DNA of 64,000 bases from Balaenoptera acutorostrata (Eukaryota > Chordata > Mammalia > Artiodactyla > Balaenopteridae), in contig NC_080067.1 of assembly GCF_949987535.1 (NCBI RefSeq), positions 63,298,405-63,362,404 on the forward strand. The letters run 5' to 3'. Under the pieces are notes generated by a model. That model saw only the letters and a list, made by a program, of their open reading frames with translations, made no database searches and had not been told where the DNA came from. Positions 1-64,000 of this stretch are shown here, piece after piece (position 1 is the stretch's first letter; every line of letters starts with the position of its first letter). A program made the position numbers and the translations under genes.

Positions 1-556
1 TTTCTTTTAGATTCTTTTCTGTCTTGTTCTTGTGCACTGGCACTTGTACAGGTCTTTGAGAGGTGGTTGGGTTAAGATTATTAGCTGAAAAACAAGTTGC
101 TGGTATTTAGGAAAACCCAGTGGAAAGTACTGTGTTATTCTATTCCAGAAAGGATTAGGGGAAATATAAATCAACAGCTCCGAAACACAAAAACCTGAAA
201 AAAGTTTACAAGAATTTTACTGACCATTATTTGAAGACTTGAGAATAAATTACACAAAATGATCACTTCAACCTTCCTGAAAATTTGATGTGGACTAGAA
301 GAATAAAGTCTAAGTACAAGAAAGTTTATTATCCAAACTAGTTCACTTCCAAGAATATTATATTTCTGTTTTGCCACATCTGCTGCACATTTTTCTGGAA
401 AGAACACTTACTTGTTAAAGGACAAGCCTGTGTTGTAAATCTGAAAGTAGAGCTGATGAAAAGAATTTCATTAGCAGGAATAATTTCTTAAAAGCACAGT
501 GATGCATCTAAGTGACCCAGCAATTAGTAATTTTTCAAATGATAGCATAATCCATG
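1..556. other. AT-rich stretch without recognised features
   Basis: No gene, splice-bounded exon or recognisable repeat is seen. The short open frames are not supported by any family resemblance. Confidence 0.5.
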
Positions 557-713
557 TAGAAAGAAAAAGAGAGAAGGAAAGAAAGAAAGAAAGAAAGAAA
601 GAGAGGAAGGAAAGAAGGAAGGAGGGAGGGAAGGAAGAAAGGAAGGAAGGAGGAAAGGAAGGAAGAAAAAGAAAGAGAAAGAGAGACAGAAAGAAAGAAA
701 GAAAGAAAGAAAG
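557..713 (+). repeat. Polypurine GAAA/GGAA microsatellite
   Basis: About 155 bases are almost entirely purine on the + strand, built from interrupted GAAA and GGAA/GGGA units. The Lys/Glu/Arg-rich reading frame across it is a product of base composition. Long mirror-like polypurine tracts of this kind can adopt triplex (H-DNA) structures; that is general knowledge, not shown here. Confidence 0.95.
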
Positions 714-1281
714 TGTTATTAATATTCTCGAAGCCTGTAGATTTGTGTAGACAATTGTAATGATGTATCCTGCCTGCTTCTAATGTTTAAACCCAGTGTT
801 CTTGTGTTTGGATGCCACTGGCTGATATTTAGATTTCTAACTCATTAGGCCCATGTTGTCAAATCCTATTCTGTTAAAAGAGGATGGTGGGATCCCTGCT
901 AGAGAACCTTTGAAGACAAAATCCCTGTCTGTTTCATCCTTGTGTTCTTTGTGGTGTTTAACAGAATACCTTGCACCTACTAATTACTCAGTGAGCAGAT
1001 GAATGAATAAAGGTACCTGGCTACTTGTTTTACTCAAATAACCTTCATACCAACCACCCTCAGGCCCTACTCAGAATCAAAGAAAGGAGAAGAGTGATCA
1101 TTATTTTTCTGGGAGTTCAGTTGTGGTTGCTTCTGCAGGGTGTTTTGCTCTCTTAGGACCAAGTTCAGAGAAGCTCTGCTCTTGGTCCTCTATTGGATGA
1201 ATCTGAATCCTTTTCTCAGCAAGCTACCCTAAAATCCACAGTGCCATAGGTTCATAACCTCTGCTTTTAAATCATATCCCA
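714..1281. other. Single-copy sequence, nothing recognised
   Basis: No gene or identifiable repeat. The stretch ends at the SINE that begins near 1282. Confidence 0.5.
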
Positions 1282-1607
1282 GGGCTTCCCTGGTGGCTCA
1301 GTGATTAAGAAGCCGCCTGCCAGTGCGGGGGACACAGGTTCGAGCCCTGATCTGGGAAGATCCCACATGCCGCGGAGCAACTAAGCCCGTGCACCACAAC
1401 TACTGAACCTGTGCTCTAGAGCCCAAGAGACACAACTACTGAAGCCCACGCACCTAGAGCCTGTGCTCTGCAACAAGAGAAGTCACCGCAATGAGAAGCC
1501 CACGCACCACAACGAAGAGAAGCCCCCACTCACCACAACTAGAGAAAGCCCATACGCAGCAACAAAGACCCAAAGCAGCCAAAAATAAATTTAAAAATAA
1601 AATAAAT
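1282..1607 (+). mobile_element. Long CHR-type SINE
   Basis: tRNA-derived SINE in + orientation. The head reads ggcttccctggtggc and is followed by the B box ggttcgagccc, the tRNA-unrelated body with two copies of the cacaactactga motif, and an AAAT-rich tail. The flanks are loosely similar (tcatatccc and tcatacccta), consistent with a decayed target-site duplication. Confidence 0.93.
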
Positions 1608-3033
1608 AACTCATACCCTAGAAATAGTCTATTTTTTTTCTGAGCCTGCTTTGCTGTTAGACAACGCCAAGTGCATTATGAAGAACAGAACCGTCAAAGT
1701 GTACAGTATTCCAGTACGACCCTGTTGTATACATTCCAATTCTATTGTATTCAGGATGAGACCAAATTACATACATGGAATATACTTTATAGAACTAAAG
1801 TAACAGGTTTTCTTCCAACTACAACAAAATAGTTCAAAAATATTAAATGGAAATTGTCTAATCGAATATGCAGCAGAGTTCCTCAAGGATGTGGGAAACG
1901 ATTCCTTAGTAGACTCTAAGAAGTGAGTTTATGTGTTGTTTCAGACATCCTTAATCCCAAGAAGTCATGTCCAAACACTTCCCTTTTGTTCATGCACATT
2001 GCATTTAGATACAAGCTTTTTCTACAGCTTATATTTTGAGCCCGCCTTTGCTGTGTTCTTCTGACACTCCTAATACACATCAGTTATAGCTCTTGTGCCT
2101 TTCTGCTCAGGTTCTCTAACGGCAATTTGGGTCTGTCATCTACATGCACATCAGTGACCTTAGGAGAGCACTGTACTTGACTAATGATGTCTGTCTCAGG
2201 CATAGGAGGGGAATATATATTTGCTGCTCTAGGTCCTGTGGTTCATTTCTCTGGAATCTGTTATTGGGAAGGGACAGGCAAAGTGGAAAGAATACTAAAC
2301 TGCACATCAGAAGACATGATTTAGAGCTTTGGCTCTGGTACTAAATATCTGTGTGAGCAGATCACAACCTGCCTACATTCTGTCTTGTTCAATATATACA
2401 ATTGGAGTGCTGGATCTTAACAGGATTGGCAAATAGCACTGATGCCATCACTCAGTACTATGCCCAATGTACAACTTCACTAATCAGAAATGCACTCTTT
2501 CCCTCTAAGCCTCATTACCATCCCCCAAATTCTTCTGAATACAGGTATCCTCCCCCCGTTTCAACAGTTCACTTTACACCACTTCACATTTATGAAGGAC
2601 CTACATTAGAACCTGTTTTTACTAACTGAAAGAAATCTAAAGAGGATTTTGCTTTTATGGAAAAGCAAAAAGACCAAAAGCGAGAATAGCATTCAGCATT
2701 TGTTTTGTAACAGCCCTTATAGAGGCATTGCACACCCAGAGCAGCAAGGAGAGCAGCACTGCCCAGCTCCTTCCCTGGGAAATGCACTCAGCGTCTCAGC
2801 ATCCAGCCACCATATCTTTGAACTATGTCTGTGAGCATCTGGGCTTTATCTCGATTTATTTTGTGCTTCCATTAGGAAGATGGGTCCTAAGGTAATTACT
2901 TCTTCACTTTAGGCTATTTCAGCTTTCAAATGGTTTCCTAGGAAGGTTCTACTTTTGGATAGCAGGGGAAACCTATACCACACACCAGGAAGGCATTCTG
3001 ATCTATTGGTTTGATAAGTGAGTAGAAACATTG
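1608..3033. other. Non-coding stretch with a faint MIR-like piece
   Basis: No gene seen. Around 2290-2395 there is a degenerate MIR-like segment (the 'loss of exact copy' type ending in a cag/gtac-rich core). The rest is unassigned. Several short overlapping frames on both strands have no coding character. Confidence 0.4.
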
Positions 3034-3560
3034 TTATTGGCTATCTATTGCTGTGTGACAAGCCTCCCCCAAACTTAATGGATTAGCGCAACAGCAATCG
3101 TTTATGCTGCTCATGATAACCTACTTAGGCAGGGCTTGGCTAACACACTCTGCTCTGCTCTGGGCCGTGTCAGCTAGTTTGACTCTACTTTTAAGATGGC
3201 TCTGTCATATGGCTGGCAAGGTGGTGCTGGCTGTTGGTTGGAAGACCATCCAGGGCTGTGGACAGAGACCCCTGTTCCTCTTCACTTGGCCTTTCCATGG
3301 ACTACTTGGAATTCCTCACACTACGGTGGCTGGGTTCCCAGAGCAAGTGTTCGAAGAGAACAGGGAGGAGGTGCATAGCATTTTTATCACTTAACTTGGG
3401 GAAGCACATACTGTAGCTTCCAGCATCCTCTCTTGGTCTAGACAGTCACAAATTCAAGTCATAGGGACATAGACCTTTTGATGGAGGAGTAGCAAGGTTC
3501 TAGAAGAGCATGTAGGCTGACACCTATTGCTGCAGCCATTTTTGGAAATACCATCTGCCA
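3034..3560. repeat. Ancient interspersed repeat, family not assigned
   Basis: The stretch opens with ctattgctgtgtgacaag and continues with a pattern familiar from old mammalian dispersed repeats (ccccaaact-aatgg, then gctggc and ctggg blocks). It is too diverged for me to name. The 96-codon open frame inside is not a gene. Confidence 0.5.
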
Positions 3561-3749
3561 CAAGCATATTTGCTGACCCTGGGTTAATCTATGAGTCTAA
3601 TGATCTAGGATTCTGTTTTTCCATTCCTTTTTCCCATTTAGCATTGTTTTATTTAGTTATGCTAATGTGCTCTGTCTAACAGCTATTTCATACAATGGAA
3701 AATATCTTGCTTTCCTTGCTAATTTGGTTTTTTGGTTTTTTTAATTTTA

Positions 3750-3778
3750 TAATTTTTTTTTTTTTTTAAAGGATTTTC

Positions 3779-3825
<47 letters not shown>

Positions 3826-4117
3826 TTTTTGGCTGTGTTGGGTCTTCGGTTCGTGCGAGGGCTTTCTCCAGTTGCAGCAAGCGGGGGCCACTCTTCATCG
3901 CGGTGCGGGGACCGCTCTTCATCGCGGTGCGCGGGCCTTTCTCTATCGCGGCCCCTCCCGTCACGGGGCACAGGCTCCAGACGCGCAGGCTCAGCAATTG
4001 TGGCTCACGGGCCCAGCTGCTCCGTGGCATGTGGGATCTTCCCAGACCAGGGCTCGAACCCGTGTCCCCTGCATTAGCAGGCAGATTCTCAACCACTGCG
4101 CCACCAGGGAAGCCCCC
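3750..4117 (-). mobile_element. Long CHR-type SINE, reverse, with 17-bp TSD
   Basis: The SINE is read on the minus strand: the head is at the right end (ccaccagggaagcccc on +) and the ATTT-rich tail complement is at the left. It is bounded by a perfect 17-bp duplication, tggtttttttaatttta, at 3733-3749 and 4118-4134. The body contains an internal ~24-bp duplication at about 3886-3933 (two copies of ctcttcatcgcggtgc). The open frames across it on both strands are SINE translations. Confidence 0.96.
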
Positions 4118-4134
4118 TGGTTTTTTTAATTTTA

Positions 4135-4860
4135 ATTTTTAAAATTATCATCCTGTGAAATTGATCTTTTTCTTTTGGTGTATGGTTCTATGATTTTAAA
4201 CCCATGTACAGATTCATGTAACCATCACTACAATCAGGATACAGAACAGTCCTATCATCCCCCCAAAATTTCTCATGCTATCCTATTATTATTATTATTA
4301 TTATCTCACCTCCCTCCCTATGGCCTAGCAATCCTTGATCTGTCCTCCATCCCTACAGCTTTGTCTTTTCGAGAATATTATGTAAATGGAATCATACCGT
4401 ATGAAACATTTTGAGACTGGCTTCTTTCACTCAACATAATACCTTGTTCCTTCTTATTGCCGAGTAGTATTCCATGGTATGGAGGTACCACAGTTTGTTT
4501 ACCCATTCTCCCACTCAGTGACATTTGGGATGTTTTCCAGTTTGGGGCAATTATGAACATAGTTTCTATAAACACTCATGTACAGGTTTTTATGTTAACG
4601 TTTGTTTTCATTTTTCTAGGGCAGGTAACCATGAGTGGGATTGTAGTGTTATATGGTTAGTGTATGTTTAACCTCATGAGAAACTGCCAGATCATTTTCT
4701 GGAGTGGCTAGTCCATTTTCCATTCTCACCAGCAATGTATGGGAGTTCCAGTTGCTCTGAGTCCTTGTCAGCACTTGATACTGTCAGTGTTTGTTAATTT
4801 TTGCCTTTCAAATAGGTGTGTAGTGGTATCTCATAATGGTGGTTTATTATTGTATCTTCT
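4135..4860 (-). mobile_element. Old L1 fragment, reverse
   Basis: Reverse-strand L1 3' UTR and ORF2 C-terminal region. On + the markers are agtattccatggtatgg, gtttacccattctcc and agaaactgccag, the complements of the conserved end of L1 ORF2. Many indels and stops are present. It is dead. Confidence 0.85.
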
Positions 4861-4924
4861 TTGGCATCACATGTACAAGGTATCTCCTGCCTTCCCCTAC
4901 CTTGATCTAGTCCATGCATTTCTG

Positions 4925-5310
4925 TCAAATTAATTTTCCTAAAACACAATAGTGATTAGATTCACTTTTGGCTCAGAGAACCTGCAACAATTTCCAATTA
5001 CTTACTGAATTGAATATATCTGCCTTGCACTGGCTTGCAAGGCCTTACATAATCGGACTCCAACCTACATTTCCAGGTTCATCTTTTACTCCTCTATTTT
5101 TCTCTCCACCTAGCCTTTTTGCTCTTCTGAGAGTAGGTTCTTTGCCTTCTCATCTTTGTCAGTGTTGTTCCCAAAACTGTCTCCTCTGTCCTTCTTTCTG
5201 TATCTCTCAAGAACCAAGAACTTGAGGGGACTGTCCTTGCCCCTCTGTGCCTGGAATACCACCATGTAATAACATGCAATCTAACCCAGACACTCTTCCC
5301 AGGCTCTTTG
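4925..5310 (+). mobile_element. L2 3'-end fragment
   Basis: The sequence follows the L2 3' region: cacttggcttgcaaggcc-like core, a ccaacctacatttccag block, and ctgtgcctggaatacc. It is diverged and has no coding capacity. Confidence 0.7.
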
Positions 5311-7039
5311 AGCACCCTCCTGGGCAGGTCAGCAAATTCAGGACCGGGCAGGTATCCAGCTGGGGAATGAGTCTCCTTTGCTGATACAGACCAACTACTT
5401 TCCAAGTGATTCTACTTGGAAATAATGATATTATCTCATGCCTATCTTACCAGTTCTCTGAGAGGTTTTTGAACCATTTTTGAGATTTGAGATTAATGAT
5501 ATGGTAATTTTTCAACTGACTTTGCAATAAAGCATGAAGAGCTCTGATAGCTGTCAACAGTATATCACTTCCCTTCAGCAATGAAAGCTGAGAAAGAATA
5601 ATTTAACAACATTAATTGTTTCCTGATAGAAACAATTGCTTTGGTCTGATACCAAGCCACTTAGCCTGGACTTCAAACTCTACCTAGGAAGTTTAAAAAA
5701 AAAGGTGAAAAGATGATATATAAATCAACTATTACGCTAAACATTTTTATTTGAATGTTGAAGAGACACCATTCTCAGTAACAACAAACATTAATGAACC
5801 TACTCTTTAGAACAAACCTCTAAGATTAAAGGAATGATTTTGAAAGCCTCTGCTTGCTCCAAGGATTATTTAAGAGAAAAAGAGTTATGCGTTGAGACTC
5901 CCTTAGCCATATTCTCTAAGTGGACCAGGATATCTAAATCATGTTTTCAAAAGCCCATATAAATTCTAAGAAAGTTAAGTGAAATTGTTAATGATAGCAA
6001 ATTCAGTTCAGGTCAAGAGTATGATGTATTCAAGTTACATTCTACATAACTTCCCTCTTCTATAATTATGCCCATATTTATAGTGTCTAGAGCATAATAT
6101 ATTATTTGCATGAGCTAGAGATTTACAATTATATGACTCTTCCATGCCACAATCTCACGCCTGGGACTCACGTCTTATCACTGTATCCTTAGTCTTAGCA
6201 CAATAACTGCATATAGCAGGGATCTCTCATGTTTGTTCAATGAATGAAACAATACAGAGCTCTAAGGAGAGGTTGCTGGGAGTTTCATTCATTCATTCAT
6301 ACATACATCCACTCATTTATTCATTCATTTGCGAGCATTTAATAAGTTCTCAGACAAAAATGTATCTTCATAGCTATTTAGGAATAAATAAAATCAGACT
6401 AACAAAATGCTTGATTCAACATTAATGCTTCTAGGAGTGGAGTCTTCTCCTGGCAGATGGGTGGTCAAGCTGAGGTGGAAGCAGAGCACAAGGTCTAAGG
6501 CTTGGGACAGTTTTACACTTTTCCTTCACTCAGCCCTTTTATTGTCATTTTAAGTTCTTAATGTGACGTGGGGAGGTGCAGGGGACTGCTCTCACACTTT
6601 TGTCATCCAAATGACAGCAGCTAATAAGGGTTTCTGGAGCAATTCACTCTCCTCAGGGACCAAGGATGGGAGAAAATTACTGGGCAGAAGCCAGCCTCTG
6701 TTCTCATAGGGTGTGCTGAGTGCAATAATGAGTGTGATATCATCACCTGTTTTTAAGTGCTCTATGGGAAAGCCCAGCTCCTTTGCATTTGAGACAGACT
6801 ATTAGTGGGGGTAATGATGGTTTGAACAGGATGCTTTTCTCTTCTTTAAAGTACCTTTAGAGGAAAAAAAATCAACAAATAGGACTAAATATCTGAAAAT
6901 AAATATTTAAAATGCTCTAGAAACATGGCCGAGTTAAGGTTTTTTCAAAATAGAAACAATCTTCTTTGGAACAGATATCCTAATTTAGTATTTCCCCTTT
7001 GGTATCTTTTAGGTTTATATACATTTATTGAATATTTAG
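5311..7039. other. Single-copy stretch with a short ATTC microsatellite
   Basis: No gene seen. A degenerate (CATT/CATA)n run lies at about 6281-6330. The remainder is AT-rich and unassigned. Confidence 0.5.
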
Positions 7040-7175
7040 GAATCAGCACTTCACATTATTTACCTCATTTACTAGCTACAACAGACTTAAAAGGAGATAT
7101 TATTATTCCTATTGTGCAAAGGAGGAGATTTAGGCTCAGAGAGAGTAAACTCTTGCTCAATGTCCTGAGGTAGTA
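7040..7175 (+). repeat. MIR fragment
   Basis: The segment around ggaggagatttaggctcag matches the usual MIR 'bring counts to zero, flag the group' core. It is old and diverged. Confidence 0.65.
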
Positions 7176-8013
7176 TCAGGGGATGAGAATGAAGGGTTCA
7201 GGCTCTCATCCTTCTTATCTCTCTCTAACCTCCACTTCCAACAGCCCTCCTGACAACCCCAATAACTATACAACCTAAAGAAAGGGTTATGCAAATTTTA
7301 TGTAAATATAGCTTCAAAACCTGCCCCTCCCTCAGCAGTTCCCTACCCTTTGAGCCTCTCCTGTATCGAATAAAACACCTAATACATGATAGAGCTTTCA
7401 AATAGAGCCAGAACTTTCTGACCCCATGCTTGGGTGTATTCCCATCCCTGCTCTTTGAAGCCTACTCGCCAGCAGTAACACAACTGCCCTCACTTAGGTT
7501 TCATTTTGGATATTGTATTTCTTTCTAAATAAATTAGGTCAAAACCTCTGGTTAATGAATGCCACAGAAGTTTTTCTATCTCTTCAGTTGTATTACATAA
7601 ATAAAAATCAGGCAGGTAGAGAATTTAACCACTCCACCCTCATCCAGTTTGACTTGCCCCAACACTTACCCCAATCCAAGAGACTTCACAAATTCTTTCA
7701 GTCAGAGAACATCAACTTCTTTGCTCTTGTTTGCCCCCCACCCCTGCCCCTTTATCAGGATAGCTACTTACTGCTCTTCCTGTTTTGCTTTAACTGAAAT
7801 GAATTTGAGCTCTTATGCCTTCTGCTGTTTGGATTTCCTGGCTTAAAAGCTCTGAATCAGAATGACATTAATCCTACTTTTTCTGCAATGTGGCATTATT
7901 ATTCATTACAGATACATGTACTGCTCCTTCTCACTTTCTGAGAATTTCATGGACTTTCTCATTGGAAATGAGTCAGTGATTTGGAATTTGCATCTTCCCA
8001 AGTAACAAGTAGG
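7176..8013. other. Non-coding stretch, nothing recognised
   Basis: No gene or repeat identified. The small open frames at 7513-7846 overlap each other in different frames and have no family resemblance. Confidence 0.45.
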
Positions 8014-8027
8014 CTGCCTCATTTTTT

Positions 8028-8321
8028 TTTTTTTAATTTTTATTTATTTATTTATTTATGGCTGTGTTGGGTCTTCGTTTCTGTGCGAGGGCTTTCTCCG
8101 GTTGTGGCAAGTGGGGGCCACTCTTCATCACGGTGCACGGGCCTCTCACTATCGTGGCCTCTCTTGTTGCGGACCACAGGCTCCAGATGCGCAGGCTCAG
8201 TAATTGTGGCTCACGGGCCTAGTTGCTCCGCGGCATGTGGGATCTTCCCAGACCAGGGCTCGAACCCATGTCCCCTGCATTGGCAGGCAGATTCTCAACC
8301 ACTGCACCACCAGGGAAGCCC
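8028..8321 (-). mobile_element. Long CHR-type SINE, reverse, with 14-bp TSD
   Basis: Complete minus-strand SINE with one cacaactactga-type block. It is flanked by the perfect duplication ctgcctcatttttt at 8014-8027 and 8322-8335. It belongs to the variant lacking the repeated internal block, like the copies at 10692 and 43563. Confidence 0.96.
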
Positions 8322-8335
8322 CTGCCTCATTTTTT

Positions 8336-9174
8336 AAATCTCATTTTTTAAAGAAAATTCTAGTCCAATTTACCATTTTTTTCAAAATCTGATTTAGTTA
8401 CACCCAAACCCAGAATTTAATTAACTAGCATTTACATTATTAGCAATGTCCAAATTTAAGTATATTTTCTGTAGAGATCAACCCTAGGGCAGCTGCACAA
8501 GTCTCTGCAAGAAGGTTCCTCTTCTTTGGTGACAATGAGTCAGATTTGTATTAACTCAAAAATGAACTTAAGGAGAAAAAAAAAGAAACTTTGTCATCTA
8601 ATGAGTAACTGTTTCATCTTGGTTTAGTTGATAAAGCAGCAGCTCTAAAAATAAAACTTACTGTAGATTTGTTCTTTTTTCTCTCTTTTAAAAACTAAAC
8701 TCTTAACTTTGCCCTTTGTCATACCTAACGAATACATAATTTAACAAAATTACTCCAAGAATTAGTAGTTGGAAGGAATTTCTTGGTTTGGAGATGGCGT
8801 GCTAATTGTTTGGGTCCACATGTGAGCTGAAATACAAATTTCAAGAAAGTTTAAATGTCCCCAATTTAATTATTTTCCCTGAAATCAGACCTAGTTGTTT
8901 TTTTTTTTCCACATTGACAATGATTGCCTAATAAGTCTAACCTAGACCAACTAAAACATGACAACTTTCCAGATCTTTTTCTTCCTCAACCTGCAACTAT
9001 GATGGTATTTTATACATTTCAGTGACATTTATTACAATCTGCCTTTTATTGAAGTTATTTGTATAACTGTGTAAAAAGTGATTGCGTAACAAGAGTCTTA
9101 GAGATAGAAATCAAGTCTGAACCACCTTTGTATCCCTTATGGCACCAAACAGAGTTTTCTGACTTTCTGGGCCC
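8336..9174. other. AT-rich single-copy stretch
   Basis: Nothing recognised apart from short A and T runs. Confidence 0.5.
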
Positions 9175-9625
9175 CAATCCATCCAATATACTACTGTTAA
9201 ATTCATTTTCCTGAAGTTGAGCTTTGCTTAAGTAAATTTTTGGATAAGAATCTACAACATTTTCGTGTTGTTTACTGAATTAAATGCCCCATCACACCTG
9301 GCACTCATAGCCTGCCATTACCTAGCCCTATCCTGTCCTTTCCAGCTTTTTCTCTATGGTATTTTCCATTGAAACTTGGCTCTTCCTACTTCTGAGAAGA
9401 GGTCCTGGGATTTCCCACATTTCTTGTGCTATTCTCACTAACTAGAAGGCTTCATATAGGAACCTATCCACAAAGCCACATCCAGTCCTCCCAACTGAAC
9501 ACATCTCTCCTTGTTTCTGATCTCGGCAGCACTTGGTTTATACTACTCTTGTGTACTTCTGTCACTACTGCCCACTTTGGCTTAAATCATAATCATCTGT
9601 GTGCTTGTTTTATCTCCCAGATTTG
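9175..9625 (+). mobile_element. L2 3'-region fragment
   Basis: Diverged L2 features: attcattttcctgaa, gctttgct, then ccctatcctgtcctttccag and cctgggatttcccacat. It resembles the fragment at 4925-5310. No coding capacity. Confidence 0.6.
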
Positions 9626-9629
9626 AGAT

Positions 9630-9855
9630 TAGGCATGGCATGCTGAAGAGAACACGAGCTATGAGGTTGGAAAAATCTAAGTTCATATAGTGCCTCTATC
9701 ACTTCTGAGCTTTTTTTTTTTCACTTAGAGAAAAGTCATTGATTCACTTGCCCTCTCATGCTCTGAGTTATCACAAAATTATTGTGAATAAAAAGAAGAT
9801 TCTTTCCACCTTACCCAACCCCATTTGTAAGTACCAAAAAAAAAAAAAAAAAAAA
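9630..9855. repeat. MIR-like fragment and A tract
   Basis: Around 9640-9795 is a MIR-like segment (ctatcacttctgagc, then ctctgagttatc). An 18-base A run follows near 9836-9855. Confidence 0.5.
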
Positions 9856-10424
9856 CTGGTAAAGATAAAAGGGAGTAAACAGGCTAATGAATAAAAAGAG
9901 ACAGAAAGCTTGTACAGAAAGTCTAAGGAGGTTTGAAAAAAATAATTAAGGGTGTTTAGCTGAGAAGAGAAAGAGCAGAAGAACAGATTGTATTTTTCAA
10001 TTTCTTTAAGAAATGTTATTAGCGGTCTTTACATTCACTGAGTCAGGAAGCAATATCTGCAGTCACTCAAAGCAAAGAATCCCCTGGAAATCAAAAAGAA
10101 GTCAAACTCACTTCTCTCTGAATCTGTCTTTCCTCTACTATGTCTTTCAGAAATAAGACATTGAAAAGAAACAGTGCCATCTGGCATATATTGGGAGATT
10201 ACATACTTTGTCTCACAAAACAAGAAATTTATCATATTATAAAGGACAATTTCCTGAAATAAATTTGCCATTGCTTCTGCAGGAGAGGAAAAGAATTAAT
10301 GTACACATTAGTAATAATAGTAAAAATAATAACCCTAAACATTTGTCAGGTGTTTATTATGAGCCCATTAAGTAATTGTTATCCAAAACTGTTGTCTTGC
10401 TTAATAGCCCAATAATTTTGCTAC
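9856..10424. other. Non-coding stretch with MIR remnant
   Basis: No gene seen. A MIR3/MIR-type piece lies at about 10335-10420 (aaacatttgtcaggtgttta). Confidence 0.45.
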
Positions 10425-10528
10425 TCAAAGAGTGGTCCATGGAGCTTGTAACAAATGCAGAATTACAGGTCCTGCTCCTCATATTCAACCTATAGAATAG
10501 AATCTACGTTTTAAAAATATTCCCAGGA
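10425..10528 (+). mobile_element. Old DNA-transposon fragment, left part
   Basis: The segment starting caaagagtggtccatgga is typical of an old hAT-class MER repeat; the family name is tentative. It resumes at 12421 after the inserted L1, so it is the host element of the nest. Confidence 0.5.
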
Positions 10529-10691
10529 AACCACCAACAAAATAAAAAGACAACCTACTGAGTGGGAGAAAATATTTGCAAATCATATACTGATAAGAGG
10601 TTAATAGCCAAAATACATAAAGAACTCATACAACTCAACAGCAAAAAAAAAAAAAACAAAAAAAAAATTGTGATTTAAAAATGGGCATTTT

Positions 10692-10957
10692 GGCTTCCCT
10701 GGTGGCGCAGTGGTTAAGAATCCGCCTGCCAATGCAGGGCACACGGGTTCGTGCCCCGGTCCAGGAAGATCCCACATGCCGCGGAGCGGCTAGGCCCGTG
10801 AGCCACAACTACTGAGCCTGCGCATCTGGAGCCTGTGCTCCGCAACGGGAGAGGCCGCGACAGTGAGAGGCCCGCGCACCGCGATGAAGAGTGGCCCCTG
10901 CTCGCCGCAACTGGAGAAAGCCCTCGCACAGAAACGAAGACCCAACACAAACAAAAA

Positions 10958-10992
<35 letters not shown>

Positions 10993-11050
10993 AAAAGAAT
11001 CCTCCCCTCTGGCCAGTTTAAATAAATAAATAAATAAATAAGTAAAAATA
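10692..11050 (+). mobile_element. Long CHR-type SINE with double A-rich tail
   Basis: Inserted in the L1, with a perfect 14-bp duplication aaaatgggcatttt at 10678-10691 and 11051-11064. The 3' tail is odd: an AAAT array, then about 23 bases of unique sequence (gaatcctcccctctggccag and following), then a second AAAT array. The duplication lies outside the second array, so the whole tail inserted together. Confidence 0.96.
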
Positions 11051-11863
11051 AAAATGGGCATTTTTCCAAAGAAGACATGCAGATGGCCAACAAGCACATA
11101 AAAAGATGCTAAACATCATGAATCACAATGAGATATTACTTCACACCTGTCAGAATGACTGTCATCAAAAAGACAAGAATTAACAAGTGTTGGCAAGGAT
11201 GTGGAGAGAAGGGAACACTTGTGCACTGTTACTGGGAATGTAAATTAGTATAGCCACTGTGGAACACAGTATGGAGGTTCCTCAAAAAATTAAAAATAGA
11301 GCTACAATGTGATCCAACAAGTCCACTTCTGGATATTTATTCAAAGAAAATTAAAACACTAACTGGAAAAGATATATGCACCACCATGTTTACTGCGGCA
11401 CTATCTACAATAGCCAAGATATGGAAACAACCTAAGTGTCCATTAATGGATGAACGGATAAAGAAGTTGTGGTATATGTATACATATAGTTGTGGTATGT
11501 ATATATAATAAAATATTATTCAGCCATAAAAAAGAATGAAATCTTGCTATTTATTACAACATAGATGGAACTCAAGGGCATTATGCTAAAGTGAAATAAG
11601 TCATACAGAGAAAGACAAATACTGTATGATCTCACTTATATGTGGAATCTCAAGAAACAAAACCCAAAAAACCAACCTCATAGATACAGAGAACAGATTA
11701 GTGGCTGCCAGAGGTGTGGTGGTGGTGGTGAAATGGGTAAAGGGAGTCAAAAGGAACAAGCTCCCAGTTCTAAGATAAATAAGTCATGGGGATGTATGTA
11801 CAGCATGACAAATATAGTTAATACTGTCTTGCATATTTGAAAGTTGCTAAGAGAGTAGATCTT

Positions 11864-12250
11864 TTTTTTTTAAATTTATTTATTTTATTTATCTTTGGCT
11901 TCATTGGGTCTTCGTTGCTGCGCGCAGGCTTTCTCTAGTTACAGTGAGCAGGGGTTACTCTTCATTGCAGTGCGCGGGCTTCTCATTGTGGTGGCTTCTC
12001 ATTGCAGAGCACGGGCTCTAGGCGCACAGGCTTCGGTAGGTGTGCCACGCAGGCTCAGTAGTTGTGGCTCGCAGGCTCTAGAGCTCAGGCCCAGTAGTTG
12101 TGGCTCACGGGCTCTAGAACTCAGGCTCAGTAGTTGTGGTGCACGGGCTTAGTTGTTCCGCAGCATGTGGGATCTTCCCAGACCAGGGCTCGAACCCGTG
12201 TCCCCTGCATTGGCAGGCGGTTCTTAACCACTGCGCCACCAGGGAAGCCC
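11864..12250 (-). mobile_element. Long CHR-type SINE, reverse, with 15-bp TSD
   Basis: Minus-strand SINE inserted in the 3' UTR of the L1. It is flanked by the perfect duplication aagagagtagatctt at 11849-11863 and 12251-12265. It carries about three copies of the internal cacaactactga/agccc block. The 85-codon frame at 11895-12152 is a SINE translation whose repeated SSCGSRALEL reflects that block. Confidence 0.96.
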
Positions 12251-12420
12251 AAGAGAGTAGATCTTAAAAGCTCTCATCACAAGAAAAAATTTCTCTAGCT
12301 ACGTATGGTGATGGTCATTAACTAGACTTATTGTGGTGATCATTTTGTAATACATACAAATATTGAATCATTATGTTGTACATCTGAAACCAATGTAATG
12401 TTGAATGTCAATTACACCTT

Positions 12421-12475
12421 AAAAAAATCCCCAGGTAACTCATAAGTACACTACAGTTTGCGAAGCACCGATAAA
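12421..12475 (+). mobile_element. Old DNA-transposon fragment, right part
   Basis: Continues the element interrupted at 10528 (ccccaggtaactcataag, then agtttgcgaagcacc), as expected for the far end of the same hAT-class MER repeat. Confidence 0.45.
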
Positions 12476-12849
12476 GTCCTTTCCATGAGGATTCTAAGAT
12501 CCTTAACATTAAGAAATAGTTTTTTCCTCTCTCTTTCCACCTCAGTCTTAGTCACTTGAGGTTCTTTAGTGTCCAATAATGATTTGGACTAATATGGGCT
12601 TGAAAAATGAAAAACATACTAATGTTAATATGGTTGCAAGAAGGTTCTGAAAGTGATGGCATCTTTTCCACCTTGACTATACTGAGGCCAAGGAAATGCA
12701 GCCAATAATCAGAGATTCTTTTCTTTTCTTTTCTACCTGACCTTTTCGGGTGAGGTAGTGTTAGTCTCACATAAAAGAGCTGTGGGTTGAACAGGTGAAA
12801 ATAGACTTTGAGGAAATCAAATGGAGAGACCACTTGTAGCAGAATTTCA

Positions 12850-13380
12850 GATTCAGGTGGATAATTGTCAGTATACCCTTTCTGTAGGACAATTTGCCAA
12901 CATGTATTAAGAAAACTAAATCTCTTTGACCCAGTGATACCACTTCTAAGAATTTATCTAAAATACATAATCAAAGATGCACACAAAGATTAATGATTGA
13001 AAATTTTGTATGTTCCATTATTTATGTTAGTGAAAGTTATGTCACTTAGATATTCAACCCAATAATGGAATGATTAATTAGATGATGATGTAGCCACATG
13101 ATGAATTAATATGCAGCTAATAAAATTTTATTTTTGATTTGCGAAAAGCTCACAATATTGTAAATGTAAAGGTAAGCTCACCAAATAAAAGTGGAGTATG
13201 ATCCAAATTTTATACAAAGTACTTACACATAGAAAAGAAATATATCAAAATATCAACAGTAGTTATTGCTCAGTTTTAAATTGTGGGAATATTTTATTTA
13301 TTTATTATTTTTATTATTTACCAAATTTTTTACAGTGTGTTATTTCTATCATTAGGAAAAAAATTAAATAACAACAAAAT
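12850..13380 (+). mobile_element. Old L1M fragment
   Basis: Contains the conserved L1 ORF2 tail signature acccagtgataccacttcta, followed by aatcaaagatgcacacaaag and an AT-rich L1M 3' UTR. Multiple stops. Dead. Confidence 0.75.
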
Positions 13381-14207
13381 GTATAGTCGGTACTCCTTGA
13401 TTACTGCTTCTGATTTCAAGTCTTGAGTTGGAAAAGAGAGTGTATTTTTGAAGGAATATTCTATCACTTTTTTCTACTTACTGCCCCTATATTTGGAAAA
13501 CGACCCTCCACGGACAATAAATATTCCCTTTGAAAATGACAAAGGTCTGACTACAGACATCCCTTCCTTTATTCTTCTACTAAACTCAAGAATATAGCAG
13601 TAATTTTATCCAAGGTTAAAAGTCCATTACCCATAGTGAAGGAACTTTAAAAACAAAGTTTTACTTTGGAATAAATATAGATGCACAGAGTAGTAAAGAT
13701 AATACAGAGAGGTGTGTTGTGCCCTTCGCCCAATTCCCTCTTGAAGCAACGTTTAAACATGAATTATTTGCTGGATTTCATTTCTTTATCCTTATAGCAG
13801 GAGACTAGTGCTGAGCAGCTGTGTCATCAGTTCTAAAGGCAAGTCCAGTCCTTTCAGTTTCTCTATTTTGAAAACGGGGAAATAACTTTTTTCTTAGCTT
13901 CCCACGGTGACTCTGAGTCATAGATGTTTACAAAGAAATCTCAGCCTGTTATATTGTATCATTTCTTCTGCCAAATCCATGTGTAAATGTAACCTCTTAG
14001 TTGCAGTTTCAGTTCGAGTGCATTTGCGCTGAGCTTCTCTCTTTATAGGGAATTACCAGGTACTGCTGGTACTCTGTTCAGCCAAGTTGATGTAATGGAT
14101 GCAGAGAAAGAGGATGGAAAAACTAGTCTTGACTGATATAAACTTCTCTATTGTTTTTAATGTGTTGAGGCTTCAACATAACTGAAACTTAAAACAGTGA
14201 GGATTGG
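13381..14207. other. Single-copy stretch, nothing recognised
   Basis: No gene or identifiable repeat. Confidence 0.45.
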
Positions 14208-14575
14208 GCTTCCCTGGTGGCGCAGTGGTTAAGAATCCGCCTGCCAACACAGGGGACACAGGTTCGAGCCCTGGCCTGGGAAGATCCCACATGCCACAGA
14301 ACAACTAAGCCTGTGCGCCACAACTACTGAGCCTGCGCTCTGGAACCCGCGAGCCACAACTACTGAAGCCCGTGAGGCACAACTACTGAAGCCCGCATGC
14401 CACAACTACTGAAACCCATGCGCCTAGAGCCCATGCTCCACAAGAGAAGCCATCGCAACGAGAAGCCCTTGCACCGCAAAGAAGAGTAGCCCCTACTCGC
14501 CACAACTAGAGAAAACCTGCGCGCAGCAACGAAGACCCAACGCAGCCAAAATAATTAATTAATTAATTAATTAAA
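14208..14575 (+). mobile_element. Long CHR-type SINE with expanded internal block
   Basis: Complete SINE in + orientation. Between about 14320 and 14425 it has four occurrences of cacaactactga, compared with one or two in most other copies here. The tail is (TTAA)n. The flanks share gaggattg, a partly decayed target duplication. Confidence 0.95.
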
Positions 14576-14734
14576 TCAAAAAACAATTGAGGATTGAAAA
14601 AAATAATACCCTATTAAAAGACATCTGCTTGATGATGAGATTCAAACCAAACCAAACAAAGTGACAAAACCTGACTACTTTTCTTAACCATTGTTAATGG
14701 TAAAATCACGGAGGCTCAGAGATGGCAGGAGTCA

Positions 14735-14880
14735 ATGGTTAAGTGGGCACTCTGGAGTCACTTTGCCCAGATTTAAATTGTGGCTCTGCCGCTTATGAGC
14801 TGTGTGGCCCTGGGCAATTTCTTATTCCTCAATTTCTTTATCTTCCTGGCCCATAGTAGGCACTCAAGAAGTATTAGCTA
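14735..14880 (+). repeat. MIR fragment
   Basis: Typical MIR wording: gggcactctggagtcac, gtggctctgccgcttatgagc, tgtgtggccctgggcaa, ending near taggcactcaag. Confidence 0.8.
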
Positions 14881-14968
14881 TCATTCCCGTTGTAGAAATT
14901 ATAAATAGTGAATTCACATTCTTTGGGATTACCAACCCCACTTTACTCACATTATTCAAGAAATCTTT

Positions 14969-15172
14969 TTTTTTTTTTAGAGTTTGAGTAGGATTGGTAT
15001 TAATTCTTCTTTAAAAGTTTGATAAATTTCACCAGTGACAACCATCTGGTCCTGGACTTTTGTTTGTTGGGAGGTTTCTGATTACTGACTCAATCTCCTT
15101 ACTAGGAATCAGTCTGTTCAGATATTCTATTTCTTCATGATTCAGTGTTAGTAGGTTGTATGTTTCTAGGAA
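14969..15172 (-). mobile_element. L1 internal ORF2 fragment with its own poly(A) and TSD
   Basis: The minus strand matches the L1 ORF2 segment leading into the RT domain (the [11 protein letters not shown] region seen intact at 59630 here). It then ends abruptly in a run of A (T run on + at about 14969-14979). A perfect 13-bp duplication, tcaagaaatcttt, flanks it at 14956-14968 and 15173-15185. It is therefore a separate insertion of an L1 transcript that ended inside ORF2. Confidence 0.85.
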
Positions 15173-15305
15173 TCAAGAAATCTTTAAAACCAGTGTAAAG
15201 TTGCATATGTACTGCGATAATGTTGATTTACAGGACACTAAGATACACTTCAATTTTAGCCTTTAACAAGTGATTCTATATAATCTCACGTGTCTACTTG
15301 TTTTT

Positions 15306-15442
15306 AATTTAATTTAATTTTTAATTTTTTGGCCACACCGTGTGGCATGTGGGATACTCTTTCCCCGACCAGGGATCAAACCTGCGTCCCCCCCTCATTG
15401 GAAGCGCAGAGTCTTAACCACTGGACAGCCAGGGAAGTCCCC
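15306..15442 (-). mobile_element. Short CHR-type SINE, reverse
   Basis: Minus-strand short SINE: the + strand shows ggccacaccgtgtggcatgt, ccagggatcaaacctgcg and ccagggaagtcccc. It is flanked by acttgttttt at 15296-15305 and by acttgtttta at 15443-15452. Confidence 0.93.
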
Positions 15443-15452
15443 ACTTGTTTTA

Positions 15453-15826
15453 TTTATTTATTTATTTATATTATTATTATTGTTATTTTGGTTGCATTGG
15501 GTCTTCATTGCTGTGCATGGGCTTTCTCTCTAGTTGTGGTGAGCAGGGGCTACTCTTCATTGCGGTGCATGGGCTTCTCATTTGCGGAGGCTTCAGCTTC
15601 TCTTGTTGCAGAGCACCGGCTCTGGGCACGCAGGCTTCAGTACTTGCAGCATGCAGTCTCAGTAGTTGTTGCTCACAGGCTCTAGAGCCCAGGCTCAGTA
15701 GTTGTGGCACACGGGCTTCGTTGATCCGCGGGATGTGGGATCTTCCCGGAACAGGGATCAAACCCGTGTCCCCTGCATTGGCAGGCAGATTCTTAACCAC
15801 TGTGCCACCAGGGAAGCCCCCCACCC
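15453..15826 (-). mobile_element. Long CHR-type SINE, reverse, adjoining the previous one
   Basis: Complete minus-strand long SINE beginning directly after the middle copy of the acttgtttt(t/a) repeat and ending at acttgttttt, 15827-15836. Overlapping open frames on both strands are SINE translations. Confidence 0.93.
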
Positions 15827-15836
15827 ACTTGTTTTT

Positions 15837-17204
15837 AAATGGCTGGAATTCTTTTCTCTCAACACACATCTTCAGGTGCCCAGTTGAACAAATTTCCTGT
15901 CTACGCCTGTGTTTGTCTCCCATAAACATTCAGGTATCCTAACATTTTTATGTTCATTTTATGTAGAAATTGAAAAGTTATTTGAGAGAAAATCAAATGA
16001 GATTATTAACCATAGGGCCACCACTTTTCAGGCCAAGAGCCCAGGACAGGGATAATTTGGCTTTGTCTATCCAGTGAAGGAGTACCAAAATTGAAAAACA
16101 AATAAAAAATCCCTGTCATTTTGCCAAGCTAATGGAGGAGTATTTCCCTAATCCACATAAAGGCATCCTATGAGCTAATTAATTAGTTCAATTAAAAGTA
16201 GAAGAAACATTGACGTGCACAATGTATAAGAGCGCATGTTAGAAAAAATACTCAAATAGTTACAAACTCTTCTTAAATAGCAAGTATCAGATTATAACAG
16301 TCTTCAAGTCTTCTTAAGTGCTCCAGCATCCCTTAGAAATATTGTACATTCTCAGGTCATAGAATTACAGAATTTTAGAAACATGAGAAATCCTAAGGAT
16401 GGTGCAGCCCAACCCTTCATTTTACAAAGGATAACAAGTGCCCCAGTGGAACTGAGTTGCTTAAGGGCATTGGATACATCTAGTAGCTGAACCCAAATAT
16501 TCTGACCCCCTGTAATGACAGCAGTAACAATTTTCTGGTGCACAGCTCTGAACACTTTTCCTTATGCTATTTAACTCTCACTGTCTTTATTTTTCCTTCT
16601 CTCCATCATAAGCCAGCCTGTCATTCCCAAGGTCCTGGTATCCTCTAGGAGAAGCCTGGGAAACGGTTTGTCTCCTTCACGGCCCTTTTCTCGTACCATG
16701 CACAATCCCACCCACTACTTGATACTGTCATTAAGTACAGAGGGGTTTGTGTTTATTATCCAAGTCCATACAGATAAGATATAGTGTAAAGAAGCAGAAT
16801 TTACTATTACATGAAAATACTAATGAAATCACTGATCAAATTCCAACATCTTTAACACTGGTCTTTTCTTGTCCATGGAGTCTACAACTTGGTCAGTCAT
16901 CTCTATCTGATTTTTAGATATGGTCAACATCTGCTAAAAGAATGGGAATACAGTGCAAACTGACTGAAAACTGAAGTTGTAAATCTTGTTAAAGTTGCCA
17001 GACAGAATTCCATGAGGTCTGTAGCTGTAAAATCAGTCCTAAGAAACAGAGTTTCTTACTTCCCTCCTTCTAATTTTTCAAAGACAGCTAATGTCATTGA
17101 TAATGATGATCTGACACAGTTTAAGATTAAACTTGTTAATTAAACAAAAGAAGTAGACAAGAATCACACCACAATAGGCATCTTTCAAAAGAATGATTTA
17201 ATAT
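15837..17204. other. Non-coding stretch with a MIR-like segment
   Basis: No gene seen. Around 16360-16545 is a weak MIR-like segment (cattttacaaaggataac, then gctgaacccaaatattctgac). The rest is unassigned. Confidence 0.45.
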
Positions 17205-17220
17205 AAAAATCAATGAACCG

Positions 17221-17419
17221 GGACTTCCCTGGTGGTCCAGTGGTTGGGACTTCGCCTTCCAATGCAGGGGGTGCAGGTTCCATCCCTGGTCAGGGAGCTA
17301 AGATCCCACATGCCTCGCGGCCAAAAAACCAAACATAGAACAGAAACAATATTGTAACAAATTCAATAAAGACTTAAAAAAAAAAAAACGAAAAATGGTC
17401 CACATCAAAAAAAAAAAAA
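17221..17419 (+). mobile_element. Short CHR-type SINE with full 3' tail, 16-bp TSD
   Basis: The head is gggacttccctggtggtcc and the body reads to gcggccaaaaaacc. It keeps the longer family tail with caataaagacttaaa and atggtccacatc before the final A run. A perfect duplication, aaaaatcaatgaaccg, lies at 17205-17220 and 17420-17435. Confidence 0.96.
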
Positions 17420-17435
17420 AAAAATCAATGAACCG

Positions 17436-19515
17436 TCTTTTAAATTATGCTACAAGTATCAAATATATTTTGTTCAATCAATTGCTCCAAAACAAAGTTA
17501 AGACTTGATTCATTCTAAGGCTTTGTGCATAGTCTCAACTCCAACCTAAATTTTGTTCAATATAAGATAAATTGAATTTATTTTCATAATTTGCTCCTTT
17601 TAAAGATCAAGTTTCAATCAAATAGTTATTTATCATCTGCTGTAAAAGTATGGTCCCCTTCTTTAAGTGATCTTTTTGTAACACCATAGCTCCTCAGAGA
17701 GGGAATGTATGCATACATTAACAAAGATTAGAAGACTAGAAAGACAGAGTAAAATCTTAGTACAAAATAGGTCATCTCTGGAGTGGTAGTGTGGCAAGTG
17801 ATTTTTGTGTTCTTCTGTGACTTTCTCTAAATTTTTCAAAATTTTCTAAAAAATGAATACATCCTGCTCTTGAAATATGAAAATATTTACCTTTAAAAAG
17901 ACAGAATTCTCCTTCCACTCCATCTCCTCATAATCCCCCACTCCCACCAAGAACCTGAAGCATTGAGGCTGCAGTTCCTCTTTCTACTAAGACACTAATT
18001 ATTCCTGCTGTTTTCAAGCATAGAACCACTTCTACTGCCTGTCATCGATGCAGTTAATCTTCAATTTTGCAATTCAAAATTAAAATAATTTATATTTCTG
18101 AGTAAGTTTGCAATTATTCTAAAGCTTTTCATGACCCTCCTTTTTCAAGCAAGGGAGGTGGTGTAAGTAACATCTGACAGGTGGAAATCTCTTAATTTTT
18201 TGTCTGACTTTTCTGGCCTTGGGGTGTAAAGCTAGTCCTGAGAAATAAAGTATCTTATCTTCCTCCCCCTAAAAGATAGTGAGCCTTTTATGATTTTTAT
18301 CCTTTATCACGTCAAGTGTAGGAAGTCCTTACCCTGAAGCCCTTCTTCTAGCAACAATCAGCTAATGGGCCAGTGGTCTGTTAAGGCCAACCCTGGTTCA
18401 TGATCATAAAACCATGATGCCCACATATATAAGAAGCCATAGACATAGTTCTGCTGGCTGGAAAACAAGGGCTCACCCTCTTTCTATCCCAAAGACAATT
18501 TAATGTTTTCTTTTATTTATTTATTTCCTTTATTTGTCTGTTTTCCTGTGTATGCTCTGTCTCTTTCCACAACGGAGAATACTTTTTCCCTTCTAATGCC
18601 AGAATTGTATGGCTGACAACAAAAGACCCGTAAAATGAAAGAGTAAAATAGAAATAGGAGTTAAAAAGTCAAGGATTGAGAAAATTATAAATAAATAGTA
18701 ATACATTTGTAATTAATTAACATATACTACATTATAAACATATTTTTAGTCAATTTATAAGTAAGTAGTATAAGTTACAAATAGGATTAGGAAGAAGAAA
18801 AGGCTCATAAAGGCACAGGTCTTGAAAAACTATATAGTTGTTATTGTTGAGCTTCAAATTTCACTCTAAGCTGCCTGGCAATTAAAGCTAAAAGAAAGAA
18901 ATAATCAGCATAATTTCATTTTCCTTCGTTAATTCAGTGGGGGACTCTATAGTAGATTTATATGATAAAGCAATTATTGAAATCACAAATGGCAGAAAAC
19001 CTGTGACAAACAGACAATGGTTTCTCATGATACTAAATATAACCTCTATTATTGACTAAAAAAATTGTTACCTTTTACCAGATAATGGTTTAAATAATCT
19101 TTTGATATTCTCCGTACATTATTTAGATGGCTTATTTCCATTTTCACTTTAAGAGAATTTTTTTTCTTTTCTGACAGTGTCCTAATAAAGATTAGGGTTA
19201 GAAAATGTTAACTAAAGTAAATATATTTAAAGAGTTTTATTACAATCAATATAGTTTAAATAATTTTGAATTATCCCTCACCCGTTCCTTCTTAAGCCTC
19301 TTCCGTCTCTCAAAATTGCGGAATTCAGACCCCAAAGAAAGGACTTTAGCACTTTTCTTGTTCTGTCTCCTCATTCAGCAGTTATGGGTGTATTTTCTCA
19401 GTGTCTTAGTCTCTGAAAATGTATAAAGTACAATTTCCAAATTGTAAAAAAAGTGACTCTCAGGTAAATAAAAAATGAACACGTGTCTAAGATTTTATTC
19501 AACTTGTTAATTAAT
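17436..19515. other. AT-rich single-copy stretch
   Basis: No gene, exon or confident repeat over about 2 kb. Short frames, including 19205-19426, lack coding features. Confidence 0.5.
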
Positions 19516-19526
19516 AAAGGAACCAG

Positions 19527-19650
19527 GGAATTCCCTGGCAGTCCAGTGGTTAGGACTCATTAGGACTTGCGCTTTCACTGCCGTTGCTTGGGTTCAATCC
19601 ATGGGCCGGCAACTAAGATGCCGCAAGCAGCACAGCGCGTCAAAAAAAAA
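19527..19650 (+). mobile_element. Short CHR-type SINE with 11-bp TSD
   Basis: The head is ggaattccctggcagtcc, with a small internal duplication (ggactcattaggact). It is flanked by aaaggaaccag at 19516-19526 and 19651-19661. Confidence 0.93.
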
Positions 19651-19837
19651 AAAGGAACCAGAAGATATTAAAATCAGTTCAAAGAGCAAATGAGAAACTG
19701 GCCTGACAAAGGCAGACTAATTGATTTCTGTCTTAGGTATAAAACTGGGTAACTCTCCAGCAGAGCCACACACCACGAGCTATAGGGTTCTTTTCACTGG
19801 TTAGAAATTATTTGCATCTCTGCAGGATGAAGAAAGT

Positions 19838-20476
19838 CGATCTTCATTATTTGCAGAGTCCTTATCTGCGAAATTCTGCTCATTAAAACTTATTTGTAAC
19901 CCCCAGATTAATACTCACTACGCTTTTGTGGTCATTCGAGAACATGCACAGAGCAGCGAAAAATTTGAGTTGCCTGATGTGCATGCTCGCAGCTGAGGTC
20001 AAACAAAATGACACTCTGCCTTCTTCTTGAAGCTCTCACATTGTCAACAAGTGTCTTTTTTTGTGGTCTATTGAGTGCCATGTTTTTTACATTTTTGTGG
20101 TTTTCTGTTGGTGATTTCACTGTTTAAAATGGCATAGTGCTGAAGTGCTGTCTAGTGTTCCTATTGCAAGCAGGCGGTGGCGTGCCTTGCGTGTGGTGTG
20201 TATTAGATACGCTTTGTTCAGGCATGAGTTATAGTGCTATCAGCCATGAGTTCAATGCTAATGAATAAACACTATATATGTATATATTAAATAAGGTATT
20301 TCAAACAGAAACACTCGTAAAATAAGGTTCTATATTGCTCAGTTAATGAAAATGTGACCAGAAGCTCTCAGGAACTTAACATTGTATTTCCCATAGAAGC
20401 AGCAGTATTTGCTAATTCAGTGTTCATGGCGTCTTTATAGAACACTACTGGGATTAATGAGACTCAGCTGTATCTA
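19838..20476. mobile_element. Tigger-type DNA transposon, internally deleted
   Basis: Follows the Tigger pattern: atcttcattatttgc at the left, ggcatgagttatagtgct in the middle, and gaacactactgggattaatgag with cagctgta at the right. It has no transposase frame. It is the same structural form as the copy at 51748-52335. Confidence 0.75.
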
Positions 20477-20838
20477 TAAATTAATCTCCGAAGAATTATA
20501 AAAGAGGCCTGGAAATAGAAAGTCAAACCAGCACTGGACGGCGAGAACATGTGGTAACCCTTTCCCTTATTTCCAAATTTCAGATAATATTTCTAGTAAT
20601 ATTTAATTAGCTTTGTAAAATGCCTTCACACCACTAGAGTTCTCTGCTCTTTTCTGAAACTGTGAAACACAAAGCAGGACATATTTCTCCACTAACATTT
20701 TGATCAGTACCATGTGGAGTGCCTTTTCCCCCTTCTAACTCCAGAAATGCATTGTCTTCCAACATATAAAATGCAGTCTCCTGTGCTTTAAACATCATCA
20801 CTTTAAATTCATATTTAAGCTGTTATTCACTGACTCTT

Positions 20839-21115
20839 TTTTTTTTTTATAAATTTATTTTATTTATTTATTTTTGGCTGCATTGGGTCTTTGTTGCTGC
20901 ACGCGGGCTTTCTCTAGTTGTGGCGAGTGGGGGCTACTCTTCATTGCGGTGCGCGGGCTTCTCACTGCGGTGGCTTATCTTGTTGCGGAGCACAGGCTCT
21001 AGTCACGCGGGCTTAGTTGCTCCGCGGCATGTGGGATCTTCCCGGACCAGGGCTCGAACCCATGTCCCCTGCCTTGGCAGGCGGATTCTTAACCACTGTG
21101 CCACCAGGGAAGCCC
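20839..21115 (-). mobile_element. Long CHR-type SINE, reverse, lacking the internal block, 15-bp TSD
   Basis: Minus-strand SINE in which the cacaactactga block is deleted (gttgcggagcacaggctcta runs straight to the cacgcgggcttag region). A perfect duplication, tattcactgactctt, lies at 20824-20838 and 21116-21130. Confidence 0.96.
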
Positions 21116-21354
21116 TATTCACTGACTCTTAAATCCCTTTCTGCTATTCCTACTCTTTGGAAAACTTATATTTCAGTTATACAGTTATTATATCATATTT
21201 TGGTCTCAACCCAAATATAAGATGGCAAATCAAACTCTTACAGTTCCTTAGATTTGTTTGCTTTTGGAAGTTTAGAGAACCTTATTTAGGAAGTATTGTT
21301 TAGGATAAGAGCCATTTAGCTAACTTAAAAAATTTGCTATATACCATCAGAAGA

Positions 21355-21480
21355 CATTTCATCAAGTTCTGTCACTCACTAGTTGTGTGATCACAGGTAA
21401 ATCATGTCACCACTCTGTGCCTCGGTTTCCTTATGTCTGTCTCTCAACTATAAAATGAGGTTGAGAACAACCTAACTTGC
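21355..21480 (+). repeat. MIR fragment
   Basis: MIR core: ctcactagttgtgtgatc, ctctgtgcctcggtttcctt, aaaatgaggttgaga. Confidence 0.8.
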
Positions 21481-23305
21481 ATACCTCTCAGTATTATTTT
21501 AGTGGCCAGGTACAAGTGCATAAGGCAAACAATGTCTAACCTAGTCTCAGGGATCAGGAAGTAACATTTGAGCTGAAACTTGAAGAAAATAAGGGGAAAG
21601 AAGGGATAGCTTGTGAGAAGTCTCATCTGGAAGACAGAGTGTGACACAAATCCTCACACTGTAAATCCAGTGTGACTGGAGGGTCGAGGGGGCCTATGGT
21701 GAGGCTGGATTGAGATGTGGGTTTTGTAACCGCCTTCTTTCCACTAATTGTGAATATTCTTCAAGCCATTCTTCTGTTAAACAATTGAAAATAATCACAT
21801 GTTTATTTACTTAATAAATCCCCTTTTAGATGAACATTTCCCTGCTTATTTTGCTCCACATTAAAACTGTGATATTAATCTGACGGATCTTAATCTAGCT
21901 TTTCCAGTTCCCAGCTACAGTCATCAATTCTTGCCTAAAGTTGAAGAATATTTGTATATCTTTCGCTAAACAAGAGTAAGAAAATGTAAAAAGTGAACAA
22001 GAATACCACTGACATCTCCTGCGATATTATAGGATTCCAACTGAATTTTAGGAGGACTTCCTAGTGACATAGTACAGGTTTTGATCCTATTTTAGTTGAT
22101 GTGGCAAATTACAAGCACACGTAATCCCAAAAGACATCTTAGCAGGCAGAAACTGGCCAACCCATTTTAGAAAGCAAGGTTTTACCTCAAATTCAGTAAT
22201 CTGGGTGCACAAACATACGCTGCACTGCCATGAACTGGATTACGAGGGAAAATCTAAGCCTTCAGAAACAGTTTTCAATCAAAAATTAGGAAGTTGTGTT
22301 GCCCTGTGAAAGGTGAGCTTGTGCCTGCAACTTAAAAACTGTTTAAACATCTGGCCTCACAACATAAGCATACAACTCTTTTAAAGACATATTGGCATAA
22401 ATCAAGCTGGAGAAATTGGGCCTGTAGTTAGAAAACACTTCTATTTAAAAATGGCTCCTTCTAAGGGAAATCTGAAAGAAAAAAAGAAAGCTTTCATCAG
22501 AAGCATGAGACACTTCATTATTTCAAAATCTAACCAAACCTATTTTAAATAGGAGTCATTTAAAGCAACTTGTGCTTACTCTGAATGTCTTTAGACTATA
22601 AACTAATTCCTACAGTGTTTAACAAAGAAAGGCATACTGTTAACTGTGATGAATATGCTAATAACATTTGAAGGAAGGAAGATTATACAACCACATCTTA
22701 TCACATCACCTGATTTTGTTAGAAAAATATTCTTCATGTGTTATCAGCATCTTATATTAAGTGTTTTTAAAATGGGTCATATATAGGAGCAATGCCAGTT
22801 TAAGATCTAAAATGCTAGCTCTAATTGTAAAATATGAATTTCAGTTGTAAGCTGTGACTATTTTATGACCAAGTGTTCATGACTCTGAAATAACTATATC
22901 TATTTTAATTTGAAGTGATTTATTTTATAAGGAAATAACAGCAAACTTTCAATTCAGGGACATAAAATGTTTAGTAGTACCATATAAATTAAAAGGCATA
23001 GTATATAGTAGCTTTTTTATGGCTATGTTCTATCTACATCCAAAAAGCTTAAAATATTTTACCATAAAGGTCACATTATACTATTTGGCTATTGCAATTA
23101 AAAAAATGGAAAATAAAATGGCATGTTATTCTACAGAGGCAAATATACCAGTTCCACAAATGAACATATTAATTGCTCATCGCACTTAGCTCTGAGCCTC
23201 CTGTCAGCCAAAGCAGGAAGAAAAATACAAGTTACATAATTCTTACCATATGATCAAAAGAAGCATACTATTTCTTCAGGCAATCTTTTCCTGATACTAA
23301 ATTCT
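21481..23305. other. Long AT-rich single-copy stretch
   Basis: About 1.8 kb with no recognised repeat and no coding potential. It is the longest stretch in the window without an identifiable mobile element. Confidence 0.45.
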
Positions 23306-23309
23306 AAAA

Positions 23310-23430
23310 GGAAGTGGACTTAACATTTATTTTGTATCTTATATGTGCTGGGGAATTTATAAACATGATATGATTTTTATCCTCTCAGTGAACATCATAA
23401 TAATCTATTTTCCATTCTATGAAGTGTAAG
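23310..23430 (+). repeat. MIR-like fragment
   Basis: Degenerate MIR-type sequence (gtggacttaacatttatttt, then aacatcataataatctatttt). Low identity. Confidence 0.45.
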
Positions 23431-23859
23431 TTCAAATATAGGACTGCTTAGTTTCAAGGTTTATGCTTTTTGCACATGTCCCAAATTCTTTGCACAGAGC
23501 ACTTTAAACCCTGCAATGGATCAGGATACATCTTAAGGACTTTCCTAGCAACTCAGAACCATTCTTCGTATGGTCATTTCTTCTATTTAACCTCTATAGA
23601 AATGAAGGACATACATTTTTCAAATGACTTAGTAAGGTTCTGTTCTGGGCAAGATAGCACAATTCACTCTATTTCATCCACTGAATACCACTATGAAATC
23701 TAGACAGAATACATGGAACAGCTATTTTAGGACTCTTGAAAAGTAAATCATAGCAGATAGATTGGAGAAGAAGATCAGAATTGAAGTATCACTGAACTGG
23801 TGGTGACTTCCCAATTTTTATCCCTCTAATATTCCCTAACCTGAACTGAAGGCAGCCCC

Positions 23860-24420
23860 AAACCCAGAAGTGTGATCAAAATTTGTAGCCTGAACCCGAC
23901 CAGGTCAATTACCCACTAAAACAAAAATATCAACATTCTCCATAGGATTTCAATAAGACCCTATAATATTCAAAATATCCACAGCACAATCCAAAATTAC
24001 TCAGCATCGAAAGAACCAGTAAAGTCTTGACTCACATTGGAAAAGGCAATCAATATATGCCAACACCAAAATGACACATACATTAGAATTATATGACAAA
24101 GTATTTGAAGCAGCTATTATAAAAACTCTCTAAGAAGTAAGGGTGAACAATCTTGAAACATATAGAAAGATAAAAATTCTCAGCGAAACTCTGAATACTT
24201 CCTTTTTTCTAATTCTTTTTGAACCATCCTCACCATCATGCAAGTTCTATCATTCATTAGTGAATTAAATATTTGACATGTGCTCACTTTATGTTCATAT
24301 GAAAGTTATATATTTAACTTTTTGAAAATTATACTTTGACATATGAAAAAAGACTCTCAGCAAAGAAACAGAAAATATAAAGAACCAAGTGGAAATTTTA
24401 CAGAGAGCATAAGCAAAGGT
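23860..24420 (+). mobile_element. Old L1M 5' region / ORF1 fragment
   Basis: Contains caaagtatttgaagcagcta, ttataaaaactctctaag and later ctcagcaaagaaacagaaaa, which match the region just upstream of and within ORF1 of old L1M elements. About 165 bases at 24190-24345 interrupt it, with similar sequence on either side (ctcagcgaaactc and ctcagcaaagaaac). Confidence 0.55.
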
Positions 24421-26084
24421 CCCTGTGCTCAAAGCGTTTGTGATCTAATTGGAAGGATAAGAAATGTTTAAGTTACAAAGATCCAAATGAACGGATTGAT
24501 GTCCATTCACAGATTTCAACAAACTCAGAGCACCTACTAAGACACCTAAATCATGACAATCCATTACGGAAAGTGCGGTGACAGAGACATGCACAAAGAA
24601 CAGAAGGGCCAGATGGAGGGAGTGGTCAACCCTGGGGTAGAAAAAGATTAGGGTACATGTACTATTTAGGATTAGATTAGCCTAAGAGTGACAGAAACTC
24701 CAAAAAAAATCACTATTTTTTGCTCTCATAAAAGTCTGGATGAAAGCACTCGAGAGCTGGTATAGAGAGTCTACCATTTCAGACTAACTGAATCCCAGAC
24801 TGATTGCCTCTTTCTGCTCCACAATCCCTAAGGTAAGGTGTCAACCCTGGCCAGGATGGAGTTTTAGCCATCCTGGACATGTTCTAAGCAGCAGGAAGGA
24901 AGGGACAGGAAAGGGCAAAGATTGATTTTGCCCTGCTGTTTTTGTTTTGTTTTGTTTTGAAGGAAGATTCCCTGAAGCAGCCACTGACATATTATTGGCC
25001 AGAACTTAGCACATCACCACAAAAACTTTAAGGGAAACTGTGAAATTTTGTCTTTATTTTGGTTGGCCAGGTGTCCACCTGAAATCTGGGAGTTCTAAAA
25101 CTCAGGAAGAAAACAAGAACAGATATCGGGGGGGCACCCCAGGATGTTTGATACAGCAGGTTTCGTGGAGTAACCATTCGAACTTCTCTGGGCTTCTAAG
25201 CCTCCCCTTTTTCTTAGTTACTCTCCTGCTTCAAAGGCCTCTCTTTCTCTCCTAACTGGTTTCTCCTTGTTTTTATGTTATAGGTTTAGTTCTCTGGGAG
25301 CAGATGCTGAGACAGTTTGGTGTATGAGATGTGTCTTAGGAATCAACACCTATGAAAGGAAGGAGGAGAGAGACAGAATGGATGGAGAGAGAAGTCACTT
25401 GCAATAGAGGCCCAAAAAAACAGTGGTCAGCCCAGTGGGGCGCCTGAGCATGTGTTACTGGTCAGCGCTGTCCTGTCATTGGACAAAAATGACCAAGCTT
25501 CTATACTCCAGCCCTGGGAGAGGGTGGGGCTTTGGGCAAGGTGTCCATGTTGGCTGAGGAATCTTCTGCTGGCAGGTAGGGTGAAAGTCTTTCCTTGAAG
25601 CGGAATCTGGGCAACACCTCTCTTTGTCTACCTAGCTCTCAGTTTCCAGACCTCGATTCCTCTTTCTTTATAGTTACTCCCTAGATTTTTTCTGGTGTTT
25701 ATAACTCTAGCCTGGACATGGACTTTTTCACTCCCCTGAATTCGAGACCCAAATATACAATTGCCTATTTCATATTTCCTCTTGCATGTGTAATGACCAT
25801 CTACAACTTAACATTGGAAACTTATAACTGAACTCCTGATCCCCTTCTTCTCCCTCTTAGTATTTTATCCCCATCTTCCAATTCTCAGTGAGTAACTCAG
25901 GTAAAAACCTGGCGTCGCCCTTGAGTTCTTTCTTTTTCTCATGCCGCATGTCTGATTCACCATCACAGTCTATTTTCTCTACCTTTGAAATGGCCAGAAT
26001 CTGACCACCTCTCACCACTTCCAGTATTACCTCTTTATTCCAAGTGCTACCATCTCCTGCTTGTGATTATTATACATGCATTTA
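24421..26084. other. Non-coding stretch with an old repeat
   Basis: No gene seen. An unassigned ancient repeat lies at about 24660-24890 (gattagcctaagagtgacag), similar in style to 55150-55290. A short (TTTTG)n run is near 24935-24960. Confidence 0.4.
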
Positions 26085-26470
26085 TTTAATAGGGTAATAT
26101 TCCCTCTTATTCTTCTGTTTTAGACTTTTCTGTCATAAATTTTACAATTATTTTGCTATAGTATAGATGGAAAGTCCCACTGATATTTCAGTTTCAAAGG
26201 TCTTAAGCCTATAAATTAAGTTGGGGAGAATCAACATCTTTACACTGTTTAATTTCTCCACTCAGGTATATGGCTTTTTTTTCATATTATTAAAGCCTTC
26301 TTTTATCTTTCAGTTGATTCATGGTTTCCTTTATTTTTGTTACACATTTCTCTTGTAAACTTGTTCTGAGGTATTTCATATTTTAGATGTATTTGTGAAC
26401 AGCACCATTCTTATAATATTTTCTAGTCTGCTATTGATGGTATATTTGTTTAATGAGTGGAGGGAATAAT
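26085..26470 (-). mobile_element. Old L1 ORF2 fragment, reverse
   Basis: The minus strand shows degenerate L1 ORF2 sequence (the complement of tctagtctgctattgatgg and tttctcttgtaaacttgttc). Multiple disruptions. Confidence 0.65.
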
Positions 26471-26619
26471 TGAGGAGGTGGTGGTAGCCTGTAGTTTATC
26501 CTTTTGGTGGTCTTTGAAATTCAAGCTTTTGAAAAAAAAAAATTAACTTCAGTAAAACTTGATGAGATGGAATACGCAACCCTAAAAGTAAAATATAGTC
26601 ATTTAGATCGGAGATTAAA

Positions 26620-26995
26620 AATCTATGTTCCAGGTGTATGCATTTGTTAAAACTTGTCAAGCGGTACATTTAAGATTTGCGCATTTCACTGTGTGTAAAT
26701 TTTACCACACACAACAAAAATCCCTTAACAAATGTTGAACTCTAGCTAATAGGCAGGCTTAAGTGTTAAGAGGTGAAGTGTAGTGATGTCTGCAGTTTAC
26801 TTTGAAGTGCATAAAAAAATAAGATGGATTGGTGTATAGATAGAAAGATGAATAGATAGGTAGATATCTACATAAGAAGACAAATATAGCAAAATGTCAG
26901 TTATAAAATCTAGGTGGTGAATATGTGAGAGGTTACTACAATTTTATCAACTCTGGTGTGTTTGAAATTTCTCATAATAAAATTTCAGAAAAAAA
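26620..26995 (+). mobile_element. Old L1M 3' UTR
   Basis: Classic L1M 3' end: cgcatttcactgtgtgtaaa, aaatgttgaactctagctaa, aagatggattggtgtataga, ending ctcataataaaatttcag. Confidence 0.75.
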
Positions 26996-28105
26996 TTCCT
27001 CTTATCAACTACACAGTTTGTTAAAGTATCCTGGGCTTCAGTAACTGGTCAATATCTCAGTGGTTTTACCTCCAACAGAGAGAATTTCTGCCATTTGTGG
27101 CTTGCCATTTGTTTGCTAGTGGTGAACTAAGAACATCTTTGATTTTCTGTTCCATGTTTCTATTCTAAGACCCTTATAATTAACACCGTTGGGAGCATAA
27201 TGTCATTGCACCCAGTGCTATGTAGTGCCAGCAAGCAGCCCAGACACAGCCATCAGCCTTCATGGTGTGTTGGCTCATTATCCAGATACAAGGATGCAAA
27301 CCTACTATAGTTGCATTCAAAAGGCTAAATTAAAGGGCAATGGCTTTCAATTGTAGAATGAATAATAAGCCAAACTTGTTCAATCTGTTTTTTATTTGCT
27401 AGCAGCCGAGATTTGAAATATTACTCTCAGGTCTCTGCATTGCTTTCTTTTGCTTATAAGATTAATAACAGATAAAGCTAAGTTGAACTAAACTGGGGTA
27501 TGACTGAGCTCTGAATTCCCAGATCTTTCTAACCCTTTTCCCAGTTGATCAGAGTTTCCAGGGATGGATGGGACATGTAAGTTTTCATAACTGCTTTCAT
27601 TTGGTATTATAATCCTTTTCATTTATATCAATCAGAATTCTGAACTCTCTAATCTTGTTTGCTATTTCACAAGTCTGTGTTTTTTAAAAAAAAATAGTGG
27701 TGAAAGTCTTCTATGCAGCTATCTTAGATATAAGAAAGAGGTAACTTTTTATAAAAATAACTAGATGTCACCCTCTCCCTTCTCTCACTCATGCCTGATG
27801 TTAAACAGTTTAGGTGTAAAACATGTCACAGATACAAAATATAAATTCTGAATATATATGGCATGGTATTCTTTTGTCTTTGTAATGGTTATTGCCCCAA
27901 AGTAGTAAACAAAAGGAGCTTTAAGGAGCTGGTAGGAGGTTATAAAGCTTACTTTGTGACTCTAAGCCCAACTCCCGCCTCCAGCCTGTAGATGAGATGA
28001 GGATTGTTGGAGGTGAGAGTCACTTTTGGAAATGGTTATTGGGGAGCTATGCTTTGAAATCTTCCCATCCCACCCCCACCTTAAGTGAGATAAGAGCTGT
28101 AAGAG
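26996..28105. other. Single-copy stretch, nothing recognised
   Basis: No gene or confident repeat. Confidence 0.45.
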
Positions 28106-28223
28106 GGAATTCCCTGATGGTCCAGTGGTTAGGACTCGGCACTTTCACTGCCAAGGGCCTGGGTTCCATCCTTGGTTGGGAAACTAAGATCCAGCAAGCC
28201 TCCCCCCCAAAAAAAAAAAAAAA
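28106..28223 (+). mobile_element. Short CHR-type SINE
   Basis: Runs from ggaattccctgatggtcc to an A tail at about 28208-28223. The flanks ctgtaagag and ctctaagag resemble a target duplication with one change. The 97- and 69-codon frames here are SINE translations. Confidence 0.92.
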
Positions 28224-29114
28224 AACTCTAAGAGAACATCTCAGAGAACTTGCCATGGGTCTTCAGGTGTCTGGAGGACCCCAAAACTGACTTGCACCTG
28301 GAAGTCTAAAGACAAGGGCTCGCTAGAGCTGCCGCTGATGACAGAGTGAGGAGTGAGGGCTGTAGTGGGAAGAGCCAGCACTTTCAGAATTTGGAGGAGC
28401 AAAAATATGAGCATTTCCAGTGAACCAGACTGGACATCACAGTAGGTGGTCAGCATGAGTGTCTTAAAGCATCTTCATTCTAGAGGTCTGTCTACCTGAC
28501 AAGATGGCCCTGAGAGGAAGAGTGGTCCTGGGGTGTAAAGCAAGAAGCAAGAGCTATGGGAATAGTGGTGGGGTCAACTGGAAGATGCTTGCCCACATCA
28601 GGGAACAGTGCAGTGGGGACCTCTAGCAAGGAGTCTTTAAACAACCCACAAAACATCCCATAAGAGAAAGAACCAGAAGCTCTGCATCTGTTAGACAGAG
28701 GGCCTAAACCAATGTGGCACCAGTGAAGCAAAATGATTAGGGGAAGAGGTAGAACAAGTAGAGAAAAACAGACTCACTGCAAGTGTCCAAACCTAGGTCT
28801 GATTAAGAGCTGTGGAAGAGAGAAGTGTTAACTGAATGAGGGATTAAAGTTTTTATTTTGATCAAATTGAACTTTTTAAGTCATCAAGACAAGACTGTGT
28901 GATCAAAACCTCAAAGGTGTAAGAAAATCTTTCAGATCTGCCCAAGATAACGTCCATAGTTGGGGAAGGGGATGCCGCTCAGTCATATTTGAAAGACAGT
29001 AAGAAAAATAAAGCTATTTAATAATTTTTCCCACAAAATCCACCTAGTTCATAAAGATGATGCATAAAGAATAAGCAAAACACATGTATCCATAGGAATT
29101 TAGAACTGAGGTGG
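28224..29114. other. Non-coding stretch, nothing recognised
   Basis: Somewhat GC-richer sequence with several overlapping short frames on the minus strand and no family resemblance. Confidence 0.4.
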
Positions 29115-29399
29115 ATTTTATTATTGCTTCAATGACTCACTGTCTCTCCATGTGAGAGGATTCTACTTCCCCACCCACTGACATCAGGCTTCACCATGTT
29201 ACTTGCTTTGACCAATAAAGTATGAGTGGGAGTGATGTACAAAACTTTCAAGCAAAAGCTTTAAGGGTCATTTCATGACTCCCCCAACATTTTTTTCCCC
29301 CTGCCACAGAATGGCATTTCCCAGATAGAGGTTGCTTCAGCCCACATCCCAAAGTGAAGAGCATGAAATATGAGTGAGAAATAAATATTTTTGTTGTTG
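29115..29399 (+). repeat. Old LTR-like repeat, left part
   Basis: Old dispersed repeat ending gtgagaaataaatatttttg, then resuming after the SINE with taagccactgagatttgggg, the phrase common at the 3' end of old LTR-type elements. The family is not assigned. Interrupted by the SINE at 29400. Confidence 0.5.
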
Positions 29400-29754
29400 G
29401 GACTTCCCTGGTGGCGCAGTGGTTAAGAATCTGCCTGCCAACTCAGGGGACACGGGTTCGAGCCCCGGTCCAGGAAGATCCCACATGCCGCGGAACAACT
29501 AAGCCTGTGCGCCTCAACTATGGAGCCTTTGCTCTAGAGCCTGCGAGCCACAACTACTGAAGCCCATGCACCACAACTACTGAAGCCCATGTGCCTAGAG
29601 ACCCTGCTCCACAACAAGAGAAGCCACAGCAATGAGAAGCCTGTGCACCACAACGAAGAGTAGCCCCTGCTCGACGCAACTAGAGAAAGCCCGCGTGCAG
29701 CAACAAAGACCCAACGCAGCCAAAAATAAAATAAATAAATTTATTAAAAAATAT
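29400..29754 (+). mobile_element. Long CHR-type SINE with 15-bp TSD
   Basis: Complete + strand copy with about three internal blocks, one degenerate. A perfect duplication, atatttttgttgttg, lies at 29385-29399 and 29755-29769. Confidence 0.96.
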
Positions 29755-29840
29755 ATATTTTTGTTGTTGTAAGCCACTGAGATTTGGGGATTGTTGGCTA
29801 CTGCAGCATAACAACCTAAGCTGATACACACAATATTTGG
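29755..29840 (+). repeat. Old LTR-like repeat, right part
   Basis: Continuation of the element interrupted by the SINE (taagccactgagatttgggg, then gcagcataacaacctaagct). Confidence 0.5.
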
Positions 29841-31094
29841 TAAAACCAAAACACAAGCTTATAAAAAGTTAAATAACAATATAAAAATACCATAAAGTAG
29901 GTTGTGATAAGAGGTAAAATAAGTGGCACTGACAATAAACATTTTGAATTTGGTGAAGGGAAAGATGGCATAATGTTGGAATGGTCAGAGTTGTCCTTAA
30001 TCCTGAAAATTGGAAACGACAATAAAATACAACATAGTGCTATTAGGTCATTAAACATTATGCTATAGAGGAACCTTTAAGGGCAGAGGAGGAGATCCTT
30101 GTTGTACTGTTTGGGTTTTAAAAAAGCATGTTAAAAACCAAAATATACAATATGATCCTCTTTTTGTAAATAAAAAAATATGTTTTCTCTCCTCTCTGCC
30201 CTTCATTAGGAAAATAATGGAAAATTATCCTAAAACATTAACAGTATTTATCTTTGAGTAACAGGATTATAAACTGTATTTAAATTTTCTTCTTTTTGCT
30301 TATAGGAAAATATTTTTAAGTAAAATATTTTAAAATAAAAAATACAAACAAAAAGAAGGAGAAATACACAGATTAAAGGAACAGGAAGAAAGTGTCTGAG
30401 CTCTGGTGATAGCAATGACAATGAAAAGGAAGCTACAAGAAGATAAAAGAAGGTTCTCCAGCCTCTGAAATTCTCCGTGGCTTCAGCATCCATTCATATG
30501 GAAGCAATTTTAGGTCAACATACTGTTCGGATCCTTGAGATCAGTTACTTTCTTCATGATTCTCAAATGCAAGCTCCATACTCTCATCCCCATTAATACT
30601 CATCCCTCTGTTCTTTTCCCTCTCATTTTTCCTAAGTCACCCTCTCTAATCCTCTCTCTATTGTAAATAAACTCCTGCATATCATAATCTGTTGCAGACT
30701 CCCAAGAAAACATTGTGCCTTTCACAGAGTAGAAGTTCAACAGACATTTGTTGAAGGAATCCTTTGTTCATACTGCTATTCCAACTGGTACCGTCATCAT
30801 TTTTCCCCACCCTCCAGCCTGTTGCTTCTCCTTTTGTGCTCCTATTCTAAGTGAATGGTGCCAGCACCCACTTAGTTGTCAAAACCAGAAGTCTGGGAGT
30901 GTCCTAGAGTCACCATCCATTTGCCAGTCCTATTGGTTCTGTCTCCTTCAAGTCTCTCAAGTCAGTTTTCTTCCCACTATCTTTTCTGCCACTGCCCTTG
31001 GTTCAGGCACTCAGCGTTTCTCCCCTGAATTATGGCATTAGTCTTGTCTTCAGATTTTTCCTCTTTCATTTCATTCTTATTCTCTGACCAACCT
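29841..31094. other. Non-coding stretch, nothing recognised
   Basis: No gene or confident repeat. AT-rich to about 30350, then mixed. Confidence 0.4.
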
Positions 31095-31640
31095 TAGGGC
31101 GATTTTTTTAAAGTGCAGTTCTGATTATATCACGACCCAATTTAAAATCCTTCAACGGTTTCCCCGAGAGTTCAGGTGAGAAACCAAAATTTGTAACATG
31201 GTAAGGGAACAAAATTCTTCACCATCAGGTCTCTGATTCTCTTTCTTCTTCCACCAAACTGTGACACTCCATGAATACTGAAAAATCTGTAGTTCTTGAA
31301 ACACATCCTGCTCTCTTTTACCTCTGAGCTCCCCCTGGAATGCTCTTTCTCTCATCTTCATCCTCTTCTTCTCATGAGTAAATCCTACTCCCACTTCCCC
31401 CCCAAAACTCAACTCAGGCATCACTCCCTTTGTGAAGTTCTCCTTCATTAGAGTTTTTTGTACTCCCTTTGTTCTCCCAAACCATCCCCTGCCTACTTCG
31501 ATTACAGCACCTTACACCATACTGGGATCATTTATTTTTTTCTTTGACTTCCGCACTGAAATGTAAGCTCCCCCTTGGAGTCACCAATCATGTCTTATTT
31601 ATCATGTGCTTGCCATATAGTTGATGCTCAAAAAATCTTG
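31095..31640 (+). mobile_element. L2 3'-region fragment
   Basis: Follows L2 closely: ctgattatatcacgaccc, aaaatccttcaacggtttcc, ctggaatgctctttctc, accatgtcttatttatcatg-like core and tagttgatgctcaaaa. The small minus-strand frame at 31152-31448 is a shadow. Confidence 0.8.
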
Positions 31641-31894
31641 ATGTCAGATGTCTTAGTGATTGATAGAGTATGAAGACTAAACAGAACAGAGAAGTCCACG
31701 TTGACCAAAGTTTTGATACTGGGTGATTAGGAGAATTGAGGTGCTGAGAACACATAGAGGGAAGTTTGGAGGCAGAGTTAGTTCGAGAAGAAGAAGGATG
31801 CTTTGGCTTTATACATAATGAATTTTAACTGACAGTATCCAAATGGGAAAGACAAATATGGACATTTTCTTACATAACCACAATGCTCTTACCC

Positions 31895-32005
31895 ACACAG
31901 ATCCATGGCAAACATACCACCATGGGGGACATGTGAGCACGGCTGACCCCTCACTGGAGTGGCAGCTGGGGCAGTGTGAGTCTCCCCTGGTCACTCCTCT
32001 CAGTA
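31895..32005 (+). repeat. Unassigned dispersed repeat, copy 1
   Basis: Aligns by eye with 34262-34375: cccacacagatccatgg / cccacagagacccgtgg, ctgacccctcactg / ctgaccctccctg, ggcagtgtga / aggacagtgca, cactcctctcag / ccctcctctggg. The family is not recognised. Confidence 0.45.
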
Positions 32006-32493
32006 TTGATTATGAAGGGGGTAGGGTTAAAATAGATACCTATCTGCTTATATTTGCAAAACAAAATGTTGCAAACATAAACCAAGACTAATAAAAATGT
32101 AGATGGAAGTAATCCTTCCCAGAGTATACTTTATTATACAGTTTTAGCATCTTGTTAATATTTTAAAATTCCACGATAAGTCAAAAAAGAAAAAGCAATC
32201 TCTAAAAACTGGAAAAGAATTAAAATGAATGTTTCCTTGTTTTAAACTGTGTATCAAGTTGGTGTTATAACTACACAGAGAAAATAATTACTTCAAGTTA
32301 TTAATCCAGCATTTTGACTATATATATATTTGTCCCTATATTCTAGGGACAAATAGAGCTGCAAAGAAATCATAAACTTCATGCATTAAATAGTTTTATT
32401 GTTAACAGTAATATTATTTTGTAACTATTTTTTATATTGCAGGATAAAGCAAATAACTATGTTAATGTTGTTAGGAATCAAGATTTTCCACAG

Positions 32494-32498
<5 letters not shown>

Positions 32499-32550
<52 letters not shown>
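32499..32550. repeat. (TA)n microsatellite
   Basis: About 52 bases of pure alternating TA. The open frame across it (YIYIYI) is meaningless. Confidence 0.98.
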
Positions 32551-32554
<4 letters not shown>

Positions 32555-34261
32555 GTAATGTTAAATTTGAATTGGAAATATCAGTATGTGCCTGTGATTT
32601 TTTTTTTTAAAGTTTACAGAAATATGTATTTCCTAGCTCTGACCACAGAAAAGTCCTAGATGTAATGACAGCACAGATTGTGGCCTTTAAATACCATTTC
32701 CCACTCATGAAGACAAGGCTCCTTGGAGGAATGACTGATTCCAAATCTAAGACCTGGTATATATATGTCATTTTATATATATATATATAATCACAAAGAA
32801 ATTTAATTATCAAGCATGTCTTAGATTATGAGGTCCTGGGTTTAACCAAAAGAGATGAATTTATAAAATCAGAATGCTTATTTATTATTTTAGGAGGTGA
32901 AGTGAAACTACCAAATAAACTGGGTATTCATATTTGCATTCTCTGTCTGTGGACAGATCTTGGGAAACCAAATTATAAGCAGAAGTAGCATGGGGAGTAC
33001 CAAGCCCAAGTGACTAGAGTTAGCTGCATAATTCTAGAAGTTGTTGTTACCAAGCCATAACCATCTGAGGCAGTCACCTCCACACAGGTGATTCAATACA
33101 CACCTGTTACGTGGAGCGGATTCTTGTGCTCTGCTTACCTGGTATTGCAGTATTACAGCGCCTTGGTCTCTGTTCACTCTCTACTCACCCTCCCTTCATT
33201 ATTCTTTTTTTCTGGCCACTCCTCTCCCCATAGGCAGCCTTTTTCTTTAGATATGGTGAGATTATCAAGTCTTAGGAGCAAAAGACCACATCTGTCCTGC
33301 AGATGTGGATTGTGTCACTTAAAGTACAGCATTAATTGCCCACATAGCACATGAAAATACAGATTTCTGACTTCTCTTTTTAAAAAGAAGAAAAATGGAA
33401 AAAAGGAACTGGGCAACAATTAGCTGGAGTGATAGGAGCAGCACACGATCCCTAGTTCACCACGAACTCCACCCAGCCCACATCACTCGTTTCTGTCACC
33501 TGTCTTGCCACTGTAGGCACTGAGTTTGCAGCTGTCATTTTAAGGTGCCTCTGCAGAATCAGTCACTCTTCTGAGCCACTGCCCTTGTTCAGTAGTTAAG
33601 TCTCAGAAGGCAAGCTTTCTTCCTAGTGTCCAGGTTCAAGGCTAGAGCAGGATATCTCCATGGTGGCCTCCTGTCTATATTTGCATCATCTACTGATGCT
33701 GGTTAAAGTCATGAAATAGAGTGACTTTGCTGAAGAGGAAGAAACTGAGGCCTGAGTCTTAGGGGAAAACCCACAGCAGAAAAGTGAGAGGAGAAGAAGC
33801 CTCTTCTGAACAAGGTTCCTGTTTGCTCTTTTCTTTCTTTTTAATTTTTTTTTTCTTTAACAAAATTTCCCACTTACAGAGTTAAGAATCAGTGCTCTTT
33901 CTGGAGCAAAGTCTCTGGAGTCAGAAGCCCTGAAGCAAATCTCTAACTCAAAGTTTCCTAGCTGAGTTTTGCACACACTTGCTGTGTCACCCACAGACAT
34001 GACTGACACAAGCATGTGCTCAGGTAGCCCCTGTGTTTAAGTTGTGCACAGGCTGAAACCCAAATTATTTTCGGTCCCCATTACAGATGTTAGCCTGCGT
34101 TCCATTTTTAACTCTGACGTAGGCACGTGCGCTGGTTGCCCAGGAGACACGAGTCTGGGCAAACCAGGGAGAAGAGTGCCCTGAGAGAGGGCAAATTTGG
34201 TTTCTGTGTGGTCCTGCTCACCCAAGCCTTCAACCTCACACTTTCCCCCCCTCCGCCCCCT

Positions 34262-34375
34262 CCCACAGAGACCCGTGGTAAACACATCACTGCAGGGGGC
34301 ACAGCTGACCCTCCCTGGGTGGCAGCAGCCAGGACAGTGCAGGCCCCCTGATCGTCCCTCCTCTGGGTGTTGGTT
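34262..34375 (+). repeat. Unassigned dispersed repeat, copy 2
   Basis: Second copy of the sequence at 31895-32005, same orientation. The flanking GC-richer region carries overlapping frames of up to 134 codons on both strands, with no coding support. Confidence 0.45.
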
Positions 34376-34739
34376 GCACTGTTCAAGTTTCACCTGCTCA
34401 CAGGAGTCACGCCTGGCCTCTCTGACTGGGTCAAATCTCATTAAACATTCTCAGTACTGAAGGCCAGTCCTTTGGCACACTGCTCCCCACGGCAATTGTC
34501 CATGTATTTATGTTTGAATAATGTCTGCTTCTCTCACTATGAGGGACCGTGTAGGCTTTGTTTGTCCATGTATACCAGCATCTAATATACCCCCGTCCAG
34601 AGCAGACACTCAACAACCACTGCGTAAGTGAATGAATCCTAGGCCATTGGCAGCGGAAAGGACCTCAGGGGGCATTCGGTCTGCTTTCCTCGTTTGATGA
34701 GTGAGGTGAAGAAATTTCCCCAGGTCACATGGATTTTCA

Positions 34740-34957
34740 GAAAGGCAGCATTAAGTAGTGGTTAAGACCACAGACTCTGAAGGCAGAATTCCTGGGTTCC
34801 TAGCCAGGCTCTGCCACTTACTGGTTCACTAAGTTAATGTCTTTGTGCCTCAGTCTCCTCATCTGGAAAATGGGGATAGTTGTGAGGATTAAATGATTTT
34901 ATAGAGTGCTCAGAATTACACTTGGTACATAGTAAGCACTACATAAGGGCTTGTCAA
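34740..34957 (+). repeat. MIR element, nearly complete
   Basis: Full MIR order: agtggttaagaccacagac, ggctctgccacttactgg, tgtgcctcagtctcctcatc, aaaatggggatagttg, ending acatagtaagcactacat. Confidence 0.9.
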
Positions 34958-35057
34958 AAAAAAAAAAAAAGCTGGAATAGGACCAAATTCTGGGTCTCTC
35001 AACTCCCTATCTAGTGCTTTTTACAAAACGGCCTAATGTTATTTTGTCATTGGCGTA

Positions 35058-35225
35058 GACCAGTGCTGTCCAATCGAATTTTCTGTCATGGTGGAAATGC
35101 TCTACATTGCCCAATATGGTAGCCCATTAGCCACATGTGTCTACCGAGCACTTGAAATGTGGCTAGTATGACAAAGAAAATTAATTTTTAATTTAATTTT
35201 GATTAATTAGAATTTGAATTTAGAC
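35058..35225 (+). mobile_element. MER5A-type DNA transposon
   Basis: Starts cagtgctgtccaatcgaatt, has gcccattagccacatgtg and gcacttgaaatgtggctagt, then an AT-rich end. This is the hallmark of the hAT-Charlie element MER5A. Confidence 0.88.
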
Positions 35226-36162
35226 TCAATGAGAGACAGTTGGGAGCAGGTTCCTTGCAGCAGCTGAGTCATCATGGCTCATGGAATAAGTGTCTGGCTA
35301 CCCTGGGAGATCCTTTTGAGCATGAGAAGCTCAGTCTCCTGGAAGCCAAGAAATTCCCCACATCTTTATTCTGGTCAGGCCTCCCAGGCCAGGCACCTGG
35401 CATCAAGGCCGAGTTGCTATTCTATCAGGTAGCTGTGCAGGTTGGCTTCCCTGAAGAACTGTGGTTGAATAAACTAATTAAAAGCATCTTTCCTTTTTTT
35501 AGGGCCATACACTGTGAATTTTAAAACAACAGTCTACAGATAAGCAAAAAGTTTCAAAGCTCTAACATGAACCTTTTTTTCAACTGGTTTTAGAATATAT
35601 ATTCTTCAAGAACATTTAAAATGCTTAAAACTCCTTTTCCATGTGTATAGATACCTACTGCCATTTAAAAAAAAATCAATCCAAGGAAAAGGCAAGACCT
35701 CAACTGGTTGGATTCCAAATTAAGCTACGGCTTGAGCTAAAAATAGCTTGCCAGTGTTGAGAATGTGTTCTCTGAATTTAAATGGCTTGCCTCTCTCCCA
35801 GAGGACAACATTCAGTGTGTTCTATGGCAGGATTGGACTTTGGAAAAGCACACTTCATGTTTTCTCTGGACTCATTTCTACTTCGTGTTCAAAGCAGAGT
35901 GAAAGTAACCCACCATAGTTTTAGGTTCTACACTGTGCGTTGTTAAGTGTAATGAGCATAAATATCTATAACTTCTCTTGGTAGGTGTGTGTGTGTTTGT
36001 GTGTGTATGTGAATTCAGCTTTGTGTCGATAATCCTAAAGGTATACATAAAAATCTGAAGGAACATTCTGAAATAGATTTTACCTTTTATCCCCCCAACC
36101 ATGTTATCATTTACTGTACTAAAATCTATCTTCTCCTAATTATCACTGAAAGACTGCTTTTT
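35226..36162. other. Non-coding stretch, nothing recognised
   Basis: No gene or confident repeat. The 94-codon frame at 35240-35524 has no support. Confidence 0.4.
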
Positions 36163-36290
36163 CTTTTTTCTTTTTTATTTTTTTTGGCTGTGCCTCACGT
36201 GGGATCTTAGTTCCCTGACCAGGGATCAAACCTGCGCTCCCGGCAGTGGAAGCACAGAGTCTTAACCACTGGACCTCCAGGGAAGTTCCT
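36163..36290 (-). mobile_element. Short CHR-type SINE, reverse
   Basis: The + strand shows ggctgtgcctcacgtggg, ccagggatcaaacctgcg and ccagggaagttcc. tgcttttt flanks both sides (36155-36162 and 36292-36299). Confidence 0.9.
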
Positions 36291-36299
36291 GTGCTTTTT

Positions 36300-37449
36300 A
36301 ATTTCAAAAACAATCTCTGTTTTGTCTCTGGAACTCTGGGATAGCTTTCCATGTAGTGGTGAAGACGAGAAGAGAAAAATTAAATATAAGTTGCAGATTT
36401 GATATGTGCTAAAAATTATATTTCAAAATGGATTTAATTACATATACTTAAAATTTTTTCAATACCACAGAAATTAAGGATAAGGCATTTATCATGCACA
36501 GCATTTTTTTTCAAATTTTCATTTTTGTCAGTAATTCATGCACATATCTTAAATAATCAAGTAATTCTAAAAACCTTGTAAATTACTTTTGAGGACGAGC
36601 ACCTCTGCATGTGTACACACCTCAGTCAGGTGCCTCCAAAGCCCTCCTCCTTCACTATCTTGGCCACAAAGACAATGCGCTTTAGGTCTAATAACCATGC
36701 TTCCTGACATCAATCTACTTCCTCCCACCTACCTCTTTTTAAAGATGTTTGAAAGTTTTCAATACTTTTTTTTATTAAAAAAAGTAAGGCATATAGATCA
36801 AAAAATTCAAACAATTCAAAAATATACAAAATATAAAATGAAAGATCTCTGAAATCTCACTCCTCTAAGGATAACCACAGTTATGCTTTGGTGTTTGTCC
36901 TTCCAGATCCCTCCTACTCTGTCTGCTCCTACCTGCTTGTCACTGGCATGCAATTGACATTTCATTCAACTCTTTTTTGGAACATCTGTGTAGAATAAGA
37001 CTCTACGCTGGGGAAGGATTATGGTGGATGAATCAGAACTAGTTGGCACCCAAGGAACTCATAGAGGAGCTGAAGAAGAATGGAGAAAATGAAAAGTTCT
37101 GAAAGGGAGACACCATACTTTGGGAGTTCAGCCGAGAAGGGAGGATTTCCATCAGGGAGGGTTGAGACACGCTTCCTGGAGGAAGCTGCAGCTAGGCTGG
37201 ATTCTGAGATATAGATATGATGTGGACATGTAGAGGCTGGGAAAGGCATTCTAAGAGCAGGGAACAGAATGAGTACAAAAAAGAACATACCTCAAGCAAA
37301 ACAACGCACAATGAATTTTGCTCAAGACATAGAAAACGCCTAGGAGAAGTGTGGTGAGAGGTAACCCTCTTAGTCATCATGACTTAGGTTGGACCTACTC
37401 CCAAGCCAGGGAGGAGGACAAAAATTTTAAGGCAAGGGAATGAGGCAGA
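36300..37449. other. Non-coding stretch, nothing firmly recognised
   Basis: AT-rich in the first half. Around 36760-36910 there may be a degenerate L1 piece, but the match is too weak to call. Confidence 0.35.
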
Positions 37450-37805
37450 GTTTTATGGACTGAATTGTGTCCCTGTCCCTCCCCCCCTATCAAATTCATA
37501 TGTGGAAGCCCCAACCCCCAATATGACCTTTAAGAAAGTAATTAAGGTTAAATGAGGTCACATGAATAAGACTGGTGTCCTTATAAGAAAGACACTAGGA
37601 GTGTGCGTGCACAGGGGAAAGGCCAGGGGAAGACACAGCAGGGAGATGGCCGTCTGCGAGCCAAGGGGGCCTCACCAGAAACCAACTCTGCTGGCACCTT
37701 GATCTTGGAATTCCAGCCTCCAGAACTGCGAAAAAAACAGAATTTCTGTTGTTTAAGCCACTCTGTGGTATCCTGCTGAGGAAGCCCTAACAGACTAAAA
37801 CACAG
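37450..37805 (+). mobile_element. MaLR-type solo LTR
   Basis: Opens tttatggactgaattgtgtc, has cccaacccccaatatgacc, ctggtgtccttataagaaag and ccagcctccagaactgcg, then tctgttgtttaagccactct and closes caccctaacagactaa-like. This is an old non-autonomous ERVL-MaLR LTR with no coding capacity. Confidence 0.85.
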
Positions 37806-37860
37806 AGTTTAGCATTTGGTTTAGAACATTTCTTGGTTCTTACTAAAGAACTGACTTTAG

Positions 37861-37995
37861 GGAATTCCCTGGCAGTCCAGTGGTTAGGACTCTGCACTTC
37901 TACTGCAGGGGGCAAGGATTCGATCCCTGGTTGGTGAATTAACATCCCACATGCTGCACAGTGCGGCCAAAAACAAAAACAAAAACAAAAATAAC
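37861..37995 (+). mobile_element. Short CHR-type SINE at the head of a composite insertion
   Basis: Runs from ggaattccctggcagtcc to gcggcc and a CAAAAA-repeat tail. The left flank aaagaactgactttag (37845-37860) has no partner directly after the tail. Its partner, with one change, is at 38313-38328, beyond about 315 further bases. Confidence 0.93.
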
Positions 37996-38312
37996 CCACA
38001 GATTGCTGGACTCCACCTTCAGAGTCTCTGGTTCTTGAGGCCTGGCAAAGGGCCTAAAAGTTTGCATTTCCAGCAAGTTCCTCAGTGACGCTGATGCTAC
38101 TGGTCCCTGCCTTCTGAGAACCAATGATTAGGCTATTTGGTTAACTTAGTGGTTATCTACCATGGTTTTTCCCTTACACACCTGATTGTTATAACATGAA
38201 CAATGCCCCAATCCAGGAGTCATGCCCCAGTCCAGGAGTAGGATGGGCAAGGTGCTGATCCCTCATCAGGGAACTAAGATCCCACATGCCGCTCAGAGAA
38301 GCCAAAAAAACA
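37996..38312 (+). mobile_element. Extra DNA inserted together with the SINE
   Basis: The first ~135 bases (cagattgctggactccacc, gtttgcatttccagcaagtt) are an old hAT-class MER-type repeat. The last ~60 (38255-38312) are the 3' half of another short CHR SINE (gggaactaagatcccacatg, then gccaaaaaaac) with no 5' half. Together with the SINE at 37861 this stretch lies inside a 16-bp near-perfect direct repeat. Confidence 0.65.
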
Positions 38313-38571
38313 AAAGAATTGACTTTAGAATGGTCACATCTTAAAATGATGGAATTGTTCTTACTGCTTTGTGCTTTGCTTCTCCATTTAAACAACTAAG
38401 ACTGACACCATTGCAGTTTGTTATTGAGTATGACGGCCAGATATTGACTACCCATTCCTATTTACAGTATGCTAAGTTCTATACAAATATTCCAAGGTCA
38501 CGATCTTAGCACACTGAGTAATTTTAGGTAAAATGGCTTAATAATTTTAAAAAACCCAATAAAATTAACAT

Positions 38572-38745
38572 AGCGGTTAACACAGTGCTTACAATGTAGC
38601 AGACACCCTTCTAAGTGCTCTTTGTGTATTGATTCATTTAATCCTCACAACAATCTTGTCAGGCATTTACTATAATTATCCCCATTTCACAGATGAGGAA
38701 ATCAGGCACAGGAGGTTAACTAACTCATCCCAGGTTTTACAGGTA
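38572..38745 (+). repeat. MIR fragment
   Basis: cagtgcttacaatgtagc, attcatttaatcctcacaac and ccccatttcacagatgagga are diagnostic MIR phrases. Confidence 0.9.
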
Positions 38746-38905
38746 GGAATTGCAAACTGAGATTGATACAGCTGGAACTGACCTAATTTACCTAGACATT
38801 TGTCCATGTGATTAGCATCCTAATAGGAAGTATTACCATTTGACAATGTGTTGAGGATGATTTGTTTATTTTCAGATGCAACTCAAAATTTAAGTAGAAT
38901 ATAGG

Positions 38906-39135
38906 GACTTCCCTGGTGGTCCAGTGGTTAAGGATCTGCCTTCCGGCACAGGGTACACAGGTTCAATCCCTGGTCAGGGAACTAAGATCGCACATGCAGC
39001 GGGGAAACGAAGCCTACGTGCTCTAGAGCACGTGCGCCACGACTAGAGAGAAGCCCGGGCACCGCAACAAAGAGCCCGCATGCCGCAACTAAGCCGCAAT
39101 GCAGCCAAATAAATAAATAAATAAATAAATAAATA
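38906..39135 (+). mobile_element. CHR-type SINE of intermediate length
   Basis: The head is gggacttccctggtggtcc, with caatccctggtcagggaac like the short family, followed by part of the long-family body (ctctagagcacgtgcgccac) and an AAAT tail. The flanks agtagaata and aatagaaca are similar. Confidence 0.9.
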
Positions 39136-40264
39136 GAACATGAGTTCTGCGATGAAACTAAGTGCTGCGTGTGATGTTGTGCGTCAAGGGCAGGATATGA
39201 GTATTTAGCCTCAAACTGAATTCAAGCTTTCTTTGCCCCTCTCCACCCAAGTATCACTGAAGAGAAAACATTACAATCCAATTTGCAGCTTTCTAACCAA
39301 AGGTTCCTCACAAGATTCTAATGTCTTAACCAAAACTGGGCCCATAATACTGAGGGCTACCCTTTGGAGACTGGAGGGCCTTTCTCTAAAGCTCTGAGTG
39401 ATCTGCTGATCTCTCTCCAGACATCTCGATTTCATTCTCTCTAACTCCGCACTGTTTCTACTATGTTTACTGCAAAAATCCGAACTGTGCCTCTGTGCCG
39501 AGACCCTGTCAAGTTATGCTCTAGACTGAGTTTTCGTAGCCTGGGTATACAAATTTTGAAAAACAGAGAACAAAATCTTCCTCTCTCTTTTCTATGTTGA
39601 GTAGTTCCTTAGATGATAAAGACATTACAGTGTTGCACATATAGAAGATCTTCAATAAACACTTCTGAGCTATAAAAAAATTATCTTTGGTGCCATTCCC
39701 AACAAAAATTTAATTTTATATATGATTGGTACAAATGGATACTGTAGAATGCGTAAGAAGTCTTTGGGGAAAGGAAAGGGGAATTCTGTGAACAATTCTC
39801 CATCCCAGAAGATAAGAATGTTGTAAGTTTGTACATCGTTCTGGGAAAAGGGTCTTCAGCAGTTAAAGAGTTAAGCCTGAGTGACGGCAGGCAGCAGCTG
39901 GAGGGAGCATTTAGGGTGCCAGGCAGGAAGGGTGGAGTCCAGGACTTGGGCTGGCAGGAAGGGGTAGAGGAGGGGGGAGGGAGAAGAGAGCACGGCGCCT
40001 GGAGGGGAGGGTTTTTAGTGGTTCTCAGCCTGGAAGACTTCCTCTCACAATTTGAAGCCAGATGTTGGCCAGGAAATTTCTCCCATTGCTGCAGAAAGGA
40101 TGAAAAGGTACTGAGTGCAGATAGAGTGATGCCAAAGTTGGGAGATACAGGCCTTGTGCCCAGAATGTATTTGGGACTTCCAGCATTTGAATGGAGCTAC
40201 CTGAAAGTAGGAATTGAGATGCTTAGACATCTAGAAACACGCTGATTTTTATTTAAGAACGCTT
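39136..40264. other. Single-copy stretch, no supported gene
   Basis: Contains a 138-codon open frame at 39829-40245 over a purine-rich, GC-richer patch. It has no recognisable domain, no conserved initiation context and no neighbouring exon-like sequence, so I do not call it. Confidence 0.4.
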
Positions 40265-40455
40265 TAAGATAGTTCTTAAATAATAATCATAACACCTAAC
40301 ATTTATTTAGCAATTTTTACATGCCAAGAGCTGCATTGAATGTTTTATATTCATTATCCCATTTAATTCTTAAGAACCCTATGAGGAAAGTCTCTGTTTT
40401 AGAAAGTATTCCTCAGTAAGGCTTTGCAGGCTACATAGTTTGCCCAAAGTGTAAA
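40265..40455 (+). repeat. MIR fragment
   Basis: caacacctaacatttattt-like start, catgccaagagctgcattg, cccatttaattcttaagaac and ctatgaggaaagtctctgtt mark MIR. Confidence 0.75.
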
Positions 40456-40586
40456 TTTAAATAGTACAAATTTTTAAAAGTTAGAAACATGATCTCCATA
40501 CAAATATATAATGTCCAAGATTTGCTTACCTCATTTATGAGGGAAACAGATGGTTCAGAGGGGAGGATAGGAGATTGTACATGTGG

Positions 40587-40604
40587 GCGCGTGCTCGCGC
40601 GTGC

Positions 40605-40648
<44 letters not shown>
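40587..40648. repeat. GC/GT alternating microsatellite
   Basis: A gcgcgtgctcgcgcgtgcgc run passes directly into (GT)n. It is strictly alternating purine-pyrimidine over most of its length, a Z-DNA-prone sequence. Confidence 0.97.
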
Positions 40649-40649
<1 letters not shown>

Positions 40650-40945
40650 TCACCATTGGAAGAAAAGAATCTTAGATAAGATTGCAAAGAAAGGTAGAGA
40701 AGACTGACTAATGTCCTACAGAGCAATACAACCAAAACCTTTAGGGTTCTTTTCCATTGGACATAAATTATTTGTTTATCTCTGTAGGACAAAAATAATT
40801 TGCAACTTAACAATCTTCTAGACATTAACATCTACTTTCAAAGACTTGGAACCCTAATCTGTAAAACACAGTAGGTCAAACAAAATTAGATGCCCCAGAC
40901 AATTGGGTAACCTCAGGTGGATTTATTGGGCAATGTTGTCTACAG

Positions 40946-41145
40946 CACTATCCAATGAAACTTTCCATGATGATGGAACTGCTCTGCCACTGCACTGCCC
41001 AGTAAGGTAGCCACAGGCCACATATGGCTAGTGAGCACTTGAAATGTGATTAGTGTGATTGAGGAACTGAATTTTATTTGATTTAAATTTAAATGGTCAC
41101 ACCTGACTAGTGATTGCTGTATTGGATTGTGTTCGATGACACAGC
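40946..41145 (+). mobile_element. MER5A-type DNA transposon
   Basis: acagcactatccaatgaaac, aggtagccacaggccacat, gagcacttgaaatgtgatta, and AT-rich tail. Same family as 35058-35225. Confidence 0.85.
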
Positions 41146-41245
41146 TCTTTGAGTTGAAAAAGCACAGTCTGCAGAATATGCAGATGGTTCCAGATGCACA
41201 ATAAATATTAAGAGACACTTTCTTGGGTGATACTGACAAAAGTGG

Positions 41246-41318
41246 TCTATTTTTTAATTGGAGTAGAGTTGATTTACAGTATTCTGTTAGTTTCAGGTGT
41301 ACAGCATAGTGTTTGTTG
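41246..41318 (-). mobile_element. L1 3'-terminal scrap, reverse
   Basis: taattggagtagagttgat and ttagtttcaggtgtacagca are the complement of the extreme L1 3' UTR end common in cetartiodactyls. Confidence 0.7.
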
Positions 41319-42227
41319 TTTTATGTTTTGAAAAGCTCTGCTCCAATCCATGCTCTTCTAGAATCCGCTTTCTAAAAAAAGCAAAGGTGGTATTATCGAT
41401 CCCATTTAACAGACAGGTAACTGATGGTCAGCTGTTGAAGGCAATACAATTAGTGGTAAAGCTGGGATTTGGACCCAGGTGTGTCTGTTGGAAGGTTGAA
41501 ATCACAAATGCCTACAGAGGCCAGGTAGGGCAGACAGATGAGTCAAGAGCTTTGGTTATAAAACAAAGCAGCTAGTCTGGATCTGGTTGATTACAGTCCA
41601 GAATTGCCAGGTCACATCTTGTAATTTTTTCAGGAAAATCCGTAATTCTGGACTCTCATGTAATATATTCTTGGTTTTAAGACCCTGTATGGACCAAACA
41701 AGACAAATTTGCCACCCTGATACAGCCCGCAGGCCACCAGTTTTTAACCCTGGCTAGCACAACAGTGGGAAAGCTTTCCTCTTTGCCCAGCTGCTTCTAC
41801 AGGGAACTGAGAACGTGGATTTGGTCTTCCCAGTCCTTTCCAGGCAGAGTCAAGGGCTTCTCACAGCAATGACCCTTTCAATATTTGTCACATGTCACTA
41901 GATGGTTATTTACATGTTTGTCTTCTCAGCTAGATTGCAAGTCCCTAGAGGAGAGGAACATCTACTCAGCTACCTATCGCCTGCATAACACCTGGCAAAT
42001 AGAAAGCATTTAATACATGCTAGTTGAACAAGCATGCATAAAAATTAGAAGCTTAAATAAATACAGCAGTTATGGGCCATTTCTTCATTTTCACTTTAAA
42101 ATTCTATGGCCAAACTTGTTGTGTTGTTGTTGTTACTGTTGTTGTTGCTGTTTTTAAGCCTAGGCTCAGACTTCCACACAAATATTACACACAATAATTC
42201 AGAAATTATCTCAAAGTAATAATGGCT
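41319..42227. other. Non-coding stretch with MIR remnant
   Basis: A MIR-like piece lies at about 41390-41480 (cccatttaacagacaggtaa, ctgggatttggacccagg). The rest is unassigned. A short (GTT)n run is near 42118-42150. Confidence 0.45.
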
Positions 42228-42440
42228 ACCATCTTTTAATTTTATTTTTATTTATTTTTAATTTTTTTTCCTACCATCTTTTTAAAAGACTGCTATGCAT
42301 AAGGCTCTTTCTGTACATTATCTTATTTAATTCCCTCCAATAACACAGTGAAGTAAACATTGTCATCTCTATTTTACTGAAGAGAAAACAGATTCAGAAT
42401 CGTTAGGTAATTTGCCCAAGGTCACACAGCTCTCAACTCT
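42228..42440 (+). repeat. MIR fragment
   Basis: ataaggctctttctgtacat, cttatttaattccctcc, ttttactgaagagaaaacag and cccaaggtcacacagctc are MIR phrases. It is split by a T-rich insert at 42236-42275 with the words taccatctttt on both sides. Confidence 0.85.
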
Positions 42441-43546
42441 GTTGCTTCCCACTATGAACGCTCTGTGAGCTCTGCTCAGTGACTCCCCCTGTGCATTTTA
42501 AATCTGTCTGGAAAAAGTTAACATGTCTAATCCCTTTCCTTTGGTGGGGAGTCTGTGAGTGGAGGAGGAAGGTGAGCCAGGGTGGGTCCCTGAGGCCGGA
42601 GCTAGTGGGGCGAGGCTGTCTCGGTGGGTGCAGTCTGCCAGAATTAAGCAAACCAGGCAGCACAGAGCTGGTGTTGGTGAAGACCGGTAGGAGGTCTAAG
42701 AATGACACTGCAAGAAGGAGAGCCAGAAAAAAGAACCCAGAGCCTGAGAATCTGTGAGGAATAGGAGCTTAGGGAAGAACAGATTGTGCCTGCATCAGAG
42801 GGTCATACTGGTTTTCTTTACATAGTCTCTGAAGGTTGATACTTGGGAAAGTCACAGGAAGGCACAAATTCTGTAACATTCCAGAGCAGTGCCAGACACC
42901 AAAGCAGGGACTCAATGACTGATGAACTTTCATAAGGTTGCTTATAAGGGATTCACTAATAGATGTCTCTTACCCTTAAAATTCAAGCAAAACAGAGGCT
43001 CAGAAAATTTGAGAAAGCCAACACAACCCAGTGGGTATTTTGAATTGTAATTTTCTCCTCCCCACACATTTCCTGCACCAGCAATTTCTTCACCCCATGA
43101 AGATGTTACCATTCAGCATCTATTAATCCGTTCATTTGTTTTAAGGATCAAACTAAAATCCATTTGCACATTCACGTGAAATGCTGATCACTCTCAAGGA
43201 AGGCATCATGGAGCTGGGGAAGTTCCAAAATAACCCAAGGAGAGAGAATGACCTCCAGGATTTTAGACTTTGAGTCCTGGGCCTCTAGTGGAGACTCAGG
43301 AAAGTGGTATGATCCCATCCCATGAAATGAGGAAAGGAGTGGACACAGAATTTTCCATCAAACTTCATAGCAAAAGGGCACATGATTTGAAGCTTGAATC
43401 TTACAATTCTAAGGTGCATAAAGAGAGGTATATTATTAAATACAATCTTACACACTTGGTACTAAGTTTATGTAATCTTTTGTCAAGGAGTGGTTCAGGC
43501 TGAAAATAGAAATTGTCTCAAAAAAAGGTAAATATATTCGATCATC
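42441..43546. other. Non-coding stretch, nothing recognised
   Basis: Two opposing ~91-codon frames at 42433-42757 are unsupported. Confidence 0.4.
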
Positions 43547-43562
43547 AAATTCACAATGGGTT

Positions 43563-43859
43563 GGGGCTTCCCTGGTGGCGCAGTGGTTGAGAATCTGCCT
43601 GCCAATGCAGGGGACACGGGTTCGAGCCCCGGTCTGGGAAGATCCCACGTGCCGCAGAGCAACTAGGCCCGTGAGCCACAACTACTGAGCCTGCGCGTCT
43701 GGAGCCTGTGCTCCGCCGCAAGAGAGGTCGTGATAGTGAGAGGCCCGCGCACCGCGATGAAGAGGGGCTCCCGCTTGCTGCAACTAGAGAAAGCCCTCGC
43801 ACAGAAACGAAGACCCAACACAGCCAAAAATAAATAAATTAATTAATAAAATTAAAAAA
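43563..43859 (+). mobile_element. Long CHR-type SINE with 16-bp TSD
   Basis: Complete + strand SINE of the variant with one internal block. A perfect duplication, aaattcacaatgggtt, lies at 43547-43562 and 43860-43875. Confidence 0.97.
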
Positions 43860-43875
43860 AAATTCACAATGGGTT

Positions 43876-45261
43876 ATTAAGAGAATCTAAGGGTGTTTGA
43901 GGACAGATGTGTTTCTGACTCTCTACAGTTGGCATCCTAGAGGGCAAGCGTGCTCAAGAACAAGAAGTCCCTGTATCTCATATAAAACATTTAAAAATGT
44001 TTGTTCAAGCATAAAAATATTTCTGTATCTTGCAAAGGATTTCCTTAGAAAACGACTTTTGTTTAATGGTTTGGACTTCATTTGAAAGGTAAATAAATGA
44101 ATTTCAGTAATGCCAAAAGATACACACTTAAGAGTTTACAACAGTAACTACTTATTTTGAAATGAATGAGCCACCAACAGAAATAGAATATTGAGGTTCA
44201 TGCCAGAATGCAATTTTCTAATATTAGGTTGACTTCATTTCAAAACAGAAAGAAATTCAGCTTAACTGTGATGAGTTCCACGTGATGCTTTATTTATTGC
44301 TGCCAAAATAAAAATATATTTGTCAATGTGTAAAGTTGTAAAACTTACCCTTTTACTGATATAAAACTTAGAATTAGTGTGATGTGACAAACATATCCCA
44401 TTAGAAATGTATCAATTAACCATGTTGACTGATAACCCCAAGTATTTTCTTAATTAATTTTCAAAAGCCACATACTTTCCAAGGAAACTGAAATATTCCC
44501 TTTTTAAACAGATTCCAATTTTTCCCATGCCTGCCTTTGAGGTAAACTAGGTCTTTCTGTTGACTTTACCAAAAATTATTTTATAAAATACAGCCAGCAC
44601 CTCCGCACATTTTTTTTCCCAGAAAAAAACCCGTGGCATATATAAAATTATGTTTCGAACAACTCCAGTCATTAAGAGCAGAGCTGCAAAGACAAGGGCA
44701 GGTTGGTGGGTGGTAGTGGGGGGAGTGGGAGAGTTCTTTTCTGTACTTTGAAATTTGGTTCTCTGTGAAGTAGAATTTCATCAAACTGAATGTGTTATGA
44801 ATTTTAAATATATTTGATGCTAAAAGAGAAAAAATAAGTATGCTGTCCTTTCTTGTAGGCCTGTCTTTAGATGTCATTACCCTGGCAACCCTTACAAATG
44901 GCAACTGACGTCAAGAAAAGAGGAAAAACACTGCTGAGAGCATACACTCCATGCATTATAGATCATCCCGAGGACTTAGGATTCTCAGGCTCATACAGGC
45001 ACTAAATGGCTTTAAGACGAGCACAAGCAATCTTCCCTTTTACAAACACTCTTCATAAACTTTTTAAGGACTCGGAGATCTGAAAAGAGCATCTTCGAGT
45101 CTTTAATTTAAGCAAAATACAGTTCAACTATTAGTTTAGGTGTTCTGCCTCACAATAACCGCCAAGCCCATTAAAGTGTTTGTCACTAGTAAATCTTAAA
45201 AGCAAATGGAAGCTCCCCTTTTCTTCTGAAAGTATTTTTCCCCAGATTTCATTATAAAAGA
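43876..45261. other. AT-rich single-copy stretch
   Basis: No gene or confident repeat. Minus-strand frames at 44581-44904 and 45131-45358 have no support. Confidence 0.4.
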
Positions 45262-45362
45262 GTTCAGACATAGGAAGTTGAAAGAATTTTACAGTGAATA
45301 CCCATATACTCATCACCCAGAGTCTTCCATTACCATTTAACTCTACTGGCCTTATCACATAC
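45262..45362 (-). mobile_element. Old L1 3' fragment, reverse
   Basis: gttgaaagaattttacagtg and accacccagagtcttcc-type wording match the complement of old L1 3' ends, continued after the microsatellite. Confidence 0.5.
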
Positions 45363-45380
45363 CTGTCTGTCTATCTATCT

Positions 45381-45428
<48 letters not shown>

Positions 45429-45459
45429 GCCATCTGTCCATCCATCCATCCATCCATCC
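45363..45459. repeat. Compound (CTAT)n-(CATC)n microsatellite
   Basis: A run of tatctatctatc units, then ccatccatccatcc. Confidence 0.97.
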
Positions 45460-45479
45460 CCTTATTCATACTTTAATCC

Positions 45480-45780
45480 CTCTAATTTTTGATGCATTTC
45501 CAGCATCGAAATTGTAGACATGAGTGTAGTTCCCCCCTAAATACTTCAGCATGCATATCATTAACTATTTGTTTATAGGTTTTCTTTTGATATAACATTT
45601 GCAAACAATGAAATGCACAAATCTTAGATGTACTTTTGCTGAGGTTTGAAAAATGCATACAAAGTCCTATCAAGCTATAAAACATTACTATCACCACAGA
45701 CGGTTCCCACATGCCTCTTCCCATTCAATCCCTGCCCCCACCCACCCTCCATAGGCAACCACACTTCTAATTCCTGGAAG
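45480..45780 (-). mobile_element. Old L1 fragment, reverse
   Basis: gatgcatttccagcatcgaa-like and cccacccaccctccataggc wording fits the old L1 3' UTR complement. Degenerate. Confidence 0.45.
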
Positions 45781-46715
45781 TATTTTTAAGAACCTTGCAT
45801 TAGGGCTTATTACTTCTAAGAGCTTCCTCCCCTGAACTGTCCCAAGGACCGCATTCATCCTTCAGATTACAAGTGTACATGTTCAGTGACATATAAATTA
45901 ATGTGGTCAGCATTTACTTTTCCTCTGTTATAGCTTTCCCTCCACTTCAACTGTGTAATCACAATACCCACCCTCCAGGGACGAAAGGCAAAATCAGAAC
46001 AGGCTGTGTAATTTTCTAGGCTCAGTGCAAAATGAAAATGCAAGGCCCTTGTTCAAAATTAATTAAGAATTTCAAGATGGTGACAGCCAAGCAATAAACT
46101 AAATACAGGGACCTTCTAAATGCAGGGCCTTTCCAACTACACAGGTTACACACTCATGAAGCTTGCCCCGGTCAAAGTATTGAACAACTATTATGGTGTG
46201 GCCCAATTGATCAAATTGTAGCTCAGCCATAGCAGCTGAGTTGGGTTGTGGAGCTACTCTTTTAGTAGCTGGATGGTGAGGGGAGGTCCAGGGGACATGG
46301 CAAAGGGCCAAGGTAGTTGGCAGCAGAGAGGTACTTGGGGGATTCCAGCAGTGGTTATATAACAATATATATGGATGTATCAGGATTTCAGCCTTGGGGA
46401 TGGCCCTTCTGGTGTCCTCCGGCTGAAGAAGTCCCTGGCAAGTGAATCTGGTTCACTCTTTCTTAGTAGCCCACTGCCCCTAAGTCATGAAGCAGTCTTG
46501 TAACCCAAGCTAGACTAACTGGAGAGTTTCCCTATGGTTTTTGTATTTGGAGCTGCAGAGTCAGTACCTCCCCACCTCCAGCCTCCTCCACCATACTATA
46601 TATTGCATTTTTATAAGAGAACCAAGCTAGGGTTTTTCAGGGTTCTGATTACTTTCAGAGTTTAGTGGGACAGGTTTTCTAGATTTATGGTCCATTTTTC
46701 TCCAGGATCTCCACA
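45781..46715. other. Non-coding stretch, nothing recognised
   Basis: No gene. An 88-codon minus-strand frame at 46099-46365 is unsupported. Confidence 0.4.
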
Positions 46716-47669
46716 CATATTATTTTTAATAGACTTTACTTTTAGAGCAGTTTTAGTTTCATAGCAAAATTGAGAAGAAAGTACAGAGAGTTCCCATATA
46801 CCCCCCTTCCCCCCCACATGCATGGTCTCCCCCATTATCAACATCATGAACAAGAGTGGTAAATTTGTTATCATCAGTGAACCTACTTGTCACCAAAGGC
46901 TGTAGCTTATATTAGGGTTCACTCTTGGTATTTTATATTCCATGACAAATGTGTAATGGCATGTATCCACCATCATAGTATAATACAGACCGGTTTCACT
47001 GCCCTAAAAAATCCTCCGTGTTCTACCTATTCATCTCTCCCTCTCCGCTCTTCCCTGGCAACCACCGATCCTTTCATTATCTCCATAGTTTAGCCTTTTC
47101 CAAAATGTAATATAGTTGCAATCATATAGGATATTGTCACTTCAGATGGGGTTCTTTCACTTAGTGATATGCGTTTAAGGTTCTTCCACATCTTTTCATG
47201 GCTTATAGCTCTTTTTTTTTTTTTTTTTAGTGCTGAAGAATATTCCATTGTCCAGATGTGCCACAGTGTATTTACCCATTTACCTAATGAAGGACATCTT
47301 AGTTGCGTCCAAGTTTTGGCAATTATGAATAAAGCTGCAATGAACACCTGTGAACAAGTTTTGCGTGGACGTAAATTTCAACTCATTTGGGTAAATACTA
47401 AGGAGCACAATTGCTGCATCATATGGTAAAACTATGTTCAATTTTACAAGAAACTGCCAAACCATCTCTGGAAGTTGGCTGTACCATTTTGCATTCCCAC
47501 CAGCAATGAATGAGAATGCCTCTTACTCCACATCCCTGCTAGTACTTGGCGTTGTCAGTGTTTTGGATTTTGTCCATTCTAATGGATGTGTAGTGATATC
47601 TCATTTTAATGTCCAATTCCCTAACGATCTATGATGTTGAGCATCCATCTTTTCCTATGCTTATTTGCC
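46716..47669 (-). mobile_element. Old L1 3' portion, reverse, part 1
   Basis: Minus-strand L1 3' UTR and ORF2 C-terminal region. On + the markers are gaatattccattgtccagat, acatcttagttgcgtccaag, ggtaaaactatgttc and cattcccaccagcaatgaat. It is interrupted at about 47685 by an RPL11 retrocopy and resumes at about 48350. Confidence 0.88.
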
Positions 47670-47685
47670 ATCTGCATATCCTTTC

Positions 47686-48349
47686 TTTTTTACTGAAAAC
47701 TTTATTGGCTTCTGTTTTAATTAAATTTTTTTCATTGATATATATTTGACATTTTATATTAAATTAGTTTCAGGTGTACTTTATTGGCCTTTGGATAGAA
47801 ATGGGAATTTATTTGCCAGGAAGGATGATCCCATCATACTTCTGCTGGAACCAGCGCATGGCTTCCTATTTGCTGATTCTGTGTTTGGCCCCATTGCAAC
47901 CTGTTCTACACTTCTGTGATGCTGAAACCTGGTCTACCCAACACCACATAGAAGTCCAGACCATAGATACCAGTTCTTAGGTCACATTTGATCCCCAGAT
48001 CGATGTGTTCCTGGATCCCAAAGCCAAAGTTTCCAGTATCTGAGCAATTCTTTTTTTCTTAACTCATGCTTCATGCCTTTAGACTTCTCTCCAGGATTTC
48101 TTCTGCCTTGGCCTCACAATGGATGGCAATCTTTTCATTTCTCCTGATGCCAAAGGACCTGATGGTGTATCTAGCTTTGGAGAACACAGAGGTTCAGCCT
48201 GTGAGCTGCTCCAGCCCTGAGGCTGCCCGGATCAGTCAGTCTCCACTCTGCCCCACACAGATGTTGAGGCAGAGCTTACAGATGTAAATTTCCCACATAG
48301 GCTCTCCTTTTCACTCTGATCCTGAGCCTTGGTGGAGAATGGGAAGAGT
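47686..48349 (-). pseudogene. RPL11 processed pseudogene, full length
   Basis: The minus strand is an intronless copy of the ribosomal protein L11 mRNA. It runs from a 5' leader beginning with a ctcttcc pyrimidine (TOP-like) motif, through the coding region, to the 3' UTR and an A-rich end. Recognisable peptides include [15 protein letters not shown] and RWFQQKYDGIILPGK followed by stop. The start codon is changed to AAG (48328-48330) and the frame is broken by stops and frameshifts, so it is not functional. Similar words at the edges (atctgcatatcctttc at 47670 and atctgtgtatcttctt at 48350) are a decayed target duplication inside the L1. Its own 3' UTR is split by an L1 scrap at 47710-47778. 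Confidence 0.93.
47710..47778 (-). mobile_element. 69-bp L1 3' scrap inside the RPL11 pseudogene
   Basis: The minus strand reads tacacctgaaactaattt and ends in an A-rich tail, the extreme 3' end of an L1. It is flanked by ctttattggc at 47700-47709 and 47779-47788, so the RPL11 AATAAA region was duplicated as its target site. Confidence 0.85.
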
Positions 48350-48545
48350 ATCTGTGTATCTTCTTTGGTGAGCTGTCTGTTCAGGAGTTTTGCCCATTCC
48401 TTAATCAAGTTTTTTTTTATTGTTGAATTCTAAAGGTTCTTTGTATATTTTGGATAACAGTCTTTTATCAGAGATGTCTTTTGCAAACATTGTCTTCCTG
48501 TCTGTGGCTTCTCATTCTCTTAACAGTGTCTTTTGCAGAGGTATT
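48350..48545 (-). mobile_element. Old L1 3' portion, reverse, part 2
   Basis: Continues the L1 interrupted by the RPL11 copy: tcttctttggtgagctgtct, tctttgtatattttggataa, cattctcttaacagtgtctt. Confidence 0.85.
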
Positions 48546-48930
48546 TTTTTCTTTTTCATTCAAGAAAGTCTAGTCAACTGAGGGGACTACTCAGTAGACA
48601 AGAAGATCCCTGCCTTCATAACGCCTACACTTTAACGGAGAAAATGACAATAAACAGATAAATGAATAAACATATGACAAGCATTTAAGTGGACATAGTT
48701 GGAGAGAAAATTTAAACAGGTTAAGGAGTTAGAGAGTGACTAGAGAAAGATCACTCTGGCTGCTGTGTAGACTTAACGTGGCCCAAAGTAGAATCAACCA
48801 TAGTGGGAACAAGAGCAGGGGTGGGGACACCAGGTGGTAGTCTATTGCAGTCATACAAGCAAGAGATATGTGGGAATGGATTAGGGTGGAAGTTGTGGAG
48901 GTGATGAGAAGTATCCAGATTCTGGACACA
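48546..48930. repeat. Old dispersed repeat, left part
   Basis: gatcactctggctgctgtg and cagtcatacaagcaagagat are phrases of a widespread old mammalian repeat whose family I cannot name. It is split by the SINE at 48931. Confidence 0.5.
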
Positions 48931-49058
48931 AGTTTTTTTTTTTTGGCTGCACCACATGTCTTGTGGGATGTGGGATCTTAGTTCCCCGACCAGGGATTGA
49001 ACCTGGGCCCTTGGCAGTGAGAGCTCCGCGTCCTAACCACTGGACTGCCAGGGAATTC
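48931..49058 (-). mobile_element. Short CHR-type SINE, reverse
   Basis: The + strand shows ggctgcaccacatgtcttgt, ccagggattgaacctggg and gccagggaattcc. The flanks ctggacacaagtt and ctggacactagtt form a 13-bp duplication with one change. Confidence 0.94.
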
Positions 49059-49360
49059 CCTGGACACTAGTTAAAAGTGGAGCTGAACCCTATCCATTAA
49101 ACCATTGATGTCTCTGTTGAAAAAAAAAAAAAGTGGAACTGACATATTTGCTCATGGATTGGATGTAAGAGAACTAAATGATTCAGGGATGAAAGCTAGG
49201 TTTGGGTCTAAGCAATCAAGCGAATGGTGGTAAAACTGGTGGGGGAGTGGGGAAGGAACAGGATAGGCAAGGACCAGACCTAGGCATGGGACACTCAAGT
49301 GACAATTTGGGTGGAGATGTTCGAGCAGGCCATTGTGATTCAACTTGAAAAGTTAGCATT
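49059..49360. repeat. Old dispersed repeat, right part
   Basis: Resumes after the SINE (tggattggatgtaagagaac, gtgacaatttgggtggagat). Same unassigned family. Confidence 0.45.
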
Positions 49361-49921
49361 GGAGCTATACATGTGACTCTTCCACTTATGAGAGCATGCT
49401 GGATATCTCTGCAGGCCTTCCATATTCTCTCTCCATGCCTCTCCACCCTGCTCCCTGCCTCCATATAGACTAATCCATAGGGATTAAGTCAGTGGACTCC
49501 AATCTTCTGGTTTCCGGCAGATTCAGCCCTCTGGCAGCAGATCAGAAGAGAGGAGAGCAAGGTGGGATGACTTATTCTCCAACTCCCTCCCTGCAGTTCT
49601 CCTCAGCTGCCTGAGCCTCTCTTGTGAAAATTTACAGCTCCCGTCAGGCAGGCTTCCACACAGCTGTCTCTCCAGATGCAGGAACTGCTCTGTCCCTTCA
49701 CCCCTTCTGGTCCTTGGGTGGAAACAGCTTCTCCCCTTACTAGCCTGAGGTACTGCTGTCCTTACACTTTTACAAATAGTCCCTTTAGTGAGCCCTGCTT
49801 GAATTACTGTAATTTGACTGTGCCATCTGTTTCTTGTTGGGTCCTTGACTGAATTTAAAAACCTGAGATTGGATAAGATCACTTAGGGAGTGAGAAGAGA
49901 TACAAGAGAAAAGAGATTTGC
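49361..49921. other. Non-coding stretch, nothing recognised
   Basis: No gene. The 119-codon minus-strand frame at 49523-49882 has no family resemblance. Confidence 0.4.
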
Positions 49922-50574
49922 TCTAATATGAAACTGACTCTTTCTTGTGAAAGAGTCTAAATTCTAAATTTGAATTTTGAAACAGTAAAACAATAAGGTT
50001 TAATATAAAGCAAAATAAATTTTTTATGTTTATGATCTGCCAATTTCCCAGAAAAAGTTTTGTGGTGACTTTAGTTATATACCAGATACATTAAAATCAC
50101 CAATGGACAACACATCTTTTATTCAGGTGCCATCTGAAAGTTTTAAAAATTTGTTGACTTAATATCACTGAACTGTCCACTTTAAAATGGTTAAAATGAT
50201 ACATTTTCTGTTGTGTGTATTTTACGACAATTTTTTAAAAATGTGTTGTTTGAAGATTTTTAGGTTTTATAAAGATATTGTATTAGCATAACAATGAAAA
50301 ATTTAAAAGACCACCTCTAATCTCATTATCCTATCAAGCAATATTTACATTTTTATTTTCTCTTCCTGTTGTCTATAAACATAATTCCACATAGCTTCAA
50401 TATAATTTGCCATTCTTATCTTTTCATACTAAATTTAAATTTTATGATTCATAGTTATACTTTTTAACATTGTATTCACAAGGTTTCATTGAGTTGGTCA
50501 ATTTTTTAAATTGGTGAAGAATTTGAAATAACCTAAAATAAAGTATTGTAAACATCTTCATAAAAAAAAAAAAA
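49922..50574 (+). mobile_element. Candidate retrocopy of an unidentified transcript
   Basis: The right end has an AATAAA signal at 50537-50542, about 20 bases before a 13-base A tract (50562-50574). agagatttgc follows at 50577-50586 and also occurs at 49912-49921, which would be its target duplication. The interior is AT-rich, contains an L1-end-like phrase at about 50165-50235 and has no open frame. The parent transcript is not recognised. Confidence 0.45.
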
Positions 50575-50586
50575 GAGAGAGATTTG

Positions 50587-51649
50587 CGGACGGACTCCTA
50601 GGACAGTCTTATTTAGAAGCTGGAAAGAGGAGGTGGGTTTCACAAAGCGGAGGTCAGAGGGATGGGAAGAAAAACAGGAACACGTGGTGGTGTCCGGGTG
50701 GTGGCTCAGGGAAGACAGGTGCAAGAAAGAGCTCTCCTCCAGCGCCCCAAGCCACCACTGCTCTGGGACTCCCGGAACCTCTTGCTGCCCTCCTTATCAC
50801 TCCTGACTCCTTCTTGCCTCAGGTGGATTCTCTCTCATGGGTCTTGAAATTGCTTTGTAATTCGGCTTCCGACATTCCCAGGTCAGCTGATATGTTATAC
50901 GTATCTCAATCCTAAGGTTTGAGGAGGCTCTAGGCAGCTGTGCAAATGTACAGATGCATTAAGTATGGGAGGCGGGGAAACAGAGCGAAACCGCCAAGGA
51001 ACGCACACACAGGCACACCCAATTACACCTGCCTCAGGCACTGTTCTGTGACTATGGCCAGGGCAGGAACTATTTCACATTCACTCTGATGTTGAGTACT
51101 GAACATAACACCCAGTACACAGTGGCAACTCAGTACATTGTTTTGGATGAATTAATGCTTTTTGAAAACATGGCTTATCGTGATATACTATGCTTTTGGT
51201 GCATGAAGGCCCCTTTACAGACTTGACAACTAATTCCCTGAATTGCCCTATTATAATATGTCCCTGATTATGCTTTTGTATACTATGTAAAGCCTGGGTG
51301 TGAGTGCACTTTTTTTTTTCTTCCCCCAAACAGAATTGTATTGAGAAGATGACAACATGAACTCTGCAGAAACAAAGGCTGTGGATTTTGGTCACTTGGG
51401 CTCTAGGGCCCTCAGATAAATATGTTACTACTGTACTTCTAAGAACAATTCTCTTTGTTTAAAGTGTGAGACTGCTATTCACTAATATCTTGGTGCCATT
51501 CCCAGAAATCATGCTTCATGTAATTGGCAAGTTTTTGCAAAGGCTGTTCGCTATTTGCAGCCTCTGTATTAGTGTTCTTGACTGATTTCCTCAACTCTGA
51601 CTCAGTACAGGTGAAAAAAAAAATCTCCCTCTTCTACAAAGTGGAGTTT
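50587..51649. other. Non-coding stretch, slightly GC-richer
   Basis: No gene or confident repeat. A MIR 3'-end-like piece lies near 51080-51160. Confidence 0.4.
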
Positions 51650-51745
51650 GAATCCTGGCTGTGTCAGCTTCACAAGCAGTAACCTTGTGAAAGATCTTAA
51701 CTGCTTTGAGTCTTAGTTTCCTTATCTGTAAAATGGGGTTAATAG
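51650..51745 (+). repeat. MIR fragment
   Basis: gtttgaatcctggctgtgtc, gagtcttagtttccttatct, aaaatggggttaatag. Confidence 0.85.
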
Positions 51746-51747
51746 TA

Positions 51748-52335
51748 CAGTTGATCCTCATTACTTATAGATGCTGTGTTTGCGAATTCATCTACTTGTT
51801 TGAATTTATCTCTAACTCCCAAATCACTACTTGCAGCACTTGTGCAGTCATTCACAAACATGTGCAGTACAACAAAATATTTGAGTTGCTCAAGATGCGC
51901 GTTCCCAGCTGAGTTCATACTGTAAACCAGTAACCTTTTCATGGTCTATTTGGTGTCATGTTTTTGCATCTATGTTCTTTTTCTTGGTGGTTTTGCTATG
52001 TAAAATGACTCCCAAGCATAGTGCTGAAGTGCTGCCCCAGTGTCCCTAAGCACAAGAAGGCTGTGATGTGCCTTACGGAGAAAATACAGATGTTACATAG
52101 GCTTTGTTCAGGCATGAGTTATGGTGCGGCTGGCTGTTAGTTTAATGTTAATGAGTCAACAATGTATATTAAATAAGGTGTCTTTAAACAGAAACACACA
52201 TAAAACAAAGTTATGTGTTCACTGGTTCATTGACGAAAATGTTGTGATCAGAGGCTCACAGGAACCTAATCCTGTACTTCCCTTAGAAGAAATGGTTCAG
52301 TATATTGGCTAATTCAGTGTCTGCACAGCGTTTAT
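51748..52335. mobile_element. Tigger-type DNA transposon, internally deleted
   Basis: cagttgatcctcattactta start, ggcatgagttatggtgcgg, aggtgtctttaaacagaaac, ctaattcagtgtctgcacag. It is homologous along its length to 19838-20476 in the same orientation. No transposase frame. Confidence 0.8.
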
Positions 52336-52364
52336 AAAAGATAGTTAGAATTAGGGTTAGGGTG

Positions 52365-52495
52365 CACCTTAAAGACCTCATTTTAACTTAATTACCTCTT
52401 TAAAGAATGTATCTCCAGATATAGTTAACATTCTGAGATCCTGGGGATTAGGACTTCAACATACAAATTTTGGGGGACCCAATTCAGCCCATGAC
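52365..52495 (-). mobile_element. MaLR-type LTR fragment, reverse
   Basis: attacctctttaaagaatgt, ttaggacttcaacatacaaa and ttgggggacccaattcagcc are the complement of the 5' half of an old MaLR LTR. Confidence 0.65.
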
Positions 52496-52689
52496 ACCAC
52501 CTCTCCATCCTCATTTCCCACACCTGATTCTCTAGCCAGCCAAACTGGCCACTTGTCATTCCCTGAGGTTTCCTTGCCAGGTTTCTGGACTTTGTTCATA
52601 ATACTGTGTCCTTACAGCATCCCCTATCTCTGCATATCTAAGTCAAATCTACTTTTCAAAAATGAGAATATGACAAGTGCTCATTAAGG

Positions 52690-52918
52690 AGGTAATTAAG
52701 TTAAAATGAGGTCTTTAAGACTCATTGGTCCTAATCCAATATGATTGATGTCCTTATAAGAAGAGAAAGTTTGGACACAGCCATGGGTGCACACAGAGGA
52801 AGGACCATGTGAAGACAGAGATAGAAGGTAGTCATCTACAAACCAAGGAGAGAGGCTGACACCTTGATCTTGGATTTTTCTGCCTCCAAAACTATGAGAA
52901 ATACATTTCTGTTGTTTA
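52690..52918 (+). mobile_element. MaLR-type LTR, left part
   Basis: gtaattaagttaaaatgagg, gatgtccttataagaagag, ccatgtgaagacagagatag, accttgatcttggatttttc, then tttctgttgttta, where a small DNA transposon is inserted. Confidence 0.8.
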
Positions 52919-53151
52919 CAGTTGACCCTTGAACAATACAGGTTTGAACTGCATGGATCCACCTACATGTGTATTTTTTTCAATAGTAAATACTGCAGTG
53001 TTACACCGTCCCCGGTTGGTTGAATCCCAGGTGCAGAACCACAGATACGGATGAACTGTGTATAGGGAGGACCAACTATGAATTATACTCGGATTTTCAA
53101 ACGCACAGAGGGTGGGTGCCCCTAATCCCTGCATTGCTCAAGGGTCAACTG
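52919..53151. mobile_element. MER2-like mini-transposon with TIRs and TA duplication
   Basis: 233-bp non-autonomous Tigger-group element. The terminal inverted repeats are cagttgacccttgaacaa at the left and ttgctcaagggtcaactg at the right. The TA target duplication is at 52917-52918 and 53152-53153, inside the LTR. No coding capacity. Confidence 0.92.
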
Positions 53152-53210
53152 TATAAGCTACTCAGTTGATGGTATTTTGTTATAACAGCCCAAATTGACT
53201 AGGACACCAG
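53152..53210 (+). mobile_element. MaLR-type LTR, right part
   Basis: taagctactcagttgatgg and tattttgttataacagccc complete the LTR interrupted at 52918. Confidence 0.8.
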
Positions 53211-56200
53211 GCAAAGGAGTTGGGGTTGTATTCTGTAGTTAGTGTGAGCAACTGAATTTTTTAAAGAGTGATCCATGCTGTGCTTCAAGAAAGGAACTGG
53301 AACCATTTTTTGAAGAGAATGAGCTAAAAAGGGGAGAGGCAGGAGGCTGGGTAGGTTATCGCTGTTAGAGCGATTCTTACAGGTTTATACACCTATAGTT
53401 GAGACTTTTATAAAACAGTGTATTGTAAGGCCCTGTTATAAAAGGCTGTTCAGGATAGTAGTGGAACAAAAAGGTCAAAGGGTCTGGGACAAGGTCGGGC
53501 GAACACTCGCTAACAAAACAATGATATTGCATGGGTTCTGGAAACTTTTGCAATAGCATGTTTGAAATTTTCAGTGGGGCCATGAGGACTACAAAAGAAT
53601 TTTGCAGCAATGGCCCCTGAGCATAAGATGTACTATTCCCAAGTGTGCTGAGGATATCACTGTGGATATGAAATATTGAGATCTGGCTTGTGAAAATAAC
53701 AGGTCTCTAGCAAACATTCAACAGAGAGTCCTAAGCTGATGTATGTGCCCGGACAAGAAGTAGCAACTGAAAACTTACTTCATTTTGTATCTTTTTACTT
53801 CATTTTGGTTTTGGCCTTCTGGAGTTTGATCATCCTAGGGAAACTGTGGCAATGATTGTATGAGTCTGCAAAGCAGATAATAAAAGCCAGAACTAGTAGC
53901 TGTGTTTGCAGTAAGGAGGGTATAGTTTGGAGAGGTATCATCGGGTGGTATTGATAAGACATAGTAACTAACTGGATCTGAGGGTACAGAGGAGAGAAGC
54001 TGAGATTGTCCAGAATAACTCAGAGTTTGAATTGAGTAGAATAATTTCACTTTTGGACATGTTGAGTTTGAGGTGCATTTCCAGCTGGGGCATGTGAATG
54101 CAAAAGTCTAGCAGGCCAAGACTGGAATGTATAGACTTGAGAGCTATTTGCCTGTGGGTGACAGATAAAGCCAGAGGAATAGATACCAGGAATCTGCAGT
54201 GGAAGAAAAGATAGTTAGAGGCTGTGAACAGTTGTTCCCAGGCTGCAGTGGAAAGAAGTGGAGACACAGGAGTGATCACAGATATAAGAGGAAACCCAGG
54301 ACACAAAAGCCACCGGCAGAGGAACAAGTGATACAGTTAAGTTTGGAAAGAGATGGATAGATGAAAATACACAGGAATAGGGTTAAAGTGGAGGACACTC
54401 AAGAGAGATGAATTTCTTTTCAGAGAAGTGAAAGGCTAGCTCATCTTAGGGAGTGGGAAAGGAATTAAGGAGAATAGAGAATGTTTGGAATATGCCCCAT
54501 GAGGAGTACACTAGGAAGTAAATAAAGCTGAGCAAAAGGATTGCTGATCCCAGTGAGAATTCAGTTGATACTCTATAGGGTAAAAGTATAAAGGAAAATT
54601 GTATGGTTTCCTGATGTTTCCCTTAATGCTTTGCAGCTGTTTTAATCAGCACTTTTGCAGTTGCAAGTGACAGAAATCTCAATTCAAAATAGATTAAAGA
54701 AAAAAAGGAAATGTATTGGCTTACATAACAGGAACGTCTAAAGAGCATAATGATTTATGACATGGCTAAATCCAGAACCTCGAAAAATATCATCAAAACT
54801 ATATTTTTCTCCATTGTTTAGCTCTGCTTTCCTAAGTAGCCACTGCCAGCTCCAGTATACAGTCTACCTGCTTTAGCAAGCCCCAGCAAAAAGAGCATTT
54901 CTCTCCCAATTTTCCAGCCAAACCCTAATATAGACTACAGTAGGCCCAACTTGGGTAATGTGACCACCACTGGACTAATCACTGGGGCCTAGTGGATGGG
55001 ATTGTTTGACTGCCTGGGTCTGAGTCATACACTCACCCCTGAAGTCATGAATTACATAAACCCAAATTGAGGAAGGGGTGGTTTGCAAAGGAATGCTGTC
55101 AGGTGAAACAACCAGGTCCACTACAGACCAGGAATATGAGAGGAGAAAACAGATGGGAGGATCAGTATCTGTCAGGATAGGTTAGGTTATGTACAATAAC
55201 AACCCCCTAATCTCAAATGCTTAAAACAACAAAGATTTATTTCTTCTGTCGCTACGTGTCCATTGTCAGTCAACTGGGGCCACTCTCCTCACCCAGAGTG
55301 TGCTGTAGATCATGGAGGCGAAGGGAAAGAGAATGTGGTAAAGGAAGCGTTCTCTCTTGAAGCTTCTGCCTGGAAACGAGACTTTTCACGATTACGTTTC
55401 ATTGGCCAGAGCAGAGGGGTTGGAGAGGTAAGACTCTACCAGTTACCTAGAGGGAAGAGAACTGGAAGTTTTGTAGATGGTCCTAATGATGACCCCAGGG
55501 ACTAATCAAGTTTGGAATACTGGCAGAGAGAAGATGGCAGAGAAACCAAGACATGAGAGGATCTAAAATGTTTGGAATGTCCTGGAGCGGTGAGGGAAGG
55601 AAATAATGTAAGAAAAAAGCAGAGAGCCTGTGTGGTGAGCTACTGGAGAACAAAGGGAGAAGGAAAACCCAGTTGGATAGCAGTGAGAGAGTGGTAGAAA
55701 TCATGGGGGCTATTATATCTCATTGCATAGCTGGTCACAGAAAAGTTCATTGCAGCTTAGTGGGGTAGACTGAATTGAAGCTGGACCAGTCTACTTGGGT
55801 GAACAGGTGCCGAGGATAAAGACCCAGCTGTTGGTACTGGAAGACTGTCCAGCCAAGCAGGCAGAACACAGTAGTTAGGAAATATGTGAACCTATCAAAG
55901 TCAGGATCCAAGTGAATGGTCAGCCTCAGGATGGATGTGGCCGCTGGATTCTAGACGCAGGTAATGTTCAGAGTTGAGATGACACAGAGAGGCAGGTTTC
56001 AAGTGCCAGGAAAGTTTGCCACAGATAAAGCCCCAGCCTTGAACTGGGGGGAGGAGAGAGGTCAGGACCCTTGGAGGCCTATGGGGAGAGGAGACTGTCA
56101 CAGGCCTTAAACAAAAGGGAGCAAGATGAAAACCAATTTTATTCCTTGGTAACTTCTTGACATCAAGTCAAAGCCCAGTTTCTAGAAATGAAAAATAAAG

Positions 56201-57097
56201 TCAGAGTTCAACTGCAAGAAGGTCTATTTACTTTTGAGCTTTCCAAATGACGATGCAGAGCTTCCCAAAGCCTTCGACCATGGAAGGTCAGGGCAGAATC
56301 AATGAGTGAGCGTTACTGGACCCAGCTGGCAAGGAGAGGAGGCATGTGAAGATTAAGGAATTATGTTGATCCTAGTAAGAATTGTGAGGTCAGAATGTTG
56401 GAAAGTTTGTATGCAGCTGTTGAGCTTGATGGCGATAGATAGGGTAGAGAGAAGGATTGAAATCCTGAAATGATCAACGAAAGTGGAGAGTATCCTGAAT
56501 TCCATAGATAATTAGAGAAAGTAGGGGAAGGGAAGGATGTGTAAGTGAATGGCTTGGGCTTCCAAAACACATATGGTATTGAGAGCAGTGGTGGAGAAAA
56601 AGTAGGGAAGTAGCAATTAAATAGAATATACCAATGCCTCCTTACCCTGTGAGCACTGGGAAAACACAATGGGAAGTGGCCTACATTAGAGATGACAGTG
56701 GTATTGGTGGAAAACCAAACTTTAATCGTAGTTAGTCATGAACTATATTTAAGAGAAACTGTGTTCAAGGATGTAGGGGAGCTTCTTGATCTTAGAATGG
56801 GGAGTTCCTAATGCCCAAAAGAAGATCCTGGTTAAAGACCAGGCATGGGAGATATGAGAATGGATGGAACCAAGGTATGAAAGGAGGGAACTGGCAGAGA
56901 GAATATGTGGTTGTGTAATTACAGAAATAGATCATTACAGAACTGTATTTGCCCTAATATCTTCTTCTGCTCTTTTCATGGACATAGCTATTGCCTTTAT
57001 ACTTTAGTTTTAAAAGCAAAAAATATTAATGGTGTTTTTCCATTAGTGAGTTAGCCAGGCAAAATTATAAAGTAGATTCAAGTATGTGACTGGATTA
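53211..57097. other. Long stretch of old unassigned sequence
   Basis: No gene or exon. Several segments read like very old dispersed repeats: 53890-54350, 54640-54800 (gcaagtgacagaaatctcaa), 55150-55290 (acaacaaagatttatttctt) and parts of 55500-56700. I cannot assign families. Minus-strand frames of 66-119 codons are unsupported. Confidence 0.4.
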
Positions 57098-57171
57098 GGA
57101 CAGAATAATGGTCCCCCCAAAATGTCCACGTTCTAATCCCTGGACCCTGGGCATGCAAAAGAGACTTAGCA
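57098..57171 (+). repeat. Old LTR-like repeat, left part (target of the L1)
   Basis: gacagaataatggtcccccc and ttctaatccctggaccctgg belong to a common old LTR-type repeat. The last 15 bases (57157-57171, aaaagagacttagca) are the target-site duplication. The element resumes at 63954 with the same 15 bases and continues gatgtgattaaggttaggac, as expected from the family. Confidence 0.8.
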
Positions 57172-57266
57172 AGCCTCAACCACCAGAGGGCAGACAACAG
57201 AAGCAAGAAAAACTACAATCCTGCAGCCTGTGGTCCAAAAACCACAGTTACAGAAAGACAGAGAAG

Positions 57267-58172
57267 ATGAAAAGGCAGAGGGCTATGTACCAGATGAAGG
57301 AACAAGAAAAAACCCCAGAAAAACAACTAAATGAAGTGGAGATAGGCAACCTTCCAGAAAAAGAATTCAGAATAATGATAGTGAAGATGATCCAGGACCT
57401 CGGAATAAGAATGGAGGCAAAGATTGAGAAGATGCAAGAAATGATTAACAAAGACCTAGAAGAATTAAAGAACAAACAAACAGAGATGAACAATACAATG
57501 ACTGAAATGAAAACTACACTAGAAGGAATCAATAGCAGAATAACTGAGGCAGAAGAACGGATAAGTGACCTGGAAGACAGAATGGTGGAATTCACTGCTG
57601 CAGAACAGACTAAAGAAAAAAGAATGAAAAGAAATGAAGACAGCCTAAGAGACCTCTGGGACAACATTAAACGCAACAACATTCGCATTATAGGGGTCCC
57701 AGAAGGAGAAGAGAGAGAGAAAGGACCAGAGAAAATATTTGAAGAGATTATAGTCGAAAACTTCCCTAACATGGGAAAGGAAATAGCCACCCAAGTCCAG
57801 GAAGCGCAGAGAGTCCCATACAGAATAAACCCAAGGAGAAACACGCCGAGACACATAGTAATCAAAGTGGCAAAAATTAAAAACAAAGAAAAATTACTGA
57901 AAGCAGCAAGGGAAAAACGACAAATAACATACAAGGGAACTCCCATAAGGTTAACAGCTGATTTCTCAGCAGAAACTCTGCAAGCCAGAAGGGAGTGGCA
58001 TGATATACTTAAAGTGATGAAAGGGAAGAACCTACAACCAAGATTACTCTACCCGGCAAGGATCTCATTCAGATTCGATGGAGAAATCAAAAGCTTTACA
58101 GACAAGCAAAAGCTAAGAGAATTCAGCACCACCAAACCAGCTCTACAACAAATGCTAAAGGAACTTCTCTAA
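57267..58172 (+). CDS. L1 ORF1 protein, intact (301 aa)
   Basis: ORF1p is the RNA-binding chaperone that coats L1 RNA as a trimer in the retrotransposition particle. The start at 57267 ([10 protein letters not shown]) matches the usual position at the end of the 5' UTR. The same frame is also open upstream to an ATG at 57108 in the target repeat, which I regard as accidental. The protein shows a charged N-terminus, a heptad-rich coiled coil at about residues 45-125 ([19 protein letters not shown]), an RRM-like domain from about 135 ([11 protein letters not shown]) to 230, and a C-terminal domain at about 235-300 with [13 protein letters not shown] and [13 protein letters not shown]. The frame is unbroken, which fits a recent insertion. 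ORF2 starts 58 bases downstream. Expression is doubtful because the L1 promoter is truncated. Confidence 0.95.
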
Positions 58173-58230
58173 GTGGGAAACACAAGAGAAGAAAAGGACC
58201 TACAAAAACAAACCCAAAACAATTAAGAAA

Positions 58231-61200
58231 ATGGTCATAGGAACATACATATCGATAATTACCTTAAATGTGAATGGATTAAATGCCCCAACCAAAAGAC
58301 ATAGACTGGCTGAATGGATACAAAAACAAGACCCATATATATGCTGTCTACAAGAGACCCACTTCAGACCTAGGGACACATACAGACTGAAAGTGAGGGG
58401 ATGGAAAAAGATATTCCATGCAAATGGAAATCAAAAGAAAGCTGGAGTAGCTATACTCATATCAGATAAAATAGACTTTAAAATAAAGAATGTTACAAGA
58501 GACAAGGAAGGACACTACATAATGATCCAGGGATCAATCCAAGAAGAAGATATAACAATTATAAATATATATGCACCCAACATAGGAGCACCTCAATACA
58601 TAAGGCAACTGCTAACAGCTATAAAAGAGGAAATCGACAGTAACACAATCATAGTGGGGGACTTTAACACCTCACTTACACCAATGGACAGATCATCCAA
58701 AATGAAAATAAATAAGGAAACACAAGCTTTAAATGACACAATAGACCAGATAGATTTAATTGATATATATAGGACATTCCATCCAAAAACGGCAGATTAC
58801 ACGTTCTTCTCAAGTGCGCACGGAACATTCTCCAGGATAGATCACATCTTGGGTCACAAATCAAGCCTCAGTAAATTTAAGAAAATTGAAATCATATCAA
58901 GCATCTTTTCTGACCACAACGCTATGAGATTAGAAATGAATTACAGGGAAAAAAACGTAAAAAAGACAAACACATGGAGACTAAACAATACGTTACTAAA
59001 TAACCAAGAGATCACTGAAGAAATCAAACAGGAAATAAAAAAATACCTAGAGACAAATGACAATGAAAACACGACGACCCAAAACCTATGGGATGCAGCA
59101 AAAGCGGTTCTAAGAGGGAAGTTTATAGCTATACAAGCCTACCTAAAGAAACAAGAAAAATCTCAAGTAAACAATCTAACCTTACACCTAAAGAAACTAG
59201 AGAAAGAAGAACAAACAAAACCCAAAGTTAGCAGAAGGAAAGAAATCATAAAGATCAGAGCAGAAATAAATGAAATAGAAACAAAGAAAACAATAGCAAA
59301 GATCAATAAAACTAAAAGTTGGTTCTTTGAGAAGATAAACAAAATTGATAAGCCATTAGCCAGACTCATCAAGAAAAAGAGGGAGAGGACTCAAATCAAT
59401 AAAATCAGAAACGAAAAAGGAGAAGTTACAACAGACACCGCAGAAATACAAAACATCCTAAGAGACTACTACAAGCAACTTTATGCCAATAAAATGGACA
59501 ACCTGGAAGAAATGGACAAATTCTTAGAAAGGTATAAACTTCCAAGACTGAATAAGGAAGAAACAGAAAATATCAACAGACCAATCACAAGTAATGAAAT
59601 TGAAACTGTGATTAAAAATCTTCCAACAAACAAAAGTCCAGGACCAGATGGCTTCACAGGTGAATTCTATCAAACATTTAGAGAAGAGCTAACACCCATC
59701 CTTCTCAAACTCTTCCAAAAAATTGCAGAAGAAGGAACACTCCCAAACTCATTCTATGAGGCCACCATCACCCTGATACCAAAACCAGACAAAGACACTA
59801 CAAAAAAAGAAAATTACAGACCAATATCACTGATGAATATAGATGCAAAAATCCTCAACAAAATACTAGCAAACAGAATCCAACAACACATTAAAAGGAT
59901 CATACACCACGATCAAGTGGGATTTATCCCAGGGATGCAAGGATTCTTCAATATACGCAAATCAATCAATGTGATACACCATATTAACAAATTGAAGAAT
60001 AAAAACCATATGATCATCTCAATAGATGCAGAAAAAGCTTTTGACAAAATTCAACACCCATTTATGATAAAAACTCTCCAGAAAGTGGGCATAGAGGGAA
60101 CCTACCTCAACATAATAAAGGCCATATATGACAAACCCACAGCAAACATCATTCTCAATGGTGAAAAACTGAAAGCATTTCCTCTAAGATCAGGAACGAG
60201 ACAAGGATGTCCACTCTCACCACTATTATTCAACATAGTTCTGGAAGTCCTAGCCACGGCAATCAGAGAAGAAAAAGAAATAAAAGGAATACAAATTGGA
60301 AAAGAAGAAGTAAAACTGTCACTGTTTGCGGATGACATGATACTATACATAGAGAATCCTAAAACTGCCACCAGAAAACTGCTAGAGCTAATTAATGAAT
60401 ATGGTAAAGTTGCAGGTTACAAAATTAATGCACAGAAATCTCTTGCATTCCTATACACTAATGATGAAAAATCTGAAAGAGAAATTATGGAAACACTCCC
60501 ATTTACCATTGCAACAAAAAAAATAAAATACCTAGGAATAAACCTACCTAGGGAGACAAAAGACCTGTATGCAGAAAACTATAAGACACTGATGAAAGAA
60601 ATTAAAGATGATACAAATAGATGGAGAGATATACCATGTTCTTGGATTGGAAGAATCAACATTGTGAAAATGAGTATACTACCCAAAGCAATCTACAGAT
60701 TCAATGCAATCCCTATCAAATTACCAATGGCATTTTTTACGGAGCTAGAACAAATCATCTTAAAATTTGTATGGAGACACAAAAGACCCCGAATAGCCAA
60801 AGCAGTCTTGAGGCAAAAAAATGGAGCTGGAGGAATCAGACTCCCTGACTTCAGACTATACTACAAAGCTACAGTAATCAAGACAATATGGTACTGGCAC
60901 AAAAACAGAAACATAGATCAATGGAACAAGATAGAAAGCCCAGAGATTAACCCACGCACCTATGGTCAACTAATCTATGACAAAGGAGGCAAAGATATAC
61001 AATGGAGAAAAGACAGTCTCTTCAATAAGTGGTGCTGGGAAAACTGGACAGCTACATGTAAAAGAATGAAATTAGAATACTCCCTAACACCATACACAAA
61101 AATAAACTCAAAATGGATTAGAGACCTAAATATAAGACTGGACACTATAAAACTCTTAGAGGAAAACATAGGAAGAACACTCTTTGACATAAATCACAGC

Positions 61201-61890
61201 AAGATCTTTTTTGATCCACCTCCTAGAGTAATGGAAATAAAAACAAAAATAAACAAGTGGGACCTAATGAAACTACAAAGCTTTTGCACAGCAAAGGAAA
61301 CCATAAACAAGACAAAAAGACAACCCTCAGAATGGGAGAAAATATTTGCAAATGAATCAACTGACAAAGGATTAATCTCCAAAATATATAAACAGCTCAT
61401 TCAGCTCAATATCAAAGAAACAAACACCCCAATCCAAAAATGGGCAGAAGACCTAAATAGACATTTCTCCAAAGAAGACATACAGACGGCCACGAAGCAC
61501 ATGAAAAGATGCTCAACATCACTAATTATTAGAGAAATGCAAATCAAAACTACAATGAGGTATCACCTCACTCCTGTTAGAATGGGCATCATCAGAAAAT
61601 CTACAAACAACAAATGCTGGAGAGGGTGTGGAGAAAAGGGAACCCTCTTGCACTGTTGGTGGGAATGTAAATTGATACAGCCACTATGGAGAACAATATG
61701 GAGGTTCCTTAAAAAACTAAAAATAGAATTACCATATGACCCAGCAATCCCACTACTGGGCATATACCCAGAGAAAACCATAATTCAAAAGGACACATGC
61801 ACCCGAATGTTCATTGCAGCACTATTTACAATAGCCAGGTCATGGAAGCAACCTAAATGCCCATCAACAGACGAATGGATAAAGAAGTAG
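58231..61890 (+). CDS. L1 ORF2 protein, open for 1219 aa, C-terminus cut by one TAG
   Basis: ORF2p supplies endonuclease and reverse transcriptase for target-primed reverse transcription. The endonuclease domain covers about residues 1-238, with visible active-site residues N13, E42 (LQETHF), D144 and N146 (VGDFN) and H229 (SDHNA). The RT domain follows: [41 protein letters not shown], and the catalytic FADD at residues 699-702. The C-terminal cysteine-rich segment starts near residue 1129 ([18 protein letters not shown]). The frame stops at TAG 61888-61890. L1-like coding continues in the same frame to TAG 62047-62049, so about 53 codons are lost. The older L1 at 11461 has TTG at the equivalent site, so a single T-to-A change is the simplest cause. 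Whether this stop is private to the copy or family-wide is not visible here. Confidence 0.95.
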
Positions 61891-62049
61891 TGGTACATAT
61901 ATACAATGGAATATTACTCAGCCATAAAAAGGAACGAAATTGAGTCATTTGTTGAGACGTGGATGGATCTAGAGACTGTCATACAGAGTGAAGTAAGTCA
62001 GAAAGAGAAAAACAAATATCGTATATTAATGCATGTATGTGGAACCTAG
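61891..62049 (+). pseudogene. Remnant of the ORF2 C-terminus after the premature stop
   Basis: In frame with ORF2, the translation continues WYIYTMEYYSAIKRNE and ends HVCGT, the expected L1 ORF2 end. It contains no further disruption, so the upstream TAG is the only lesion in ORF2. Confidence 0.88.
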
Positions 62050-62280
62050 AAAAATGGTACAGATGAGCCAGTTTGCAGGGCAGAAGTTGAGACACAGATG
62101 TAGAGAATGGACATATGGACACCAAGGGGGGAAAACTGAGGTGAGGTGGGGATGGTGGTGTGCTGAATTGGGCGATTGGGATTGACATGTATACACTGAT
62201 GTGTATAAAACTGATGCCTAATAAGAACCTGCAGTATAAAAAAACAAACAAAACAACTAATACTAAACTTTCATTGGGTT

Positions 62281-62514
62281 ATTTGTATGGAAATATGTTA
62301 ATATAAATGTTTCAGACATTACATGAAATTTCTAAAAATGTTATATTTGTATTTGTATGGAAATATGTATGGAAATATGTTAATATAAATGTTTCAGACA
62401 TTACATGAAATTTCTAAAAATCTTATATTTGTATTTGTATGGAAATATGTATGGAAATATGTTAATATAAATGTTTCAGACATTACAGGAAACTTCTAAA
62501 AATCTTATATGTTC
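62281..62514 (+). repeat. 82-bp tandem repeat, three copies
   Basis: Copies at 62281-62350 (70 bp), 62351-62432 (82 bp) and 62433-62514 (82 bp). Each runs from atttgtatggaaatatg to ttatatttgt or its variant. The second and third copies have an extra 12 bases (tatggaaatatg doubled), so the array also grew internally. No coding meaning. Confidence 0.96.
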
Positions 62515-63197
62515 TGGTATAAGGTTATAAGTAATAATCCTAGTTATTACTTTAAAATGTATATCTCAGAAATAACTAATTTTCTTGTCAACTGCATTAT
62601 TATGAACTTTCATCAAATCTTTAACCATGGTCATTTTTAAGTCTTCTGTCATTTACAGACAGTTCTGGGTGTACTCTGATGATTTTGCAAGTATGTTCCT
62701 ATAAAAGGGTTTCATCTTCAAGAAATTCATGGAAAAGACTCTGACAAGTACAGGTTTCTGGTAACTGACTGTACTGCTGAACTGAATGAATAAGCATTTT
62801 CAGAACTCTAATGAAAAACTGATGAACTCATAAAAGTGCTAACAAAAGATCAAGATGAAAAAAAAAATTAATTACATGGGACTGAGTGAACTGATGAGGA
62901 TGAGTATAATTTTTGTGACTTTCTGTCTGAATTAAAAAAAAAAAAATCCCACAAGGACTCAGAGGCAAAGAATATACAAATCAATTTTCACTGCAAAGTA
63001 AAGGAGCTGTTACAGTGGAGGATTACTGGACTGAATGTCAATATTATGACATAGTATGAGTGTGTTTCATGTTTGGTAATTGCAATCATTGTTGCTTTTG
63101 TTGTGGTCATCCATGTACAATGCTTGGTGTCAGTCTATTTATCTCTTGTAAAAATAAAATACAGTGTGTGTCTGTGGGAAAAAAAAAAAAAAAAAAA
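62515..63197 (+). pseudogene. mRNA-like 3' end, parent unidentified
   Basis: Ends with AATAAA at 63153-63158, about 20 bases before an A tract at 63179-63197, the layout of a polyadenylated mRNA 3' end or processed pseudogene. The interior has no long open frame. I do not recognise the parent gene. It may be an older retrocopy that lay downstream of the source L1, or 3' flank polyadenylated at this signal. Confidence 0.5.
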
Positions 63198-63937
63198 GAA
63201 TAGTGACTTAACTTGAAAGCATTCATATCCAGGGGCCTAGGTGCTACTGGGTAAAAAGCACCCACCCTAAAAAAAAAAAAAAAAAAAAAAAAAAGAAAAG
63301 TCAATTTTAGCTATCCTATTAATTACACAAGGCTTCAAATGATGCAAAGAACTCACTTTTCTCCTGGGCTACCTCATTATCGTCAGATTTCAGTTCAATA
63401 CAATACCAGCTTACAAATATGTTGATTTGGTTTTGAAATTACATTGCCTCCCATCAAAAATAGTACACTTTTCAATAACAATCATGTCAACATAAAAAGT
63501 ATTAACTTTTAATGATTAGCTTGGGATCTGAACACCCTGCCTTTGGAATATTTAGCCATTAAGCATTTAAACAACACATTATCTGAATGAGCCAATGTAA
63601 GCATGTTTAATTTCCTTTTTTTTTTTTTTAGAACTTTTAAAGGTTTCATACACTGCTACCCAGAAAATCACAATTGATCATTATGCCTGTTAATGTCATG
63701 TAGTTTGAACTATCCTATAGTAAATCATTAAGATAATCACTAGAATGTACATTTCATGAGAACAGGGATTTCTATCTATTTTGTTTACTGTATTCCTCAG
63801 CATCTATTTCTGACATATGATCAGCACGTAACACGTGTGTTAAACACTTGCAAACTCATATTTTGTTTTATCTTATTCTGATCGCCATACTATTCCAAAT
63901 TTATGTGTCACCTCTTCTTCCTATTGCTTCATGTTAT

Positions 63938-63957
63938 TTAAAAAAAAAAAAAAAAAA
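63938..63957 (+). other. Terminal poly(A) of the L1 insertion
   Basis: An A run that merges with the four A bases starting the right target-site duplication (63954-63968). Confidence 0.85.
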
Positions 63958-64000
63958 GAGACTTAGCAGATGTGATTAAGGTTAGGACCTTGATACTGGG
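63954..64000 (+). repeat. Old LTR-like repeat, right part (target of the L1)
   Basis: Starts with the 15-base duplication aaaagagacttagca and continues gatgtgattaaggttaggac to the window end. It is the continuation of the element interrupted at 57171. Confidence 0.8.

Follow-up and report, generated by a model that had tools for sequence, protein, structure and literature searches.

A private 3' transduction by a young L1 with an inherited, probably captured 3' end in Balaenoptera acutorostrata

The window, a 64,000-nucleotide stretch of Balaenoptera acutorostrata DNA located on C5, contains an L1 element followed by additional 3' sequence. The sequence-only reading of the locus proposed that the L1 had transduced 1.68 kb of non-L1 DNA ending in poly(A). 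The tail and its poly(A) are present; however, the tail is not one cargo, because only 742 bp of it are private to this insertion and the first 0.92 kb are the 3' end of an L1 family. It is very probable that the locus has a two-layered history: the ancient capture of a segment, here called X, a source L1-X insertion on C18, the transduction of 742 bp from there to C5, and the formation of a sibling copy on C15.

Boundaries and coding content of the L1 insertion

All features of the insertion are on the forward strand of the window. The insertion is delimited by a 15-bp target-site duplication (57157..57171 and 63954..63968). The window contains precisely two copies of this 15-mer, one on either side of the L1 and the extra 3' sequence, whereas none is expected from 100 shuffles, in agreement with the perfect duplication reported earlier. 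The match is exactly 15 bases long and does not extend on either side. The inserted interval is closed by a run of 18 adenines (63940..63957), the last four of which are shared with the duplication. The putative L1-type endonuclease target reads TTTT/GC in the window and TCTT/AT or near to it at C18. Before the insertion, the C5 site would have consisted of a single 15-mer joined to GATGTGATTAAGG. The putative old repeat split by the insertion, whose continuity across the join was judged by eye, has no further convincing copy within the window, and one exact pattern from it had no matches in viral contigs.

The L1 begins 95 bases ahead of ORF1, consistent with its earlier placement just before this frame, with the terminal part of the 5' UTR (57172..57266). 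The 301-residue-long product of ORF1 (57267..58172) contains all three L1 ORF1 Pfam domains (PF02994, PF17489 and PF17490). ORF2 (58231..61890), with 1219 codons, encodes endonuclease and reverse transcriptase domains, and the 3' UTR occupies positions 62050..62237. The element had been described as near-intact; however, it is truncated at its 5' end, where the full-length relative L010 extends approximately 870 bases further, and its ORF2 ends at an in-frame stop that is absent from all 14 aligned relatives, with 52 in-frame codons beyond it. An Rfam match to mir-562 within ORF2 was set aside, because its score is far under the curated one. The anatomy of the insertion shows that it entered C5 by target priming, with 5' truncation and duplication of the target site.

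A young L1 family with segment X at its 3' end

The L1 3' UTR is followed by an A-rich tract (62238..62257), interpreted here as a fossil poly(A) tail left by the ancestral L1, and by segment X (62258..63178), which has its own AATAAA at 63153-63158 and includes approximately 2.8 copies of an 82-bp unit (62281..62526). When 40 of 492 candidates were scored, X was found at 99–100% identity in at least 39 other places, at least one of them a duplicate contig, with matches that end at the poly(A) of X. All 20 fetched loci (19 once the duplicate L023 is removed) have an L1 directly upstream of X and a poly(A) end, and the 41-base junction between L1 and X is exact in 17 of the 20. Duplications of 14–19 bp adjoin the 5' end of the L1 in 10 of the 19 independent loci, and the flanks beyond the poly(A) differ among the X copies read. 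Three older copies (L066, L067 and L068; 91–96%) also carry X, within which they are 93–96% identical. Three marks of the 82-bp unit are present in the 20 fetched young copies, compared to one in the three older copies. A tree of 13 rows of the X family, comprising the window and 12 copies with L009 and L025 left out, contains no supported fork.

The A-rich tract separates the L1 3' UTR from X in the young copies and in the older L066 and L067, and was not located in L068. Ordinary artiodactyl L1s presumably end at this tract. Its position between the 3' UTR and X suggests that X is a flank captured by an ancient 3' transduction of an ancestral L1. Alternatively, these L1s may simply have inherited X as part of their normal 3' UTR, as its presence even in the three older copies would allow; we consider this unlikely, because the tract lies between X and the 3' UTR in the young copies and, among the older ones, in L066 and L067. 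No locus was found from which X could originally have come, and none of the first places listed among 195 raw matches is a clear progenitor locus in which X runs into unmobilised flank. The possibility that X is a processed mRNA or pseudogene was rejected after nine open reading frames and pieces were compared with Pfam, where the non-L1 pieces gave one sub-threshold match (E 0.077). The six frames of X gave no match, and the best matches to solved structures had E values of 0.21 or weaker.

Private cargo and its probable source locus on C18

Segment X ends in 19 adenines (63179..63197), probably the poly(A) of the source L1-X insertion, followed by the private transduction of 742 bp (63198..63939). 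The full-length cargo is present only in the window and, with 98% identity, on the minus strand of C18:88219074-88219805, where it is unique flank (12 of 12 candidates scored). The two copies differ by two substitutions in 732 aligned bases, which places the event near one million years ago and gives the private transduction an estimated age of about one million years. A run of 26 adenines within the cargo (63269..63294) is not a separate insertion boundary, because C18 already has 18 adenines in the same place. By contrast, C18 lacks an A-run at the point where the final A18 of the window starts, and the terminal poly(A) is therefore untemplated. Of 14 poly(A) signal hexamers tested, none lies within the terminal 40 bases of the cargo, although a partnered 3' transduction would be expected to have such a signal 10–35 bases ahead of its new end; this counts against the model. 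The duplication, the untemplated poly(A) and the second genomic copy of the cargo uphold the proposal of 3' transduction by a young L1. Alignment of the tail to the genome, the check proposed with it, recovered this second copy for the 742-bp part; however, the copy does not adjoin a full-length L1, and its locus looks empty.

The sequence at C18 is uninterrupted from CCAAATAA into GAATAGTGACTT. The 7.9 kb examined upstream of the flank contain no match to the L1 of the window, and a filled source, with an L1 immediately upstream of the flank, is absent at C18 in the assembly. The assembly thus apparently holds the empty allele of the source, and a non-reference source L1 would explain the absence of L1 from this locus. 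C15 carries an orphan copy of the same flank, which contains only source flank and is 506/508 identical to C18. It has an A25 tail, a 17–18-bp duplication of its own, and AATAAA 15 bases ahead of the tail. This anatomy shows that it is a retrotransposed copy of the flank, and it probably derives from the same L1 source as the window insertion.

The empty C18 locus could also be accounted for by template switching or trans-splicing, in which a host transcript made independently from the C18 strand became attached to an L1-X RNA. No L1 would then ever have been present at C18, and the C15 copy could have arisen by retrotransposition of a normal C18 transcript. This scenario is improbable, because the join reads A19 and then flank, as a filled source would, and because the placement of foreign RNA 3' of the L1 needs a switch order opposite to that of the 5'-side chimeras outlined in PMC13174262. 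Furthermore, the X family likely contains another source and offspring pair: L064 and L065 have in common 46 bases after the poly(A) of X, beyond which L064 continues and L065 ends in a long A-run. In a parallel case, L048 and L052 have a common flank with an A-run at its end in both. A single fresh 1.68-kb transduction from one source flank, as first proposed, fits the contiguity of X and the cargo 3' of the L1; it is highly improbable, because X recurs, up to its poly(A), next to other flanks where these were read, and neither X nor L1 accompanies the cargo at C18. Stepwise nested insertions at C5, with the L1 first and the other pieces later, would account for three A-runs within 1.7 kb but are exceedingly improbable, because there is no internal duplication, the two inner post-run sequences match no better than shuffled ones, compared to 15/15 for the outer pair, and at C18 the cargo is unbroken and already contains the middle A-run. 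A-runs of at least 18 bases are far above background, with three in 1.7 kb compared to two in the other 57 kb of the window; three serial events are ruled out as their cause, because the middle run already lies within the C18 flank.

Proposed history and relation to known L1 lineages

According to the two-layered history, an ancestral L1 would long ago have read through its own 3' end and copied along the approximately 0.92-kb flank X with its poly(A) signal. X would then have been retained as the regular 3' end of a recently amplified L1 lineage, as suggested by the A-rich tract and by the junction that the copies share. Approximately one million years ago, an L1-X copy would have been present at C18:88.22 Mb, where the assembly holds the apparent empty allele. 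Its RNA may have run beyond the poly(A) of X into 742 bases of C18 flank, been polyadenylated there, and been reverse-transcribed by target priming into C5 to give the 5'-truncated copy with its 15-bp duplication. A second RNA, ending further on in the flank past AATAAA, would have given rise to the 5'-truncated orphan on C15.

The mechanism of 3' transduction is known; of interest here is how large the X family is and that it has repeatedly transduced further flanks. Human partnered 3' transductions, including serial events, are described in PMC4859970 and PMC13009371 with the same order of L1, internal poly(A), unique flank, terminal poly(A) and target duplication. Unlike in those descriptions, the assembly used here lacks the source insertion, and the L1 had an older, probably captured end beforehand. 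The C15 copy, consisting only of source flank, and the source L1 that is not in the assembly resemble the orphan transductions and non-reference sources outlined in PMC13009371; here, however, one assembly was used and the polymorphism of the source is putative. A human L1 transduction family of 14 members, called the largest to date in 2019 in PMC6425141, likewise groups many insertions that carry a single transduced 3' sequence as a tag and whose sublineages made further transductions, whereas X has at least 39 other copies, at least one a duplicate contig, among 40 scored of 492 candidates. As in the recruitment of 5' UTRs by L1 lineages reported in PMC5872511, a lineage acquires a new untranslated end and multiplies, but at the 3' end and by a capture that is inferred.

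On balance, we lean towards the view that an L1 lineage has for many millions of years permanently ended in a captured flank, as a 3' counterpart of 5' UTR recruitment. The lineage was recently amplified and may number hundreds of copies, as the 492 first-look candidates suggest, and would perhaps be the largest L1 transduction family seen. Its termination would be leaky, and it would for this reason keep seeding further transductions. As a unique barcode, the 742-bp cargo connects the window insertion and the orphan with a single source locus. The assembly lacks the L1 of this locus, and the probable polymorphic source could thus be traced by genotyping C18. If the reading of the X family is true, L1 lineages can gain new 3' ends by transduction and then amplify, and the family supplies a large set of tagged, very young insertions with which the activity of L1 in whales and their population history could be followed.

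Anatomy of the L1 insertion

The insertion is enclosed by two identical copies of a duplication of exactly 15 bases, at positions 57157–57171 and 63954–63968, which has no further occurrence within the window. The sequence-only reading had placed this duplication around an L1 with extra 3′ sequence, and it is exact. The last 95 bases of the L1 5′ UTR lie directly inside the left copy, and the element contains a 301-residue-long ORF1 with three Pfam domains, an ORF2 of 1219 codons with endonuclease and reverse transcriptase, and a 3′ UTR between ORF2 and 1.7 kb of non-L1 sequence that terminates in A18. This sequence includes segment X (62258–63178), which has its own AATAAA, and, after A19 (63179–63197), a private cargo of 742 bp (63198–63939). 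The insertion is a real, young, and partnered 3′ transduction. Transduction by a young L1 was thus recognized correctly; however, the cargo spans 0.74 kb rather than the 1.68 kb originally proposed, because X recurs behind L1 elsewhere.

Among the best 120 of 6992 matches to the ORF1 protein, the top one (P0121) is 99% identical, and the named high-ranking relatives are mostly from cetaceans: Phocoena sinus (84%), Pseudorca crassidens (80%), Globicephala melas (79%), and Balaenoptera musculus (88% over 88% of the protein). For ORF2 residues 700–1219, pig scores best with 77% among the best 120 of 215 matches. It is from these protein relatives that a cetacean origin is concluded. The ORF2 stop of the window is absent from all 14 aligned copies of the X family; six of seven protein relatives read on beyond its position, and one pig fragment terminates there. 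Two mammal-like L1 proteins (P0133 and P0042) are deposited under Delftia MAG and Trypanosoma congolense records, and are probably host DNA.

Elsewhere in the window, Rfam tRNA matches at 48982–49054 (minus strand) and 37874–37928 (plus strand) are probably tRNA-derived SINEs. At approximately 28105–28225, a SINE-like element ends in A17 and presumably resembles cetacean CHR elements.

The C18 locus and its copies

A search with the cargo alone returned 12 candidates, all of which were scored. Besides itself, the cargo matches C18:88219074–88219805 in full length (minus strand, 98%). On contig C15 the match is confined to the final 57 bases of the cargo, and nine further stretches of 38–72 bases (82–92%), all in one part of the cargo, are taken for an old repeat that we assume to be L2-like. 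The window differs from C18 by two substitutions in 732 aligned bases and by 10 gap columns. The sequence of C18 runs uninterrupted from CCAAATAA straight into GAATAGTGACTT, the L1 of the window is unmatched in the 7.9 kb upstream, and the opposite side of the site (L042) contains a single old L1 match of 65%. The expected second copy of the cargo therefore exists in the same genome; however, the full-length L1 that was predicted to adjoin it is missing from the site, and the C18 sequence most likely represents an empty allele at the source locus. Past the end of the cargo, C18 continues as GAATACTAAGCAGG, which shows that the A18 of the window was added to the RNA and is not a genomic A-run. 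The middle A-run, A26 in the window, is ruled out as an insertion boundary, because C18 already has A18 there.

The C15 copy (L043) shares 508 bases with the C18 flank, 506 of them identical. It starts inside the cargo of the window, extends about 450 bases past the end point of the window insertion, passes an AATAAA, terminates in A25, and has a 17–18-base duplication on either side. The same flank, in the same strand, was thus copied here as an orphan. The C15 copy is probably a sibling of the window insertion, although it could alternatively have arisen by retrocopying of an ordinary transcript from C18. The best explanation is that an L1-X source once resided at C18.

Six substitutions are private to the window in 57250–63166 (approximately 5,917 compared bases), or about 0.1%. 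With the rate setting that PMC6657726 uses for the humpback whale (1.54e-9 per site per year), they would correspond to about 0.7 million years, and the two C18 differences, across two branches, to about 0.9 million years. Independently of this, a divergence of more than 1% is unlikely given the open frames, if 0.1 indels are assumed for each substitution.

A young L1 family sharing segment X

Positions 62264–63937 were compared with the whole 2.77-Gb assembly, in which the window occupies C5:63298405–63362404, and 40 of 492 candidates were scored, so that the copy count is a lower bound. The only full-length match among those scored is the window itself; 39 other places match approximately the first 930 bases, corresponding to X, with 99–100% identity, and one 41-base piece was also matched. 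Twenty of the 39 places were fetched with flanks (L009–L028); they are among the best-scoring copies and thus a biased sample. In all 20, L1 is continuous into X and an A-run of at least 10 follows X, and the 41-base L1-X junction is exact in 17. L015 (C1:161.53M) and L023 are one insertion that the assembly contains twice, on a placed contig and again on the unplaced contig C115, which reduces the number of independent loci to 19. Duplicate haplotigs of this type can raise copy counts in the assembly. A 14–19-base duplication is present after the poly(A) and again at the L1 5′ end in 10 of the 19 (L009, L010, L012, L015, L016, L018, L021, L025, L027, and L028). A simple search found no clear duplication pair at the other nine, where some matches were short and A-rich and two loci lie within older L1.

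The distance from the 5′ UTR start to just before the X end is 6861–6869 bases in seven copies, 6450 in L009, which carries a deletion, and 7215 in L015 and its duplicate L023, which carry an insertion. Fifteen of the 20 copies were chosen for divergence estimates, and 14 remained after omission of L013, in which a landmark is missing. The window differs from these by 0.20–0.71%, and the mean pairwise difference is 0.46% (105 pairs including the window). In a plain test of the 14 copies, ORF2 has 1272 codons in five, 1271 in one, and fewer in seven; L025 was unscored owing to a mismatched start landmark.

Further 3′ transductions within the family are likely (L064/L065, L048/L052, L014/L024, and L046). 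L064 and L065, compared over about 100–120 bases of X and the sequence beyond it, have in common 46 bases after the poly(A) of X; the flank of L064 continues in the stretch examined and that of L065 terminates in a long A-run, and the two look like a probable source and offspring. The flank common to L048 and L052 has an A-run at its end in both, and L014 and L024 share a short flank. The three pairs come from a non-random sample of loci and hence provide no rate. Three L1-X loci with different flanks, L059 (C2:84.36M), L061 (C6:63.96M), and L062 (C14:92.64M), terminate in 7–16 G followed by 2–3 A in place of a poly(A) tail, and similar ends of X occur at additional places in the assembly.

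Age and origin of segment X

Three older loci, L066–L068, were selected for odd-looking X ends; their L1 is 91–95% and their X 93–96% identical to the window. An 82-bp unit (window 62281–62526) is present three times in all 20 young copies fetched, whereas L066–L068 have one, and it is a tandem expansion within the L1 3′ end. X predates the young burst, and at the rate given above the 5.6% path corresponds, very roughly, to something like 18 million years. PMC6657726 also describes, for humpback, bowhead, orca, and dolphin, LINE-1 and SINE subfamilies that spike at close to 5% divergence.

For human, 3′ transduction has been described in its serial and orphan forms as well, along with source elements that the reference lacks (PMC4859970, PMC13009371, PMC6425141), and a 14-member family was called the largest found to date in 2019 (PMC6425141). 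L1 lineages recruiting new 5′ UTRs (PMC5872511) and 5′-side L1 chimeras (PMC13174262) are also on record. PMC10883270, PMC4862182, and PMC6340175 added nothing decisive on the question. A literature search by title, with most subscription journals outside its scope, found neither a description of L1 transductions in cetaceans nor one of an L1 lineage that arose from capture of a 3′ end.

In the young copies, L066, and L067, the L1 3′ UTR is followed by an A-rich tract before X begins; the tract was not located in L068. It is read as a fossil poly(A), and X would therefore derive from an old 3′ transduction that is now the 3′ end of the lineage. The X family is the unexpected part of the finding.
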